From: Thalassotalea marina
GTDB taxonomy: Bacteria > Pseudomonadota > Gammaproteobacteria > Enterobacterales > Alteromonadaceae
NCBI RefSeq assembly: GCF_014656435.1
Contig: NZ_BNCK01000005.1
Coordinates: 186,001 to 250,000, forward strand
DNA: 64,000 nucleotides
Direction of reading: 5' to 3'
In this document: positions 1 to 64,000 of the stretch, one piece after another
Numbering within the stretch: position 1 is the first letter of the stretch
Layout: each line of letters begins with the position of its first letter
Translations under genes and position numbers: made by a program
Notes under the pieces: generated by a model
Databases searched by the model: none
What the model saw: only the letters and a program-made list of their open reading frames with translations
What the model was told of the DNA's origin: nothing

Positions 1-572
1 TTTAACCAAATACGCATGCTGTAACTCATTTCACCCATCACCGTGGCCGCAGCTACACCAGGAATTCGCCCTAACGGCTCAGCCAATGAGTTAGTGGCGT
101 AATTGCTCAAAAAGATTTGATCTAAACCCTGTTGCGTAGAATATAAATTGATCGCCATTAACATGGAGCTAGATTTTTTCTTAACACTCACACCTTGACG
201 TGCTACTTCTTGTGGTAGTGACGAGTTGGCCAACGCAACGCGGTTTTGCACGTTAACTTGCGCCATGTCACCATCAGTGCCCACTTTAAAATAAACGTTA
301 ATGGTAGCCGTGCCGTTATTCGACGCCGTTGATTCAACATACATCATGTCTTCAACGCCATTAACTTGCTCCTCTATTGGGCGAATAACGGATTCTTCAA
401 CTACTTGCGCACTTGCGCCAGGATACACTGCGGTAATTTCAACTTGAGGCGGTGTAATTTGTGGATACATGTTAACGGGCAATAGCCCCATAGAAATAAG
501 ACCAGCAAGCGAGATAACAATAGAAATTACAAACGCAAACTTGGGTCTATGAATAAAGGTTTTACTGATCAT
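1..572 (-). CDS. RND efflux pump inner-membrane permease (HAE1/AcrB-like), N-terminal part
   Basis: This is the proton-driven inner-membrane transporter of a tripartite RND pump. Only about the first 190 residues are present; the gene runs off the left edge. The start is ATG at 572-570, preceded by AAGGAG. The first transmembrane helix (about residues 10-30) is followed by the porter-domain beginning PQITPPQVEITAVYPGA, typical of AcrB/MexB-type permeases. It lies 9 bp downstream of the adaptor gene on the same strand, so the two form an operon. Substrate cannot be told from this part. Confidence 0.93.
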   Translation of the reverse strand, partial: MISKTFIHRPKFAFVISIVISLAGLISMGLLPVNMYPQITPPQVEITAVYPGASAQVVEESVIRPIEEQVNGVEDMMYVESTASNNGTATINVYFKVGTDGDMAQVNVQNRVALANSSLPQEVARQGVSVKKKSSSMLMAINLYSTQQGLDQIFLSNYATNSLAEPLGRIPGVAAATVMGEMSYSMRIWL

Positions 573-581
573 GTTAGCTCC

Positions 582-1769
582 TTACTGTTCGCTAAGATCA
601 GTGACTACACCCGTACTGTGGTTCACCGTTTTTTCAATTGGCTGAACTTTCACGCCCGCTCGAACTTTCTGCAAACCCTCTATAATAACTTGTTCACCAG
701 CCTGCAAACCAGATTCTACTACCCACATAGCATTCATACGGCGGCCAAGTTTAACAATGCGTTGAGCAACCGTGTTATCGCTGTCTACCACTAAAACAAA
801 TTTACCTTGCTGACTTTCCTGCACCGCCGCTTGTGGTACCAATGCAAGGCTTTGTTTATCTTGTCCTTCGATAATTAAAGTGACAAATAACCCAGGTAAA
901 ATAATGCCATCGGGATTACTAAACTCAGCACGCATTTCAACGGTGCCCATGCCAGATTCTATTTTTGTATCGGTATAAGTTAATTTACCTTTTTCGCTAT
1001 ATTGGGAGTTATTAGGTAAACGTAACGAGATATCAATCGGCACGTCTTGTGGATTTTTAATCGACTTATTTTGCTGCAGATAGGAAATGAACTCGCTTTC
1101 CTCAACTTGAAAGCTAACGTACATTGGATCCATTGCGGTTAAGGTTGCCAATGCGTTACTGCCAGGGCTTACTACGTTACCAACACTGTAATTGACCTTA
1201 CCAATTCTGCCGCTAAATGGTGCGGTTATCTGAGTATAACTTAAATTAAGTTCCGCCTTTTCAAGTGCAGCTTTTGCGACGTCTACTGCTGCTTTAGCTT
1301 GAGATTCATTGGTGACTAGCTTGTCGAGATCTGCTTGAGAAATATAACCATCACCCGCCACTTCACGGCCACGCTTTAAATCTTTTGCAGCTGATTCTGC
1401 TCCTGCCAATTTACTTGCCAAATCAGCTTTTGCTGAGTCAAGTGACGCTTTATAAGCTGCAGGATCAATGACCAGTAACAACTGCCCTTTTTCAACAACT
1501 GAGCCTTCATCAAAGTGACGCTCAATCAGCTCACCTTCAACCCTAGCCTTTAAATTCACTTCTTTCGAGGCAACCGTTCGAGCAACAAACTCACGATAAG
1601 CCCCTACAGGCTGAGCTTTAACTTTATAAACTGAAACAGCAGGCGCTGGTGATTGGGTGTTTTCTGTCGATGATTTTTCACAGGCGGTGATGAGAGTAAA
1701 TGTCAGCCCCACCAATGCGCACATGGTTAGCTGTCGAGTCCAGCTTAGTTGTTTGTTAGACAAATTCAT
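582..1769 (-). CDS. RND efflux periplasmic adaptor (membrane fusion protein) lipoprotein
   Basis: The adaptor links the inner-membrane RND permease to an outer-membrane channel. The 395-residue protein begins with a lipoprotein signal: a hydrophobic stretch, then LITAC, with Cys30 the likely lipidated residue. It has the usual split lipoyl domain (KARVEGELIERHFDEGSVV and later ITAPFSGRIGKVNYSVGNVV) around an alpha-hairpin near residues 100-170, then beta-barrel and membrane-proximal domains. The start is supported by AAGGAG 8 bp upstream. The permease gene follows directly. No outer-membrane factor gene is visible; a shared TolC may serve. No regulator is encoded immediately upstream. Confidence 0.94.
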   Translation of the reverse strand: MNLSNKQLSWTRQLTMCALVGLTFTLITACEKSSTENTQSPAPAVSVYKVKAQPVGAYREFVARTVASKEVNLKARVEGELIERHFDEGSVVEKGQLLLVIDPAAYKASLDSAKADLASKLAGAESAAKDLKRGREVAGDGYISQADLDKLVTNESQAKAAVDVAKAALEKAELNLSYTQITAPFSGRIGKVNYSVGNVVSPGSNALATLTAMDPMYVSFQVEESEFISYLQQNKSIKNPQDVPIDISLRLPNNSQYSEKGKLTYTDTKIESGMGTVEMRAEFSNPDGIILPGLFVTLIIEGQDKQSLALVPQAAVQESQQGKFVLVVDSDNTVAQRIVKLGRRMNAMWVVESGLQAGEQVIIEGLQKVRAGVKVQPIEKTVNHSTGVVTDLSEQ

Positions 1770-1993
1770 TCAGAAGGCTCCTTGAATGTAATACTTAGCA
1801 AGCAGTAAGTAGTTATTGTAGAAACAAATAATAGGATAAATTGCTTCATTGTGTTAACCGTACTAGGGTTTAGGTGATACGACAAGCACACAGCTGTATG
1901 GTTTCATGATTTTAATCAATATTTAATGCCTTCTATTGAAAAGCGACATGCTAACCCTTATTTTCTGTTTAACATCAATCAAAGCGTTTATAC

Positions 1994-2740
1994 ATGCGAA
2001 ACCCTAGAATTTATCAAGACTTAAGCTGGCAAATCGGTGACATTATCACCCTTAATGACGATGCATTTGGCCATATAATACGAGTGCTTCGATTGCAGCA
2101 AGGAGATGCTATCACCTTGTTTAACGGCAGATTGTTTGACCAATGTTATGGTGAGTTTGACGCTGAGCTAGTGAATGTAAGTAAAAAACAAGCTCAGGCT
2201 AAAATTGTTGGATTTACGCAAGTTAATAACGAATCTCCGGTCAATATACACTTGGGCCAAGGTATATCTCGTGGTGATAGAATGGATTTTACTCTGCAAA
2301 AGTCGGTGGAGCTTGGGGTAAATACAATAACCCCACTTTTTACAGAGCGTTGTGGTGTAAAGCTTCAAGGTGATCGATTACAAAAGAAAGTTGATCAATG
2401 GCAAAAAATTGTTATTAGTGCTTGTGAACAAAGTGGTCGATGCACTGTGCCAACCGTCAACGATGCTGTTTCACTCAATGACTGGTTAAAACAACCCACT
2501 CAATCATTAAAGTTAAACTTACACCCGCGAGCGGAACATTCTATTATGACCATCCCAGCAGAAAACCAACGTGTTAGGCTGTTAATTGGTCCAGAAGGTG
2601 GTTTAAGTGACGATGAAATCCAACAGGCGAGTACTGATGGCTTTCAAGATGTATTGTTAGGCCCTCGAGTGTTAAGAACCGAAACGGCTGCATTAACTGC
2701 AATTACCGCATTGCAGTGCCGATTTGGCGATATTAAATAA
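1994..2740 (+). CDS. rsmE: 16S rRNA (uracil-1498-N3)-methyltransferase
   Basis: Methylates N3 of U1498 in 16S rRNA using S-adenosylmethionine. The 248-residue length is normal for the family. The N-terminal PUA-like part (MRNPRIYQD, then HIIRVLRL) is followed by the C-terminal SPOUT knot, shown by LLIGPEGGLSDDEI and LGPRVLRTETAALTAI. It is the first gene of the rsmE-gshB-yqgE-ruvX run, an order shared with E. coli, and ends 18 bp before gshB. Its ribosome binding site is weak. Confidence 0.96.
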   Translation: MRNPRIYQDLSWQIGDIITLNDDAFGHIIRVLRLQQGDAITLFNGRLFDQCYGEFDAELVNVSKKQAQAKIVGFTQVNNESPVNIHLGQGISRGDRMDFTLQKSVELGVNTITPLFTERCGVKLQGDRLQKKVDQWQKIVISACEQSGRCTVPTVNDAVSLNDWLKQPTQSLKLNLHPRAEHSIMTIPAENQRVRLLIGPEGGLSDDEIQQASTDGFQDVLLGPRVLRTETAALTAITALQCRFGDIK

Positions 2741-2758
2741 ATAATTAAAGGACAGCAA

Positions 2759-3715
2759 ATGACTATTAAAATTGGCGTCGTCATGGACCCTATCTCACAA
2801 GTAAAAGTCAAAAAAGACTCTTCCATGGCCATGATGTTAGAAGCACAATCGCGCGGCTATGAAATCCATTATATGGAAATGTCTGATCTGTATTTAATTC
2901 AAGGTGAATGTCGCGCAACCACACAAAAAGTCAAAGTGTTTGACGACGAAAATCATTGGTATGAACTGGGCGACAAACAAGATATCGCATTATCGGAACT
3001 AGATGCTGTTTTAATGCGCAAAGACCCACCATTTGATACTGAATATATTTATGCAACCTATATGTTAGAGCGCGCAGAACAAGCGGGCACCTTGATTGTT
3101 AACAAGCCACAAAGTTTGCGTGATTGTAATGAAAAACTGTTTACCGCGTGGTTCCCTGAGCTAACGGCAAAAACCTTAGTAACGAGAAACAGTCAACAAA
3201 TTAGAGATTTTCATCAACAAGAGAAAGACGTTATTGTTAAACCTCTTGATGGTATGGGCGGGTCTTCAATCTTTCGCATCAAAGAAAATGATGCCAATGT
3301 TGGTGTGATCATAGAAACCTTAACCAATCACGGCAACCAATATGCCATGGTGCAAGAATATATGCCGGAAATTAAAGACGGCGATAAGCGCATTTTGATC
3401 GTAAATGGTGAGCCTATGCCTTATTGCTTGGCACGCATTCCAGCGCAAGGTGAAACTCGCGGTAACTTGGCAGCAGGCGGTCGAGGTGAACCTAGACCAC
3501 TGAGTGCAAGCGACAAACTTATCGCTGAAACAATTGCTCCTGAACTTAAAAAACGTGGACTATACTTTGTAGGATTAGACGTCATTGGTGACAAGGTTAC
3601 TGAGATCAACGTCACCAGCCCAACCTGTATCAGGGAAATTGAGGCAGAATACCCAATTAATATCGGTGGTAAATTAATGGATGCAATCGAAACATTAGTC
3701 ACCAACAAGTCGTAA
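2759..3715 (+). CDS. gshB: glutathione synthetase
   Basis: Cytosolic ATP-grasp ligase that joins gamma-glutamylcysteine and glycine to make glutathione. At 318 residues it matches E. coli GshB (316). Visible marks are the N-terminal KIGVVMDPI, the MRKDPPFDTEYIYATY substrate region, the ATP-grasp loop KPLDGMGGSSIFRI, and the C-terminal metal/ATP site with EINVTSPTCIREIE. AAAGGA precedes the start. It sits between rsmE and yqgE and is probably co-transcribed with both. Confidence 0.97.
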   Translation: MTIKIGVVMDPISQVKVKKDSSMAMMLEAQSRGYEIHYMEMSDLYLIQGECRATTQKVKVFDDENHWYELGDKQDIALSELDAVLMRKDPPFDTEYIYATYMLERAEQAGTLIVNKPQSLRDCNEKLFTAWFPELTAKTLVTRNSQQIRDFHQQEKDVIVKPLDGMGGSSIFRIKENDANVGVIIETLTNHGNQYAMVQEYMPEIKDGDKRILIVNGEPMPYCLARIPAQGETRGNLAAGGRGEPRPLSASDKLIAETIAPELKKRGLYFVGLDVIGDKVTEINVTSPTCIREIEAEYPINIGGKLMDAIETLVTNKS

Positions 3716-3727
3716 GAAGGTTTAATT

Positions 3728-4285
3728 GTGGAGAGTTTAGAGAATCATTTACTCATTGCTATGCCAGCTTTGGAAGACCCGTATTTTAACAAAACGGTCA
3801 CTTATATCTGTGAGCACAACGATGATGGTGCCATGGGTTTAATTGTAAATCTTCCAATTAATATCACGTTAAGTGAACTATTATCCCAGTTGGAAGAAAA
3901 AGGTGACGATGGTTTACCAGAACTCGCTCAACAAGTATTAACGGGCGGCCCTGTGTCGCCAGATAGAGGCTTCGTATTGCACAGCCCACAATCAGGTTGG
4001 AGCAGTTCATTGGCATTAAGTGATGAATTGATGATCACCACCTCGAAAGATATTCTACTTGCACTTGGCAGTGAAGATGCCCCTGAAAAGTATATGGTGA
4101 CCCTTGGTTATGCTGGCTGGGGGCCTGGTCAGTTGGAAAAAGAAATTCAAGAAAACTCTTGGTTAACTATTCCGTCAGACAATGAAATTTTATTTGATAC
4201 TCCGGTTGAACTTCGCTGGAAAAAGGCGACAGAAAAGCTGGGTATTAGCCTTGCACATTTATCAAATGATGTAGGGCATGCTTAA
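3728..4285 (+). CDS. yqgE: YqgE/AlgH family protein
   Basis: Member of the UPF0301 (AlgH/YqgE) family, whose biochemical role is unsettled; AlgH was linked to alginate regulation in Pseudomonas. The 185-residue protein shows the family signatures [27 protein letters not shown] and [13 protein letters not shown]. It uses a GTG start after AAGAAGG. Its TAA stop overlaps the ATG of ruvX by one base, so the two are translationally linked. The same pair occurs in most gammaproteobacteria. Confidence 0.95.
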
Positions 4286-4719
4286 TGAGTGATATAGGCA
4301 AACGAACTATCTTAGGTTTTGATTTTGGTAAAAAGTTTATTGGTGTCGCCGTTGGCCAAGAGCTCACAGGAACCGCCACGCCATTAGGCTCTGTTAAAGC
4401 AAAAGACGGCATTCCAAACCAAGAACAATTAAAAAAGTACTTTAGTGAGTGGCAGCCTGATTTAATTGTCGTGGGGTTACCATTAAACATGGATGGCACA
4501 CCGCAACAGGTAACACATGACGCTAAAAAATTTGGTAATCGCTTAGCTAATGACTACCGTATTCCCGTTGAGTTTCAAGACGAACGATTAACCACAGCAG
4601 ATGCTAAACAACATTTGTTTGACCAAGGTGGTTATCGCAACCTTAAAAAAGATAATATCGATGCAGAGTCAGCTAGACTGATAATCGAAAGTTATTTTGA
4701 AAGCCAATACGGTGAATAA
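4285..4719 (+). CDS. ruvX: Holliday junction resolvase-like protein RuvX/YqgF
   Basis: RNase H-fold nuclease of the YqgF family. Family members act in pre-16S rRNA 5'-end processing, and a Holliday-junction resolving activity has been proposed. The 144-residue protein shows the first acidic motif in [14 protein letters not shown], the middle motif [13 protein letters not shown] and the C-terminal DERLTTADA...DAESARLI with the remaining acidic residues. It starts inside the stop codon of yqgE. Essential-type housekeeping gene in conserved position. Confidence 0.95.
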
Positions 4720-4734
4720 TTAGTAATCATAAAA

Positions 4735-5124
4735 ATGAATCAATTTAAACACCTAAGTGTTTTAACATCTGCTATTGCCGCCTTGCTAGCCATTCTACTT
4801 TTATTTTTGCCAGAAGTTGTATTCTGGCTGTTTGCTATTGTAGAACATGATTCAGCAACCTTTATTGGCCGTAGAGCTGCCATGTTATTTTTGGGTATCG
4901 CATTTATTTGCTGGTTAGCTAGAAACGCAAAACACTCACAAGCTAGACAAGCCATATGCTTAGGGTTAGCTGTTTCCATGCTGTCGCTGGCGACACTTGG
5001 GCTTTATGAGTTAATACGAGGTGCAGCCGGATTAGGTATTATTTTAGCCATTACAACCGAAGTAGTATTAGCGCTATGGTATGTTCAAATATGGTTTAAA
5101 CACAAAAATCTAGCTAGTGAATAG
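4735..5124 (+). CDS. small four-helix membrane protein, unknown function
   Basis: A 129-residue protein that I do not recognise. It is mostly hydrophobic, with four likely transmembrane helices at about residues 10-32, 44-60, 72-92 and 97-115, and short charged tails. It lies 15 bp after ruvX and is followed by a strong bidirectional terminator, so it is probably the last gene of the rsmE-ruvX transcript. No clear Shine-Dalgarno sequence precedes the ATG. No function should be assigned. Confidence 0.75.
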   Translation: MNQFKHLSVLTSAIAALLAILLLFLPEVVFWLFAIVEHDSATFIGRRAAMLFLGIAFICWLARNAKHSQARQAICLGLAVSMLSLATLGLYELIRGAAGLGIILAITTEVVLALWYVQIWFKHKNLASE

Positions 5125-5133
5125 CAAATAAGA

Positions 5134-5169
5134 AAAGAGGCCTTTGTTCTATTGTTCAAAGGCCTCTTT
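5134..5169. terminator. bidirectional intrinsic terminator
   Basis: A perfect 13-bp inverted repeat (arms 5134-5146 and 5157-5169, AAAGAGGCCTTTG and its complement) with a 10-nt loop, A-rich and T-rich at its ends. It lies between the convergent membrane-protein gene and pilU and can serve both. Confidence 0.88.
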
Positions 5170-5173
5170 GTCA

Positions 5174-6301
5174 TTAATTCTTCGGTTCAAGTCCATCAAT
5201 GGTAACGCCAGAAAGTGAGCCTGAGCCCCCTTGGTCATTACTGCGCAGTTTTATCATCAAGCGTAAATCATTTGGTGAATCAGCATGATGAATGGCGTCA
5301 GCATAGTTTATCAAGCCACCTTGGTATAGATTAAACAACGCTTGGTCGAAGGTCTGCATGCCCTGCTCTTTTGATTTTTCCATCACCTCTTTAATATCAC
5401 CAACTTCTCCTTTTTTGATAAGCTCAGCGATGTAAGGCGAATTCAACAAAATTTCAATTGCAGCGACACGACCATTACCGTCGCGTGTAGGAATTAATTG
5501 TTGGGCAATTATGCCCCTTAAGTTTAATGCTAAATCAAACAATAACTTGCCATGTTGTTCGGCAGGCACTAAATGCATGATACGGTCAATTGCTTGGTTG
5601 GCATTGTTCGCATGCAGTGTTGCAATACATAAGTGACCCGTTTCAGCAAACGCCAACGCGTGTTCCATGATCTCTTGACTTCGGATCTCACCAATTAAGA
5701 TAACATCAGGCGCTTGTCGTAAAGAGCTTTTAAGCGCTGCATCAAAACTTTCTGTATCAAGCCCTACTTCACGTTGGGTGATCATAGATTTGCCATGTTC
5801 ATGGACAAATTCCACCGGATCTTCAATGGTAAGAATATGGCCTCGGGCATTTTTATTTCGATAGCCGATTAGAGCAGCCATTGAGGTTGATTTACCTGTA
5901 CCTGTACCACCAACAAACAGTACTAAACCACGCTTAGACATGACTACGTCTTTAAGCACAGAAGGTAAACCCAAATCGTCAGCATCTGGAATATCTGTCA
6001 CGATTCGACGAATAACCATACCTGCCATATCACGCTGCCAAAAAGCAGAAACACGAAATCGGCCAATGCCATCAATAGATATGGCGAAGTTACATTCCTT
6101 TTCTTCATCAAATTGCGCTTTTTGCTTGTCGTTCATGGCATTATGCACAAGGTCAAGTGCTTGTTCTGCTGTAAGCACTTGGTCATCAATGGGGGTTAAT
6201 TCGCCATTGATTTTTGCACTGACTGGCATTTTTGCAGTAACAAATAAGTCAGATGCTTGATGCGTTACCATTTTTTCTAGATAGTGATGAAAACTTAACA
6301 T
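5174..6301 (-). CDS. pilU: type IV pilus retraction ATPase-like PilU
   Basis: Cytoplasmic secretion-type ATPase that assists PilT in type IV pilus retraction. The 375-residue protein has the Walker A motif GGTGTGKST, the Asp box EDPVEFVHEHGK, a Walker B region DVILIGEIRS and the His box HLCIATLHANNANQAIDRI. The N-terminal PAS-like domain begins HHYLEKMVTHQASDLFVT. The C-terminal tail, rich in Gly and Ser, is longer than in PilT. It lies 9 bp downstream of pilT. GAGCTGA-type ribosome binding sequence precedes the ATG. Confidence 0.95.
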   Translation of the reverse strand: MLSFHHYLEKMVTHQASDLFVTAKMPVSAKINGELTPIDDQVLTAEQALDLVHNAMNDKQKAQFDEEKECNFAISIDGIGRFRVSAFWQRDMAGMVIRRIVTDIPDADDLGLPSVLKDVVMSKRGLVLFVGGTGTGKSTSMAALIGYRNKNARGHILTIEDPVEFVHEHGKSMITQREVGLDTESFDAALKSSLRQAPDVILIGEIRSQEIMEHALAFAETGHLCIATLHANNANQAIDRIMHLVPAEQHGKLLFDLALNLRGIIAQQLIPTRDGNGRVAAIEILLNSPYIAELIKKGEVGDIKEVMEKSKEQGMQTFDQALFNLYQGGLINYADAIHHADSPNDLRLMIKLRSNDQGGSGSLSGVTIDGLEPKN

Positions 6302-6310
6302 ATCAGCTCC

Positions 6311-7354
6311 TTAAAATGCTTTAAACTGATTTTTATCTGCTGCTTTTTCCATCGCATCTTGTCGGGTAATCATGCCTCTGTTGACCAAGTTCTGTAAACA
6401 TTGATCCATGGTCTGCATACCGTGTTGCATCCCTGTTTGAATGGCCGAATACATTTGTGCCACTTTATCCTCACGAATCAAGTTACGAATGGCTGGAACA
6501 CCAATCATGATTTCATGAGCAGCCACACGGCCACCGCCGACTTTTTTCACTAAGGTTTGTGAAATAACCGCACGCAGTGATTCAGATAACATCGAACGTA
6601 CCATAGACTTTTCTTCCGCTGGGAATACGTCAATGATACGGTCAATAGTTTTTGGTGCTGAGGTGGTATGCAAGGTACCAAATACTAAGTGACCTGTTTC
6701 CGCCGCCGTCATGGCAAGACGAATGGTTTCAAGGTCACGCATCTCACCAACAAGAATTACATCAGGGTCTTCACGCAATGCCGAGCGTAGTGCGTTATTA
6801 AAACTTAATGTATCGCGGTGCACTTCACGTTGGTTGATCAAACACATTTTATTTTCATGCACAAATTCGATAGGATCTTCTATCGTTAAAATATGGTCGT
6901 GCTTCATGTTGTTGATATAATCAATCATGGCTGCCAAAGTAGTTGATTTACCAGAGCCTGTTGGCCCTGTTACCAACACTAAACCGCGAGGGTTTTCAGA
7001 AATTGTTCTGAAAATATCGGGACAGCCTAAATCATCAAGTGATAATACTTTACTTGGGATGGTACGAAATACCGCGGCAGGGCCTCGGTTTTGATTGAAG
7101 GCATTTACCCTGAATCGGGCTAAATTCGGTACTTCAAATGAAAAATCCACTTCCATGTTTTCTTCGTATTCTTTACGCTGACGATCGTTCATTATGTCAT
7201 AGACTAGTGCATTTACGTCTTTGGCTTCGAACGCAGGTATGTTAAGTTTACGTACATCGCCATCCACTCGAATTAACGGTGGAACACCGGTAGAAAGATG
7301 TAAATCCGAAGCATTATTTTCTACGCTAAACGCGAGTAATTCGGTAATATCCAT
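6311..7354 (-). CDS. pilT: type IV pilus retraction ATPase PilT
   Basis: Hexameric ATPase that drives pilus disassembly and twitching. I chose the ATG at 7354 (MDITELLAF, 347 residues) because AAGAGG lies just upstream and the length matches the family; a 15-codon upstream extension is open but unlike PilT. Motifs: Walker A GPTGSGKST, Asp box EDPIEFVHENK, Walker B DVILVGEMRD, His box HLVFGTLHTTSAPKTIDRI. The C-terminal AIRNLIRE retraction motif is also present. It forms an operon with pilU and diverges from yggS. Confidence 0.96.
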   Translation of the reverse strand: MDITELLAFSVENNASDLHLSTGVPPLIRVDGDVRKLNIPAFEAKDVNALVYDIMNDRQRKEYEENMEVDFSFEVPNLARFRVNAFNQNRGPAAVFRTIPSKVLSLDDLGCPDIFRTISENPRGLVLVTGPTGSGKSTTLAAMIDYINNMKHDHILTIEDPIEFVHENKMCLINQREVHRDTLSFNNALRSALREDPDVILVGEMRDLETIRLAMTAAETGHLVFGTLHTTSAPKTIDRIIDVFPAEEKSMVRSMLSESLRAVISQTLVKKVGGGRVAAHEIMIGVPAIRNLIREDKVAQMYSAIQTGMQHGMQTMDQCLQNLVNRGMITRQDAMEKAADKNQFKAF

Positions 7355-7422
7355 ACAAACCTCTTTGGTAGTTTTAAATCGGCATTTATGTGGCAACACA
7401 TAGATAGCAATAAAAATAAGTG

Positions 7423-8097
7423 ATGAATCATATTAAAGATAATCTTGCACAGGTAGAACTGCAAATAAATCAAGCTTGCGAACAAGCAGGACGAGAGCAA
7501 ACCACAGTGCAGCTGTTGGCGGTCAGTAAAACTAAACCGGCAGAACAAGTTGAACAAGCGTACCACGCGGGTCAACGAGCTTTTGGAGAAAACTATTTGC
7601 AAGAAGCGGTTGAAAAAATTCAACAACTTACGCATTTGGATGACCTCATTTGGCATTTTATTGGCCCCATTCAGTCAAACAAAACTCGTCAAATTGCTCA
7701 GCATTTTGACTGGGTACAAAGTGTAGATAGAGCAAAAATTATTACTCGTCTCAACGAACAACGTGCCGAACACAATAACCCGCTAAATATTTGTTTACAA
7801 GTAAATATTAGTGGCGAAGAGTCTAAATCTGGCATTCAAGTCAACGAGTTAGCTCAACTTGCACAACTAGTACACGAATCACCTCACCTAACCTTACGTG
7901 GCTTGATGGCGATCCCAGAAAAAGGTAATGCTGAACAAAGTTTTTCTCAAATGCAGCAGCTGTTTGAGCAATTACAAGCTCAATATTCCAGCGTTGATAC
8001 GTTATCTATGGGGATGTCTGATGATTTAGCCCAAGCCATTAACAATGGCTCTACTATGGTGCGAATTGGCACCGCCATTTTTGGTGCTCGACAATAA
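7423..8097 (+). CDS. yggS: pyridoxal phosphate homeostasis protein (YggS/PLPBP)
   Basis: Non-catalytic PLP-binding protein with an alanine-racemase-like barrel, involved in vitamin B6 balance. About 224 residues. The PLP lysine lies in LLAVSKTKPAEQV, followed by FGENYLQEAVEKI, WHFIGPIQSNK and the C-terminal LSMGMSDDLAQAI and VRIGTAIFG. A GTG three bases earlier (7420) is an alternative start. Diverges from pilT; followed by proC, the usual order in gammaproteobacteria. Confidence 0.95.
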   Translation: MNHIKDNLAQVELQINQACEQAGREQTTVQLLAVSKTKPAEQVEQAYHAGQRAFGENYLQEAVEKIQQLTHLDDLIWHFIGPIQSNKTRQIAQHFDWVQSVDRAKIITRLNEQRAEHNNPLNICLQVNISGEESKSGIQVNELAQLAQLVHESPHLTLRGLMAIPEKGNAEQSFSQMQQLFEQLQAQYSSVDTLSMGMSDDLAQAINNGSTMVRIGTAIFGARQ

Positions 8098-8113
8098 TTT
8101 ATACAGGAAATTT

Positions 8114-8938
8114 ATGTTAATGAATAAAATTGCCTTTATTGGCGCAGGCAATATGAATAGCGCGATTATTACTGGCTTAGTGAGCAATGGCTTCACCCCA
8201 AGTGACGTAATGGTATCCAACCCTTCGCCAGAAAAACGCGAAAAACTTGCTGATAACTACAACGTTTTGCATACCGCCAGTAATATTGAAGCAGCTAACT
8301 TTGCCGATACAATCGTGCTAGGGGTAAAACCATACCTTATTGCCGATGTGTTAAAAGAAATTAGTGACCAAGTTGACGTTGAAAATAAGTGTTTTATTTC
8401 AGTTGCTGCGGGTTGTTCAATGGCTACGATGGAAAAAGCCCTAGGTAAAACGTGTGCGCTTATTCGCACTATGCCTAATACACCTTCGCAAATTGGCTTA
8501 GGCGTCACAGGGCTTTATGCTTCAGATAAAGTAACGGATGAGCAAAAAGCACAAGCCGATGCATTAATGTCTTCAGTTGGCATTACAAAATGGCTAGACA
8601 AAGAATCTGACATTGACAACATTATTGCGGTATCAGGCTCTGCACCTGCTTACTTTTTCCTTTTTATGGAAGCTATGGAGCACAAAGCGCAATCATTGGG
8701 ATTTACCGCTGAAGAAAGCCGAAAGCTTGTTCAGCAAACTGCACTGGGCGCTGCCGAAATGGTGGTAAAAAATGCCGATTTATCCATTGCTCAATTACGT
8801 GAAAATGTCACCTCAAAAGGTGGTACAACCGCTGCAGCACTAAATACATTTGTTGAAGGAGGTATAGATACCTTAGTCGACAATGCGATGGATGCCGCAC
8901 TGCACCGAGCTAAAGAAATGGCACAAAGTAACGTTTAA
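8114..8938 (+). CDS. proC: pyrroline-5-carboxylate reductase
   Basis: Last step of proline synthesis: reduces pyrroline-5-carboxylate with NAD(P)H. The Rossmann motif IAFIGAGNMNSAII opens the protein; the C-terminal oligomer domain shows SGSAPAYFFLFMEAM and LRENVTSKGGTTAAAL. I set the start at ATG 8114 (MLMNK, 274 residues), 6 bases after ACAGGA; ATG 8120 is possible. The reading frame is open further upstream into yggS but that part does not resemble ProC. It starts 17 bp after the yggS stop. Confidence 0.95.
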   Translation: MLMNKIAFIGAGNMNSAIITGLVSNGFTPSDVMVSNPSPEKREKLADNYNVLHTASNIEAANFADTIVLGVKPYLIADVLKEISDQVDVENKCFISVAAGCSMATMEKALGKTCALIRTMPNTPSQIGLGVTGLYASDKVTDEQKAQADALMSSVGITKWLDKESDIDNIIAVSGSAPAYFFLFMEAMEHKAQSLGFTAEESRKLVQQTALGAAEMVVKNADLSIAQLRENVTSKGGTTAAALNTFVEGGIDTLVDNAMDAALHRAKEMAQSNV

Positions 8939-8999
8939 CGTTGAAAATGTGCTTAACTGTTACCATCTTATAGATGTTCGCTAATTATTGGAGTACTGC

Positions 9000-9548
9000 A
9001 TGGCTGCTATAAATTACTTACTAGGGTTCTTTTTCGACGCGCTACTGATGTTGCTGGTCGTTAGAGTTTGGTTACAACTAGTAAGAGCAGATTTTTATAA
9101 TCCACTGAGTCAATTTGTCGTTAAAATAACTAACCCTATCGTCATCCCTGTTAGACGCATCATTCCGGGATTAGGAGGCATAGATCTCGCTACCCTACTG
9201 TTGGCTTATTTTGTTGGCGTATTAAAGTTTATTGTCATTCCAATGTTAAATGGCGGGCCATTTGACCCTCTTCCTGCAATGTTTATTGGTTTACTGTACC
9301 TGATTAAACAAACTGGCTTTTTGCTTTTTGTTTTGATGTTAGTGATGGCGATAATGAGCTGGGTAGTGCAAGGTTACAACCCAACACAAGTTATTCTTCA
9401 TCAGTTGACTGACCCATTTTTAAAGCCGATCAGAAAAATCATTCCACCGATTGGCGGGTTAGATTTATCGATTTTAGCTGCGTTTTTATTGTTAAACGTG
9501 ATCAACATCATGCTGTCGAGCTCTATTCCTTACTGGCAGATGCTCTAA
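9000..9548 (+). CDS. yggT: YggT family membrane protein
   Basis: Integral membrane protein made of two YggT repeats; related proteins affect osmotic shock resistance and, elsewhere, cell-division or plastid membrane organisation. About 182 residues. The repeats are marked by NPIVIPVRRIIPGLGGID near residue 45 and DPFLKPIRKIIPPIGGLDLS near residue 140, each flanked by hydrophobic helices. The ATG at 9000 is chosen because GGAG sits 6 bases upstream; an upstream TTG at 8988 overlaps that site. Part of the yggS-proC-yggT run. Confidence 0.93.
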   Translation: MAAINYLLGFFFDALLMLLVVRVWLQLVRADFYNPLSQFVVKITNPIVIPVRRIIPGLGGIDLATLLLAYFVGVLKFIVIPMLNGGPFDPLPAMFIGLLYLIKQTGFLLFVLMLVMAIMSWVVQGYNPTQVILHQLTDPFLKPIRKIIPPIGGLDLSILAAFLLLNVINIMLSSSIPYWQML

Positions 9549-9622
9549 TTATTGTTAAAGGCGAAATCACAGGCAGTACATTATACTTACAGTGGTACTG
9601 CCAAAATATTTTGGAGGGCTCC

Positions 9623-10060
9623 GTGAAATTTATATCAAAGATTGTTTTAGTTGCTTCATTAGTGTTAGGTTTTAGCGCTAACCTAGCAGCAGAAAACATG
9701 AAAAAACTGGGTAACATGAATGTTCACTATATGGCAATAGGTGCAACATTCTTAACGCCTGAAGTTGCAAAAGCGTATGGTATAGAGCGCAGTAAATATA
9801 ATGGTTTAATTAATATTTCAGTCCTTGATAATACGCAAAAAGATACACCAGCTAAAACTGTTACTATCACTGGCACAGCGCGTAATTTGCTTGGGCGCGA
9901 AAAACCACTCAATTTCGTTGAAGTAAAAGAAGGTGACGCTATTTATTATCTAGCGCAAGTTCAATACCGTAATGAAGAAATGATCCGGTTTGACCTCACC
10001 ATAGATGATGGTAACGAAAAACAAAATCTGAAGTTTCAACAAACCTTTTACACCGATTAA
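9623..10060 (+). CDS. secreted DUF4426 family protein
   Basis: Periplasmic protein of the DUF4426 family, common in Vibrionales and Alteromonadales beside yggT and rdgB; function unknown. GTG at 9623 is taken as start because GGAGGG lies 4-5 bases before it, giving a 145-residue protein with a signal peptide ending near NLAA-EN. The mature part has the family pattern NVHYMAIGATFLTPEVAKAYGI and VTGTARNLLG-like strands, and looks like one compact beta domain. A strong terminator follows. Confidence 0.88.
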   Translation: MKFISKIVLVASLVLGFSANLAAENMKKLGNMNVHYMAIGATFLTPEVAKAYGIERSKYNGLINISVLDNTQKDTPAKTVTITGTARNLLGREKPLNFVEVKEGDAIYYLAQVQYRNEEMIRFDLTIDDGNEKQNLKFQQTFYTD

Positions 10061-10076
10061 GGTAAATGAAACGACT

Positions 10077-10106
10077 AAAAACGCCGCTATCATGCGGCGT
10101 TTTTTA
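10077..10106 (+). terminator. intrinsic terminator
   Basis: Hairpin AAAAACGCCGC / GCGGCGTTTTT with a 7-nt loop, followed by a T run, 16 bp after the DUF4426 gene stop. Ends the yggS-proC-yggT-DUF4426 transcript and separates it from rdgB. Confidence 0.9.
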
Positions 10107-10185
10107 TATCCCAAGCAGATTAACCTCCCTATCTAGATGTGATTAGGGTATGATCGCGGCCATTAATTCTTCAATAACTGTTCAC

Positions 10186-10785
10186 ATGAAAAAAATCGTT
10201 TTAGCAACCGGAAACCAAGGAAAAGTAAAAGAGCTTGCAGCTCTATTAGCCGAGCAAGAATTTGACGTTGTTGCCCAAAGTGAATTTAACGTTCCAGATG
10301 TGCCTGAAACCGGTACCACCTTTGTTGAAAACGCCATTATTAAAGCCCGTCACGCAGCAAAAGTGACCGGTTTACCCGCTATTGCAGACGATTCAGGTTT
10401 AGAAGTTGATGCGCTAAACGGTGCACCTGGTGTTTATTCTGCTCGCTTTGCAGGACCAGATGCTAGTGACGCTGACAACAATAAAAAACTGTTGGCTGAA
10501 TTAGCGGGTATCGATGCCAGTAAAAGAACAGCTAGATTTCACTGTGTTTTGGTATATATGAAACATGCTCAAGATCCTACACCTATTATTTGTCATGGGG
10601 TTTGGGAAGGCACTATTTTACAAGCACCTAGCGGCGAACACGGTTTTGGCTACGACCCATTATTTTGGCAAGAACAATTACAAAAAACCTCTGCACAATT
10701 AGAAAAATCTGAAAAGAACAAACTAAGCCATCGTGGCAAGGCACTAACGCTACTAGTTGAAAAGCTAAAACAGCAAAACGCCTAA
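10186..10785 (+). CDS. rdgB: non-canonical purine NTP pyrophosphatase (RdgB/HAM1)
   Basis: Hydrolyses dITP, XTP and related nucleotides to monophosphates and so keeps deaminated purines out of DNA and RNA. ATG at 10186 (MKKIVLATGN) fits the family start, giving 199 residues; a 12-codon upstream extension exists but is unlike the family. Motifs: ATGNQGKVKELAALL, VPETGTTFVENAIIKARHAA, ADDSGLEVDALNGAPGVYSAR, GHGFGYDPLFW-type core (here GEHGFGYDPLFW) and LSHRGKAL. It is followed by hemW, as in E. coli. Confidence 0.95.
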   Translation: MKKIVLATGNQGKVKELAALLAEQEFDVVAQSEFNVPDVPETGTTFVENAIIKARHAAKVTGLPAIADDSGLEVDALNGAPGVYSARFAGPDASDADNNKKLLAELAGIDASKRTARFHCVLVYMKHAQDPTPIICHGVWEGTILQAPSGEHGFGYDPLFWQEQLQKTSAQLEKSEKNKLSHRGKALTLLVEKLKQQNA

Positions 10786-10816
10786 ACCAAACACTAAATA
10801 GAGAATATCTGCATCC

Positions 10817-11962
10817 ATGTTATCTTTGCCACCTCTTTCACTTTATATCCATATTCCATGGTGTGTGGAAAAATGCCCCTATTGCGACTTTAATTCTCAT
10901 GCCCTTAAGCATGATATCCCTGAAGTTGAATATGTAGAGCAACTGATACAAGATTTAGACGCAGACATAAAACGTTTTAACTTGTCACAACGCCCGCTAC
11001 ATTCCATATTTATTGGCGGTGGCACGCCTAGCCTCTTTTCACCCGATGCTATTGCAAGCTTGCTCAAGCAAGTTTTATCACGCTTTGAACATAAAAAAGA
11101 CATTGAGATCACCCTAGAAGCAAATCCAGGTACAGTGGAAGCAGATAAGTTTATTGGTTTTTATCAAGCAGGTGTTTCGCGTTTGTCTATCGGCGTTCAA
11201 AGTTTTGAGTCAGATAAGCTTATAAAACTTGGTCGAATTCACGATAGCAACCAAGCAAAAAGGGCCGGCCAATTGGCTCATGAATGTGGTATTAAAACCT
11301 TCAATTTAGATTTAATGCATGGTTTACCTTCGCAGCAATTAACTCACGCGTTAGATGACTTACGCACGGCGATCACTATTGCCCCTACTCATTTATCTTG
11401 GTATCAACTCACCATTGAACCTAACACTGCTTTTTATTCTAAACCGCCAACTCTGCCAGAAGATGAAACCTTATGGCTCATTCAAGATCAAGGTTTTGAG
11501 TTACTCAACAACGCTGGATATCAACAATATGAAATTTCAGCCTTTGCTAAACCCGGTTTTGAATGTCAGCACAATCTAAATTATTGGCGCTTTGGCGACT
11601 ATTTAGGCATAGGCTGTGGCGCACACGGGAAAATAACCGACCTCGACACCCAGCAAATTATTAGAACGGTAAAAGTTAAACACCCAAAAGGTTATCTTGA
11701 TACCAATCGTGAACATTTAGATCACATTAACAGCGTTGAAAAAGACGATATTCCTTTTGAGTTTATGATGAACCAACTACGTTTAGTTGAGCCGTTTTCT
11801 ATTCAGTCTTATCAAGCATATACAGGTTTGCACCCTTCGACTGTTTTGCCTGCTTTAAAAGCGGCACAAGATAAACATTTGATGAGTAACCAAGGCGATA
11901 ATTGGCAAGTCACTAAACTTGGCCACAGATATTTAAACAATTTGCTAGAGTCGTTTTTGTAA
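10817..11962 (+). CDS. hemW: radical SAM haem chaperone HemW
   Basis: Radical SAM protein related to HemN. HemW homologues bind haem and act as chaperones rather than as coproporphyrinogen oxidase. 381 residues. The [4Fe-4S] cluster cysteines are Cys16, Cys20 and Cys23 (WCVEKCPYCDF). Then come FIGGGTPSLF, the SAM-binding ITLEANPGTVE, and GVSRLSIGVQSF. The C-terminal HemN-like domain includes the FEFMMNQLRL region. It lies 31 bp after rdgB on the same strand and ends 14 bp before the convergent unknown gene. Confidence 0.95.
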   Translation: MLSLPPLSLYIHIPWCVEKCPYCDFNSHALKHDIPEVEYVEQLIQDLDADIKRFNLSQRPLHSIFIGGGTPSLFSPDAIASLLKQVLSRFEHKKDIEITLEANPGTVEADKFIGFYQAGVSRLSIGVQSFESDKLIKLGRIHDSNQAKRAGQLAHECGIKTFNLDLMHGLPSQQLTHALDDLRTAITIAPTHLSWYQLTIEPNTAFYSKPPTLPEDETLWLIQDQGFELLNNAGYQQYEISAFAKPGFECQHNLNYWRFGDYLGIGCGAHGKITDLDTQQIIRTVKVKHPKGYLDTNREHLDHINSVEKDDIPFEFMMNQLRLVEPFSIQSYQAYTGLHPSTVLPALKAAQDKHLMSNQGDNWQVTKLGHRYLNNLLESFL

Positions 11963-11976
11963 GCGGCTATAGCATT

Positions 11977-13380
11977 TCATATTTCATCTGGGCTAGCAGG
12001 TGCATTAGGAAAGCAGGCTTTTACCCCCAAAACAAAAGCGGTTGAATCGACAGAATCAGGCATAAAGGTTTGTGTTTGTGTCAGTGATATCGTGAGCTTA
12101 TCATCAATAATGTTAATGTCAGCAGGGCTAGACATTAACATTTGCCGTCCTATAAAGGTTAACGCAATTTTCTGAGCCTGTTCAAACGCTTTTTTAATTT
12201 GCAGCGCTTTACTTGAAGTAATTTGTAAACGTACTCCAGGATGTTTGCTAATAGCCACTGAGGTTAAAAAACCATATTTTCCATTAGCGCTAAAATCAAT
12301 GTTTGGCATAGGGCTAAATTGAAACCCAGTAACATCCTTATTTTTATTAGCAATTGCTTGGGCAATTGCTACGTTCCAATACCAATATTTACCTTCGCTT
12401 TTATCAAAAGCTTGCGGTGAAAACTCCACAATAGACACACCAGTAAACGCCATGGTTGCATTAATTGTATCGTTTACATCTAGCAATTGACTGAAACACG
12501 CTTCACCATCTAATGTAATATCTAATACATTTACCAAATTGGTTTGTTCACTTAGCTCGCCATCAATCACTGCTTTACATTGGTTATTTGCCAAACATTC
12601 AAGTGTTACATTGATAGAAAAACTTCCCGCATTTGGGCTATTAAGCGACGTTAAAATATCAGAGAGCGCGGTGGCGACGGCAAATTTTGGACGAAATGTA
12701 CTGGTTGTTTGCATGCCACCATTGTCAAAGGTTGGCGTTTGTACACCGGCCAATGCTTTAGCCAGATATCCATTATGCATTGGTGAAGCATTTTTAAGCG
12801 AAACACTACGGTTAATAGCGCTTAAATAGGCAGATAATGGCAACAAAATTGCCTGACCGCTTGCTGGTGTTTGATTAAGTAAGCTATGCAAATCTTGCGC
12901 GGTTAACATCTGATGGAGTGTTGTTGAGGGCTGTGCCCAACTATTTGCAATAGTTTCTATGATTGCGTCGATTTGAATGTTGTTTTGACTCGGATATGTT
13001 TGACGCCAACAGCTAATCAGGTTCATTTGTTTTGTACTAATATCAGCATTGTATTGCGCAAATAAACTTTGATCAGCGGCGCTAAGTTGAAAACTTATTG
13101 ACGATAAAGCCTCAATAAAAATATTGGTAAACGGCGCGTGCAACTCAATGCTCGTGCCATTAAATGAACACGACGAGCAGATCCATTGATAAGTTTTATC
13201 ATTAAACAACAAGGTACTGGGGTTAGAGTAATAATAAGGAAAGCCCCCTAACCCATTATCTTGATATGGCATAAACTGGACAAAGCCGGCTGATTCAGTA
13301 CTTGTTCGAGCAACCTTTTGTTGCTTTTTTGATAACGCAGCAGACGCTTTCGCGGCTAGCTTTTTGGCAATTTGCTCCAT
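11977..13380 (-). CDS. large protein of unknown function, paralogue of the next gene (copy A)
   Basis: I do not recognise this 467-residue family. It is clearly homologous to the gene at 13439-14863. Shared blocks include FPYYY near residue 47, FN-KTY-WI, PFTN-FI-AL, N-TPASGQ, a SLKNA block, and the longest one near residues 345-365 (NKDV-GFQF-P-PNIDFS-NG). There is no signal peptide or transmembrane helix; the first 30 residues are Lys/Ala/Gln-rich and helical. The N-terminal half looks alpha-helical, the C-terminal half beta-rich. The start has no Shine-Dalgarno sequence and lies directly after a hairpin with a T run. A Cys pair (CSSC) near residue 70 is absent from copy B. Probably cytosolic, or exported without a Sec signal. 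Confidence 0.85.
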   Translation of the reverse strand: MEQIAKKLAAKASAALSKKQQKVARTSTESAGFVQFMPYQDNGLGGFPYYYSNPSTLLFNDKTYQWICSSCSFNGTSIELHAPFTNIFIEALSSISFQLSAADQSLFAQYNADISTKQMNLISCWRQTYPSQNNIQIDAIIETIANSWAQPSTTLHQMLTAQDLHSLLNQTPASGQAILLPLSAYLSAINRSVSLKNASPMHNGYLAKALAGVQTPTFDNGGMQTTSTFRPKFAVATALSDILTSLNSPNAGSFSINVTLECLANNQCKAVIDGELSEQTNLVNVLDITLDGEACFSQLLDVNDTINATMAFTGVSIVEFSPQAFDKSEGKYWYWNVAIAQAIANKNKDVTGFQFSPMPNIDFSANGKYGFLTSVAISKHPGVRLQITSSKALQIKKAFEQAQKIALTFIGRQMLMSSPADINIIDDKLTISLTQTQTFMPDSVDSTAFVLGVKACFPNAPASPDEI

Positions 13381-13384
13381 AAAG

Positions 13385-13421
13385 AAAAAATACCGCTATC
13401 GCAGAAATCGATAACGGTATT
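13385..13421 (-). terminator. intrinsic terminator or attenuator between the two paralogues
   Basis: Reading on the minus strand, a 13-bp stem (AATACCGTTATCG with CGATAGCGGTATT, one G-T pair) with a 7-nt loop is followed by TTTTTTC. It begins 18 bases after the stop of copy B, and its T run ends only a few bases before the ATG of copy A. It can stop the copy B transcript, and any read-through would carry the hairpin in the copy A leader. Confidence 0.88.
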
Positions 13422-13438
13422 CACCTGACAAAGAAAAA

Positions 13439-14863
13439 TTAATCTTCAAGACCTGCAAGCGGATAAACCGTTTGCACGCCCAATACCCAACCTACAGAAT
13501 CAGTAGCTGCACCAGCAACTAACTCTTTGGGTGGTTCAAGTGTGATAGTCACTGTCGAATTTGACTGATCCACTTGTACACTATTTGAATAAGATGATTC
13601 TTTACCTCCAATACCCAAAGGTATACCTAAAAAGCTAATACCTGTTGATGCAGACTGTTCAAAGGTTTTTTGGATACGTTGGTAGTCGGCACTTTTCACC
13701 GTGATTTTAACCGTAGGATAGTTACTAATTGCGGCACCTTGAGTAAAACTGAATGGGCCGTTAGAAGAAAAATCGATATTAGGGTCTGGATGGAATTGGA
13801 ATCCACTCACGTCCTTATTACGGTTTTGAATCGCGTCTTGAATTGGCTGAGTCCAATACCAATTTTTTCGTGTTGCCTGATCATAAGCCACAGGGCCATA
13901 TTGCACTAAAGTGACACCAGGGAACGATAACTCAACCGTTGTTTCATTCTGGCTAGTTGCCACATCACTTTGAAAATAACTAGCATTGCCGCCAACATTA
14001 ACTGATAAGAAACCAAGTACAGGGAAGCTAGCAGAAGCACCACCAGATACTTTAACCTGAAATTCGTTTTGTGAAGAGCGATCAACTGTCATGCTCAGTT
14101 TTACCGCTTGGTTTTCATTTTTCAGGCTATTTTGAATACTCGATAAGCTGGTCGCTACTTGATATGCCGGATGATATTGTGTTGTGCTGTCGTTAAGTAA
14201 CATACCTCCGTTGTTTTCTGCAGAAAATTGAGCTGCTCTCAACGCTGCTGATAAATAACCAGTATTCATGGTTACTGCATTTTTCAGCGAAAGAACACTA
14301 GATAAAGCGTTTAAGTAATTAACAAACACTGGTACTACAGATTGGCCACTTGCTGGTGTGTTGTTAAGCGTTTGATTTAAATTAATCGACTCTTGAATAT
14401 CCATTAATGTTGTCGGTGGGTTAGCCCACTTGGTGGTGATTTCACTGACGATGTTATCTAGAGGTTGGCCGTCTCCCGCAGGAAACGTACCAAATGCTGA
14501 ACGCCAAGCCGTCAACACCGCGGTTTTTTGATCAACAGCGTTAGCATCAGCTTGATTTAACCTTTCTTGGTCGTCCGTTGACAACGAATAGCTAATCGCA
14601 CTAAGTGCTTTAATAAATTGATTGGTAAATGGTTGTCCTAACTGAACAGGATGGGTATTGGCTTTTAAACTAGCATCTATCCAGTTATAGGTTTTTGCAT
14701 TAAAAACAAGATTATTTGGGTCCTCGTAATAATAGGGAAAATTGCCTAAAGCATTTGTGTTAAAACTTTCCAGCGGAACACTACCAGTTGCTGAAGACAA
14801 GATGTCATTAGCCTGCTGTCTTAGCGCATCAATAATCACGCTAGCAGAAGTTGAATTACTCAT
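13439..14863 (-). CDS. large protein of unknown function, paralogue of the previous gene (copy B)
   Basis: 474-residue partner of copy A and upstream of it on the same strand. The ATG at 14863 has AAGGA 7-8 bases before it. Shared blocks keep nearly the same spacing: the NKDV block is at residue 349 here and 347 in copy A. No signal peptide or membrane helix is seen. A Gly/Ser/Val-rich stretch near residues 270-290 (VKVSGGASASFPVLGFLSV) and a Gly-rich stretch near 420-430 (FLGIPLGIGGK) are much weaker in copy A and could be membrane-active or strand-forming. Both proteins end with VLGV-x3-P close to the C-terminus. Function unknown. Confidence 0.88.
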   Translation of the reverse strand: MSNSTSASVIIDALRQQANDILSSATGSVPLESFNTNALGNFPYYYEDPNNLVFNAKTYNWIDASLKANTHPVQLGQPFTNQFIKALSAISYSLSTDDQERLNQADANAVDQKTAVLTAWRSAFGTFPAGDGQPLDNIVSEITTKWANPPTTLMDIQESINLNQTLNNTPASGQSVVPVFVNYLNALSSVLSLKNAVTMNTGYLSAALRAAQFSAENNGGMLLNDSTTQYHPAYQVATSLSSIQNSLKNENQAVKLSMTVDRSSQNEFQVKVSGGASASFPVLGFLSVNVGGNASYFQSDVATSQNETTVELSFPGVTLVQYGPVAYDQATRKNWYWTQPIQDAIQNRNKDVSGFQFHPDPNIDFSSNGPFSFTQGAAISNYPTVKITVKSADYQRIQKTFEQSASTGISFLGIPLGIGGKESSYSNSVQVDQSNSTVTITLEPPKELVAGAATDSVGWVLGVQTVYPLAGLED

Positions 14864-15239
14864 TTTCGTTTCCTTGTAAGATAAACTATTAAACGCGATG
14901 TAAAATCATCGAACTCTTACTACTCAACTACATGAACAACCTAGTGCTGATTTGCACTTGGGGAGAGTTAGAGGGACAAAAAGCGGATGGACAACTAGAA
15001 CAGAATACCCCCATCCTTGGGCTTAACTCTACAGGCATTAAAGTTAGTTGAAGTTAGAATGAATGCAACTAGCGAAGCGGCGTTTTTGTCGATAAATTTT
15101 TAATTTTTCTCTACTAGCGATGCAAGGAGTTGTTTATCAAAAGAATTTAAATAACAAATAAAATCAAAAAATTTTTTGTTCCCATTAATTGGTTTCTCGT
15201 TAAAATAGCCCACCTATTTTCACCACCACATTGCTTTTT
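14864..15239. other. gene-free region between copy B and tadA
   Basis: 376 bases without a convincing gene. It must hold the divergent promoters of copy B and tadA. Near the middle is a nested inverted repeat (14964-15030, listed separately). The tadA-proximal part is very AT-rich with A and T runs (about 15095-15200). I see no terminator, tRNA or known riboswitch. Confidence 0.6.
14964..15030. repeat. nested inverted repeat upstream of copy B
   Basis: Outer arms AGAGTTA (14964-14970) and TAACTCT (15024-15030); inner arms GGATGG (14985-14990) and CCATCC (15011-15016), with AAGC/GCTT between them competing for one base. The 20-nt central loop is unpaired. It sits about 100 bases upstream of copy B. 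It may be an operator or leader structure, or chance. Confidence 0.4.
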
Positions 15240-15767
15240 ATGAACGACTCAATCAACTCTAATTTGCTTACTGATGAATATTATATGCAGCACGCAATGT
15301 CGTTAGCCCATAAAGCACAAGCAATAGGCGAAATTCCGGTAGGTGCAGTTGTTGTTGCTAATGGTGAAATAATAGGCGAAGGCTACAACCAATCAATTAC
15401 CTTAAATGACCCTTCTGCACACGCTGAAATGCTTGCCATTCGCCAAGCTGGTAAAGTGTTAAATAACTATCGAATGCTCGAATGTACCTTGTACGTGACA
15501 TTAGAGCCCTGTCCTATGTGTGCAGGATTACTCGTACACAGTAGAATTAACCGCTTGGTTTTTGCCGCTAGTGATGAAAAAACCGGTAGCGCAGGCAGCG
15601 TGTTTAACCTAGTAAACCATGAACAACTTAACCACCAAGTAGAGGTTACTCGCGGTGTACTAGCCAATGAGTGCAGTGATATGCTGTCGAGCTTTTTCAA
15701 ACAACGCAGAAAAGAAATAAAAGCTGCCAAACTCGCCAAACGTCAACAAAATCAAACTGAAGAATAA
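15240..15767 (+). CDS. tadA: tRNA-specific adenosine deaminase TadA
   Basis: Deaminates A34 to inosine in tRNA-Arg(ACG). I start it at ATG 15240 (175 residues); a TTG three codons earlier is possible. Zinc and catalytic residues are visible: His61 and Glu63 in SAHAEM, Cys91 and Cys94 in LEPCPMCAG. The C-terminal helix with FFKQRRKEIKAAKLA is typical. It is followed 58 bp later by the photolyase genes on the same strand with no clear terminator between, so some co-transcription is possible. Confidence 0.96.
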   Translation: MNDSINSNLLTDEYYMQHAMSLAHKAQAIGEIPVGAVVVANGEIIGEGYNQSITLNDPSAHAEMLAIRQAGKVLNNYRMLECTLYVTLEPCPMCAGLLVHSRINRLVFAASDEKTGSAGSVFNLVNHEQLNHQVEVTRGVLANECSDMLSSFFKQRRKEIKAAKLAKRQQNQTEE

Positions 15768-15825
15768 TCTTAATCCCCCTTAGTCTCGTATTAGTATTTA
15801 AACCTGCTAAACGAGATTAAGCTAG

Positions 15826-17214
15826 TTGGCTGATCAACATAAAAACTATTCAAAAGGCATTTATTGCTTTACCGATGATTTAAGATTTCAAGACAATATT
15901 GCCTTGGCCAACACTATTGCACAGTGTGATGAAATCGCTTTCATTTATATACTCGATCCCCGTTGGTTTCAAAAAACCAACTACCAGCACACATGGATAG
16001 GCCAAGCTAAATGGCAGTTTATTAAACAGTCTCTTAGTTGTTTAAATCAGCAACTGGCTGAGCATGGTCATCAATTAACCTTGCTCCATGGCAACGTTGA
16101 ACACGTACTCTGTGAGCTAATTCGCGAAAATAACGTAAACTTTGTTGGCTTTGCAACACTAGTTGGCAGTAATGAACAAGTGTTATGGGCTGAACTTGCA
16201 ACAAAATGTGCTGATACGCATTTTGCTTCTGCAAATAATAGCATTATGTATTTGGGTGAGCGATTAAACTTAAAGCACGAATACCTTACCAGTTTTTCCC
16301 GTTTTAGGCGTTTTGTCGAAAAACAGCAAATCAAGATAGAACAACCAAGAAAGATCCACCTTGATGCATTACCCAGTAGACTGACACTTCAAAATCAACC
16401 GTCATTTAGTAAAGCGCTAACAGCACTCCCCTATTTCATTTCTGGCGATGTACAGGACGTTCAAACGCATGATTCTTTTTTCGGAGGAGAAAAAAGCGCT
16501 GTACAGCACTGTAAACAATATTTTGCTTCATCCGCTGCGTCTAATTATAAAACAACACGTAATGCGCTAGACGGTTGGCAAAACTCAACAAAATTCAGCC
16601 CTTATTTAGCCAATGGTAATGTGTCTGCAAGGCAAATTATGCAATGGCTTAAGCAATTTGAACTAGCGCATGGCGCGAGTGAATCAACCTATTGGATTTA
16701 CTTTGAACTACTGTGGCGTGAATATTTCCATCATTTAGCGAACTCGCTAGGTAATACACTTTACCGATTTTCTGGCTTAGCCCCCTGCGCGCCCAGCACC
16801 AGCTTTTATGCAGAACGGTTTAATAAATGGTGCAATGGTAACACCCCTTACCCCATAGTTAATGCCTGTATGAAGCAACTTAACCAAACGGGTTTTATGT
16901 CAAACCGCGGCAGACAACTTGTTGCCAGCTACCTAGTGAATGAGCTGGGTATTGATTGGCGTTATGGCGCCGCTTATTTCCAGCAGCAACTGATCGATCA
17001 TGATATTGCCAGCAATTGGGGCAACTGGCAGTACATTGCGGGCGTAGGCGTCGATCCCAGAGGCGGCCGACATTTTAACTTGCAAAAACAAACCTCACTT
17101 TACGACCCTGAACACACCTTTATCAACAAATGGCATGGGCAATTATGTGACGCAAGACTCGACTCAACAGACATGGTCGATTGGCCTATTGATTGGTCAA
17201 AGAAGGAAGATTAA
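15826..17214 (+). CDS. cryptochrome DASH / photolyase family protein
   Basis: FAD flavoprotein of the DASH cryptochrome group, which repair cyclobutane dimers mainly in single-stranded DNA and may have signalling roles. 462 residues. The N-terminal Rossmann-like antenna domain starts GIYCFTDDLRFQDN. The FAD domain contains WREYFHHLA, NACMKQLNQTGFMSNRGRQ and the DASH-type stretch SNWGNWQYIAGVGVDPRG followed by GRHFNLQKQ. The start must be TTG 15826 or later, because a TAG codon lies directly upstream in frame. The next gene starts 2 bp after its stop, so this is the first gene of a light-repair operon. Confidence 0.93.
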   Translation: MADQHKNYSKGIYCFTDDLRFQDNIALANTIAQCDEIAFIYILDPRWFQKTNYQHTWIGQAKWQFIKQSLSCLNQQLAEHGHQLTLLHGNVEHVLCELIRENNVNFVGFATLVGSNEQVLWAELATKCADTHFASANNSIMYLGERLNLKHEYLTSFSRFRRFVEKQQIKIEQPRKIHLDALPSRLTLQNQPSFSKALTALPYFISGDVQDVQTHDSFFGGEKSAVQHCKQYFASSAASNYKTTRNALDGWQNSTKFSPYLANGNVSARQIMQWLKQFELAHGASESTYWIYFELLWREYFHHLANSLGNTLYRFSGLAPCAPSTSFYAERFNKWCNGNTPYPIVNACMKQLNQTGFMSNRGRQLVASYLVNELGIDWRYGAAYFQQQLIDHDIASNWGNWQYIAGVGVDPRGGRHFNLQKQTSLYDPEHTFINKWHGQLCDARLDSTDMVDWPIDWSKKED

Positions 17215-17216
17215 AC

Positions 17217-18671
17217 ATGGCAATCAACCTTGTTTGGCCAAAACGTGATCTGCGCCAGCAAGATCATAAGCCACTCTTAGAGGCCTCTAAGAGTGGGCAC
17301 CCGGTATTGTTAGTCTATAACTTTGAGCCAATGTTGTTTGAAGATCAGCACTTCAGTGACCGACACTGGCGTTTTGTATGGCAGTCTTTAATAGACATTA
17401 AAAGCAAGATACCTCAAGGTGCCTTACATATAGTTTCTAAGGACGCTAAACAAGCTTTCAATGATATCCACCAAAAGTGGCATATAAATGCTTTATATTC
17501 CTATCAGGAAATAGGATTAAACAATACATTTAAAAGAGACATTGCCATTCAAAATTGGTGCCTAAAACGAGGTATTCAATGGACCGAATATCCAATCGGT
17601 GCGGTGATCAGAGCATTAAACTCGCGGCAAAATTGGGATACTCATTGGCAACAGGTAATGCGCTCATCACAAGACAATTTAAACCTAAGCCAAATTAACT
17701 GGGGACAAATTGGAACAACTGAATTATCAACTTTCTTAGTTAATAAATTAAATGAGCAATACAGCACCTTTCAACAAGGCGGTGAAAGTATGACGCATAA
17801 AGTTCTTGACTCATTTTTTCAACAAAGGGGAAAAAGCTATGCTTTTTCTCTTTCCAGCCCGTCACTTAGTGTTGAACATTGCAGTCGCCTTTCAGCTTAC
17901 TTAGCCTGGGGCAACATTAGCCTTAAACAAGTCTATCAAAAGCTATTGTCTTACTGGCATAAACCTAGTTGGCGAAGATCGCTGGTCGCCTTTAGTTCGC
18001 GATTACATTGGCATTGTCATTTTATTCAAAAGTTTGAAAGTGAATGCCAAATGGAGTTTTACTGCATTAACAAAGGGTATGAAGCATTACCTAGAGTAAC
18101 CGGTGATGAAGCCTTTGAAAAACTTCAAGCGTGGAAAACAGGTCAAACAGGTATTCCCATGGTAGACGCATGCATGCGCTCTCTTATTAACACCGGATAT
18201 TTAAATTTTCGCATGCGCGCTATGTTAGTGAGCTTTTTAACTCACCATCTAGCGTTAGATTGGCGTTTAGGTGTTAAACATTTAGCAAGCGTCTTTTTAG
18301 ATTTTGAGCCTGGAATTCATTACAGCCAGTTTCAAATGCAAGCCAGCGTCACTGGCATTAACACCATCAGAATTTACAATCCGATAAAACAAGGTGAGGA
18401 AAAGGATCCTGATGGTGAATTTATTAAAACATGGCTACCTGAACTCAATGAATTGCCAGCACCATTTTTTCACACACCGTGGGAAATGACTCCTATGGAA
18501 CAGCTTATGTACAACGTTGAACTTGGTAGCGACTACCCAATGCAGATCGTCGATATAAAACAAAGCTACAAAGCCGCACAATCGTTACTTTGGCAATGGA
18601 AAAGTAAACCACAAGTAAAAATAGAAGCACAACGCATTTTAGCCAAACATGTTAGGCCGAGTACAAGCTAA
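17217..18671 (+). CDS. photolyase/cryptochrome family flavoprotein
   Basis: Second photolyase-superfamily member of the operon, 484 residues from the ATG at 17217 (GAAGGA lies upstream). The antenna domain opens [18 protein letters not shown]. The FAD domain has [34 protein letters not shown] and [19 protein letters not shown], the arrangement seen in class I-like photolyases. However the stretch before RIYNP reads [17 protein letters not shown], not the NNGGWQW of E. coli PhrB, so this belongs to a divergent subfamily and CPD repair is not certain. Its stop overlaps the ATG of the DUF2256 gene by one base. Confidence 0.9.
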
Positions 18672-18808
18672 TGCGCAAACAGCATTTACCCACTAAGGTC
18701 TGTATAACCTGCAAACGCCCATTTACATGGCGTAAAAAGTGGCAACGTGATTGGAATAACGTCAAGTATTGCTCACGACGATGTAGCAGCGGTAAAAAAG
18801 GTAATTAA
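18671..18808 (+). CDS. DUF2256 mini-protein (zinc-ribbon-like)
   Basis: A 45-residue, very basic protein. It has Cys11 and Cys14 (VCITCKRPF) and Cys34 and Cys38 (YCSRRCSSG), a likely zinc-binding CxxC...CxxxC knuckle, and several Trp ([11 protein letters not shown]). This is the DUF2256 pattern. Such genes are often found next to cryptochrome or photolyase genes; function unknown. It starts in the stop codon of the preceding photolyase gene (TAATG) and ends 11 bp before the FeS photolyase gene, so all three are translated from one message. A small nucleic-acid or protein-binding partner is an inference. Confidence 0.9.
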
Positions 18809-18819
18809 AGAGAAACAAA

Positions 18820-20391
18820 ATGAAGCAGCAATATAAAACCATACGATTAGTATTGGGCGATCAACTCAATGCTAGTCACTCTTGGTTTCAAGAAAAGAAT
18901 AACGACACCTTGTATGTAATAGCCGAACTGCATCAGGAAACTGACTATGTTGTTCATCATATTCAAAAAGTTGTTGCCTTTTTTGCCGCGATGAAAGCGC
19001 TTTCTAGTGCATTAAACAAAGCAGGTCATCAGGTTTTACACTTAACGCTTGACGATACAAAAGATTTCCAAGACCTGCCTAGCCTGTTAGCACATTTACT
19101 AAAAAAATATTCGGCAACCGCTTTTGAATACCAGTTACCAGACGAATACCGCCTACGTGAGCAGTTATCAAAGTATACTCGCCAACTTGAAATTGATAGT
19201 TGTGCTTATGAAACACAGCACTTTTATCTTTCGGACAGTGAGCTTAGCGACTATTTTAAACAAGATACTAAACATCGAATGGAGCATTTTTACCGTAAAA
19301 TGCGCAGCCGTTTTAACCTTTTAATGGAAGGTTCATCCCCTCAGGGTGGGCAATGGAATTATGACGCTGACAATCGCAATAAAATTAAAGCGGATGACTT
19401 TGACAAAATTCCCGAGCCACTAATTTTTGAAAATGATTGTGACGACATCATTGAGCGCATTAAAGCGCACAAAATAAAAACCATGGGCATGATGACAAAC
19501 AACTTGTATTGGCCTATAAACCGAAGCCAATCTTTGGCGCTGTTAAGGTTCTTTTGTCAGCACTGCTTAAAATATTTTGGCCGTTTTCAAGATGCAATGC
19601 TAGATCAACAAGAGATGACTGTTCAAGAAAAATACTGGAGCTTACTGCACTCTCGTTTGTCTTTTTCATTAAATAGCAAAATGATCAGCCCACACCATGT
19701 AGTAAAGCAAGCTATCGAAGCTTATCAACAAAGTGATGGCGAGATAACTATTGCGCAAATTGAAGGATTTGTTAGACAAATCATCGGTTGGCGTGAATTT
19801 ATCCGTGGTATTTACTGGTTGAATATGCCGCAATATAGCCAGCTCAACTACCTCAACGCTAGCAACAAAATGCCGAGTTGGTTTTGGACAGGAAAAACTA
19901 AAATGAACTGTTTAAAGCATGCTATCTCACAATCGCTAGATTATGCCTACGCCCATCACATTCAACGTTTAATGATCACCGGTAACTTTTGTTTAATAAG
20001 CGGCATTGACCCGACTGAAGTTGATGCTTGGTATTTAGGCATTTATATCGATGCCATCGAGTGGGTTGAAATGCCCAATACCCGGGGCATGAGTCAGTTC
20101 GCAGATGGCGGTATTGTTGGCTCAAAAGCGTATGCCGCCAGTGGAAACTACGTAAACAAAATGAGTAACTATTGCTCCAATTGTCACTACAAGGTCAACA
20201 AAACGTTGGAAGATAACGCCTGCCCACTAAATTCACTATACTGGCACTTTATGGACAAACACCAAGACAAGTTTGCCAATAACCCAAGAAGCAGAATGGT
20301 ATACGCTAACTGGAATAAAAAAACTGACGCTCAACGCCAGCAAGTCCTAGATAAAGCAACCTCGCTGCTCATAGATATTGAAAATTTGTAA
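18820..20391 (+). CDS. iron-sulfur (6-4) photolyase-type protein (FeS-BCP class)
   Basis: 523-residue member of the FeS bacterial cryptochrome/photolyase class (PhrB of Agrobacterium, CryB of Rhodobacter), which repairs (6-4) photoproducts using FAD and a [4Fe-4S] cluster. The start IRLVLGDQLNASHSWF is typical. Candidate cluster ligands are Cys364 (KMNCLKH), Cys452 and Cys455 (YCSNCHYK) and Cys468 (ACPLN), with the same spacing as I recall for Agrobacterium PhrB. The catalytic region IIGWREFIRGIYW and the MPNTRGMSQFADGG loop are also present. AAAGAG precedes the ATG. Last gene of the light-repair operon. Confidence 0.94.
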   Translation: MKQQYKTIRLVLGDQLNASHSWFQEKNNDTLYVIAELHQETDYVVHHIQKVVAFFAAMKALSSALNKAGHQVLHLTLDDTKDFQDLPSLLAHLLKKYSATAFEYQLPDEYRLREQLSKYTRQLEIDSCAYETQHFYLSDSELSDYFKQDTKHRMEHFYRKMRSRFNLLMEGSSPQGGQWNYDADNRNKIKADDFDKIPEPLIFENDCDDIIERIKAHKIKTMGMMTNNLYWPINRSQSLALLRFFCQHCLKYFGRFQDAMLDQQEMTVQEKYWSLLHSRLSFSLNSKMISPHHVVKQAIEAYQQSDGEITIAQIEGFVRQIIGWREFIRGIYWLNMPQYSQLNYLNASNKMPSWFWTGKTKMNCLKHAISQSLDYAYAHHIQRLMITGNFCLISGIDPTEVDAWYLGIYIDAIEWVEMPNTRGMSQFADGGIVGSKAYAASGNYVNKMSNYCSNCHYKVNKTLEDNACPLNSLYWHFMDKHQDKFANNPRSRMVYANWNKKTDAQRQQVLDKATSLLIDIENL

Positions 20392-20426
20392 TATCTAGAT
20401 ATAGATAATTTATCAACATAAAGAAA

Positions 20427-20455
20427 AAAGGGCCCGTTCAATGAACTAGCCCTTT
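20427..20455. terminator. hairpin terminator between photolyase operon and tRNA-Leu
   Basis: AAAGGGC (20427-20433) pairs with GCCCTTT (20449-20455), with a second short stem GTTCA/TGAAC inside. Lies between the convergent photolyase operon and the tRNA-Leu gene; A run on the left and T-rich on the right suit both directions. Confidence 0.7.
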
Positions 20456-20463
20456 CTAATAAT

Positions 20464-20548
20464 TGGTGCGGAAAGCGGGACTTGAACCCGCACGGCCGAA
20501 GCCACCACCCCCTCAAGATGGCGTGTCTACCAATTCCACCACTTCCGC
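20464..20548 (-). tRNA. tRNA-Leu (anticodon GAG)
   Basis: Cloverleaf on the minus strand: acceptor GCGGAAG with TTTCCGC, D-loop AATTGGTAGAC, anticodon loop TTGAGGG between CCATC and GGTGG, long class II variable arm GGCTTCGGCC, T-loop GTTCAAGTC, and encoded CCA. It follows secG on the same strand, as leuU does in E. coli. Confidence 0.96.
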
Positions 20549-20555
20549 AAATTTC

Positions 20556-20921
20556 TTAGTTTGGTATTTCGCTATCTTTTTTAGCGCCTGACGTTGGAAC
20601 TTCGTCATTTTTAACTGGCTCTACAGCAGGTACAGATTGTTCTGTTGCTGGAGCACCTAAGTCGTTCCATTCGTCAGTTGCTTTAACGCGGTTAGCTGTT
20701 AAGTTACCTAATACTAAACTGATAGCAAAAAATGCAATTGCCAACCAAGTTGTAGCACGTGTTAAGAAGTTACCTGAACCGCTAGAACCAAAAATTGTTG
20801 CAGATGAACCAGCACCAAAAGATGCGCCCATATCTGCGCCTTTACCTTGTTGTAATAAAACCAAGCCAATTAAACAAATGGCAACGATTAGATAAACAAC
20901 AATTAAAACCTGATACAACAT
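20556..20921 (-). CDS. secG: protein-export membrane protein SecG
   Basis: Auxiliary subunit of the SecYEG translocon. 121 residues with two transmembrane helices (about 2-22 and 55-73). The conserved connecting loop reads LLQQGKGADMGASFGAGSS, then TIFGSSGSGNFLTRATTWLA. The C-terminal tail is polar and somewhat long, rich in Pro, Glu and Lys. Lies 10 bp after tpiA and 7 bp before tRNA-Leu. Confidence 0.96.
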   Translation of the reverse strand: MLYQVLIVVYLIVAICLIGLVLLQQGKGADMGASFGAGSSATIFGSSGSGNFLTRATTWLAIAFFAISLVLGNLTANRVKATDEWNDLGAPATEQSVPAVEPVKNDEVPTSGAKKDSEIPN

Positions 20922-20931
20922 CGTTAATTCC

Positions 20932-21693
20932 TTAAACCGCCGAACAAATATGACTAAATTCGTCGACTTTTAAACTAGCCCCACCGATAAGACCACCGTC
21001 TATATCTTGTTGAGCGAATAATTCTTTGCAATTAGCAGCGTTAACGCTACCACCATACAATATTGAGACTTTTTTTGCGACTTCAAGGTCTACATCAGCG
21101 ATAAACTGACGGATGAATTGGTGAGTCTCTTGAGCCAATTCTGGAGATGCTGTTTTACCCGTACCTATTGCCCATACAGGCTCATACGCAACAACGATCT
21201 TCGAAAAATTTTCAATACCGATTTCATCGATAACTGGCTGAATTTGTGACGCTAAAACAGTATTTGTTTGACCCGTTTCGCGTTCTTGTTCACTTTCACC
21301 AATACAAAATATTGGTGTCATGCCAGCATTTAGTACTTTAGCCACTTTATGAGCAACCAAAGAGCTAGTTTCTTTATAGAGCGAGCGACGCTCTGAATGA
21401 CCAACAATCACATACTTTACACCAACTTCATTCAACATTTCTGTTGATACTTCGCCTGTGTAAGCACCTTTTTCATGCTCACTTACATTTTGACTACCCA
21501 AGGCAATATTTGCATTGAGATTACAATCAATTTGCTTACTGGCAAATGAAGCTAAATAAGGAAAGCTAGGACAGATAATAACACGAGTGTTTTCTGATAG
21601 CTCTACCTTTGCCAAACTGGCTGTCATCTCATCGACTAAAGATAAACAGCCGTTCATCTTCCAGTTTGCTGCTACGATTACAGGTCTGGTCAT
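20932..21693 (-). CDS. tpiA: triose-phosphate isomerase
   Basis: Interconverts dihydroxyacetone phosphate and glyceraldehyde-3-phosphate. 253-residue TIM barrel. Active-site residues are Asn10 and Lys12 (AANWKMNG), His99 (VGHSERR) and Glu171 (AYEPVWAIGTG). Phosphate-binding loops ILYGGSVNA and GGLIGGASL are intact. It lies between glmM and secG; in E. coli tpiA is elsewhere, but this order is seen in other gammaproteobacteria. A terminator-like hairpin precedes it, so it may have its own promoter. Confidence 0.97.
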   Translation of the reverse strand: MTRPVIVAANWKMNGCLSLVDEMTASLAKVELSENTRVIICPSFPYLASFASKQIDCNLNANIALGSQNVSEHEKGAYTGEVSTEMLNEVGVKYVIVGHSERRSLYKETSSLVAHKVAKVLNAGMTPIFCIGESEQERETGQTNTVLASQIQPVIDEIGIENFSKIVVAYEPVWAIGTGKTASPELAQETHQFIRQFIADVDLEVAKKVSILYGGSVNAANCKELFAQQDIDGGLIGGASLKVDEFSHICSAV

Positions 21694-21733
21694 GTGTCAT
21701 TCCTAATTTAAAGCGGCGAGATATTAACTAACA

Positions 21734-21772
21734 AAAGAACAAGATACAAGTAGAAAACTTAATATCTTGTTC
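21734..21772 (-). terminator. hairpin terminator after glmM
   Basis: GAACAAGATA (21738-21747) and TATCTTGTTC (21763-21772) form a 10-bp stem with a 15-nt loop, followed on the minus strand by TTTTGT. Lies between glmM and tpiA; likely partial termination. Confidence 0.6.
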
Positions 21773-21794
21773 AAATGGTCACTTTTTCAACCGA

Positions 21795-23132
21795 CTAGCA
21801 AGCTTTTTTAACCGCGTCGGCAATTTTGTTGGCTAAGGCTGTCACTTCTTCATGATCAGGACCTTCAACCATGACTCGAATTAATGGCTCAGTACCCGAT
21901 TTGCGCAATAGTACACGGCCTCGCCCACTGAGCTTTTCATTTACATGGTGTACAGCGGAAATAACATTGTCTGATGTAATTGGATCATTATCCCCAGCAA
22001 ACCTAACGTTAACGAGTACTTGTGGTAATTTAGTCATGCCTTGTCTTAAATCATAAAGACTTTTGCCTGATGAGCAAATTGCCGTAAGAACATTCAAAGC
22101 AGCAATGATACCATCGCCAGTTGACGTGTGTTTTAAATTAATGATGTGCCCTGAATTTTCAGCGCCTAACTGCCAGCCTTTTTCCTTAAGCATTTCCATG
22201 ACGTAGCGGTCACCTACTTTACTGCGAGCAAAAGGTACGCCCATCTCTGTTAAGGCTATTTCTAGGCCCATATTACTCATGAGAGTACCAACAACACCTC
22301 CGGTGATATTGCCTGACTTTAAGTCGTTACAAGCGATAACAAAAACACACTCATCACCATCGACCACATAGCCTGTGTGATCAACCATCATAAGTCGATC
22401 GCCGTCTCCATCAAGCGCGATACCTAAATCAGCTTGGTGCTCTACAACCGCTTTACTGATAGCATCCATTGATGTCGCGCCACAGCCATCATTGATATTT
22501 GTACCATTCGGCGCTGCACCAATACTAATCACTTCAGCACCCAATTCTTTAAATACATTAGGTGCAATATGATAGGTAGCACCATGTGCACAATCTACCA
22601 CTATCTTTATATTTTTAAGTGAATAATGGCTTGGGAAGTTACTTTTACAAAATTCAATATATCGACCAGCCGCATCTTCAATACGGTTGGCTTTGCCTAG
22701 TTTGTCAGAAGCAACACAGGCTATTTCTTTATCAAGCTCAGCTTCTATCTCAAGCTCAACTTCATCCGGTAATTTTTGACCGTCTTGCGAGAAAAACTTA
22801 ATACCGTTATCAAAATATGGATTATGAGAAGCACTGATCACTATGCCGGCTTCTGCTCTAAATGTTTTGGTTAAATAAGCAATGCCTGGTGTAGGCATTG
22901 GACCTAACAAGCCAATATCAACACCAGCAGCTGAGAAACCAGCTTCCAATGCAGATTCCAACATATACCCTGAAATTCGAGTATCTTTACCAATAAGGAC
23001 TTTTTTTGTACCTTGCGCAGCTAACACTTTGCCAGCTGCAAACCCTAACTTCATCACAAATTCTGGCGTAATCGGGTATTTACCCACTAAGCCACGAACG
23101 CCATCTGTGCCAAAGTATCTTCTTTCAGTCAT
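21795..23132 (-). CDS. glmM: phosphoglucosamine mutase
   Basis: Converts glucosamine-6-phosphate to glucosamine-1-phosphate on the way to UDP-GlcNAc, for peptidoglycan and LPS. 445 residues, equal to E. coli. The phospho-acceptor Ser102 lies in VISASHNP. The metal-binding loop [13 protein letters not shown], the sugar loop GAENSGHII and the phosphate loop [14 protein letters not shown] are intact. N-terminus [11 protein letters not shown] is typical. Follows folP 25 bp downstream of it, probably in one operon. Confidence 0.97.
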
Positions 23133-23157
23133 GAAGTTTTCCCTGTTAATGTTTTTA

Positions 23158-23997
23158 TTAATTTGTTAATTGGTGCGTTATTTGTAATATTTTTATCGCG
23201 TCCATTGTTTCTTGTACATCATGGACACGTATTATAGAGGCGCCTCGTTCAACAGCCAGTAATGCGGTTGTTAAGCTACCTGCTAATCTTTGTTCAATAT
23301 CTCGTTCGAGTAGTTTACCTATCATCGATTTTCTTGATGTCCCAGATAAAATGGGCATATTAAAATCATCAAAGCAGGTTAAGTTTGCCAATAAACGGTA
23401 GTTCTGTTCAACTGTTTTTCCAAAACCAAAACCCGGATCTAAAATAATTCTTTCTTTTTCAATGCCATGCTCGTGACAGTCTTCAATACGTTGCTCAAAG
23501 AATTGTTTAATATCACCAATTAAATCTTGATATTGAGGATTATGCTGCATGGTTCTGGGCTGCCCTTGCATATGCATTAAACAAACAGGCAATGAACTTT
23601 GTCCAACAATTTCAAGACAGCCTGGCTCTTGCAATGCTCTGACATCATTAATTAAATCAGCCCCTGCGGCAATGGCTTCTGCCATCACTTGGGCTTTACT
23701 GGTATCTATTGAAACATTGATATTAAAGCGTTGTTTAATCGCTTTTATCACAGGAATGGTTCTAGAGAGTTCTTCTTCAACTAAAACGTCAGCGGCACCT
23801 GGGCGAGTGGATTCTCCACCGATGTCAATAATACTAGCGCCCTGCTCTATCATTTGCTCAGCTTGTTTTAACGCATTATCTATTGATGCAAATTGACCAC
23901 CATCAGAAAATGAATCTGGCGTGACATTTAATATTCCCATGACTTGAATGTCTTGGCGGTTTAACGATAAAGGGGTGCCTGGAGATAATATGTTCAA
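23158..23997 (-). CDS. folP: dihydropteroate synthase
   Basis: Folate synthesis: joins p-aminobenzoate to the pterin pyrophosphate; target of sulfonamides. 279-residue TIM barrel. Signatures are [31 protein letters not shown], the INDVRAL loop, and [20 protein letters not shown]. The [13 protein letters not shown] loop and the terminal [13 protein letters not shown] motif are intact. Standard position between ftsH and glmM. Confidence 0.96.
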
Positions 23998-24030
23998 GGG
24001 GGAGATCTCAGAAATTAATGTTCACAGATA

Positions 24031-24056
24031 AAAGAAAGCCTCGATTATCGAGGCTT
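24031..24056 (-). terminator. intrinsic terminator after ftsH
   Basis: On the minus strand AAGCCTCGAT and ATCGAGGCTT pair almost without a loop, followed by TCTTTT. Lies directly after the ftsH stop and before folP, so folP-glmM may be partly uncoupled from ftsH. Confidence 0.75.
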
Positions 24057-24064
24057 ATCTAACG

Positions 24065-25990
24065 TTATTTGGCTGGCATATCACCAGGACTGTTTAAATC
24101 CGGTTCAACCTTCTTTTCAGATTTTGCTTTAGGTGGCTCATTTGAACCTGAGTTATCACCATGAAAATCTGATGGTGGACGCACTTCACGACGCGCCATT
24201 AAATCATCAATCTGATTAGCATCAATTGTTTCGTACAACATAAGAGCATCTTTCATCGCATGAAGAATATCCATGTTGTCTTTTAAAATTTGCTCAGCAC
24301 GTTGGTAGTTACGATCAACAAAGTCTTTGATTTCATCGTCGATCATTTTTGCTGTTTCGTCAGACATATGCATAGATTTAGCCGATGTACGACCTAAAAA
24401 TACTTCGCCTTCTTCTTCAGCAAATAACATAGGACCCATTTTTTCAGATAGACCCCATTGTGTCACCATCTTGCGAGCTAAGTTTGTTGCACGCTCAATG
24501 TCGTTTGATGCACCAGTTGATACTTTATCTGGACCATAAATGATCTCTTCAGCAATACGACCACCATATAATGACGAAATATTACTTTCTAAATGCTGTT
24601 TGCTATGGCTAAATCTATCTTGCTCAGGCAAGTACATGGTAACACCTAGTGCACGTCCACGAGGAATAATAGATACCTTGTACACTGGATCATGTTCCGG
24701 TACTAATCGACCAACAATCGCATGGCCCGCTTCGTGGTAAGCTGTCATTTCTTTTTCAGACTCGCTCATCACCATAGACTTACGTTCTGCGCCCATTAAG
24801 ATTTTATCTTTGGCTTTTTCAAACTCTTCCATCGACACAAGGCGACGAGAGGCGCGTGCAGCAAATAGTGCCGCTTCGTTAACTAGGTTGGCTAAATCTG
24901 CACCCGAGAAGCCCGGCGTACCACGTGCAATGACTGACGCTTTCACGTCATCACCGATTGGTACTTTGCGCATGTGCACTTTAAGAATTTGTTCACGGCC
25001 ACGGATATCTGGTAAACCAACGGTCACTTGACGGTCAAAACGACCAGGACGTAATAATGCTGGATCTAATACATCTGGGCGGTTAGTTGCGGCAATAACA
25101 ATGACACCTTCATTACCTTCAAAACCATCCATTTCAACTAGCATTTGGTTTAACGTTTGTTCACGTTCGTCGTGACCACCACCTAAACCAGCACCACGCT
25201 GACGGCCTACCGCATCAATTTCATCGATGAAAATAATACATGGAGCAGATTTCTTCGCTTGTTCGAACATGTCACGTACACGAGATGCACCAACACCAAC
25301 AAACATTTCAACGAAATCTGAGCCTGAAATAGTGAAAAACGGTACTTTAGCTTCACCAGCAATTGCTTTTGCTAATAAAGTTTTACCAGTACCTGGTTGA
25401 CCAACCATTAATACACCTGATGGAATGCGACCACCAAGTTTTTGGAATTTAGAAGGGTCTCTTAAGTAGTCAACTAATTCAGCAACTTCTTCTTTTGCTT
25501 CATCACAACCAGCAACGTCAGCAAACGTTGTTTTGATTTGGTCTTCGCTAAGTAAGCGCGCCTTTGATTTACCAAAAGACATTGCGCCCTTACCGCCACC
25601 ACCTTGCATTTGACGCATGAAGAAAATCCACACACCAATTAACAAAATGAACGGGAACCATGAAATAAAGATAGTTGTCAGGAAGCTTGTCTCTTCTGGC
25701 ATATCACCAGATGCAGTTACACCTTGCTTAACTAGGTCGTTAATAAGATCGCGGTCATATCCACCAGGGATCACTGCAACAAATTGCTCACCACTTCGCT
25801 TTACACCTTTAATTACACCATTGCGGTCAACATTTACTTCACGGATTTGTCCTTGACGCACATCCTGAATAAAGCGTGTGTAATTCATTTGCTGTTCTGC
25901 GCCACCGCCCGGAGTAAAACTCTGGAACACTGACATAAGTACTACAGCTATTACTAGCCATAAAATCAGATTTTTTGCCATATCGCTCAA
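24065..25990 (-). CDS. ftsH: ATP-dependent zinc metalloprotease FtsH
   Basis: Membrane-anchored AAA+ protease that degrades misfolded membrane proteins and regulators such as LpxC. 641 residues. Two transmembrane helices (about 6-23 and 100-122) flank a periplasmic domain. The AAA domain has Walker A GQPGTGKT, Walker [12 protein letters not shown], pore loop FVGVG and the arginine-finger region [11 protein letters not shown]. The zinc site is HEAGH with His419, Glu420 and His423. The C-terminal tail is charged. Downstream of rlmE, as in E. coli. Confidence 0.98.
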
Positions 25991-26068
25991 CTTAACGACC
26001 TCTTACTTGAAAATCACACGCCATTTTTACGAGTAAAACACCGTGTTTTGATAATTCTATTTAATTTA

Positions 26069-26698
26069 CTACAATTTGAACCCTGTCGCCACCAGATATA
26101 CTTCTCTTGATCTGGCTCTTGATGACATAGGTTTACGTACTTTAACCACTTTAAAGACGTTTTTTACTTCTTGCATATATTGATCAAATCCCGCTCCTTG
26201 AAATACTTTGACCACAAAAGCGCCGTTTTTCTTCAATACTTGGTGACACATATCTAATGCTAGTTCGACCAAATACATACTTCGTGCTGAATCTGCGGCT
26301 TCATTTCCGGTAAAGTTGGCCGCCATATCTGACATAACAACATCAATATTTTTACCGTCTATTCTAGATAATAACGCTTCAAGCACGGCGTCTTCTCTAA
26401 AGTCACCTTGCAGAAAATCAACTCCTGCAATTGGATCCATAGGCAAAATGTCACAAGCAACTACTTGTCCATTTTGCCCTACCGCTTTAACCGCATATTC
26501 AGACCAGCCTCCTGGAGCTGCTCCTAAATCTACGACTTTCATGCCCGGTTTGATCAATTTATCTTTGTCATTGATCTCTTCGATTTTGAATACGGCACGA
26601 GATCTCAACCCAAGTTTTTGGGCTTTTTTCACATATTCGTCGTCGAAATGCTCTTGCATCCAACGCTGGCTACTATTTGTTCTCTTTTTATTACTCAT
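26069..26698 (-). CDS. rlmE: 23S rRNA (uridine-2552-2'-O)-methyltransferase RlmE
   Basis: Heat-shock methyltransferase (FtsJ/RrmJ) that 2'-O-methylates U2552 in the ribosomal A loop. I use ATG 26698 ([13 protein letters not shown]), giving 209 residues, the E. coli length; 30 codons upstream are open but hydrophobic and unlike the family. SAM motif [16 protein letters not shown], the DFLQGDFRE loop, catalytic-Asp region [13 protein letters not shown], and the [14 protein letters not shown] lysine region are intact. Divergent from yhbY. Confidence 0.96.
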
Positions 26699-26812
26699 TT
26701 TTAACCAATGCTGTTCTGGAAACTTAGATTTCCATACAGGTTTTATTAGTATTACAAACAAGATGGAGTTAAAATAGCGATAATTCAAGCCAACATGTAA
26801 CGAAATTTTTTA

Positions 26813-27109
26813 ATGAGCTTAAATAAAAAACAAATTCAGTATTTAAAAGGTGTAGCACACTCGCTCAAACCTATCGTTTTATTAGGTAGCAATGGCTTAA
26901 CCGAAGCTGTAATTGCCGAAATAGATTACGCACTTAATCATCATGAACTTATCAAAGTTAAAATCCCAACTGATGATCGTGAAGTAAAAGGGTTAATTGT
27001 TGATGCTATCTGTAGAGAAACAGAAGCAACTAAAGTGCAGTTGATTGGTAAAACATTAGTTATTTACCGTCAAAGTGAAGAGAAGAAAATTCATATTCCT
27101 AAACTGTAA
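26813..27109 (+). CDS. yhbY: CRM-domain ribosome assembly RNA-binding protein YhbY
   Basis: Single CRM (KH-like) domain protein that associates with pre-50S ribosomal subunits. 98 residues; the family pattern is clear in KQIQYLKGVAHSLKPIVLLG, the GSNGL-type loop, and HELIKVKIP. It diverges from rlmE with 114 bp between the chosen starts, the same arrangement as in E. coli. A strong terminator follows 11 bp after the stop. Confidence 0.95.
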   Translation: MSLNKKQIQYLKGVAHSLKPIVLLGSNGLTEAVIAEIDYALNHHELIKVKIPTDDREVKGLIVDAICRETEATKVQLIGKTLVIYRQSEEKKIHIPKL

Positions 27110-27120
27110 CTCCAAATACA

Positions 27121-27154
27121 AAAAAGCCGCTCAAATAAAAGAGCGGCTTTTTTT
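27121..27154. terminator. bidirectional intrinsic terminator
   Basis: AAAAAGCCGCTC / GAGCGGCTTTTT, 12-bp stem and 8-nt loop, T run on the right and A run on the left. Between convergent yhbY and the DUF3192 lipoprotein gene. Confidence 0.92.
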
Positions 27155-27162
27155 ATGCAATT

Positions 27163-27549
27163 TTAATGACCAGTATTTCTTGAAAAATCTCCACCACGGC
27201 CAGTTTGTCTTAGTTCTCCGTTGACGAAATATAAGTAAGTACATTCATCACGAGTCGTTAAATCATCTTTGTGCACGCGTTGTGTGCGGTAAAATAGTAC
27301 TTTGACCATTTCACCATCTTTTTCATAGGTTTCGGTAAAGTCAGCTACACCCATAGTCGTTTCAACACTATTAAAACTTGCACCTAATTCAATTCTAGCG
27401 ATTTTTTTGCGATTGCTATATTCACGATCTTTAAAGTCGTCTGCAATTGAGTAGCTATAGCCATCATCGTCGCCTGCAACAACGATACAACCTGTTAATG
27501 ATAAAGTTAGTGGAGCGGTAACCAAAAGTGCTAACAAAGATTTTTTCAT
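27163..27549 (-). CDS. DUF3192 lipoprotein
   Basis: 128-residue predicted lipoprotein: hydrophobic signal followed by LTGC, so the lipid-bearing Cys is about residue 21. The mature part has the DUF3192 pattern: a helical IARIELGASFNSVETTMG segment (resembling the SmpA/BamE-type LxxGxsxxxVxxxLG motif), then VKVLFYRTQRV and DECTYLYFVNGEL. Function unknown; an envelope role is inferred. A paralogue lies 6 kb away at 33592. Confidence 0.9.
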   Translation of the reverse strand: MKKSLLALLVTAPLTLSLTGCIVVAGDDDGYSYSIADDFKDREYSNRKKIARIELGASFNSVETTMGVADFTETYEKDGEMVKVLFYRTQRVHKDDLTTRDECTYLYFVNGELRQTGRGGDFSRNTGH

Positions 27550-27727
27550 AATATTCTCTTACTTAATTATTGTATTTTCCATGAGTCAAACGTTAGCAAA
27601 TCTTAAACCAAAGATTATAAACCTTTGTAAAATATAATTTTTATTAAAAAACATTAATTTTCAACTAGCGTTTCATTCGTTTTATTCGCTAAAATCTAGT
27701 TAATTATACAAGGTAGAGTTAATCAAT

Positions 27728-28030
27728 ATGACCATCAATGACGAGATATTAGCCATCGCAAATCAAATTGCTAACCAAGGTAATAAGCCTACCGTCGCTC
27801 GCGTAAAAACAAAACTTACTCAGCCAGTGGCATTACCTAAAATAATATCTGTGCTTAAAACTTGGCAACATGATCCTGATTTTACTGCGGTTAAATTAAC
27901 AAACACTGAACAAAATCAAGAACACGTTGGCAAAAATGAAGAAATTATGGCGCTGATAGATAAAGCTATTCAACCACTAAAAGAAGAAATACAAGAGTTA
28001 AAAAATATGCTGAAAGAAATGCAAAAATAG
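27728..28030 (+). CDS. small KfrA-like DNA-binding protein
   Basis: 100 residues. The N-terminal two-thirds (INDEILAIANQIANQGNKPT and VARVKTKLTQPV) resembles the KfrA N-terminal helix-turn-helix domain. The C-terminal 35 residues are a short Lys/Glu-rich coiled coil (PLKEEIQELKNMLKEMQK), which suggests dimerisation. DNA binding is inferred from the resemblance only. The gene ends base-to-base against syd: its TAG is followed at once by the complement of the syd stop. Confidence 0.8.
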   Translation: MTINDEILAIANQIANQGNKPTVARVKTKLTQPVALPKIISVLKTWQHDPDFTAVKLTNTEQNQEHVGKNEEIMALIDKAIQPLKEEIQELKNMLKEMQK

Positions 28031-28600
28031 CTATTTCTCTACATAAATATCAGGTGATAGTTGCAATATAAATTCTTCTAAGGTGTTAGCCAGTTTTTTA
28101 TGCGGTTTACGTCCCACTTTTTCCACCCAAACTTCACCTGTTGCATTATCTAACGTCACTACATGATCGTCTTGATCTGTTACAGCAAAAAAAAGCGTCA
28201 CATCTTGTTTCAGCTTTTGCTTCATTAAAATATGACCTATCAAGTTTTGTTGCAGCCTGTCAAAATCATCTTTAGACCAAGCAAATAACAATTGAAGATG
28301 GCCGTGTTCACAGGTGGCAGGAATTGATTCGCTGTAAATCGTCGAGAAGTAGGCTTTGATTGAGGGATGAAGCTTAATTTCCAACGCATTTTCAACATTG
28401 TTAAAGCTTAATTGCTCCGTTATTTTTATCGGTTGCCAATGCACTAAATCATCGTTAAATTTACTAAGTTCACAAGGCGACGCCCACTGTTCGTCAGCTT
28501 CTACAACCGGGAAGTGACCGAGTTTGTCACGGTATTGTTCAAGGTATGATTGTGAAAAATTTATCAATGCATCGTGCAAGTTTGGGCTGGTTGATTCCAT
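28031..28600 (-). CDS. syd: SecY-interacting protein Syd
   Basis: Cytosolic protein that binds the SecY cytoplasmic loops and monitors translocon integrity. 189 residues, close to E. coli (181). Family features: AL-NFSQSYLEQYRDKLGHFP near the start, SPCELSKFNDDLVHWQPI, and the C-terminal VWVEKVGRKPHKKLANTL. Shares a 60-bp divergent intergenic region with queF, as in several gammaproteobacteria. Confidence 0.94.
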   Translation of the reverse strand: MESTSPNLHDALINFSQSYLEQYRDKLGHFPVVEADEQWASPCELSKFNDDLVHWQPIKITEQLSFNNVENALEIKLHPSIKAYFSTIYSESIPATCEHGHLQLLFAWSKDDFDRLQQNLIGHILMKQKLKQDVTLFFAVTDQDDHVVTLDNATGEVWVEKVGRKPHKKLANTLEEFILQLSPDIYVEK

Positions 28601-28660
28601 CTAGTGACTTATTCTTTTAAAATACGAGAAATTGAATCAAGTTTACTGTATCTAGACGCC

Positions 28661-29506
28661 ATGAGCCAATATAAAAACGCATCCGAATTGAACAACTTAA
28701 CCTTAGGTAAAGCTACTGAATACACCAGTCAATATCAGCCTTCACTTTTGCAAGCTGTTCCAAGAAGCCTTAACAGGGATGAACTTAATTTAAATCAAAC
28801 TAACTTACCATTTTTCGGCGAGGATGTTTGGTATGGCTTCGAAGTATCTTGGTTAAATACAAAGGGCAAACCCATAGTGAGAATTGCGGAATTTAGATTC
28901 CCTTGCACGAGTCCTAATATTGTCGAGTCAAAATCATTTAAACTTTATCTAAATAGCTTTAACCAAACAAAATTTGAATCGGAGCAGGAAGTTGTCGATT
29001 TAATGACAAAAGATTTGAGTCAAACTTGTGGAACCAAGGCAGAAGTAAATTTATTTCCAGTAGATAATTGCCCTGCATTAACCATAAAGTCACTAGAAGC
29101 AGTTTGTATCGATGAATTAGATGTCGAAATGGACAACTATCAACTAAACCCAGACTTTTTAAAATTAACTGAAAATGCAGAAACCGTTGATGAATCTTTA
29201 GTGTCACACTTGTTAAAATCTAATTGTCTAATAACCAACCAACCCGATTGGGCAAGTGTCTATATTCAATATTCCGGCAATAAAATTTGTCACAAATCAT
29301 TACTTCAATATCTCATATCATTCAGAGAACATAACGAATTTCACGAGCAATGTGTGGAGAGAATTTACTTTGATTTAATGGAACATTGTCAACCTAACAG
29401 CTTAACCGTTTATGCGCGTTACACACGTAGAGGTGGTTTAGACATCAACCCGCTACGCTCAAGTAAAGACATTAAAGCTTCTGATGCAAGAACACCTCGG
29501 CAGTAA
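28661..29506 (+). CDS. queF: NADPH-dependent 7-cyano-7-deazaguanine reductase
   Basis: Reduces preQ0 to preQ1 in queuosine synthesis. Two-domain (bimodular) type, 281 residues from the ATG at 28661 (MSQYKNASELNNLTLGK), matching the E. coli start; an upstream open extension is not family-like. Catalytic Cys189 and Asp196 lie in SNCLITNQPDW. The QueF motif ESKSFKLYLNSF and the substrate glutamate in FHEQCVERIYFDL are present. No good Shine-Dalgarno sequence is visible. Confidence 0.95.
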   Translation: MSQYKNASELNNLTLGKATEYTSQYQPSLLQAVPRSLNRDELNLNQTNLPFFGEDVWYGFEVSWLNTKGKPIVRIAEFRFPCTSPNIVESKSFKLYLNSFNQTKFESEQEVVDLMTKDLSQTCGTKAEVNLFPVDNCPALTIKSLEAVCIDELDVEMDNYQLNPDFLKLTENAETVDESLVSHLLKSNCLITNQPDWASVYIQYSGNKICHKSLLQYLISFREHNEFHEQCVERIYFDLMEHCQPNSLTVYARYTRRGGLDINPLRSSKDIKASDARTPRQ

Positions 29507-29582
29507 ATTAATAAAAACTCGCCTAATTACATCAATCTATACTGACTTTTTAAGCAACTACGTATATTATTAAAAGAATTGC

Positions 29583-29613
29583 AAAAGGTATTCTTCTCGT
29601 TCGAATACCTTTT
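29583..29613 (+). terminator. possible terminator after queF
   Basis: An 11-bp perfect stem AAAAGGTATTC / GAATACCTTTT with a 9-nt loop, 76 bp after the queF stop. The T run is short, so strength is uncertain. Confidence 0.6.
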
Positions 29614-29682
29614 AGTTTCAATAGCATATTATAGTTTTTCCGCTACTATTATGTGTAGATTTTAGAAGGACGTTGAACTTTC

Positions 29683-31290
29683 ATGACTAGCAACTCCGCT
29701 GTCGATAAAGAATTAGCTGCTTTAAAGCGTAAACTTGACTCTGCTGTTTCATCCCGAGCTAACATAGAAAGCGATTTATCTCATCAGTCGTCGCTATTTT
29801 CCGAGTTTATAATCAAATTAAGTCAAGTTGCCAAAGGAACTGATACCGCCTTAGACAACAAACTAGCCAAGCTTAGAACTCTTTTTACCAAGTCGGCATC
29901 TATAGAAAGTATCGAGGAATTAATAAACGACATTTCACAAATTTTACATCAATACACCACCAAAAATGATGTCGAAATGAGAGCGCTGCAAGATAAATTT
30001 ATGCAAGGTGGGCAATCACTTCAAAAAATTAAAGGGTTACCTGACGATTTAAGACGTCAATTACGAGCGCTTATTAATGAAAACCAAGAAGTAAAATCCA
30101 CATTACCTCAATACGTTCCAATTTTGAGTCAATTGCTGACGTTTTATCAGCATGCTTTAAAACAAGGTAATGTTTCTACTCTCAGTAACGGTGTTTTACA
30201 ATCGGCTGTTACAAAAGCTCCAGTTATAACCGAAACTAGCCAAAGCCTTGATAAAGTAAAAATAGTTAAGCGCTTCGAAGAGTATTTAGCCAAAATCACC
30301 ATCTCTCGTCAGTACCAAGAGCAACTTAAGAAAATTCGTTCTGAACTGAGCGAAGACATACCTAGACAAAAGCTACTAGCGTCTTTCCTTGCAGCTTTTG
30401 ACGTTATCAGTTTAGATTTACAACGTGAGAGAAATACTGCAAAAATCTTTTTATCGACATTAAGCGAAACCTTAGCAACCGTTCAATCAGCAGTGACAAC
30501 AACGGTAAAAAGTCAGGAATCTGCTCAAGCTAAGCTGCAACAGCTCAACGATAAAATGCAAAGCCAAATTTGTGAAATGGCGAACGATTTAGATAAAGCA
30601 AACTCATTGGTCGATATTAAAGTTGATATCAATGCAAAACTTCAAGCAATCGCCAAAACCTTAGAAGAAAAAACCTCATTTGAGCACTCACAACAAGCAT
30701 TGTTTACTGAACAATTGATAACCATGCAAGAACGTGTGGCACGACTTGAAGAGCAAAGTAAAACTTTTGAAAAACGCATTCAAGAACAACAGGAAAAAAG
30801 CTTACAAGACGCGCTTACCAAACTTAACAATCGCGCCGCATTTGACGAACATTTTGCGAAAGAAACCGCAAGATGTCAGCACAAACGAATTCCATTGGCT
30901 ATTGTTGTGGCTGATTTAGATAATTTTAAACGTATAAATGACACATATGGGCATACTGCTGGAGATAAAACCTTGCAAGTATTAGCAAATACGTTTAAAA
31001 AACATTTAGAAAAGCATGCATTTGTAGCACGGTACGGTGGAGAAGAGTTTGTTTTTGTGTTCACCGACATAAATAAGGATGAACTACTGCACATTCTGAA
31101 CCTGCTCCGTAAAACAGTAGCTAAGCTGCCCTTTAAATTTAAAAATAACAAAGTCAGTATGACCTTATCTATTGGCGCAACACACGTAACACAAGAAGAC
31201 AACGTACATATTGCATTTGAGCGTGCTGACACCGCTCTTTACCAAGCCAAAGAAAACGGCAAAAATCAGGTTGTTTATCTCGAACAGTAG
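29683..31290 (+). CDS. coiled-coil GGDEF diguanylate cyclase
   Basis: Makes cyclic di-GMP from two GTP. 535 residues, no signal peptide or membrane helix. The first about 370 residues are a helical, Gln/Lys/Glu-rich sensor of unknown ligand, with a long coiled coil at about 270-375. The GGDEF domain starts near [16 protein letters not shown]; the active site GGEEF is at residues 452-456. The usual inhibitory RxxD site five residues before the active site reads EKHA, so product feedback is probably absent. It lies 14 bp upstream of ppnN and likely shares a transcript with it. Confidence 0.94.
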
Positions 31291-31304
31291 TCAAGGAGTT
31301 GTCT

Positions 31305-32654
31305 ATGCATATCCAGTTAAACCCGTTAGGGAATATGAAACTATTGTCGCCATTAGAAGTGGGACAATTACAGCAATCAGCTAGCAGCGAGTTATATAAC
31401 CTTTATAGAAATTGTTCTTTAGCGGTATTAAACTCAGGCAGCCATACTGATGATGCAGAGGCTATTTACCAACAGTTTCAAGACTTTAACATCCAAGTAC
31501 TCAGAGTGGAACGCGGGGTAAAAATCGCGCTCGAAAACCCTCCAACTCACGCCTTTGTTGATGGAAAGATTATCCGTGGTATACAAGAACATTTGTCTGC
31601 AGTTTTACGAGACATTTTATTCACTCATACCCGTTACGATCACAATCTAGAAGGTGGTGCAAACATTACGCATACCACGTTTGATATTTTACGAAATGCT
31701 AATGCGATTTTACCTGACACTGAGCCTAACCTAGTAACCTGTTGGGGTGGTCATTCTATTAATGACATTGAATACCAGTACACTAAAGAAGTAGGTTATC
31801 AATTAGGCTTAAGAGGGTTTAATATCTGTACCGGTTGTGGTCCTGGTGCAATGAAAGGCCCGATGAAAGGTGCCACCATTGGTCACGCTAAGCAACGCCA
31901 TAAAGATGGTCGATACATTGGCTTAACAGAGCCTAGCATTATCGCCGCAGAACCACCTAACCCGATCGTGTCTGAGCTAGTGATCATGCCTGATATCGAA
32001 AAACGCTTAGAAGCGTTTGTACGAATGTCACATGGCATCATCATTTTCCCTGGCGGTGCGGGAACAGCAGAAGAGTTGCTATATATTTTGGGCATTATGT
32101 TACACCCGAAAAACCAAGCCCAAAAATTACCAATAATATTGACTGGGCCCGCTGAAAGCATGGCCTACTTTGAACAAATAGATAAGTTTATCGGTGCTAC
32201 TCTTGGTGAAAAAGCACAAAGCTTATACACCATAATTGTTAATGATGCTGAAAGTGTCGCTAAAACCATGAAAGCAGGGTTGGAAGAAGTACTAACTTAT
32301 CGCAAGCAAATTGGTGACAGTTATCACTTTAACTGGGCATTAACTATTGACGAAGCTTTTCAACATCCGTTTAACCCTACTCACGAAAACATGGCTAAAA
32401 CTGAAATCACATTTGATATGGACGTTGCATCTTTAGCCGCGAATTTAAGACGCGTATTTTCAGGTATTGTCGCCGGCAATGTTAAATCAGAAGGCATTAA
32501 AGAAATTCGCAAACATGGGCCCTTTAACGTTACCGGTGATGATAAAATCATGGAATTAATGGATGCCTTATTACAGTCATTTGTCGCTCAGCAACGCATG
32601 AAATTGCCTGGAAGTGAATATGTGCCTTGTTACAAAGTAGTAAGGAATGGCTAA
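31305..32654 (+). CDS. ppnN: pyrimidine/purine nucleotide 5'-monophosphate nucleosidase PpnN
   Basis: Cleaves nucleoside monophosphates to base and ribose-5-phosphate; in E. coli it is stimulated by (p)ppGpp. 449 residues from ATG 31305, with AGGAG 6 bases before. The LOG-family core has [13 protein letters not shown], the [12 protein letters not shown] motif, and flanking family domains such as [12 protein letters not shown] and [13 protein letters not shown]. Nearly collinear with E. coli YgdH. The stop abuts the ATG of xni. Confidence 0.96.
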
Positions 32655-33467
32655 ATGACGGCACATGTAGTACTCATTGATGCGATGAATTTAATTCGTC
32701 GCATTTATGCCGTTCAAGAGCGCCCTTTTCTTTTAAATAATGAACTTGCTGAAAACACAAAGCAGCAAGTGTTGCACAATACCCAAAAAGCTTGTTTGCA
32801 GGCTGTAAACAACATCATTGAATATACACAACCAACACATGCGCTTGCGGTATTTGACAGCAAAGAGCCAGGTTGGCGCTACTCTTTGTATCCTGACTAC
32901 AAAAAAGGCCGTAAAAAAATGCCGCTTCATCTCGAACAAAGCTTACCTGCGATTCAAGATGGTTTTATGGCATCACATATTGACTCATTAATTTCAGAGC
33001 AAGATGAAGCAGATGATCTGATTGCAACACTGTCTATCAAGGTAGCTTTGCGCAGTCAAAACGTCACGATTATTTCAACGGACAAATGCTTTTTATCACT
33101 ACTTAATCAACATATTCGGGTTTATGACTACTTTAACCGCAGAGAGTTAGATAACCACTATGTTCAACAAAAGTTTGATGTAAAACCTGGTCAGTTAATG
33201 GATTTGTGGTCGCTGACAGGCGACAGCACTAACAAAATTCCCGGCGTTGCTGGTATTGGCCAAGTCACTGCTGCTCAACTGCTCAATGAATATGGTTCAT
33301 TACACGGTATTTTAAAAGCGGACAATTTGAAAAGTAGCATCAAGGATAAACTGGAACAACAAAAACAAGAGCTAGAACTAGCAAGACAGCTTTTGCAGCT
33401 AAAGCAAGATATACCTTTGGGGTTTAACTTAAAAGATATTCGCTTGCCAAATTCGCAATCAGCATAA
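32655..33467 (+). CDS. xni: flap endonuclease-like Xni (ExoIX)
   Basis: Homologue of the 5'-nuclease domain of DNA polymerase I. 270 residues (E. coli 251). Shows VVLIDAMNLIRRIYAV, the DYKKGRKKMP arch region, EQDEADDLIATL with metal-binding acidic residues, and the helix-hairpin-helix TGDSTNKIPGVAGIG. As in E. coli ExoIX, some of the acidic residues of full flap nucleases appear missing. Starts at the base after the ppnN stop. Confidence 0.94.
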   Translation: MTAHVVLIDAMNLIRRIYAVQERPFLLNNELAENTKQQVLHNTQKACLQAVNNIIEYTQPTHALAVFDSKEPGWRYSLYPDYKKGRKKMPLHLEQSLPAIQDGFMASHIDSLISEQDEADDLIATLSIKVALRSQNVTIISTDKCFLSLLNQHIRVYDYFNRRELDNHYVQQKFDVKPGQLMDLWSLTGDSTNKIPGVAGIGQVTAAQLLNEYGSLHGILKADNLKSSIKDKLEQQKQELELARQLLQLKQDIPLGFNLKDIRLPNSQSA

Positions 33468-33591
33468 AGCACTTTTAATATGCGGTAGAACGAAGATTAA
33501 TTACGTTCAGTCGCAAATTACTTTCAATAAAATTCACTTATAGTTATCCTATACAAAAATGTAACAATTAAAGATTTCTTAAAATATAAAT

Positions 33592-34038
33592 ATGAGCAAG
33601 AAAGTCTTATTTAGAATTTTTCTAGCATTAGCCGCATATGGTATTTTCGTTTTACTCGTCATTAACTTTTATGATGACAGCCCCGCCAATATGAAGTGGG
33701 AAGATAGAGAAGCCTATAATCGTCAATTTATCAGTAAACTAAAGCTTGGCGAGTTTACTTTTGATGATGCACTAGAGCATTTAGGTAACCCTGACATTAC
33801 CGAAGCCAAAAAAGCGTTTGATAAAAACTATCAGGTATTATTTTATCGCACACAACATGTTAAGTCTGATGGTATAACTACCCAAGACGAGTGTTCTTAT
33901 TTGCTTTTTGTTGACAACATCTTAACTGAGTTTGCTGTTGCTGATCATTATAAAGGCTTGGATTACGCGATTAACGAGCACAGCGGTATTAATATGCAAG
34001 CTCATACAACCGAAGTGCCCTTCCCTAATAACGATTAA
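33592..34038 (+). CDS. DUF3192 family protein with N-terminal membrane anchor
   Basis: 148 residues with one hydrophobic helix at about 5-26 instead of a lipobox, so probably anchored in the inner membrane with the domain outside. The DUF3192 part matches the lipoprotein at 27163: LKLGEFTFDDALEHLGNPDI, then VLFYRTQHV and DECSYLLFVDNIL. It adds about 30 C-terminal residues. Function unknown. No clear ribosome binding site is seen before the ATG. Confidence 0.87.
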   Translation: MSKKVLFRIFLALAAYGIFVLLVINFYDDSPANMKWEDREAYNRQFISKLKLGEFTFDDALEHLGNPDITEAKKAFDKNYQVLFYRTQHVKSDGITTQDECSYLLFVDNILTEFAVADHYKGLDYAINEHSGINMQAHTTEVPFPNND

Positions 34039-34411
34039 TCGTTATTTCTTAGCTACTGCATTAATTTATAAAATTATTAACTTTTAACTTAATGCGGTGG
34101 CTTTCTTTAATACCAATGTCGAATGGTGCTAATACACCAGTTCGTTACTATAATTGTGACATATTGTAGCAATGACAATAATCGCAGATTTATGTTGTCG
34201 CAGACGAGTGACGCTAAGAAATTTAAAATCAATGTTGAATGAGCCTCTAGGTAGGTTGAACGGTTCATTTTAGAGTTTTAGTTAAGTATGTTTAAAAGTT
34301 TTCATGCTAGCTTACAGCGAGTCAACGTGATATAAACCTGCGCAATTTCGCGGCGACTATCAACAAAAGTGCAGCGAAAATTCTAGATTTAACAATTTAA
34401 AGGACAAAAAC
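34039..34411 (+). other. gene-free region upstream of isocitrate dehydrogenase
   Basis: 373 bases without a convincing gene on either strand. It should contain the isocitrate dehydrogenase promoter and leader; AAAGGA sits 9 bases before its ATG. I see no strong inverted repeat, terminator or RNA gene, and no promoter I would defend. Confidence 0.6.
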
Positions 34412-35419
34412 ATGGCAAAACAAACCATCACAGTAATTAAAGGCGACGGTATTGGTCCTGATATTATCGACGCAACTATCAAAGTATTAGACAAAGCTGG
34501 CTGTGATTTTGACTATGAATACGCAGATGCAGGTTTAGCCGCGTTAGAAAAGCACGGTGAACTTGTACCTCAAGAAACCCTCGACAAAATTAAGAAAAAT
34601 AAAATTACGTTAAAAGGCCCTTTAACAACTCCTGTTGGTGAAGGCTTCACTTCAATTAACGTGACATTACGTAAGCAGTTTCAATTGTACGCTAACGTTA
34701 GACCTGTTCTATCATTTAAAGGCACTAAAGCTCGTTACGAAAACATCGATATCATCACTATTCGTGAAAATACTGAAGGTATGTATTCAGGGTTAGGTCA
34801 AACGGTTGCTGAAGACGGCTCACAAGCGGAAGCAATGAGTTTAATCACTCGTGAAGGTGCTGAGCGCATTGTTGAGTTTGCTTACGAGACAGCTCGAAAA
34901 GAAGGCCGTAAAAAGGTGACTGCAGTTCACAAAGCTAACATTTTAAAATCAACATCAGGTTTGTTCTTAAAAGTAGCTAGAGAAGTTGGTGAACGTTATC
35001 CTGATATCGAGTCAGCAGAGATGATTGTCGACAACTGTTGTATGCAGTTAGTGATGAATCCAGAGCAATTTGACGTTATCGTTACTACTAACCTATTTGG
35101 TGATATTTTATCTGACTTATGTGCAGGTTTAGTTGGCGGTTTAGGTATGGCACCAGGCGCAAATATCGGTAGAGACTGTGCTATTTTCGAAGCGGTACAT
35201 GGCAGCGCACCAGATATTGCTGGTAAAAACTTAGCCAACCCTACTTCTGTTATTCTTGCTGCGATTCAAATGCTTGAATACCTAGAGATGGGCGACAAAG
35301 CTGACGCTATTCGTAAAGCTATCACAGAAGTAATAGAAACGGGTGACAGAACAACTCGTGATTTAGGTGGTACGCACGGTACAACTGATTTCACTGATGC
35401 TGTTCTTGAAAGATTGTAA
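34412..35419 (+). CDS. NAD-dependent isocitrate dehydrogenase
   Basis: Beta-decarboxylating dehydrogenase, 335 residues, of the short NAD-type isocitrate dehydrogenase branch. The substrate helix reads TSINVTLRKQFQLYANVRPV, as in IDH, and lacks the leucine pattern expected of isopropylmalate dehydrogenase. Other motifs: VIKGDGIGPDI, TIRENTEGMYSG, the metal-binding TTNLFGDILSDL, and FEAVHGSAPDIAGK. It converts isocitrate to 2-oxoglutarate in the TCA cycle. NAD rather than NADP use is inferred from the subfamily. A monocistronic unit ended by a strong terminator. Confidence 0.92.
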   Translation: MAKQTITVIKGDGIGPDIIDATIKVLDKAGCDFDYEYADAGLAALEKHGELVPQETLDKIKKNKITLKGPLTTPVGEGFTSINVTLRKQFQLYANVRPVLSFKGTKARYENIDIITIRENTEGMYSGLGQTVAEDGSQAEAMSLITREGAERIVEFAYETARKEGRKKVTAVHKANILKSTSGLFLKVAREVGERYPDIESAEMIVDNCCMQLVMNPEQFDVIVTTNLFGDILSDLCAGLVGGLGMAPGANIGRDCAIFEAVHGSAPDIAGKNLANPTSVILAAIQMLEYLEMGDKADAIRKAITEVIETGDRTTRDLGGTHGTTDFTDAVLERL

Positions 35420-35440
35420 TCTACAACTTTTAAAAACATA

Positions 35441-35472
35441 AAAAAATGCTCACATAATGCGAGCATTTTTTT
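35441..35472. terminator. bidirectional intrinsic terminator
   Basis: AAAAAATGCTC / GAGCATTTTTT, 11-bp stem and 9-nt loop. Between convergent isocitrate dehydrogenase and the CsgG-family lipoprotein gene. Confidence 0.9.
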
Positions 35473-35483
35473 GTTTACCACTT

Positions 35484-36986
35484 TTAATTTAATGTTGCGG
35501 TAATAACATTTTTTACACCACGTTTTAAAATCACGTCACCAGATGCAAAAAACTTTTGATGTGAAGCGACTTTTAAATAGTATCTGCCACTGTTTACTGG
35601 CTCTACTACGTCGTGTCTTAAGTAATCAGGCTCATCGGCCAGATTACCACTTGAATTTACCTTAAATAGCGTTGCATGTGCTTTTTTAAGTGCTACGCCT
35701 GATTCAGCATGTTTAGCAATTACTTCAATTTCTGTCATACCGCTTTCACTGTCAGTATGTGAAATAGCAAATTTACCACGCTCGTTTTCTTCACGCATAG
35801 GCATCAACAAAAAGTCATTATCATCAACACGTGCATACTCTTCATCACTGGTTTTTTCCGCACCAACAAACGCATTTGCGATCATGCTGAAAGCGCCACC
35901 AACCGTGTTGTTCATACAACCAGTATCCGCTAATGCATTATTCGTTGTTTTATTTAATTCACCGTTAACAGTTAAGCCAGAGTCCTTTTGGAATTTCTTT
36001 AAAGCTTTTACTGTATTAGGGGTAAGCTTGCCTTCTTTTTCTTGATCAGATAGATAACCAAGACAATTTAACTGCGCCTGTGCCATAGCAATTTTTACTG
36101 AGTCTAATGACATTGCGCTGGTTGATCCAGAATCGACTACATCGTCATCAACATTACTTGTTAATGTTGATGAACTAGGCGCATTCGACTTTACCTTAGC
36201 AACAAACTTTGGCGCGGTTTTACCAGCGGCTAATGTATTGTTGGCGTTGTAACGATAAAAGTCTTCCGGTACCTTAGTTAAAATAAACTGTACCGCCTTC
36301 TCAATTACTTCGCGTAGCGCTTTTTCTTTTGGTGTATTAGACCAGCCACTTAAAGCACCTGAACTAAAAGAATCACCAATATTGTAAAGTGCACCGGTTA
36401 AATCGAAATCTTTAGTGCCGCTTTCCACGGAGGTTGCCGCTAGAATTCTTGATGTTGTTGTATCAATTAGACGTATATCAATCGCCATATGAGAGCTCGA
36501 AAATCCAGCTTTTACTGAACTAAATACACTGCCCAACATACCTGAACCGCCAATGCTACCGCCAGAATTACCATCATCAAACTCAGTAACAGAAGCAACA
36601 ATAACGATTTCTGCACCTTCAATTGCACCGTAGCCAGCACCTGTGTCAGCGTTAACACGGCCAGATGTCACTAAATCTTGTTCCGATAGAACCGTATCCA
36701 GTGCACTACGCTCTAACACGATAAAGCGATTGGTGTTGACCAATGATGTTGTCAGTTGATCAGACATACCATTACCAATTTCTTTACTGTACCAATGATG
36801 GTTATTTGATTTATCAGTAAAGCGAGCAACGGCAATTCGAGCTTTAGGGCCATTATATGCCTGTTGTTTTACTTGGTTAATGTCAGGAGAGTTTTGTCCT
36901 GACGTTACCGTCGTTGAAGTACTTTGACAGGCCATTAAGCCCACCATTGTTGCGCCCAAAACCAAGGTTTTTGCTTTGAAAGTCAC
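35484..36986 (-). CDS. CsgG-family lipoprotein with peptidoglycan-binding domain
   Basis: 500-residue predicted lipoprotein. I take GTG 36986 as start: AAGGAGAG lies 4 bases upstream and the signal peptide then ends in LMAC (Cys20). Residues about 40-260 resemble CsgG/HfaB (IAVARFTDKSNNHHWYSKEIGNGM, FIVLERSALDTVLSEQD). Residues about 300-365 form a PG_binding_1 domain (AQLNCLGYLSDQEKEGKLTP, ALKKFQKDSGLTVNGEL). The last about 100 residues are beta-rich and unknown. A curli-type pore is unproven: no csgA, B, E or F is nearby. The wall domain suggests anchoring to peptidoglycan. Lies downstream of the hybrid sensor on the same strand. Confidence 0.87.
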   Translation of the reverse strand: MTFKAKTLVLGATMVGLMACQSTSTTVTSGQNSPDINQVKQQAYNGPKARIAVARFTDKSNNHHWYSKEIGNGMSDQLTTSLVNTNRFIVLERSALDTVLSEQDLVTSGRVNADTGAGYGAIEGAEIVIVASVTEFDDGNSGGSIGGSGMLGSVFSSVKAGFSSSHMAIDIRLIDTTTSRILAATSVESGTKDFDLTGALYNIGDSFSSGALSGWSNTPKEKALREVIEKAVQFILTKVPEDFYRYNANNTLAAGKTAPKFVAKVKSNAPSSSTLTSNVDDDVVDSGSTSAMSLDSVKIAMAQAQLNCLGYLSDQEKEGKLTPNTVKALKKFQKDSGLTVNGELNKTTNNALADTGCMNNTVGGAFSMIANAFVGAEKTSDEEYARVDDNDFLLMPMREENERGKFAISHTDSESGMTEIEVIAKHAESGVALKKAHATLFKVNSSGNLADEPDYLRHDVVEPVNSGRYYLKVASHQKFFASGDVILKRGVKNVITATLN

Positions 36987-37127
36987 GTTACTCTCCTTAT
37001 TAGAACTGGCTACTGCATTGGGTTTACAAATATAAATCCAACTATTCAAAAGCAATTTAAAATTAACATAATCATAAAGTTACCTTTATAACTAAAACGA
37101 AATTTTTTAATAAAAATACGAAAAAAA

Positions 37128-40100
37128 TTACACCGCGATTTGTTCCTTGCGGTAAACATTAGGTGTTACATCATATTTATCTTTAAAACACTTACTAAAA
37201 TAACTTTGCGAGTTAAAGCCATTCAATTGTGCAATTTCTCCAATACTTAAAGCAGACTGTGTTAACTGAACAGTTGCATTGTGCAACCGTACATCTTTAA
37301 TTAAATCAACAGGAGAAACCCCAAACAGCGCTTTAGTCTTAATTTGTAGATTTCGCTCGCTCATAAACATAGCTTTAGCGAGATCAGATAAAGTAAAATC
37401 GACATCTGCATAATGACGTTGTAATAATACATTGATTTGCTCAACAAACTTTTGATCTTTAGCACTAAATTCTGATTTTGCTTCTGGCACATTCTCAATC
37501 AAAGGAACAGCTTCTACCTCTCCATATTGAATAGATTGCAATGCTTTTTGCTGTGACATTGCACGTATCGACAAAATGTTGTTTAAAGTTGCCAACACTT
37601 CTTGTTTTGTAAATGGTTTTGGCAAAAAATCATCTGCTAGTAGCGTAAGCGTTTTTAGTTTTAACGCCTTTGATGGATATGCACTTAACATCAACACAGG
37701 TATATGGCTAATATCTTCACTTGTCCTCAATGTGTGCAACAGTTCTAAACCATTCATTTTTGGCATCATTACGTCTGAAATAATGACATCAGGCTGCCAC
37801 TCTTGTGCTACTTGAATACCAGAAGCGCCATCAACTGAAGACTTACAACAAAAGTGAACCGATAATATTTCGTTTAAATAACGACGAATTTCATCATTAT
37901 CATCAATGATGAGTAGTTTTTTGTTGGTCGTATTTTCTTCAAAAGGATTTTTTTGCGCGACATCTGCCATTTTCAATTCATACGCTATCGGCAGTTCAAC
38001 GGTAAAAGTTGCTCCATGCCTATAGTTTGATTGCAAACGGATTGATCCGCCTGCTTGATCAACTAAGCCTTTTACTATGGCCAATCCAAGACCATGCCCT
38101 GAACCATTGACATTCGCCGCTCTAAAATTACGCTCGAATATCTTTTCTTGCTCATTGGGTAATATACCAAGCCCATTATCATTAACACTGAGAACACACT
38201 TCCCTTCTATTTCTTGGATTTTAACCTGTATTTTTGTGTTTTTCCCAGCATATTTAATCGCATTTGATACAAGGTTCCCTAAAATAAGTTCAGCTTTTTC
38301 AGGTGATAGTTCTACAAATAGCGTGACATTTTCAACTAAATTTAACTGCAGTTGTTGGTTGTTTGCGTGAGCTAATGACTGCATGTCCTCAACAAGTCGG
38401 CTAGCAATATCTGAAATATTACAACTTCCTCCTAACTCACTTGAGCTGATCTGTTTCTCATTGAGAATATTATCAACAAGTACATTGAGCTTCTGAGCAT
38501 TTCGTTTTATACCCTGCAATTGTTGTTGTACTTTTCCTTGTGAAGTTTGTAATAACTCATTAGTAGGACCCAAAATAAGGGTTAATGGTGTTTTAAACTC
38601 GTGTGATACATTCGCTAGCAATTCATCTTTTGCACTGTTCATCATATTGGCTAGCTGCTTATCTTGTTCTGCTCGTTGCTTTTTACGGTATAACTGGACA
38701 AACCCTAAGATAATCGCAATTACCACAGCCAAATAAGCTGAAATTGCCCATTTGGTTAACCAAGGAGCGGCATTCACCTCTATCTTTATCGAACTAATTT
38801 CTCCCCATTCTGTATCGGGATATTTCGCTTTAACCTGAAGTTGATAACTGCCCGCTGGGATATTAGTAAAGGTCGCCACTCGGTTTTTAACATCTGTGGT
38901 CAGCCATTTATTATCGAAGCCGACTAATCGGTAGGCATATTCAACTTTCTCTTGATAAAAAGCACGCGGAGTAGAAAACTCTATACCGAACACAGAGTCT
39001 TGATGACCAAGGGATATTGCATCATCATCTGTTGTTCTATGATTAAGATCACCAAAATCGACTTTGCTGTTAAATATATAGAAGGATTCTAAAACTGTGG
39101 TTGGTGGCGTTTGTATGCGAGTAAGTTTACTCGGTTTAAAATAATTAAATCCATTGACGCCACCAAAATATAGCGCCCCTTGTGCATCTGCAAAGTGTGC
39201 ACCTAAAATAAATGATCTATCTTGAACACCGTCATTGATATTAAAATGTTTAAAAGTTTCTGAATCGTAGTTATATGCAGCAAGGCCATTATTAGTGCTA
39301 AGCCATAGCTGATTGTCATCTCCCTGATAAATACCAAATACATTTGCATTTGGCAGTCCGTGCTCAACACCGTATTGTTTGATCTTACCATTGGCTTGTA
39401 ACCGGTTGAGTCCATTCATGGTGCCTATCCATAGGTTTCCTCTATCATCTTTATAGAGCGCGGTAACCATATTGTCGGATAAACCTTCAGGCCCTTTTTG
39501 AACCTGAGTAAAAGTTTGATTTTGTTTATTGAAACGATTTAATCCTAAAAATGTCGCTACCCAGAGCGTATCTTTCCCATCATCTAGCAGTGCGACTACA
39601 GTATTTTGACTGAGGCTATTTTTATTATTAGCCTGATGCGAAAAGTGCCTTATATGTTCAGTTTTAGGATCAAAATGTACCAAACCTTTATTTGTCCCTA
39701 ACCACAAAGTGTTATCACTGCTGCTTGTAATTGAAAATATGTAGTTAGTCGGTAGACCCGATGCTTCGGTAAAGCGTTCGAAGTTATCCTGCTCAGCATT
39801 ATATTTTGCCAACCCTCCGCCATAAGTACCGACCCACACGCTGTTATCTGTGCTAGTGTGAATGGCAAATACATTATCGTTAGGCAAGCTATCAATATTT
39901 GATTTTTGATGTTGATAAGTTAGAAATTGCTTTTGGTTAGCTGGTCTCTTGTTTAACCCACCTCGGGTTCCTACCCACAAATTCCCGTTTTTATCTTTTG
40001 AAATTGCTCTTACAAAGGCATGACTGAGTGAGGCGCTATTATCTGGTATGTGTGTCGTATGGTTGAACTCACTTCTTCTTACTGAATATCGATGAAGCCC

Positions 40101-41111
40101 TTTACCATCTGTACCGAGCCAAATATCTTGATCACTTTCTAAAAACAAAGATAGCAAGTAGTTATTTTTAATACTGTTTTCATTATTTTTATTAACGGTG
40201 AATTGCTGAAAGTCACCGCTGATTGTGTCGTAAACGTAAAGCCCGCTGCCATAAGTATTTATCCATAACTCACCCGGGATTCTCTCGGTTATTGCCGTTA
40301 CCCAACCAGTGTTTAAGGAGGATTTTTCCAACACGAGTTGTTCATTTACTTTAGATAGCTTATACAAACCAGTTTTAGCGCCTATCCAAAGCTGGCCGTT
40401 TTGGTCAGTGCTTAACGTCCATATTTCTGACTGTATTTTTGTTGCATCATCTATCTGCAAATCAGCTGAAAACAAACGGCCTTTATCTAGATCTAGGTAA
40501 AACAAGCCTGTAGATGTGGCCAACCATATTTGGTGATTAACACTCGAAATAATGGCATTTATTTTTCCAACACTTTTAGCATCGTTAACAAAACGATCAA
40601 TGTGAGCTGTTGTTGGATTTATACGATATAAAACCCCGTCGGCACTTCCAGCCCATAGAAACTGTTTTTGATCAAAATACAGGCTGTTAAATCTATCATC
40701 CGTTATCGTTGAAGTGCTTTGTTTGTTAAAGAATTTGAAAGTATCAGTGTGAGTATTGTAGCGAGTAATACCAGCGGACTTGGTTGCAAACCACAAATAA
40801 CCTTGCTCGTCTTGAGCACATCCAGTGATCCAATTGCCAGGAGGGTTTTTCGTGCTGCCATCTGCTAAGTAAGATTGAAATTCAATGCCATTAAAACGAT
40901 TGAGGCCGCCCTGTGTACCAACCCAAAGATACCCTTTCAGCCCTCTCATCATACAATTAGCACTGCCTTGGCTTAGGTTTTGCTCAAAACCAAAATGCTC
41001 AAAGTAATCAACAAAGCTAGTTTTGACCTGTGCACTAACAGAGAGTGGCAAACAACTAGTAACTGTAAATATCACTGCAATGGCAGTAATAAAAAATCCT
41101 TGTTTAGGCAT
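37128..41111 (-). CDS. hybrid two-component system: beta-propeller sensor kinase, receiver and AraC regulator in one protein
   Basis: 1327 residues. A signal peptide (about 1-28) is followed by 14 Reg_prop-type repeats (LWVGT-GGLN-F style), i.e. two seven-bladed propellers, then a Y_Y_Y domain (about 710-780), a transmembrane helix near 787-807, a histidine kinase with phospho-His837 (SHEFKTPLTLIL) and ATPase motif NDNGLGILP, a receiver with Asp1113 (IISDVMMPKMNG), and a C-terminal AraC helix-turn-helix (about 1225-1320). So sensing, phosphorelay and DNA binding are in one chain. Such proteins, best known from Bacteroidetes, usually sense glycans; no glycan-use genes are nearby. No good ribosome binding site. 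Confidence 0.94.
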   Translation of the reverse strand: MPKQGFFITAIAVIFTVTSCLPLSVSAQVKTSFVDYFEHFGFEQNLSQGSANCMMRGLKGYLWVGTQGGLNRFNGIEFQSYLADGSTKNPPGNWITGCAQDEQGYLWFATKSAGITRYNTHTDTFKFFNKQSTSTITDDRFNSLYFDQKQFLWAGSADGVLYRINPTTAHIDRFVNDAKSVGKINAIISSVNHQIWLATSTGLFYLDLDKGRLFSADLQIDDATKIQSEIWTLSTDQNGQLWIGAKTGLYKLSKVNEQLVLEKSSLNTGWVTAITERIPGELWINTYGSGLYVYDTISGDFQQFTVNKNNENSIKNNYLLSLFLESDQDIWLGTDGKGLHRYSVRRSEFNHTTHIPDNSASLSHAFVRAISKDKNGNLWVGTRGGLNKRPANQKQFLTYQHQKSNIDSLPNDNVFAIHTSTDNSVWVGTYGGGLAKYNAEQDNFERFTEASGLPTNYIFSITSSSDNTLWLGTNKGLVHFDPKTEHIRHFSHQANNKNSLSQNTVVALLDDGKDTLWVATFLGLNRFNKQNQTFTQVQKGPEGLSDNMVTALYKDDRGNLWIGTMNGLNRLQANGKIKQYGVEHGLPNANVFGIYQGDDNQLWLSTNNGLAAYNYDSETFKHFNINDGVQDRSFILGAHFADAQGALYFGGVNGFNYFKPSKLTRIQTPPTTVLESFYIFNSKVDFGDLNHRTTDDDAISLGHQDSVFGIEFSTPRAFYQEKVEYAYRLVGFDNKWLTTDVKNRVATFTNIPAGSYQLQVKAKYPDTEWGEISSIKIEVNAAPWLTKWAISAYLAVVIAIILGFVQLYRKKQRAEQDKQLANMMNSAKDELLANVSHEFKTPLTLILGPTNELLQTSQGKVQQQLQGIKRNAQKLNVLVDNILNEKQISSSELGGSCNISDIASRLVEDMQSLAHANNQQLQLNLVENVTLFVELSPEKAELILGNLVSNAIKYAGKNTKIQVKIQEIEGKCVLSVNDNGLGILPNEQEKIFERNFRAANVNGSGHGLGLAIVKGLVDQAGGSIRLQSNYRHGATFTVELPIAYELKMADVAQKNPFEENTTNKKLLIIDDNDEIRRYLNEILSVHFCCKSSVDGASGIQVAQEWQPDVIISDVMMPKMNGLELLHTLRTSEDISHIPVLMLSAYPSKALKLKTLTLLADDFLPKPFTKQEVLATLNNILSIRAMSQQKALQSIQYGEVEAVPLIENVPEAKSEFSAKDQKFVEQINVLLQRHYADVDFTLSDLAKAMFMSERNLQIKTKALFGVSPVDLIKDVRLHNATVQLTQSALSIGEIAQLNGFNSQSYFSKCFKDKYDVTPNVYRKEQIAV

Positions 41112-41221
41112 GACACATACAACGTTTATCTATCTATTAAAAAATTAAATTTTTCAATACGATATACTGGACATTGCGATAAATAGTATCCTATCGTAAG
41201 ACCACTTGCCAAGCCTAATGT

Positions 41222-41250
41222 AAAAAAGGCCAGATTAATATCTGGCCTTT
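41222..41250 (-). terminator. intrinsic terminator after rlmM
   Basis: On the minus strand AAAGGCCAGAT pairs with ATCTGGCCTTT and is followed by a T run. Ends the gcvA-rlmM transcript before the hybrid sensor gene. Confidence 0.88.
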
Positions 41251-41269
41251 CGCTTCATATTTAAATTGT

Positions 41270-42358
41270 TTACAGCTCGAAATATGGTGCTGGTGTCAGC
41301 AATCGCGCGTGTACGGTAACTTCCTCACGATCGTAATAAAGATGTTTTGCATACAGCTCATATTTAACATCATATTCGGCAAACATATCTTTTATCATTT
41401 GCAAATCTTCTTGAACTTGCTGATATCGACCTTTCATGGGTAACTTCAAGTTAAACATCGCTTCTTTGCAATCACCTCTGAGTAACCAAGTTGCCATTAA
41501 TTTAGCAACTCTCTGAGGCTTTTCAATCATGTCACACACCAACCAGTAGACGTTTTTCTTGGCGGGGACATATTTAAAACCGTCTACCATTTTGTGTTTA
41601 ACCTGCCCAGTGTCCATCAGTGATTCAGCCATGGGGCCATTGTCGATTGACGTCACCATCATTCCACGGCGTACCAATTGATACGTCCATCCTCCTGGTG
41701 AAGCACCAAGATCAACTGCGTGTAACCCTGAGGTTAGTCTAGTATCCCATTCGTCTCTGGGAATAAAATACAAAAACGCTTCATCGAGTTTTAATGTAGA
41801 ACGACTTGGAGCCTGTGATGGAAATTTTAAGCGAGGGATCCCCATAACATGTTCAGATGAATTGGTACCTAATGAATACCCTAGAATAACTTCTGAGCCG
41901 GAGAAAAATAACGCATGCAATATTGCACCATCGTTATCCCCTTTAGCAGATAAAATTTTCTTTTGCCTCAATGCTTGTCTTAATGGTACAGCCAGTTTAC
42001 GACAAAACTTCGACAATGATTTTCCATCATTTGTATCGGGCGTTTCCATTCGTAAATCACTGTATTGCCACTCTTGCCCAAGCGCCTCTGTAATTGCTTC
42101 AACACGATTGTATTCAGGCAGTTCAATTTTGTCTGTTAAGGTTAAAAACCACTGTCTTGCAAATATAAGCCGTTTCAAAGGAATTTTAGCTAAAAGCACT
42201 TCCCCTTCATCTGGATTATTTAAATGAAAAAAAACGATGCCTGAATTTTTACTCAGCTGTAGATAACCATACACCTGATTCCAAGCGGCTTTCTCTTGGA
42301 TTTCTGCCCCGCAGTCTTTCTCAAATCCTGGGCGACAATATAAAACAATAGCTGCCAT
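41270..42358 (-). CDS. rlmM: 23S rRNA (cytidine-2498-2'-O)-methyltransferase RlmM
   Basis: 2'-O-methylates C2498 of 23S rRNA. ATG 42358 (MAAIVLYCRPGFEKDCGAEI) gives 362 residues, close to E. coli (366); an open extension upstream overlaps the DUF423 gene and is rejected. An N-terminal THUMP-like domain precedes a Rossmann methyltransferase with HAVDLGASPGGWTYQLVRRG, VYWLVCDMIEKP and FNLKLPMKGRY. Its start lies 2 bp before the DUF423 gene's stop end on the minus strand, so translation is coupled. Confidence 0.95.
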   Translation of the reverse strand: MAAIVLYCRPGFEKDCGAEIQEKAAWNQVYGYLQLSKNSGIVFFHLNNPDEGEVLLAKIPLKRLIFARQWFLTLTDKIELPEYNRVEAITEALGQEWQYSDLRMETPDTNDGKSLSKFCRKLAVPLRQALRQKKILSAKGDNDGAILHALFFSGSEVILGYSLGTNSSEHVMGIPRLKFPSQAPSRSTLKLDEAFLYFIPRDEWDTRLTSGLHAVDLGASPGGWTYQLVRRGMMVTSIDNGPMAESLMDTGQVKHKMVDGFKYVPAKKNVYWLVCDMIEKPQRVAKLMATWLLRGDCKEAMFNLKLPMKGRYQQVQEDLQMIKDMFAEYDVKYELYAKHLYYDREEVTVHARLLTPAPYFEL

Positions 42359-42360
42359 TG

Positions 42361-42750
42361 TTACTCTTGCTTTCTCTTTGCATAAAAAATAAGGCTCAGC
42401 CATGCTAAAGCCATCGACATACCACCGTATGGAGCTAATTTCCCAACGGTTTGCCAACCTACCAAATATTTAATATAGATACTGCCGCTAAAAGCGCATA
42501 TACCAATAACCAATAAAATGGCGGTAATGGTCAATACTCGCGACCACGCGTGTTTTAATACAAATAAAACAGCCAATAGCGCAAGGGTGTGTGTTAATTG
42601 ATAAAATTGGGCGGTTTGCAATTTCTCTACAACATCTGGCGACAGATGTTGACCAGCATGCGCCAACCAAGCGCCGAATAATACAGAAAAAGCGCCGCTG
42701 ACACCAATAAAGATAAAAAGCAATCGTTGAAATATACTTTTATTCACCAA
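42361..42750 (-). CDS. DUF423 family membrane protein (YgdD-like)
   Basis: 129-residue inner-membrane protein with four hydrophobic helices (about 8-28, 47-65, 72-92, 99-120). The family pattern is seen in GVSGAFSVLFGAWLAHAG and AFSGSIYIKYLVGW. Function unknown. In E. coli the same gene (ygdD) lies between gcvA and rlmM. Here its start overlaps the hydrolase gene by 11 bases. Confidence 0.93.
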   Translation of the reverse strand: MVNKSIFQRLLFIFIGVSGAFSVLFGAWLAHAGQHLSPDVVEKLQTAQFYQLTHTLALLAVLFVLKHAWSRVLTITAILLVIGICAFSGSIYIKYLVGWQTVGKLAPYGGMSMALAWLSLIFYAKRKQE

Positions 42751-43381
42751 TAAATACCTCTATTTCTCTAACAGCTTGACGTAAGTTTTGCTCATGTGTT
42801 TTGCCTGATTTAACGCGTGGTTTTAAATCATGATCACCATCTGGCAAAAATACGACCTGACACAACTTAGGTATATCTAGAGTGGCAATCATTTCCTTGT
42901 CTCCTAATTTATCCCTTTCACCCTGTAAAATCAGTGCAGTTTTTTTAAGCGTTTCAATGGGCGTCATCCTAAGTTTTTCAGGTTTTCCTATCGGATGAAA
43001 TGGATAACCTAAGCAAATTACGCCTTTGATTTTAGTTAAGTGCGCACTATTAATTTCACTATCACCAGATAAAGTAGCTGCAACCCGTCCGCCCATTGAT
43101 TTACCTATCAAGTACAAAGGCAAATCTTGTTCACAATCTGTCAACACTTGTTCAAAACAATCAAGCAATTTAGGCATTCTATCGGGTGGAAACTTTTTAT
43201 CCTCTGCTATTCTCCTGTCCATATAAGGAAAATTAAAGCGAGTAACACTATATGCTGCATCATTGAGTAATTGTGTAAACCTTGTCATAAATTCCGATGA
43301 CTTATCGGCTCCTGCACCATGTGCAAATATTAAATGTGCTTTGGCTTGTTCAACATGTGATTCAATCTTACTAATAGACAT
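42740..43381 (-). CDS. alpha/beta hydrolase (KANL3/Tex30-like)
   Basis: 213-residue alpha/beta-fold hydrolase, probably cytosolic, substrate unknown. The nucleophile is Ser95 in LIGKSMGGRVA; the oxyanion region is FAHGAGADKSSEFM; a possible catalytic Asp is in ILQGERDKLGD and the His in LPDGDHDLKPR. It overlaps gcvA upstream and the DUF423 gene downstream by 11 bases each, so it is an extra gene embedded in the gcvA-ygdD-rlmM order known from E. coli. Confidence 0.9.
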   Translation of the reverse strand: MSISKIESHVEQAKAHLIFAHGAGADKSSEFMTRFTQLLNDAAYSVTRFNFPYMDRRIAEDKKFPPDRMPKLLDCFEQVLTDCEQDLPLYLIGKSMGGRVAATLSGDSEINSAHLTKIKGVICLGYPFHPIGKPEKLRMTPIETLKKTALILQGERDKLGDKEMIATLDIPKLCQVVFLPDGDHDLKPRVKSGKTHEQNLRQAVREIEVFIGE

Positions 43382-44294
43382 CTAAAATCTCTTCTACATC
43401 ATCTGTTTCTTCTGAGGCTACTGTTTCAAGGACCCAATCTCTAAATGCCGCAATTTTACCTAACTCTAATTGATGTTTACGACAAACCAAATAAAACGCA
43501 TTTTTGCTGACTAATGTATGATCAAGTGGCATCACCAACCTGCCAGCTTTCAAATCTGGCATTGCTAAAATTCGTTGCGTCAAAGCAACACCTTGACCAT
43601 GCACGGCTGCTTGCACCACCATGGCAGAGTGACTAAATATTGGACCATGATTAACATTGGTACCACGCACGTTTGCTTCTTTAAACCAGCGCTTCCAATC
43701 GCGTCGAGAGGTATCATGCAATAATGTGTGCTGTGTTAAATCTTGAATCGTTTTAAGTGGCTTAGGGCCCTCTAATAACAATGGAGAACAAACCGGGATC
43801 AAATATTCAGTGTGTAGTTGGTCAGCATGTAAATTTGACCAGCGACCTCGCCCGTAATAAATCGCAACATCAACATCTTCGGTTAAAGAGTTATCAGCCT
43901 GATCAACCGCTTTAATCCGAACATCTACATCTGGGTTTAGCAAATTAAATGCATTTAATCTTGGCACTAACCATTGAATAGCAAAACTTGGCTGCAAGCT
44001 GACAGTGATCGACCCTTTGGCTCCCCTAGCCAATAACCTTTCGGTGGCATCATGCAAGGAGGTAAAAACTTCTTTGATGTCTTGATAATAAGCTTGACCT
44101 TCTTCAGTTAATAACAGCGCCCTATTTTTTCGCATGAATAATTTTAGCCCCAAATGCTCTTCCAAAGCTTTAATTTGATGACTAATTGCAGCCTGAGTGA
44201 CGAATAATTCCTCAGCTGCCCTTGTAAAACTCAATTGTCTCGCAGACACCTCAAAGGCACGTAAAGCATTGAGTGGCGGTAACCTTATTGCCAT
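43371..44294 (-). CDS. gcvA: LysR-type regulator GcvA
   Basis: LysR-family transcription factor, 307 residues. Winged helix at about 5-64 (LNALRAFEVSARQLSFTRAA, AISHQIKALEEHLGLKLF), then a periplasmic-binding-protein-like effector domain with VSLQPSFAIQWLVPRL, the typical GcvA stretch. E. coli GcvA controls the glycine cleavage operon with glycine and purines as signals. The gcv genes are not here, so the name rests on similarity and on conserved linkage to ygdD-rlmM. Confidence 0.88.
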   Translation of the reverse strand: MAIRLPPLNALRAFEVSARQLSFTRAAEELFVTQAAISHQIKALEEHLGLKLFMRKNRALLLTEEGQAYYQDIKEVFTSLHDATERLLARGAKGSITVSLQPSFAIQWLVPRLNAFNLLNPDVDVRIKAVDQADNSLTEDVDVAIYYGRGRWSNLHADQLHTEYLIPVCSPLLLEGPKPLKTIQDLTQHTLLHDTSRRDWKRWFKEANVRGTNVNHGPIFSHSAMVVQAAVHGQGVALTQRILAMPDLKAGRLVMPLDHTLVSKNAFYLVCRKHQLELGKIAAFRDWVLETVASEETDDVEEILDVY

Positions 44295-44585
44295 TTAGTT
44301 TGAATTTCCATTAAATGATTATGTAAATAAATTGAATAAATACTCTACAAATTTAAAAAAACAGCTTCGGATTAGTTTTTCTAATCTAAAACATTATAAT
44401 TTGTCATTTTTAAAAAGGCGAGGATTACCTTAATATTCGCACCGTAGATGAAGGACGACATCTTTTTTTACTACAACGACACAAAATTGTAGCAAGGCAA
44501 TGGGCGAATAACTAACGCTCACCAAAACGAGACCAAGTCCCTAACATCTATTTTGGATGATTAAATATACTTTAGGTGACAAACA
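44295..44585. other. divergent gene-free region between gcvA and a small secreted protein gene
   Basis: 291 bases, AT-rich near gcvA. A 6-bp inverted repeat CTACAA (44471-44476) / TTGTAG (44487-44492) sits about 95 bases before the small secreted protein. A LysR site would be expected near gcvA but I cannot place one with confidence. Confidence 0.5.
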
Positions 44586-44861
44586 ATGAAACTAGTTAAA
44601 TTACTAATTAATGCTCTCGTTATTACTGGCATAGGTTCTACTAGCGTAGCTTTTGCTAAAACTACGCCAATTTTAAAGGCTGAACCAGTAAAAGTAACTG
44701 AAATTAAAGCGAGCATTAAAGCTGAAATCAGCACGACATTACAACAAATGGTGTCTGAAATTGCGCCTTTACAACCAGTTAATTCAGAAATGATGACGAT
44801 TAACTTAACCAAGAAAGATAATTCACAATTAATTGCTAAAAACACACTAATTGCTGAATAA
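44586..44861 (+). CDS. small secreted protein, unknown function
   Basis: 91 residues; not recognised. A clear Sec signal peptide ends near VAFA-KT (cleavage after about residue 24). The mature 67 residues are Lys/Glu/Ile-rich, probably helical, without cysteine (TEIKASIKAEISTTLQQMVS). AGGTG precedes the ATG. It stands alone, with three inverted repeats downstream. Probably periplasmic. Confidence 0.75.
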   Translation: MKLVKLLINALVITGIGSTSVAFAKTTPILKAEPVKVTEIKASIKAEISTTLQQMVSEIAPLQPVNSEMMTINLTKKDNSQLIAKNTLIAE

Positions 44862-44910
44862 CATGAATTTCTCGGTAAAGCTACTCCCCAACCAGGCTTT
44901 ACTGATTATA

Positions 44911-44964
44911 GCTTGCTAAACGAGTCTCTAGCCGTTTAGCAAGCATCGGGGTTGACCTCCCGAT
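44911..44964 (+). repeat. two successive inverted repeats after the small secreted gene
   Basis: GCTTGCTAAACG (44911-44922) / CGTTTAGCAAGC (44933-44944), a perfect 12-bp stem with a 10-nt loop, then ATCGGG (44945-44950) / CCCGAT (44959-44964). Neither has a T run. They lie directly before a third hairpin that is a normal terminator. Confidence 0.7.
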
Positions 44965-44987
44965 AAATGCTCGCAATAAAACATTTT

Positions 44988-45011
44988 GGGTGCCTATGGC
45001 ACCCTTTTTTT
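44988..45011 (+). terminator. intrinsic terminator
   Basis: GGGTGCC-TAT-GGCACCC followed by seven T. Ends the transcript of the small secreted protein and faces the convergent GST-like gene. Confidence 0.9.
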
Positions 45012-45021
45012 ATCTGCTAAG

Positions 45022-45621
45022 TTAAGCTTTTTTATTCCAATCAAATGCAAGCTCAATAGCACTTTGCAACAGTGGCCATTGGATTAACGATGTTTGATAC
45101 TCACCAGCCTTACCTTTTAATTGAATACCATAACTTTCTAACCTGTAAGCTAATATTGCGTAAAATGCATCAACAGCACTTGCTTCATGAAACATAAAGG
45201 GTAATTGAGCGCTTTCAAATATTGCTTCCAAGCGTTTCAGCTCGGTCTCAATCGCACTAAAATCTGTAACTTTTTGCACAGGTTGAGTTGAAAATGGGCA
45301 GCACATTCTAATTTGCATAAATCCCGAGTGTAGCTCAGCACACAAACTCCTTGCTAATGCTCTCTGCGCAGCTAATGCTGGCAAAATAGCCTTTGAAGAG
45401 CATTCATTTAAATACTCCATGATGGCAAGTGAATCATGCACATACACGTCATCGTGCGTAAGTGCTGGAACTAACCCCGTTTTAGAGTGTTTGTAAATTT
45501 CCGCTTTATAGTTAGGTGCTGATAAATCTATTACTTCAATATTTACCTTTTGCTTGGCCAACTGACTGCATATCCAAGCTCTTAGAGACCAAGTAGATTC
45601 TGTACCAACGATAAGCTTCAC
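45022..45621 (-). CDS. glutathione S-transferase family protein
   Basis: 199-residue GST-fold protein. The thioredoxin-like N-terminal domain contains LIVGTESTWSLRAWI (Ser/Thr in the usual catalytic position), the cis-Pro region KTGLVPALTHDD, and the glutathione-binding YVHDSLAIMEYLNE. The helical C-terminal domain follows. Resembles the YfcF/MaiA-like branch, but the substrate cannot be told. Monocistronic. Confidence 0.88.
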   Translation of the reverse strand: MKLIVGTESTWSLRAWICSQLAKQKVNIEVIDLSAPNYKAEIYKHSKTGLVPALTHDDVYVHDSLAIMEYLNECSSKAILPALAAQRALARSLCAELHSGFMQIRMCCPFSTQPVQKVTDFSAIETELKRLEAIFESAQLPFMFHEASAVDAFYAILAYRLESYGIQLKGKAGEYQTSLIQWPLLQSAIELAFDWNKKA

Positions 45622-45763
45622 AATGATTTACCCTTTTTCAAAAAATTCCATTAACCTTAAGTTTTATCATTAAAATTCGAACATTAATATACCCTTCATC
45701 GCTATCGCGAAGAATATCCCAATAATGTGTAAACCTTGAATTGCTAACAAACAAATGTTGGCA

Positions 45764-45789
45764 ATAAAAAAGGAAGCCTAGGCTTCCTT
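45764..45789 (-). terminator. intrinsic terminator after kdsA
   Basis: On the minus strand AAGGAAGCC-TA-GGCTTCCTT followed by TTTTATTG; 23 bp after the kdsA stop. End of the hemA-to-kdsA run. Confidence 0.88.
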
Positions 45790-45812
45790 CTATCTCACTT
45801 TTAAGTGTGTTG

Positions 45813-46664
<852 letters not shown>

Positions 46665-46669
46665 CTAAA

Positions 46670-47944
46670 TCATCCTACAGCTTGCAGTAATTGACCACAT
46701 AGCCAAGCCATGTAGGTACCTAAGGTATAACCAAACACGGCAAGTAAAACGCCAACTGGTGCTAGTGATGGATGGAATGCCGAAGCAACAATCGGCGCAG
46801 AGGCCGCACCGCCAACGTTTGCTTGGCTACCAACTGCCATATAAAACAATGGTGCTTTTATCATTCTAGCTACAATTAACATTAATGAAGCGTGAACTAA
46901 CATCCAAACCACACCAATAAAGAAGAACTTTGGAGCGTCCATGATCATGCGTACGTCCATCTTCATACCAACAGTCGCAATAAGTATGTATAAAAATGCA
47001 CTACCTATTTTAGAAGCACCTGCTCCCTCTAAGTTTCTCACTTTGGTAAATGACAAAATCACGCCACAAGTACTGGCAAAAATAACCATCCAAAAGAATT
47101 TACTATGGAAACTAAATTTTGCTAGATCAGGGTGATTTTCGACAAAATAAGGCGTGACCACATCTGCAAATAAATGAGCAAATCCTGTTACACCTAAACC
47201 AATCGCAACAATAATCATCAAATCTGCTAACGTTGGTATACGAGCATGCTTAGCGTGAAACTGTTCCACTTTCTCTTTCAGCTCTTCAATAGCAGAAACA
47301 TCGGCGCCAGTTTTTGCATCAATTTGTGCCGCACGGCCTGACATGACCAAAAGGACAGCCATCCAAAGGTTAGCAACGATAACGTCAACGGTAACCATAA
47401 CTGAAAATATTGCATCACCTGCGCCATAAATTTCTTTCATCGCGGCTTGGTTTGCACTACCGCCTATCCAACTACCAGCGACAGTTGTCATGCCACGCCA
47501 TGCAGCTTCTGGCCCTGACACCCCGATTATTTCTGGGAAAACGCTCGCGACAACCAAAATAGCTATAGGCCCGCCAATAACAATGCCCAAAGTACCTGTT
47601 AAAAATAAAATAATGGCCTTACCACCCAGTTTTTTAATCGCAGGAAAGTCGATACTTAATGTTAATAACACTAAACAGGCAGGCAATAAGTAGCGAGAAG
47701 CAACATAGTAAAGCTGAGAATCTTCGCCGCGAATAATATCAAAGGTATTTAGTAGTGAAGGTAGGAAATAACACAGCAAAACTGCAGGCACTACGCCGTA
47801 AAACTTCTTCCAAAAAGGTGATTTACTGCTAGAGGTATAAAAAACCCAACCTAGCATCAAAGCAAAAATACCAAGAATAGTGGCATCATTGGTAATTAGA
47901 GGCGCGTGTACAGCAACATCGCCAGCAGTAGACTCTGCAGACAT
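46670..47944 (-). CDS. DUF819 family integral membrane protein
   Basis: 424-residue membrane protein of the DUF819 (YjcL-like) family with about ten or more helices. ATG 47944 is preceded by GGGAG. Conserved stretches include TVAGSWIGGSANQAAMKEI, the FTKVRNLEGAGASKIG region and AVGSQANVGGAASAPIVAS, a pseudo-repeated Gly-rich pattern resembling secondary transporters. Substrate unknown. It lies between sirB1 and kdsA, which are adjacent in E. coli, so it is an insertion in a conserved block. 14 bp before kdsA. Confidence 0.9.
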   Translation of the reverse strand: MSAESTAGDVAVHAPLITNDATILGIFALMLGWVFYTSSSKSPFWKKFYGVVPAVLLCYFLPSLLNTFDIIRGEDSQLYYVASRYLLPACLVLLTLSIDFPAIKKLGGKAIILFLTGTLGIVIGGPIAILVVASVFPEIIGVSGPEAAWRGMTTVAGSWIGGSANQAAMKEIYGAGDAIFSVMVTVDVIVANLWMAVLLVMSGRAAQIDAKTGADVSAIEELKEKVEQFHAKHARIPTLADLMIIVAIGLGVTGFAHLFADVVTPYFVENHPDLAKFSFHSKFFWMVIFASTCGVILSFTKVRNLEGAGASKIGSAFLYILIATVGMKMDVRMIMDAPKFFFIGVVWMLVHASLMLIVARMIKAPLFYMAVGSQANVGGAASAPIVASAFHPSLAPVGVLLAVFGYTLGTYMAWLCGQLLQAVG

Positions 47945-48017
47945 GAATTCTCCCAATTATAGATGGTTTATTATTATACTAAAGCACCAAAATTGGTGCT
48001 TTTAATACTAGCGTCAA

Positions 48018-48824
48018 CTAATGAAGAACCGTTTCAGCGACGCTAATATTGTCGAGTTGTAATTTTAAAAGTTGCGCTGCTGGGTCCTTTGGGCAGGCAT
48101 CAACAAAATACTGATAATCGTCGTAAGCTACTTTAAAACAATCCAGCTGATGAAGCAAAAATCCACGATCTCGACGTTCAAATGGATCGTCAGGTCTAAT
48201 TGATAAAATTAAATCCACACATACAAGTGCATAATCAAAGCGCTTTTCAATAATTAATACATTCTTAAGTAAAGTTAAATGCTCAAGCACGATACTTTTG
48301 CATTCCATGGGTGGTAAGTGTGGTTGTAACGACTCATTATTTATACCTTCTAGGCGTCGATCTAACTCTTCCCAGTTTATCGACTCGCCTGTTATTGGAT
48401 CAAAAATAATTGAATAAAGATCATCACAAATAATACGCACCATCACTTTTTCAGGTACATAGACAACTTCCGCTTCAAGATCACATTGATTAGCAATATG
48501 CTGGATAATAACAGCCTTTAACACCGGCGAAATTACACGTTGACCAATAGAGGATTCAATTAAACAAGCAGACAAAGGCCAGCGATTTCGTTCTTGATCG
48601 ATAAACAGCTCATCAACATAAAGCGCGTTGATCAGACATTCAGCTTGTGCCATTGGCTCGTCGATACCTTCTATCGAATCTCGACAAGTTTCTATAATAG
48701 TCGACAAAGCTTGTTGAATATTTTCGCTAACATTTTTCTGAAAGATATGTTCTTCAATCAGTGCTAGTGATGCCAATAAATTATTTTGTTCTGAGTCAAT
48801 TTCAGACAACAACAAATCATTCAT
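48018..48824 (-). CDS. sirB1: SirB1 family protein
   Basis: 268-residue protein with an N-terminal transglutaminase-like domain (about 20-170; IDEPMAQAECLINALYVDE and IIFDPITGESINWEEL) and C-terminal tetratricopeptide-like helices (ALVCVDLILSIRPDDPFERR). The name comes from a Salmonella regulatory effect; biochemical role unknown. The catalytic Cys of true transglutaminases is not evident. Same position as in E. coli, downstream of prmC and sirB2. Confidence 0.9.
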   Translation of the reverse strand: MNDLLLSEIDSEQNNLLASLALIEEHIFQKNVSENIQQALSTIIETCRDSIEGIDEPMAQAECLINALYVDELFIDQERNRWPLSACLIESSIGQRVISPVLKAVIIQHIANQCDLEAEVVYVPEKVMVRIICDDLYSIIFDPITGESINWEELDRRLEGINNESLQPHLPPMECKSIVLEHLTLLKNVLIIEKRFDYALVCVDLILSIRPDDPFERRDRGFLLHQLDCFKVAYDDYQYFVDACPKDPAAQLLKLQLDNISVAETVLH

Positions 48825-48899
48825 TAAATTAAATTACTACTCTGGTTTGCCCATTGCACTGTTAGCATATGGGCAAACTTAAAAATTTAAAGACTAGGT

Positions 48900-49265
48900 T
48901 TATAAAAGAAAATTTTGTTTAGTCATGGCTATTTTGGCAATAAGCAAAAACCAACCTACCGCACCGACATAACCTAATACTTGCATTACACGATTTCTAG
49001 CTAATTTCAACGCATAGAAAGCGGTAAAAATATAAGCAAATAGTGCTAAGAGTTTTTCTGCCAACCATTTATGTTCAAGCGGATTCCAACCAAACTGAAT
49101 CATTAATGCGATACCCGCACACAATAACAAAGTATCAATAATATGTGGGGTGATCTTTACCCATTTTTTATCTAGTTGTTTTGAACCAACTAACGTCCAA
49201 AAAAAGCGAATGGTGAATAACGAAATACTCAATACCGCCAATGTCATATGTAAATGCTTAAACAT
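48900..49265 (-). CDS. sirB2: SirB2 family membrane protein
   Basis: 121-residue protein with four hydrophobic helices, family pattern KHLHMTLAVLSISLFTIRFF at the start and KWVKITPHIIDTLLLCAGIA in the middle. Function unknown. Lies between prmC (19 bp upstream) and sirB1, its usual neighbours. Confidence 0.92.
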   Translation of the reverse strand: MFKHLHMTLAVLSISLFTIRFFWTLVGSKQLDKKWVKITPHIIDTLLLCAGIALMIQFGWNPLEHKWLAEKLLALFAYIFTAFYALKLARNRVMQVLGYVGAVGWFLLIAKIAMTKQNFLL

Positions 49266-49284
49266 GTTAATACCTTGCTCTTAT

Positions 49285-50139
49285 TTATTGGTTAAATCGC
49301 GCATAAGTGACGCGATCATTATTATTGTAATCTTGTATTGTGGCGGCGTTATCATAACCTAGCGAAGTTAAAATATCTCTCACTAGTTGCCCTTGTTCAA
49401 AGCCATGCTCAAAATACAAACTGCCACCTGGCGTCAGGTAACTTCTAGCCTTTGACGCAATATGCTCGATATCAGCTAAGCCATTATTTTTTGCCACCAA
49501 TGCTGAAACAGGCTCAAACGTCACATCACCTTGCGCCAAATGAGGATCATTGGCATCAATGTAGGGAGGGTTACTGACAATAACGTCAAAGCGCAATGAT
49601 TTATCAATGTTTTCAAACCAACTGCTTTGGTAAATATTAACGTTATTAATATTTAGTTTCTTGGCATTTTTCTTTGCAAGCGTTACTGCTTCTGGCATCA
49701 AATCGACAGCGTCAAATTGCCACTTTTTGTTTTCACTGGCCAGCGCTAACGCTATGGCGCCCGTTCCCGTCCCTAAATCTAAACAGCGAGCTTGCTCTGA
49801 GGTAATGTCTTGTAAAACCTGTTCCACCAACACTTCAGTATCAGGTCTAGGTATCAAAGTTGAAGGAGCTACGTCTAACTCCAGCGACCAAAACTCTTTA
49901 TGACCAACCAAATAAGCAACAGGCTCATGTTGAGCACGTCTTTTTAGCAAATTGATAAAAAGACTCTGTACTTCGTCTGCCAGTAATTTTTCTGGCCAAC
50001 TTAATAAATAGCTGCGATCTTTTCCTAGAGAAAATGCCAGTAATATTTGACTATCTAGCAGTGCAGAATCAGAAACGGCAGCGAGTAAATCGCTGCCGTA
50101 TTTTATAGCCTGCTTTATCGTGAAAGCTGATGTAATCAT
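49285..50139 (-). CDS. prmC: peptide chain release factor N5-glutamine methyltransferase
   Basis: Methylates the GGQ glutamine of RF1 and RF2. 284 residues. N-terminal helical domain, then SAM motif CLDLGTGTGAIALALA and the catalytic NPPY motif (VSNPPYID). IPRPDTEVLVEQVL is a family signature. Lies 6 bp after prfA, its substrate's gene, the standard pairing. Confidence 0.97.
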   Translation of the reverse strand: MITSAFTIKQAIKYGSDLLAAVSDSALLDSQILLAFSLGKDRSYLLSWPEKLLADEVQSLFINLLKRRAQHEPVAYLVGHKEFWSLELDVAPSTLIPRPDTEVLVEQVLQDITSEQARCLDLGTGTGAIALALASENKKWQFDAVDLMPEAVTLAKKNAKKLNINNVNIYQSSWFENIDKSLRFDVIVSNPPYIDANDPHLAQGDVTFEPVSALVAKNNGLADIEHIASKARSYLTPGGSLYFEHGFEQGQLVRDILTSLGYDNAATIQDYNNNDRVTYARFNQ

Positions 50140-50145
50140 TAAACC

Positions 50146-51234
50146 TTAGCTTTGCTCAGCTAATGCCGCTAATAAGTCGGCCTGATTTTCTTGTAAAATT
50201 GGCTCAAGAACCAAATGTAGATTACCTTCCATCACTTCAGCTAAGCGATACAAAGTCAGGTTAATACGATGATCAGTCATACGGCTTTGTGGATAGTTGT
50301 AAGTTCTAATACGTTCTGAACGATCACCACTGGCCACTAAGCTTCGACGAGAGCTTTCTTCTTCACTACGACGCTTTTCATCTTCTGCCGCTTGTAATCT
50401 CGCTTGCAATACTGACATCGCTTGTGCACGGTTTTTGTGTTGCGAACGTTGATCCTGACATTCCACCACAATACCTGTTGGAATATGGGTAATACGAATG
50501 GCAGAATCGGTTTTGTTAACGTGCTGTCCACCCGCACCTGACGCACGGAAAGTATCAACTTTCAAATCAGCTTTATTGATTTCGATAGCTTCTGATTCAG
50601 GAATTTCAGGCAATACCACCACAGTACAGGCAGACGTATGTACACGGCCTTGAGATTCTGTTTCTGGTACACGTTGAACACGATGACCACCAGATTCAAA
50701 TTTCATTTGACCATATACGCCTTCGCCTGACACTTTAAAGATAATTTCTTTAAAGCCGCCCTGCTCACTTTCACTTTCGTTCATGATTTCGATGCGCCAA
50801 CCTTTAGTTTCGGCAAATCGGCTATACATGCGGTACAAGTCACCCGCAAAAATTGCCGCTTCATCACCACCAGCACCAGCACGAATTTCAACAAAGCAGT
50901 TATTGTCATCTTTTGGGTCACGAGGTAACAATAATATTTGCAACTCGTCAGCCAAAGTTTCTACCGCATGTTTTGCGTCTTTGTATTCTTCTTGCGCCAT
51001 TTCACGTAAGTCAGGATCATCATCTTTAAGCATTTCTTCGGCAGTTGCAAAGTCATCTTCAGCGCTTCTATAATTATTAAACACGCTTGTCACTTCTTCT
51101 AACTGCTTGAACTCTTTAGATAAAGCCTGGAACTTTTCTTGGTCTGCAATAATACCAGGATCAGATAATAACGCCTGCACTTCTTCGAAGCGTTCTACCA
51201 ATCCTTCTAATTTTTGATAAACAGATTTTTTCAT
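50146..51234 (-). CDS. prfA: peptide chain release factor 1
   Basis: Recognises UAA and UAG stop codons. 362 residues. The GGQ peptidyl-hydrolysis loop is in [14 protein letters not shown]; the codon-recognition PxT motif lies in [13 protein letters not shown] (PET in place of PAT). [10 protein letters not shown] is conserved near the C-terminus. Between hemA and prmC as in E. coli. Confidence 0.97.
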
Positions 51235-51355
51235 GAATGTTTCTATTTGATACGTTAAGCAGACGTTTATTCTGCTTATGGAATTATTTCTGAACTCGTT
51301 GCGCGCAGTGTAATAACTTCACTGACTACTTGCAACAAACACTTAATGAGTAAAG

Positions 51356-52618
51356 CTAGTTATCGATATTGAAAATATCGCGTAAATAGACGATTTTATC
51401 CAGTTCTCCGCCTTGTGCAGCAGATTGAATAGCGCTGGTGGGAGCATGCATAAACTTGTTGGTGAGTTTTGTCGCCAGTTCAGCAACTACCGCTTCGGGA
51501 TTTTTATTGGCTTTTAATTGTAATAACGCTTTTTCTAATAAGGCATCACGTTCTTCTAAACATTGGTTTCGGTAGCTAACCACAGTATCTTGTGTGTTTA
51601 AGCCACGCATCCACGCCATAAAGACATCCGATTGCTCAGACACAATCGACTCAGCTTCAACCGCAGCTTTACGTCTGTTTTCGATATTTTTAGCGATAAT
51701 GCCTTGTAAGTCATCAACCGTATATAAAAATACATCTTCTAAGTCAGCAACTTGTTCCTCAATATCACGAGGTACCGCTAAATCGACCATAAACACAGGG
51801 CGGTGTTTACGCTTAGTTAATGCTTTTTCCACCATACCTTTACCAATGATAGGTAAAGTACTACCGGTTGAACTAATCACTATGTCAGCATCGGCAATAT
51901 GTTCAGGAATTTGCGCTAAGGTTATTACGTCTGCGCCAATTTGACTTGCCATTTGCTCTGCACGAGACAAGGTTCGGTTAGCAACTGTAATTTTACCCAC
52001 TTTGTTTTCGTACAAGTGTTTAGCAACCAACTCGATAGTTTCACCTGCACCAACCAATAACACTTTTGCTTTTTCTAAACTGGCAAAAATATGCTTGGCT
52101 AGGTTTACGGCAGCAAAAGCAACTGAAACAGCACTGGCACCAATTTCAGTTTCCGTACGCACTTGTTTGGCAACACCAAATGTACGTTGAAACAACCTGT
52201 CCATAACAAGCGCAAGTGAGCCTGCCGCCTTAGCTTGGCTATAGGCTTGCTTCATTTGACCCAGAATTTGCGGTTCACCAAGTACTAAAGAATCAAGGCC
52301 ACAAGCAACACGCATCATGTGATTTACTGCTTGTTTATCGCTGTGCCAATATAAGCTAGGAATGATAGATGACGCTGGAACACCATGGTGCTGCTCCAAC
52401 CAAGAAATAATTTTAGCTTGCGTTTGATCAATAGATTCATTTTGCACTAAATATAATTCAGTGCGGTTGCAGGTTGATAAAATCGCTGCTTCTTTACATG
52501 AAACTTCGTCGAGCATTTCCTGTAACGCCGACGATAAATTATCGGGATTAAAAGAAATTTTCTCTCGAACAGCAACAGGAGCAGTTTTATGATTAATTCC
52601 AACAGCGACAATGGGCAT
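51356..52618 (-). CDS. hemA: glutamyl-tRNA reductase
   Basis: First committed step of the C5 route to tetrapyrroles: reduces glutamyl-tRNA to glutamate-1-semialdehyde with NADPH. ATG 52618 (MPIVAVGINHKTAPVAVREK) gives 420 residues; E. coli has 418. Catalytic Cys50 is in LSTCNRTELYL. GLDSLVLGEPQILGQMK and the NADPH motif VLLVGAGETIELVAKHL are intact. Divergent from lolB over about 180 bp, the classical arrangement. Confidence 0.97.
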   Translation of the reverse strand: MPIVAVGINHKTAPVAVREKISFNPDNLSSALQEMLDEVSCKEAAILSTCNRTELYLVQNESIDQTQAKIISWLEQHHGVPASSIIPSLYWHSDKQAVNHMMRVACGLDSLVLGEPQILGQMKQAYSQAKAAGSLALVMDRLFQRTFGVAKQVRTETEIGASAVSVAFAAVNLAKHIFASLEKAKVLLVGAGETIELVAKHLYENKVGKITVANRTLSRAEQMASQIGADVITLAQIPEHIADADIVISSTGSTLPIIGKGMVEKALTKRKHRPVFMVDLAVPRDIEEQVADLEDVFLYTVDDLQGIIAKNIENRRKAAVEAESIVSEQSDVFMAWMRGLNTQDTVVSYRNQCLEERDALLEKALLQLKANKNPEAVVAELATKLTNKFMHAPTSAIQSAAQGGELDKIVYLRDIFNIDN

Positions 52619-52799
52619 AATGCGTAAATATTGACCTAGTAATTGACTTTGCAAATAACCAACCAAGGCTGGCATAATTTTGCACTGATAATTTTTAATT
52701 CTAGTGTATTATGAGCGCCTGCACACAGCATTCGACTGAAAGGACACTAAAATCCGGCTAATTTTACGAAATAAACGGGTTAAATGAAAGCAAAAAACC

Positions 52800-53417
52800 A
52801 TGATAAAACTAAGACTATTCTTGATATCGATCATCCTTTTAGGATTAAACGCTTGCTCTTCAAGGCCTAATTTAGAACAAGATACACCAACAATTGCCGA
52901 TACTGTTGAACAGAGAACCCAAAAAATTAACGCACTTGAAAACTGGAAGATACAAGGACGAATCGCTTTTATTCAAGGAAAAGAACGTGAAAGTGCCTCT
53001 TTGTATTGGCAAAATAATTTAGTCGAGCAAAAGCAAGAACTAAATCTTAATACTTTCCTCGGTATCAATATATTTTCTTTAAAATCAAAGCAAGGAATAC
53101 ATCAACTAGAAGTTGATGGCGAAGAATATCAAAGTGACGACTTAGCAGCTTTATTATATTCATTAACAGGTTTACAACTACCCGTTGAACAATTACATTT
53201 TTGGCTGTTTGGTCTACCCGCATATACAAGTGATCAACTGACTTTTGATCCAATTACATCATTACCCACAAACCTGCACTCGAGCCATAACAGTAAACTT
53301 TGGACAATTAGCTACGCTGGCTATGTGCGTAAAAATAATTTAGATGTATCAACAAAACTGACCATTCGCCAAGGCGACTTATTAATTAAAATGCAAATAT
53401 CTGACTGGACGTTTTAA
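52800..53417 (+). CDS. lolB: outer-membrane lipoprotein LolB
   Basis: Receives lipoproteins from LolA and inserts them in the outer membrane. 205-residue lipoprotein: hydrophobic signal then LNAC with Cys19 lipidated. The beta-barrel part shows ENWKIQGRIAFIQGKERESA and SLYWQNN. The stop overlaps the ATG of ispE by one base. Divergent from hemA. Confidence 0.94.
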   Translation: MIKLRLFLISIILLGLNACSSRPNLEQDTPTIADTVEQRTQKINALENWKIQGRIAFIQGKERESASLYWQNNLVEQKQELNLNTFLGINIFSLKSKQGIHQLEVDGEEYQSDDLAALLYSLTGLQLPVEQLHFWLFGLPAYTSDQLTFDPITSLPTNLHSSHNSKLWTISYAGYVRKNNLDVSTKLTIRQGDLLIKMQISDWTF

Positions 53418-54286
53418 TGACCGCTACGCAATTTTTAACTTTTCCTGCTCCTGCAAAACTCAACTTATTTTTACATATCATAGGTAGAAGAGCTGATGGC
53501 TACCACGAACTAGAAACCGCGTTTCAGTTTTTAGATCACGGTGACAATATAAATATTCGACCAACCGACAATGGACAAATTGAATTGTTAACACCCATTG
53601 AAGGTGTACCCGATGAAGAAAACTTAATCATTAAAGCAGCTAAAGCCCTCCAACTGGCGTCACAAACAAACAAAGGTGCTCAGATAAAATTAGAAAAGTA
53701 TCTCCCTATGGGGGGAGGTTTAGGTGGTGGTTCATCTGATGCGGCAACTATATTAGTCGCTTTAAATTGGTTATGGCAGACCAACTTTACATTGCAACAA
53801 CTTGCTGATATTGGACTTAAACTAGGTGCAGATGTCCCAGTATTTGTTCACGGATTTGCCGCATTTGCAAAAGGTGTTGGTGAAGAATTAACTCCGATAA
53901 CACCAAGCACCTATTACTACTTAGTCAGTAAACCTAATGTCAGTATTTCTACGCAAGCAGTATTCACCTCGCCAGACCTGACTCGCAATACTCCTGCGCT
54001 AAAACTTGACCAATTGGACATAGATTCTTGCCACAATGATTGTCAAAAATTAGTAATAAAACAGTATCCCGAGGTTGCCAATCTACTGGCTTGGTTGGTA
54101 GAATACGCGCCGTCTCAAATGACGGGAACGGGGGCATGTATTTTCAGTCGTTTTGATACGAAAGAGCAAGCTGAAAGTATCCAAAAAATGTTACCTGAGC
54201 AAATTTCTTCATTTGTTGCTAAAGGTGTAAATGTATCGCCACTTCATCAAACCCTTGAGAAGTATCAACGAGAGTTTACACGTTAA
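53417..54286 (+). CDS. ispE: 4-diphosphocytidyl-2-C-methyl-D-erythritol kinase
   Basis: Phosphorylates CDP-methylerythritol in the non-mevalonate isoprenoid pathway. 289-residue GHMP kinase. Motifs: PAPAKLNLFLHIIGRRADGY, the ATP loop PMGGGLGGGSSDAATIL and the C-terminal MTGTGACIFSRF. Translationally coupled to lolB. Confidence 0.96.
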   Translation: MTATQFLTFPAPAKLNLFLHIIGRRADGYHELETAFQFLDHGDNINIRPTDNGQIELLTPIEGVPDEENLIIKAAKALQLASQTNKGAQIKLEKYLPMGGGLGGGSSDAATILVALNWLWQTNFTLQQLADIGLKLGADVPVFVHGFAAFAKGVGEELTPITPSTYYYLVSKPNVSISTQAVFTSPDLTRNTPALKLDQLDIDSCHNDCQKLVIKQYPEVANLLAWLVEYAPSQMTGTGACIFSRFDTKEQAESIQKMLPEQISSFVAKGVNVSPLHQTLEKYQREFTR

Positions 54287-54401
54287 TGAAAAATGAAATG
54301 GCCATAAACTGGCTTTTTTCGCATAATGTGCTGATATTAACTGCAACCGTTGATGCAGCATGAAATACAATCAAATGTCAAAAGTTTCTGAGGAACTGCT
54401 T

Positions 54402-55352
54402 GTGCCTGACATGAAAATCTTTGCGGGTAATGCCACCCCTGAACTGGCCAAACAAATTGCAAACCGCTTATACATCACCTTAGGTGAAGCCAAAGTTGGC
54501 AGTTTTAGCGACGGCGAAGTGAGCGTAGAAATCACTGAGAACGTTCGTGGCGCGGATGTGTTCATTATTCAATCTACTTGCGCACCTACCAACGATAACC
54601 TAATGGAACTAATTGTGATGATCGACGCCTTACGTCGTGCGTCAGCTGGTCGAATTACAGCGGTAATGCCTTATTTTGGTTATGCCCGCCAAGACCGACG
54701 TGTACGTAGTGCGCGTGTTCCAATTACCGCAAAAGTTGTTGCAGACTTTTTATCTAGTGTAGGTGTTGATCGTGTTCTTACCGTTGACCTTCACGCTGAA
54801 CAAATTCAAGGCTTCTTCGATGTACCTGTAGATAACGTATTTGGTACGCCAATCTTATTAGAAGATATGCAAGAAAAAGCGTTAGAAAACCCAGTTGTCG
54901 TTTCACCAGATATCGGTGGTGTAGTTAGAGCGCGTGCTGTAGCTAAATTACTTGACGACGCTGACCTAGCCATTATCGACAAACGTCGCCCTAAAGCAAA
55001 TGTAGCACAAGTCATGCATATTATCGGTGATGTTCAAGGTCGTGATTGTATTATCGTTGACGATATGATCGATACAGGTGGCACGTTAGCAAAAGCAGCT
55101 GAAGCGTTAAAAGCTCACGGTGCAAAAAATGTTTATGCTTATGCTACTCATCCTGTATTTTCAGGTAACGCAGCAGAAAACATTAAAAACTCTGTTATAG
55201 ACGAAGTTATTGTTACAGATTCAATTCCTCTGTCTGATGAAATTAAAGCATTAAATGGTAAAGTTCGTCAGTTAACATTAAGCGGTATGCTTTCAGAAGC
55301 AATTCGCCGTGTATGTAACGAAGAGTCAATCTCTGCAATGTTTGATAGCTAA
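54402..55352 (+). CDS. prs: ribose-phosphate pyrophosphokinase
   Basis: Makes PRPP from ribose-5-phosphate and ATP. I chose GTG 54402 ([15 protein letters not shown]), 7 bases after GAGGA, because it gives 316 residues aligned with E. coli Prs from its first residue; an ATG 14 codons upstream is open but unsupported. Motifs: [21 protein letters not shown], and the PRPP loop [14 protein letters not shown]. Ends with a strong terminator. Confidence 0.97.
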
Positions 55353-55373
55353 ATATCAAAACTTTATCGTTAG

Positions 55374-55402
55374 AAAAGCCAACTTTAAAAGTTGGCTTTT
55401 TT
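55374..55402 (+). terminator. intrinsic terminator after prs
   Basis: AAAAGCCAACTTT / AAAGTTGGCTTTT followed by T residues, 21 bp after the prs stop. Confidence 0.9.
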
Positions 55403-55581
55403 ATTTGTTTATAAGCAGTGATTACAATTGGCATAATTTATTAATGCAATATCATTTGCTTAATGTTATCATGCCGCGCCTTTTTTATCTGAGTAGTAAA
55501 TAACTGCTAGGAAAAAGCAACACACGGGTTATTTTTGGTCGCAAAGAATAACCAACATTTATTTTATATTAGGTAATTATC

Positions 55582-56193
55582 ATGACTGATTTATTTACTT
55601 TGGAAGCTGAAGTACGTACTGATTTAGGGAAAGGTGCGAGCCGCCGCCTACGTCACGCGAACAAAGTTCCAGCTATCCTTTACGGTGAAGAAAAAGAGCC
55701 AGTATCTTTAACACTAGCTCACAACAAAGTTGTACGTGCACAGCAAGAAGAAGCTTTTTACACTCAAGTGTTAACGCTTGTTATTGGTGGTGAGAAAGTT
55801 GAATGTGTTGTTAAAGACATGCAACGTCACCCGTTCAAGCCTCAAGTAATGCACTTAGACTTCTTACGCGTAGACGCTTCACACCCTATCCACAGCAATG
55901 TACCAGTTCACTTCGTAAACGAAGAAGCTGCTACTAAGAAAGGTGGAACAATCGCTCATCACATCGCTGAAATCGCGGTAACTTGTTTACCAGGTAACTT
56001 ACCAGAGTTCATCGAAGTTGACGTTGCTGACATCGAAGTAGGTCAAACTCTTCACCTATCTGACGTTAAATTCCCTGAAGGCGTAACTTCAGACGAATTA
56101 GCTAAAGGTGAAAGCCACGACCAAGCTGTTGTTACTTTAAACGCGCCTAAAGGCGGTAGTGACGAAGCTAGCGAAGAAGCTGCTGCTGAGTAA
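55582..56193 (+). CDS. rplY: 50S ribosomal protein bL25, CTC type
   Basis: Binds 5S rRNA. 203 residues, so the long CTC/TL5 form rather than the 94-residue E. coli form. N-terminal L25 domain (about 1-95) with [20 protein letters not shown] and [17 protein letters not shown]-terminal domain to about 185, then an acidic Ala/Glu tail. Preceded by AGGTAATT. Lies 20 bp before pth. Confidence 0.96.
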
Positions 56194-56213
56194 TTTTAAG
56201 GTCTTACCTTAAG

Positions 56214-56801
56214 ATGACTATTCAGTTAGTTGTGGGCCTGGGTAATCCAGGCCCCGAATATACAAAGACCCGTCACAATGCAGGCGTTTGGTTTGTTGAA
56301 GAACTGGCGTCAAGATATAACATCTCTCTCCGTCCTGAAAAAAAATACTTTGGTTATTATGGTAAAGGTGACATTGGTGGAAACCTTGTACACTTACTTG
56401 TGCCAACAACTTTTATGAACCGAAGTGGACAGGCTGTAGCTCCTTTAGCTAATTTTTATAAAATGTCTGTTGAAAATATTTTAGTTGCTCATGATGAAAT
56501 GGACATGGAGCCAGGTGTTTGCAAAATAAAACAAGGCGGAGGCCACGGTGGTCATAATGGTTTACGAGACATTATCGCCCGCATGGCAAATAACAAAGAT
56601 TTTTATCGACTGCGCATAGGCATAGGTCACCCAGGTCATAAAGACAAAGTAACTGGCCATGTACTAGGTAAAGCATCACCTAGTGAGCAGAAACTAATGG
56701 ATCAGTGTATTGACGAAGCAAGCCGTTGCTTTGAAATTTGGCAAAAAAACGACGTTAAAATCGCCCAAAACCGTCTACACTCCTTTAAAGCACAACCATA
56801 G
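56214..56801 (+). CDS. pth: peptidyl-tRNA hydrolase
   Basis: Recycles tRNA from prematurely released peptidyl-tRNA. 195 residues. [20 protein letters not shown] carries catalytic His21; [11 protein letters not shown] holds the paired Asp; [12 protein letters not shown] is conserved. Between rplY and ychF, the usual prs-pth-ychF neighbourhood. Confidence 0.97.
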
Positions 56802-56836
56802 ATGGGCAAAGCCATCAATTTTATAGGTAACTGAAC

Positions 56837-57928
56837 ATGGGATTTAAATGTGGTATCGTTGGTCTACCCAACGTAGGTAAATCAACCCTTTTCAACGCAT
56901 TAACCAAAGCAGGAATTGAAGCAGCTAACTTCCCGTTTTGTACAATTGAACCTAATACAGGTGTTGTACCTGTTCCAGATCCGCGTTTAGATAAGCTAGC
57001 TGCTATTGTCAAACCCGAACGTGTCATTGCCACAACAATGGAATTTGTTGATATTGCTGGATTGGTTGCTGGAGCTTCTAAAGGTGAAGGTTTAGGTAAC
57101 AAATTTTTAGCGAACATTCGTGAAACAGATGCCATTGGCCATGTAGTTCGCTGTTTTGATAACGAAAACATTGTGCACGTTTCCGGTAAAGTAAGCCCAG
57201 CTGACGATATTGATGTTATCAATACTGAATTAGCTTTAGCTGATATGGATACTGCTGAACGCGCAATTCAACGCCAAACTAAAAAGGCAAAAGGCGGTGA
57301 TAAAGACGCAAAATTTGAATTGCCAGTACTTGAGAAAATTTTAAAACACGTTGAAGAAGGCAATATGGTTCGTTCTCTAGAGCTAACTAAAGAAGAACTA
57401 GCTGCCGTTAAATACTTAAACTTCCTAACAGTTAAGCCAACTATGTACATTGCAAATGTTAATGATGATGGCTTTGAAAATAACCCATATTTAGACCAAG
57501 TACGTGAAATTGCTGCCAATGAAGGTGCGGTAGTTGTTGCAGTATGTGCCGAAATTGAAGGTGAACTGTCTGAAATGGATGAAGAAGACCGCGAAATCTT
57601 CATGGAAGAAATGGGTTTAGAAGAGCCAGGACTTAACCGAGTGATCAACTCAGGTTACGGTTTACTTAGCTTACAAACATACTTCACCGCTGGCGTAAAA
57701 GAAGTTCGTGCATGGACCGTAAAACAAAACGCGACAGCACCACAAGCTGCTGGTGTTATCCACACTGACTTCGAAAAAGGCTTTATTCGCGCTGAAGTTG
57801 TTGGTTTTGACGACTTTATTGAGCACAACGGTGAATCAGGCGCTAAAGAAGCAGGTAAGTGGCGACTTGAAGGTAAAGATTACATCGTAAAAGATGGTGA
57901 TGTTGTTCACTTTAGATTTAATGTCTAG
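56837..57928 (+). CDS. ychF: redox-regulated ribosome-binding ATPase YchF
   Basis: Obg-family (TRAFAC) protein that prefers ATP over GTP and binds ribosomes. 363 residues. P-loop [15 protein letters not shown], switch region [19 protein letters not shown], the degenerate G4 motif NVNDDGFE, and a C-terminal TGS-type domain ([15 protein letters not shown]). Followed by a terminator. Confidence 0.97.
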
Positions 57929-57945
57929 TACAGCAAAACGATTTT

Positions 57946-57972
57946 AAAAAGCCACTCTAAGTGGCTTTTTTT
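57946..57972 (+). terminator. intrinsic terminator after ychF
   Basis: AAAAAGCCAC-TCTAA-GTGGCTTTTT followed by T, 17 bp after the stop. End of rplY-pth-ychF. Confidence 0.9.
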
Positions 57973-58147
57973 ATGCCTACAAAACTTACAAAGCACGCGT
58001 TCAGCTCACTAAATAGTCACACTTTGCTTTTATTTTAGCCATACAGCCAAGTTATTCTATTTACTGATAAAAATAAGTTAGTAAAAAACAATTTTTCTAC
58101 CATACTAGATGCACACCCTTTGTAACAATAACAACATAGAGGTATCT

Positions 58148-58498
58148 ATGAAAAAAACACTTTTATTAACTAGTATTGTTTTTAGTGCACTAACCCTTTC
58201 GCCAAACGTTTCAGCAAATGATAGTGTTGGACTACGTGTTTGTGAATATATTAAAGCTAATGACAAGAGTCGCTTACGTTCGTATCTTAAACAGCAAAAA
58301 TTACGTGTTAGAAACTTATACGATCAAATTAAATGCAATGATATGAACCTACTTATATTTGCCGCTGCGAATCAGTCATTAGAAGCCGGTGAATTTTTAA
58401 TTGGTAAAATTCCCGCCAAAAAAGTTCAAGAAGAAATAGACAATATTGCTAAACATTCAGCTCATTTAGCAGAAGAAGCTCGATTACGCGTTGAGTAA
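58148..58498 (+). CDS. secreted DUF3718 family protein
   Basis: 116 residues from ATG 58148 (GAGG lies 6 bases before it). Signal peptide of about 23 residues ending VSA. The mature protein matches the DUF3718 pattern: VCEYIKANDKSRLRSYLKQQ, LYDQIKCNDMNLLIFAA, with Cys32 and Cys63 possibly forming a disulfide, and ankyrin-like helical spacing. Common in Alteromonadales; function unknown. Confidence 0.87.
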   Translation: MKKTLLLTSIVFSALTLSPNVSANDSVGLRVCEYIKANDKSRLRSYLKQQKLRVRNLYDQIKCNDMNLLIFAAANQSLEAGEFLIGKIPAKKVQEEIDNIAKHSAHLAEEARLRVE

Positions 58499-58510
58499 TT
58501 AGATAAACAC

Positions 58511-58540
58511 ACGCACTGTATTTATCATAATGCAGTGCGT
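58511..58540 (+). terminator. weak hairpin after the DUF3718 gene
   Basis: ACGCACTG / CAGTGCGT, 8-bp stem and 14-nt loop, then a broken T stretch (TTGCTCTTTC). Possible terminator only. Confidence 0.5.
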
Positions 58541-58689
58541 TTGCTCTTTCCCATTATTAAAACCATATCACATGCCATACAGTTGGCTATTTTATCACCA
58601 GAAAAGTCTATGATACGCCTATAATAAACACGGTTTGACGAGAGTTTAGCCAAACGAGTCGAAATAGGTATTTTTTTGAAAAAAAACGG

Positions 58690-58718
58690 TTGACGTTAGC
58701 CAATCAGATTTGCATAAT
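58690..58718 (+). promoter_or_regulatory. sigma-70 promoter of the tRNA array
   Basis: -35 TTGACG (58690-58695), exact 17-bp spacer, -10 CATAAT (58713-58718), followed by a GC-rich discriminator ACGCGCC, the kind linked to stringent control of stable RNA. The first tRNA starts 34 bases after the -10. Confidence 0.85.
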
Positions 58719-58751
58719 ACGCGCCACTTGCTGAGAGGCAAGGTTGTAAAT

Positions 58752-58828
58752 GGCTACATAGCTCAGCTGGTTAGAGCACATCACTCATAATGATGGGGTC
58801 CCAAGTTCAAATCTCGGTGTAGCCACCA
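58752..58828 (+). tRNA. tRNA-Met (CAT), copy 1
   Basis: 77 nt with encoded CCA. Acceptor GGCTACA/TGTAGCC, anticodon loop CTCATAA. The anticodon arm and loop match E. coli elongator tRNA-Met; initiator features are absent. Confidence 0.96.
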
Positions 58829-58836
58829 TTTACAAT

Positions 58837-58921
<85 letters not shown>

Positions 58922-58958
58922 TTTAAATAACATGAGTTATTTAAATAAGAAACATTGT

Positions 58959-59033
58959 AGGGGTATAGCCAAGCGGTAAGGCAGCGGGTTTTGATCCCGT
59001 CATTCAGAGGTTCAAATCCTCTTACCCCTGCCA
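58959..59033 (+). tRNA. tRNA-Gln (TTG), copy 1
   Basis: 75 nt with encoded CCA. Acceptor AGGGGTA / TACCCCT, anticodon loop TTTTGAT between CGGG and CCCG. Confidence 0.96.
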
Positions 59034-59085
59034 CTTCATTGAAGTGGGAGTATAAATCAACAATGTTTCACTTAAGAATTACGGA

Positions 59086-59160
59086 AGGGGTATAGCCAAG
59101 CGGTAAGGCAGCGGGTTTTGATCCCGTCATTCAGAGGTTCAAATCCTCTTACCCCTGCCA
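59086..59160 (+). tRNA. tRNA-Gln (TTG), copy 2
   Basis: Identical in sequence to copy 1; 75 nt with CCA. Separated from copy 1 by 52 bases. Confidence 0.96.
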
Positions 59161-59205
59161 ATTCTTAAGACAAAATATTTTGGTGTTAATCACCTATCTC
59201 AAAAT

Positions 59206-59290
<85 letters not shown>

Positions 59291-59383
59291 TTTTGAGAAC
59301 ACTTAGAAGTTAAATTCTAAAAATCCTTTCTTAACTATACTACACTTAGTCAAACAAGCGCAGTGTAATTATCAAAGGCTTAT

Positions 59384-59460
59384 GGCTACATAGCTCAGCT
59401 GGTTAGAGCACATCACTCATAATGATGGGGTCCCAAGTTCAAATCTCGGTGTAGCCACCA
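59384..59460 (+). tRNA. tRNA-Met (CAT), copy 2
   Basis: Identical to copy 1, and followed by the same 8-base spacer TTTACAAT before a tRNA-Leu. Confidence 0.96.
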
Positions 59461-59468
59461 TTTACAAT

Positions 59469-59553
<85 letters not shown>

Positions 59554-59591
59554 TTCAAGTAACATCAGTTACAAGAATACGTAAGCATTGC

Positions 59592-59666
59592 AGGGGTATA
59601 GCCAAGCGGTAAGGCAGCGGGTTTTGATCCCGTCATTCAGAGGTTCAAATCCTCTTACCCCTGCCA
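59592..59666 (+). tRNA. tRNA-Gln (TTG), copy 3
   Basis: Identical to the other two Gln copies. Last tRNA of the array; no strong terminator is visible right after it. Confidence 0.96.
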
Positions 59667-59816
59667 CTTATGCTTATTCATCATATTATTCAAATTGTAT
59701 CACCGTTAAGTTATAAACCTACTTTCTCTAATTTTATCCCTTACGCTCTATAAGCAACTAAGACCAACAGAAATAAATAGTTATGCCAACTGAAATCAAT
59801 ATTTTAATTTGGGCAA

Positions 59817-59847
59817 TAAAAAAGGAAACCGCTATTTCACTGGCTTC
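59817..59847 (-). terminator. terminator after ubiF
   Basis: On the minus strand GGAAGCC (59847-59841) pairs with GGTTTCC (59829-59823, one G-U) and is followed by TTTTTTATT. Lies 40 bp after the ubiF stop, facing the tRNA array. Confidence 0.75.
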
Positions 59848-59886
59848 CTCGTTATGTTGACTATCAATAGCAATTGATATTAAAGA

Positions 59887-61056
59887 CTATACACCACACG
59901 CGTAGGCTAACGCTTTTGATTTTAATAGCGGAGCTTTGTTTGCTGCCATCAAACCAAAATTACGAACCGCTTTTAACAGGGGATTATCGTTACTAAATGC
60001 AGAGTAAAACGCGTCCATGGTCGACATCATTAATAAATTGTCATAGCGACGTGCTTTTTCATAATTGGCAAGTGTGTCGCTTGCATGCCATGCTTGCCCT
60101 TCCCCAATAGCTTTAGCAAACACAGTTTGCAGTGCCTTAACATCTTTAAAGCCTAAATTAACGCCCTGCCCTGCAAGTGGATTAATCGTATGGGCAGCGT
60201 CACCCAATAAAATTACTCGCCCCTTTACATATTGGTTTGCGTGGCGACGAGTTAGAGAGAAAGCGCCTTTATCTACCACTTGAACTTGACCAAGCCTTGG
60301 TGGAAAGTGCTGGTTAATTTCATTGGTCAATTGCTCATTGGTTAGCTGAGACAAACGAGCAAGTTCTTGCTTTTGATGGTACCAAACTAAGGAAGCATGC
60401 TTACCTGGCATAGGCAACATAGCTACAGGCCCCGTTGGAAAAAACTGTTGCCAGGTAATATCTTGTTGTGAAGTTTCGGTTTTCACGTTAATCAACATAG
60501 CATCTTGCGCATAATCCCAACCCGTTAAGCCAATGCCAGCTTTTTGCCTTATCTGAGAATTTGCACCATCAGCTGCTATGAGTACTTTAACTTGTAGCTG
60601 CTTTTCACTTTCAAGCGTTAGCGCTAAGCAATCTTCATTTTGTTCAAAACTGATCACAGCATCAGGGCACATTAATTTCACGCGTGGTGTTTTTTCAATC
60701 TGCTGCCACAGTGATAATTGGATAAGTCTATTTTCGACAATATGACCAAGATGTGTTTGGTTTATTTCGTCAGCGTTAAATTCAGTGTAGCTACTTTGCA
60801 ACTCCCACACCCCCAAACGGCGATATGGGCACACACGCCAGCGCGCAATTTGTTGCCAAGCATTTAACTGCTCTAACAAATGTTGAGAAGCCAGTGATAT
60901 CGCCGACACGCGCAAGTCAAAGTCCTGCTCTGGAGCAAAATCTTTAGGCTGATATTTTTCAATGAGGGCAACTGTTAAACCAAGTTGAGATAAAGAAAGT
61001 GCAGTTGCAGCACCTACCATGCCACCGCCAACAATGGCGCAATCAAACTTTTCCAT
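59887..61056 (-). CDS. ubiF: FAD-dependent ubiquinone hydroxylase UbiF-like
   Basis: Class A flavin monooxygenase of the UbiH/UbiF/VisC family; UbiF adds the C6 hydroxyl in ubiquinone synthesis. 389 residues (E. coli UbiF 391). FAD motif CAIVGGGMVGAATALSLSQL, the middle VLIAADGANSQIRQ, and GRVILLGDAAHTINPLAGQG with GVNLGFKDV. Naming as UbiF rather than UbiH relies on position: between a Met/Leu/Gln tRNA array and divergent miaB, exactly as in E. coli. Confidence 0.92.
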   Translation of the reverse strand: MEKFDCAIVGGGMVGAATALSLSQLGLTVALIEKYQPKDFAPEQDFDLRVSAISLASQHLLEQLNAWQQIARWRVCPYRRLGVWELQSSYTEFNADEINQTHLGHIVENRLIQLSLWQQIEKTPRVKLMCPDAVISFEQNEDCLALTLESEKQLQVKVLIAADGANSQIRQKAGIGLTGWDYAQDAMLINVKTETSQQDITWQQFFPTGPVAMLPMPGKHASLVWYHQKQELARLSQLTNEQLTNEINQHFPPRLGQVQVVDKGAFSLTRRHANQYVKGRVILLGDAAHTINPLAGQGVNLGFKDVKALQTVFAKAIGEGQAWHASDTLANYEKARRYDNLLMMSTMDAFYSAFSNDNPLLKAVRNFGLMAANKAPLLKSKALAYACGV

Positions 61057-61297
61057 GACAGTACAATCTGATGTTTTTGCCTATTCTAACCAAGCGGGAC
61101 AACAAATTCGATGATTAGGATCAGCTTTTTCACATTAATTATTTGCTGTCGAGCAAATCACAGGTTTGTGTGTTAAATAAGTGTGATTTAACAGCAGCCC
61201 CCTAGCCACACTCCAAAAGAAGGAGTAAAATACGCCCCCTAAAAATTCTCTAGCAAAAACTAGAATCAATTTTAATAGACAATTGGGCTAAAAACGA

Positions 61298-62740
61298 ATG
61301 AGCAAGAAGTTATACATTAAAACCTGGGGCTGTCAGATGAACGAGTACGACTCGCAAAAGATGGCTGATTTATTAGATTCAACACATGGCTTCCAACTGG
61401 CTGAAGAAGCTGAAGATGCTGATGTGATCTTATTAAACACTTGTTCAATTCGTGAAAAAGCACAAGAAAAAGTGTTTCATCAATTAGGCCGTTGGAAAAA
61501 CCTAAAAGACAGCAAACCAGATCTAGTAATAGGTGTTGGTGGTTGTGTGGCATCCCAAGAAGGCGACGCTATTCGTCAACGTGCCCCTTATGTAGATATG
61601 GTGTTTGGTCCACAAACATTGCATCGTTTACCTGAGATGATCCAACAAGTTAAAGGCGAACGTAGCCCAGTTGTAGACGTTAGCTTTCCTGAAATCGAAA
61701 AGTTTGACCGCTTACCAGAGCCTAAAGCTGAAGGCCCAAGTGCCTTTGTGTCAATCATGGAAGGTTGTAGTAAATATTGTACTTTCTGTGTTGTACCGTA
61801 CACGCGTGGTGAAGAAGTTAGCCGTCCACTAGATGACGTGCTTTATGAAATTGCACAACTAGCGGAACAAGGTGTTCGTGAAGTTAACTTGTTAGGCCAA
61901 AACGTAAACGCCTACCGTGGTGAAATGCACGATGGCACTATTTGTCGTTTTTCAGACTTAATTCGCCTTATCGCGACTATCGACGGCATTGATCGTATTC
62001 GTTATACCACATCTCACCCTGTTGAATTTACTGACGATATCATTGATGTTTATCAAGACGTTCCTGAGCTTGTTAGCCACTTACATTTACCGGTTCAAAC
62101 AGGCTCTGACCGTATTCTAATGCAAATGAAGCGCGCTCATACTGCACTTGAATATAAATCTAAAATTCGCCGTTTGCGTAAAGCACGTCCTGACATCTGC
62201 ATGTCATCAGACTTTATCGTTGGCTTCCCAGGTGAAACCGACCAAGACTTTGAAGCAACGATGAACTTAATCAAAGACGTTGATTTTGATTTAAGTTTTA
62301 GTTTTATTTACAGCGCTCGACCAGGTACGCCAGCGGCTGACTTGCCTGATGATGTTACCGATGAAGTGAAAAAACAGCGTTTGCAAATTTTACAAGATCG
62401 CATTAATCAACAAGCATTGCGCATCGCACGTCAAATGTTAGATACAGAGCAACGTATTCTTGTTGAAGGGCCATCTAAGAAAAACCCGATGGAGCTTCGT
62501 GGTCGTACGGAAAACAACCGCATCGTCAACTTTGAAGGTCCACACTCTGTGATTGGTCAATTTGTTGATGTAAAGATTACCGATGTATACGCTAACTCAT
62601 TACGTGGTGACTTAGTCCGCATGGAAAAAGATATGGGGTTACGTATCGCACATTCGCCAGCTGATATATTGTCAAATAGCCATCACAACACGCCAAGTCC
62701 AGAAGTAAATGACTTAGGCGTTGGCACGTTCACGCCGTAA
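61298..62740 (+). CDS. miaB: tRNA-2-methylthio-N6-dimethylallyladenosine synthase
   Basis: Radical SAM methylthiotransferase acting on i6A37 of tRNAs reading U-starting codons. 480 residues. Auxiliary cluster Cys12, Cys49 and Cys83; radical SAM cluster Cys157, Cys161 and Cys164 (CSKYCTFC), the same numbers as in E. coli. C-terminal TRAM domain ([20 protein letters not shown]). Followed by ybeZ 15 bp later. Confidence 0.97.
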
Positions 62741-62755
62741 ATAAGGACTTGATTC

Positions 62756-63865
62756 TTGAGTAATATTGTTACTGAAAGTTTGAAATTAATGCCTGTTGAT
62801 AACAACAGGCAAGCGAACCTTTGTGGCCCAATGGATGACAATCTTAAAGCGATTGAGCGCCGCCTTGGGGTAGAAATTAGTTATAGAGCCAATGACTTTC
62901 GTGTACTAGGTGAAGTTAACAACGTTAAAGCGGTAGTTAAACTACTTAAAGATTTATACGTTGAAACTGAAACCGTGAAAGGCAAAGAAACCACCATTAC
63001 TGATGAAATGGTGCATTTAGCAATTCTAGACGCCAATGTGTTAGAACAAGCGCCAACAAAAGTTGATGTTGACTACGAACAAATGGTCACTATCAAAACG
63101 AAACGGGGCTTAGTCAAACCAAGAAACAAAAATCAATCGGCATACGTGCAAAATGTGCTAACCAATGATATCAGTTTTGGTATAGGCCCTGCTGGTACAG
63201 GTAAAACCTATTTAGCAGTAGCATGTGCAGTTGACGCATTAGAACGACAAGAAGTCCGCCGTATTTTACTGACTCGTCCAGCCGTTGAAGCTGGCGAAAA
63301 GTTAGGTTTTTTACCCGGTGATTTATCACAAAAAGTTGACCCTTACCTTCGCCCTTTATACGACGCATTGTTTGAAATGCTTGGCTTTGAGAAAGTAGAA
63401 AAGCTGATTGAAAGAAGTGTCATTGAAATTGCACCACTGGCATACATGCGTGGTAGAACTCTTAATGATGCGTTCATTATTTTGGATGAAAGCCAAAATA
63501 CGACAGTTGAACAAATGAAAATGTTCTTAACCCGTATAGGTTTTAATTCACGTGCGGTGATCACTGGTGACATTACCCAGGTTGACTTACCTCGCGGCCA
63601 AAAATCAGGTTTACGTCACGCCATTGAGGTACTTGACGATATTCCTGGGGTGAGCTTTAACTTCTTTATGTCAAAAGATGTGGTTCGTCACCCTGTTGTA
63701 GCTCGCATTGTTGAAGCGTACGACAAATATGAAACTAAGGCCAACCGCATTAAAGAAGAAAAAAGACGTCAAGCAGAGCTTGAAAAACAGCAAACAGCAA
63801 ACCCTGTTGCTAATGTTGCATCAAGTGATACAGCGCCTAACAAAGCAGATAACGAGCAAGCTTAA
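62756..63865 (+). CDS. ybeZ: PhoH-like ATPase YbeZ
   Basis: P-loop NTPase of the PhoH family that works with YbeY in rRNA maturation and RNA quality control. 369 residues with a TTG start at 62756, 8 bases after AAGGAC. An N-terminal KH-like part is followed by Walker A GPAGTGKTYLA, Walker B AFIILDESQNTT and the sensor region ITGDITQVDLPRG. The C-terminal tail is charged, Lys/Glu-rich. The stop overlaps the ybeY ATG by one base. Confidence 0.95.
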   Translation: MSNIVTESLKLMPVDNNRQANLCGPMDDNLKAIERRLGVEISYRANDFRVLGEVNNVKAVVKLLKDLYVETETVKGKETTITDEMVHLAILDANVLEQAPTKVDVDYEQMVTIKTKRGLVKPRNKNQSAYVQNVLTNDISFGIGPAGTGKTYLAVACAVDALERQEVRRILLTRPAVEAGEKLGFLPGDLSQKVDPYLRPLYDALFEMLGFEKVEKLIERSVIEIAPLAYMRGRTLNDAFIILDESQNTTVEQMKMFLTRIGFNSRAVITGDITQVDLPRGQKSGLRHAIEVLDDIPGVSFNFFMSKDVVRHPVVARIVEAYDKYETKANRIKEEKRRQAELEKQQTANPVANVASSDTAPNKADNEQA

Positions 63866-64000
63866 TGTTGACTCATCAGTTAGACCTTCAAATCGCCATT
63901 GATGAAAAAAACCTACCCAGCGCAGAAGATTTTCAACGCTGGGTAGATGTAGCTTTATCTGCAGCTAGCAGCCCTTTTGAACTGACTATACGCGTTGTTG
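63865..64000 (+). CDS. ybeY: endoribonuclease YbeY, N-terminal part
   Basis: First about 45 codons only; the gene leaves the window on the right. Starts LTHQLDLQIAIDEKNLPSAE and continues FQRWVDVALSAAS, the usual N-terminus of the zinc-dependent 16S rRNA maturation factor YbeY. The HxxxH metal site is outside the window. Identified mainly by position after ybeZ. Confidence 0.88.
   Translation, partial: MLTHQLDLQIAIDEKNLPSAEDFQRWVDVALSAASSPFELTIRVV

What the first reader, a model, noticed from the sequence alone, without database searches (positions are those of the whole stretch)
11977..14863. Tandem pair of large paralogous proteins with no recognised family, inserted between core blocks
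Two adjacent genes (467 and 474 residues) are clearly homologous over their whole length, yet I recognise no domain in either. In the best block (residue 347 of copy A, 349 of copy B) 18 of 23 positions are identical; elsewhere they differ widely, so the duplication is old and both copies were kept. Neither has a signal peptide. Shared helical first half with FPYYY and TPASGQ blocks, then a beta-rich second half with PNIDFS, suggests a two-domain fold such as a self-assembling or pore-forming protein; that part is inference. The flanking order (hemW on one side, tadA on the other) is ordinary core genome.
Basis: partly seen in the sequence, partly recalled or inferred. Interest (0 to 1): 0.75.

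Follow-up and report, generated by a model that had tools for sequence, protein, structure and literature searches.

The report
Orphan paralogue pair split by terminator
Two neighbouring bacterial genes encode sister proteins that match no family in the libraries searched; such pairs, with a hairpin between the two genes, turn up in scattered unrelated bacteria and look like a two-part self-assembling system made in unequal amounts.

Summary
In detail: two same-strand genes (A, upstream, 13439-14863; B, downstream, 11977-13380) encode proteins 35% identical over 464 columns, without a match in Pfam, NCBIfam, PHROGs or PADLOC. AlphaFold models of A and of a relative match no PDB fold at E 0.001. 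In 4 of 4 other species of the genus hemW and tadA adjoin, so the pair is an island. Relatives are rare (4 of 395 family genomes, own included), yet 12 of the 14 loci found carry a tandem pair, in Colwellia-like bacteria, roseobacters and, more remotely, Cupriavidus plasmids. New: (1) all 12 gaps between the genes hold a stem of 11 or more pairs, against 5 of 44 control gaps; in the window it is terminator-like and leaves no room for a B promoter; (2) the window pair duplicated separately from the Colwellia/roseobacter pairs (AU p 4e-6); (3) a Gly/Ser-rich hairpin motif is in 13 of 14 A and 0 of 12 B. Most likely A is the abundant self-assembling subunit and B a scarce paralogue that starts, caps or tunes assembly. 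Pore formation is possible, not shown; an amphipathic-strand test was not significant.

The parts
13439..14863 (-). Gene A (474 aa), upstream member of the pair; acidic (pI 4.6), no Cys, 8 Arg; slower-evolving copy
11977..13380 (-). Gene B (467 aa), downstream member; faster-evolving copy (tree branch 1.60 against 0.44 for A), matches neither hairpin motif of A
13388..13422 (-). Intrinsic-terminator-like hairpin (14 pairs, 7-nt loop, T-rich tail) between A and B; the B start codon lies 7 nt after it
13922..14065 (-). Gene A residues 267-314: hairpin-1 region with a Gly/Ser/Ala-rich flank and hydrophobic tip (motif residues 285-294, FLSVNVGGNA); changed in B
13589..13633 (-). Gene A residues 411-425: hairpin-2 motif FLGIPLGIGGKESSY; mostly deleted in B
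14231..14578 (-). Gene A residues 96-211: helical region; part of it (about profile positions 113-199) is repeated at the C terminus of the six B proteins of Colwellia-like bacteria and roseobacters, not in the window's B
11963..15230 (.). Inserted segment between hemW and tadA, absent in 4 of 4 other species of the genus; no convincing terminal repeats; no integrase among the ORFs read

Best explanation
A and B are the two parts of a horizontally acquired, dispensable, self-assembling protein system made in unequal amounts. Transcription starts upstream of A; most transcripts stop at the hairpin after A, and read-through gives a little B. A, an acidic protein with a helical N-terminal half and a beta-rich C-terminal half carrying two glycine/serine-rich hairpins, is the major subunit and oligomerises. 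B, a fast-changing paralogue that has lost those hairpins, joins the same assembly in few copies and starts, caps or tunes it. Shown: the pair, its order, the hairpin between, the loss of hairpin motifs in B, the island nature; well supported: separate duplications. Inferred: termination and the A-over-B ratio, oligomerisation, the A-B contact, the role of B.
For: Pairing: 12 of 14 loci are tandem same-strand pairs. Gap hairpin: stem of 11 or more pairs in 12 of 12 A-B gaps against 5 of 44 co-directional control gaps of 40-160 nt; folding z of -3 or below in 8 of 12 gaps; in the window it is scored as terminator-like and B starts 7 nt later, which leaves no room for a B promoter in the gap, and no sigma-70-like site on the minus strand lies inside A. 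Separate duplications: window A and B are sisters (100/100), and one clade of all B copies is rejected (delta lnL 39.2, AU p 4.45e-6). Asymmetry: window B branch 1.60 against A 0.44; hairpin motif 2 in 13 of 14 A and 0 of 12 B, motif 1 in 12 of 14 A (at its own site in 11) and 2 of 12 B; 1 of 271 background frames each (motifs drawn up after seeing the sequences). Island. Internal termination that leaves genes upstream more abundant than those downstream is documented in an archaeon (PMC10450193, abstract and outline seen).
Against: No expression, interaction or assembly data. No fold match, so the reading rests on gene architecture. The 12 gaps are not independent (about five lineages), and the three Cupriavidus hairpins have no T-rich tail and unremarkable folding z. 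Terminator-like sites in 11850-15400 are no more frequent than in shuffles (4 found, mean 3.4), and no sigma-70-like site on the minus strand lies between A and tadA, so the A promoter is assumed. Codon usage favours A over B in the window (Fisher p 0.02) but A ranks only 19 of 43, and the difference is absent in G011 and G105, present in G167. Two loci have no B (L030, G1092). The tree carries a long-branch warning, the B group was named after a first tree was seen, and gene conversion between A and B could imitate a separate duplication. An mRNA 3'-end stabiliser would weaken the ratio argument.
Confidence: 0.42

Rival explanations
1. A special case of the best explanation: a two-component beta-hairpin pore-forming system that works like CDCL pairs: many A subunits insert their two hairpins into a membrane and one or few B subunits start the ring.
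For: Two hairpin motifs with hydrophobic tips in A, mostly absent in B; hairpin-1 region of A less charged (median 6 against 9.5 of 60 residues) and richer in glycine (8 against 5) than that of B, ranges overlapping (12 A, 10 B); paired paralogues with inferred unequal dose; CDCL pores are 1 long to 29 short subunits with four strands per short subunit (PMC11952106, passages); a subtilase gene lies in 5 of 14 loci, roseobacter-type ones, and CDCLs need proteolysis.
Against: Strand-alternation test below p 0.05 in only 2 of 12 A proteins and 0 of 10 B (A: p 0.028-0.60); no Pfam family at all for window A and B or above cut-off for six relatives; no significant fold match; no export signal seen; no such subtilase in the window.
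Confidence: 0.2
2. Another special case: a non-membrane structural system in which A forms a filament, sheet or surface layer and B caps or anchors it; the glycine/serine hairpins are packing elements.
For: Acidic, Arg-poor A (pI 4.2-6.1, 1-8 Arg in 14 A proteins); gap hairpin suggesting high A to B; no enzyme or pore fold found.
Against: No export signal or surface-anchoring motif seen by eye; codon usage of window A is average for the window (rank 19 of 43).
Confidence: 0.25
3. A is an enzyme or ligand-binding protein with a new fold and B is a catalytically dead paralogue that regulates it.
For: Asymmetric divergence of B; regulator genes beside A in several lineages (kinase and response regulator in Cupriavidus L016 and in Methylococcaceae, Trans_reg_C in roseobacters).
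Against: Of the 14 invariant columns of 13 proteins, A and B together, only T58, D98 and N347 are polar, so no evident catalytic set; since B is held to be dead, A-only conservation would be the better test and was not analysed for this.
Confidence: 0.13
4. B is just a decaying duplicate; the pairing and the hairpin have no shared function.
For: B diverges fast and lacks motifs; two loci lack B.
Against: B frames are open over the family region in all 12 pairs; a B clade is kept from Colwellia-like bacteria to roseobacters with its own added C-terminal module; pairs appear to have arisen at least twice.
Confidence: 0.12

Closest known systems
CDC-like proteins (CDCL long/short pairs), e.g. Elizabethkingia anophelis
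   Same: Paired components in very unequal dose; four strands (two hairpins) per pore-forming subunit; proteolytic activation (PMC11952106, abstract and 12 of 34 passages seen), with a possible parallel in the roseobacter subtilase.
   Different: No Pfam hit and no significant fold match; hairpin regions are predicted as strands here, not as helical bundles; the partner B lacks the hairpin motifs.
Bacterial gasdermins
   Same: Two membrane hairpins per subunit and protease control (PMC11952106, passages); a gasdermin oligomer appears at rank 9 of a PDB search.
   Different: That match has E 0.23 and TM-score 0.12, so it is not evidence; A is longer (474 aa against a 228-residue chain) and paired with a paralogue.
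Operons with internal terminators that set subunit ratios
   Same: Hairpin inside a two-gene unit; upstream product expected to be more abundant (PMC10450193, abstract and outline seen, an archaeon). Gas-vesicle genes gvpA/gvpC as comparison are recalled; one search listed papers, none read.
   Different: Unrelated proteins; termination not measured here.

Membership tests
MACPF/CDC/CDCL | MACPF or thiol-cytolysin sequence domain | tested here: not met
   No Pfam family at E up to 10 for window A and B; six further relatives at E up to 1 gave one below-cut-off hit to an unrelated domain
MACPF/CDC/CDCL | Twisted central sheet with two helical bundles that become hairpins | tested here: inconclusive
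   AlphaFold models (pLDDT 65.1 and 78.6) have no PDB match at E 0.001; best E 0.02 and 0.068, unrelated proteins
MACPF/CDC/CDCL | Pore formation in membranes | not testable with these tools
   Needs a leakage assay
Bacterial gasdermin | Gasdermin fold | tested here: inconclusive
   8sl0 at E 0.23, TM-score 0.12 of query; not significant
Bacterial gasdermin | Adjacent activating protease | tested here: not met
   Window neighbours are hemW and tadA; a subtilase is present in 5 of 14 loci, all roseobacter-type, not in the window. Fused gasdermins lack an operon protease, so this is not absolute
ClyA-type alpha-pore-forming toxins | All-helical protein (recalled criterion) | tested here: not met
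   C-terminal half predicted as strands
Known anti-phage defence systems | PADLOC model match | tested here: not met
   0 families for A and B at E up to 1
Unequal two-component operon (works-like class) | Terminator-like hairpin between the two genes | tested here: met
   12 of 12 A-B gaps with a stem of 11 or more pairs, 5 of 44 controls; T-rich tail (4 or more T in 8) in 6 of 12 and 2 of 44 by the same call
Unequal two-component operon (works-like class) | Measured excess of the upstream product | not testable with these tools
   Needs RNA-seq, Term-seq or proteomics

The most novel reading that the evidence does not exclude
An undescribed protein family with its own fold forms a large two-part assembly in marine and soil bacteria. 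The same solution, a hairpin-bearing major subunit followed by a terminator and a hairpin-less minor paralogue, evolved more than once, which would make the A-B split itself a requirement of how the assembly is started or closed.
Probability: 0.25. Interest if true: 0.8.

Novelty: new variant of a known kind. Interest (0 to 1): 0.55.

Why it matters
A protein family with no detectable relatives in the curated libraries or solved structures searched, patchily spread among unrelated bacteria, is a candidate for a new fold. If the A-terminator-B layout was reached separately in several lineages, it is a natural repeat experiment on why an assembly needs a rare, degenerate copy of its own subunit. 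Both claims can be tested on two genes with ordinary laboratory methods.

Tried and rejected
Viral and plasmid origin: viral-contig scans with four queries gave no relative; tblastn of A found nothing in plasmids or phages; only the distant G105 protein found three Cupriavidus megaplasmids. That protein had 0 matches in 398 genomes of the phylum, a search without a positive control.

Conserved partner genes: the roseobacter subtilase, PAP2 protein, regulator and 215-aa protein are all four present in 5 of 14 loci (L029, L031, L032, L033, L069) and none of them in the other nine. Genome-wide, the 215-aa protein was found in 2 of 10 genomes or records and the PAP2 protein in 6 of 10, outside the two roseobacter-type genomes only as unlinked hits (E 2e-35 to 0.002), one of them in the window genome on another contig, E 7e-8. 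They are not part of the common unit.

Amphipathic strands: the alternation test in hairpin region 1 was below p 0.05 in 2 of 12 A and 0 of 10 B proteins, so it does not support membrane insertion. Two A and two B proteins of the Cupriavidus pairs were left out of that test.

Codon bias as sign of high A expression: weak and inconsistent.

Mobile-element ends: one 14-nt imperfect direct repeat (86%) near both ends, 11947-11960 and 15076-15089, not tested against chance; a 13-mer taken from the left end has 3 matches with up to 2 mismatches, 1.2 expected. No Rfam match at gathering score.

Paper searches for a description of the family gave none that I recognised in the listings; they cover only open-licence PMC text, and the search words could easily miss it.
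Full report
WHAT IS THERE. The two minus-strand genes are real and at the stated place: B, 11977-13380 (467 aa), and A, 13439-14863 (474 aa); A lies upstream. They are 35% identical over 464 aligned columns with 19 gap positions and are the only two matches in the 4.87-Mb genome. The flanks are hemW and tadA by NCBIfam equivalog models.

NO KNOWN FAMILY. Window A and B have 0 families in Pfam, NCBIfam and PHROGs at E up to 10 and in PADLOC at E up to 1. Window A has no PDB sequence hit at E up to 10, and a profile of 13 relatives, A and B, has two hits, the better at E 0.3. Six relatives lack Pfam families above cut-off, as do three more and G1092 at E up to 0.001. HMMER's filters hide most weak matches, so this is absence at that sensitivity.

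AN ISLAND. In 4 of 4 other species held of the same genus the hemW and tadA matches overlap or end within 90 nt of each other, and A and B are absent (earlier search of the same four). In the window 3268 bp separate them. No integrase is among the ORFs read and no convincing terminal repeats were found.

WHO ELSE HAS IT. Matches: 2 of 59 nearest relatives, own genome included; 4 of 395 genomes of the family, own included; own genome only among 398 of the phylum; 2 of 17 of the genus of G011; 3 of 295 of the family of G797, G797 included; 6 loci in genome contigs (22 pattern matches, 6 confirmed). The last come from three Tateyamaria, Roseivivax lentus, a Methylococcaceae metagenome bin and a Colwellia bin; the Colwellia contig has the same length (106157) and match positions as G167, so I count it once. 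A remote branch lies in G105 and three Cupriavidus megaplasmids. Its link to the window family rests on the C-terminal part: BLASTP 24% over 167 columns, E 4e-6 for one comparison, profile-profile probability 92.8, E 4e-7 over 151 columns, and the 4-member profile hit G105 at E 1.7e-4. Against it: another pair of members gave E 0.15, and the 13-member profile found only 1 of the 4 remote genomes or records, at E 0.007. I treat it as probable. Without this branch the count is 8 pairs in 10 loci.

MOSTLY TWO. Fourteen loci hold the family: window, G011, G167, G105, Cupriavidus (3), Tateyamaria (3), Roseivivax, G960, G1092, Methylococcaceae. Twelve are tandem same-strand pairs; G1092 and Methylococcaceae have one copy. 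I call the upstream copy A. In 11 of the 12 pairs A is also the copy with hairpin motif 2 (Roseivivax A misses the expression) and B never has it, so the order follows sequence type and not only my naming.

HAIRPIN BETWEEN. Each of the 12 A-B gaps (52-125 nt) holds a stem of at least 11 pairs, starting 8 to 35 nt into the gap, against 5 of 44 co-directional control gaps in 17 stretches (Fisher p 1e-8). The controls are automatic ORF calls, one of the 5 positive controls is the gap after the single-copy Methylococcaceae gene itself, and the 12 gaps come from about five lineages, so the p-value is only a guide. Folding z is -3 or below in 8 of 12, -1.8 in Roseivivax, and between -1.6 and +0.5 in the three Cupriavidus gaps. 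A T-rich tail (4 of 8) follows in 6 of 12 and in 2 of 44 controls, by a count that absorbs part of T runs into the stem. In the window the stem is 14 pairs with a T-rich tail, and B begins 7 nt later; in the whole region, however, terminator-like sites are not more frequent than in shuffles (4 against 3.4). Inference: transcription mostly ends after A, and B is made by read-through. No consensus promoter on the minus strand was found between A and tadA or inside A.

SEPARATE DUPLICATIONS. On a tree of 15 proteins window A and B are sisters with 100/100 support; the six Colwellia/roseobacter B proteins form their own clade. Holding all B copies together costs 39.2 log-likelihood units, AU p 4.45e-6 (same picture with 18 rows). 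The group was named after the tree was seen, and warns of long branches meeting (the B clade and the window pair). Window B has the longer branch (1.60 against 0.44); long-branch attraction would be expected to pull it alone towards the other B copies, and it did not go there. Gene conversion between A and B is not excluded. The G105/Cupriavidus pairs were not placed in a tree; G960 copies join each other, with a long-branch warning.

WHAT B LOST. Two motifs with a hydrophobic tip and Gly/Ser-rich flanks occur in A: motif 2 in 13 of 14, motif 1 in 12 of 14 (at its own site in 11; TatA3 matches only at the motif-2 site). In B they occur in 0 of 12 and 2 of 12 (two Cupriavidus proteins), and each in 1 of 271 background frames. 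I wrote the expressions after seeing the sequences. A proteins are acidic (pI 4.2-6.1) with 1-8 arginines; B proteins are above pI 8 in 6 of 12. In the window pair the arginine contrast is absent (8 and 6). In the six Colwellia/roseobacter B proteins a part of the helical region is repeated at the C terminus.

STRUCTURE. AlphaFold of window A: pLDDT 65.1, pTM 0.55. Of the Colwellia-bin A: 78.6 and 0.68. Both: helical first half with one long helix, beta-rich second half. Foldseek: no match at E 0.001 in PDB for either, or in BFVD for the second, the only one searched there. At this model quality a missed fold is possible.

NEIGHBOURS. Five loci (three Tateyamaria, Roseivivax, G1092) share a subtilase, a PAP2 protein, a Trans_reg_C-TPR regulator and a 215-aa unknown; the other nine have none of them. 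Cupriavidus L016 has a histidine kinase and LuxR-type regulator upstream, Methylococcaceae a hybrid kinase and AraC-type regulator. None is common to all, so A with B is the unit.

MECHANISM. Shown: pair, order, gap hairpin, motif loss, island. Well supported: separate duplications. Inferred: A in excess, A oligomerises, B joins and starts, caps or tunes. CDC-like proteins show that a paired system with 1 long to 29 short subunits exists (PMC11952106, abstract and passages), and internal termination goes with lower downstream products in an archaeon (PMC10450193, abstract and outline). Whether the assembly is a pore, a filament or something else is open; the amphipathic-strand test did not favour a pore. 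The pore and scaffold rivals are special cases of the best explanation, so the confidences overlap.

NOVELTY. No description was recognised in the listings and 120 of open-licence PMC papers; most subscription papers are not held. The family looks undescribed; the layout is a new variant of unequal two-component operons.

Noticed in passing
window 15826-20391: Three photolyase/cryptochrome-like genes in a row beside the island: a DASH cryptochrome (above cut-off), a second photolyase-like protein below all cut-offs, and a third with no NCBIfam hit, named from recall only.
   Followed up: partly
L033 3907-5094, L031 3748-4935, L069 12528-13724: PAP2-type proteins of the roseobacter clusters begin with tripeptide runs (SAY x10, NAL x7, NAY x9), different in letters but alike in period.
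   Followed up: partly
L033 6948-7595, L069 9904-10722: A 215-aa family of unknown function (no Pfam hit) next to a Trans_reg_C-TPR regulator, linked to A in 5 of 14 loci.
   Followed up: partly
L015 2050-5879: Beside the G105 pair: a FemAB-like/aminotransferase fusion (802 aa) and a 4'-phosphopantetheinyl transferase, as in a small biosynthetic cluster.
   Followed up: no
L068 489-4616: Beside the G960 pair: a berberine-bridge-type FAD oxidase, a 611-aa protein without Pfam family, and a phage tail collar-domain protein.
   Followed up: no
L030 9625-17207: The single-copy Methylococcaceae gene is followed by a sulfatase, a protein with a weak propeller hit and a phosphoesterase-family protein.
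   Followed up: no
window 37128-41111: A 1327-aa protein like hybrid histidine kinases, with a PorZ-type match at residues 291-461 below cut-off.
   Followed up: no
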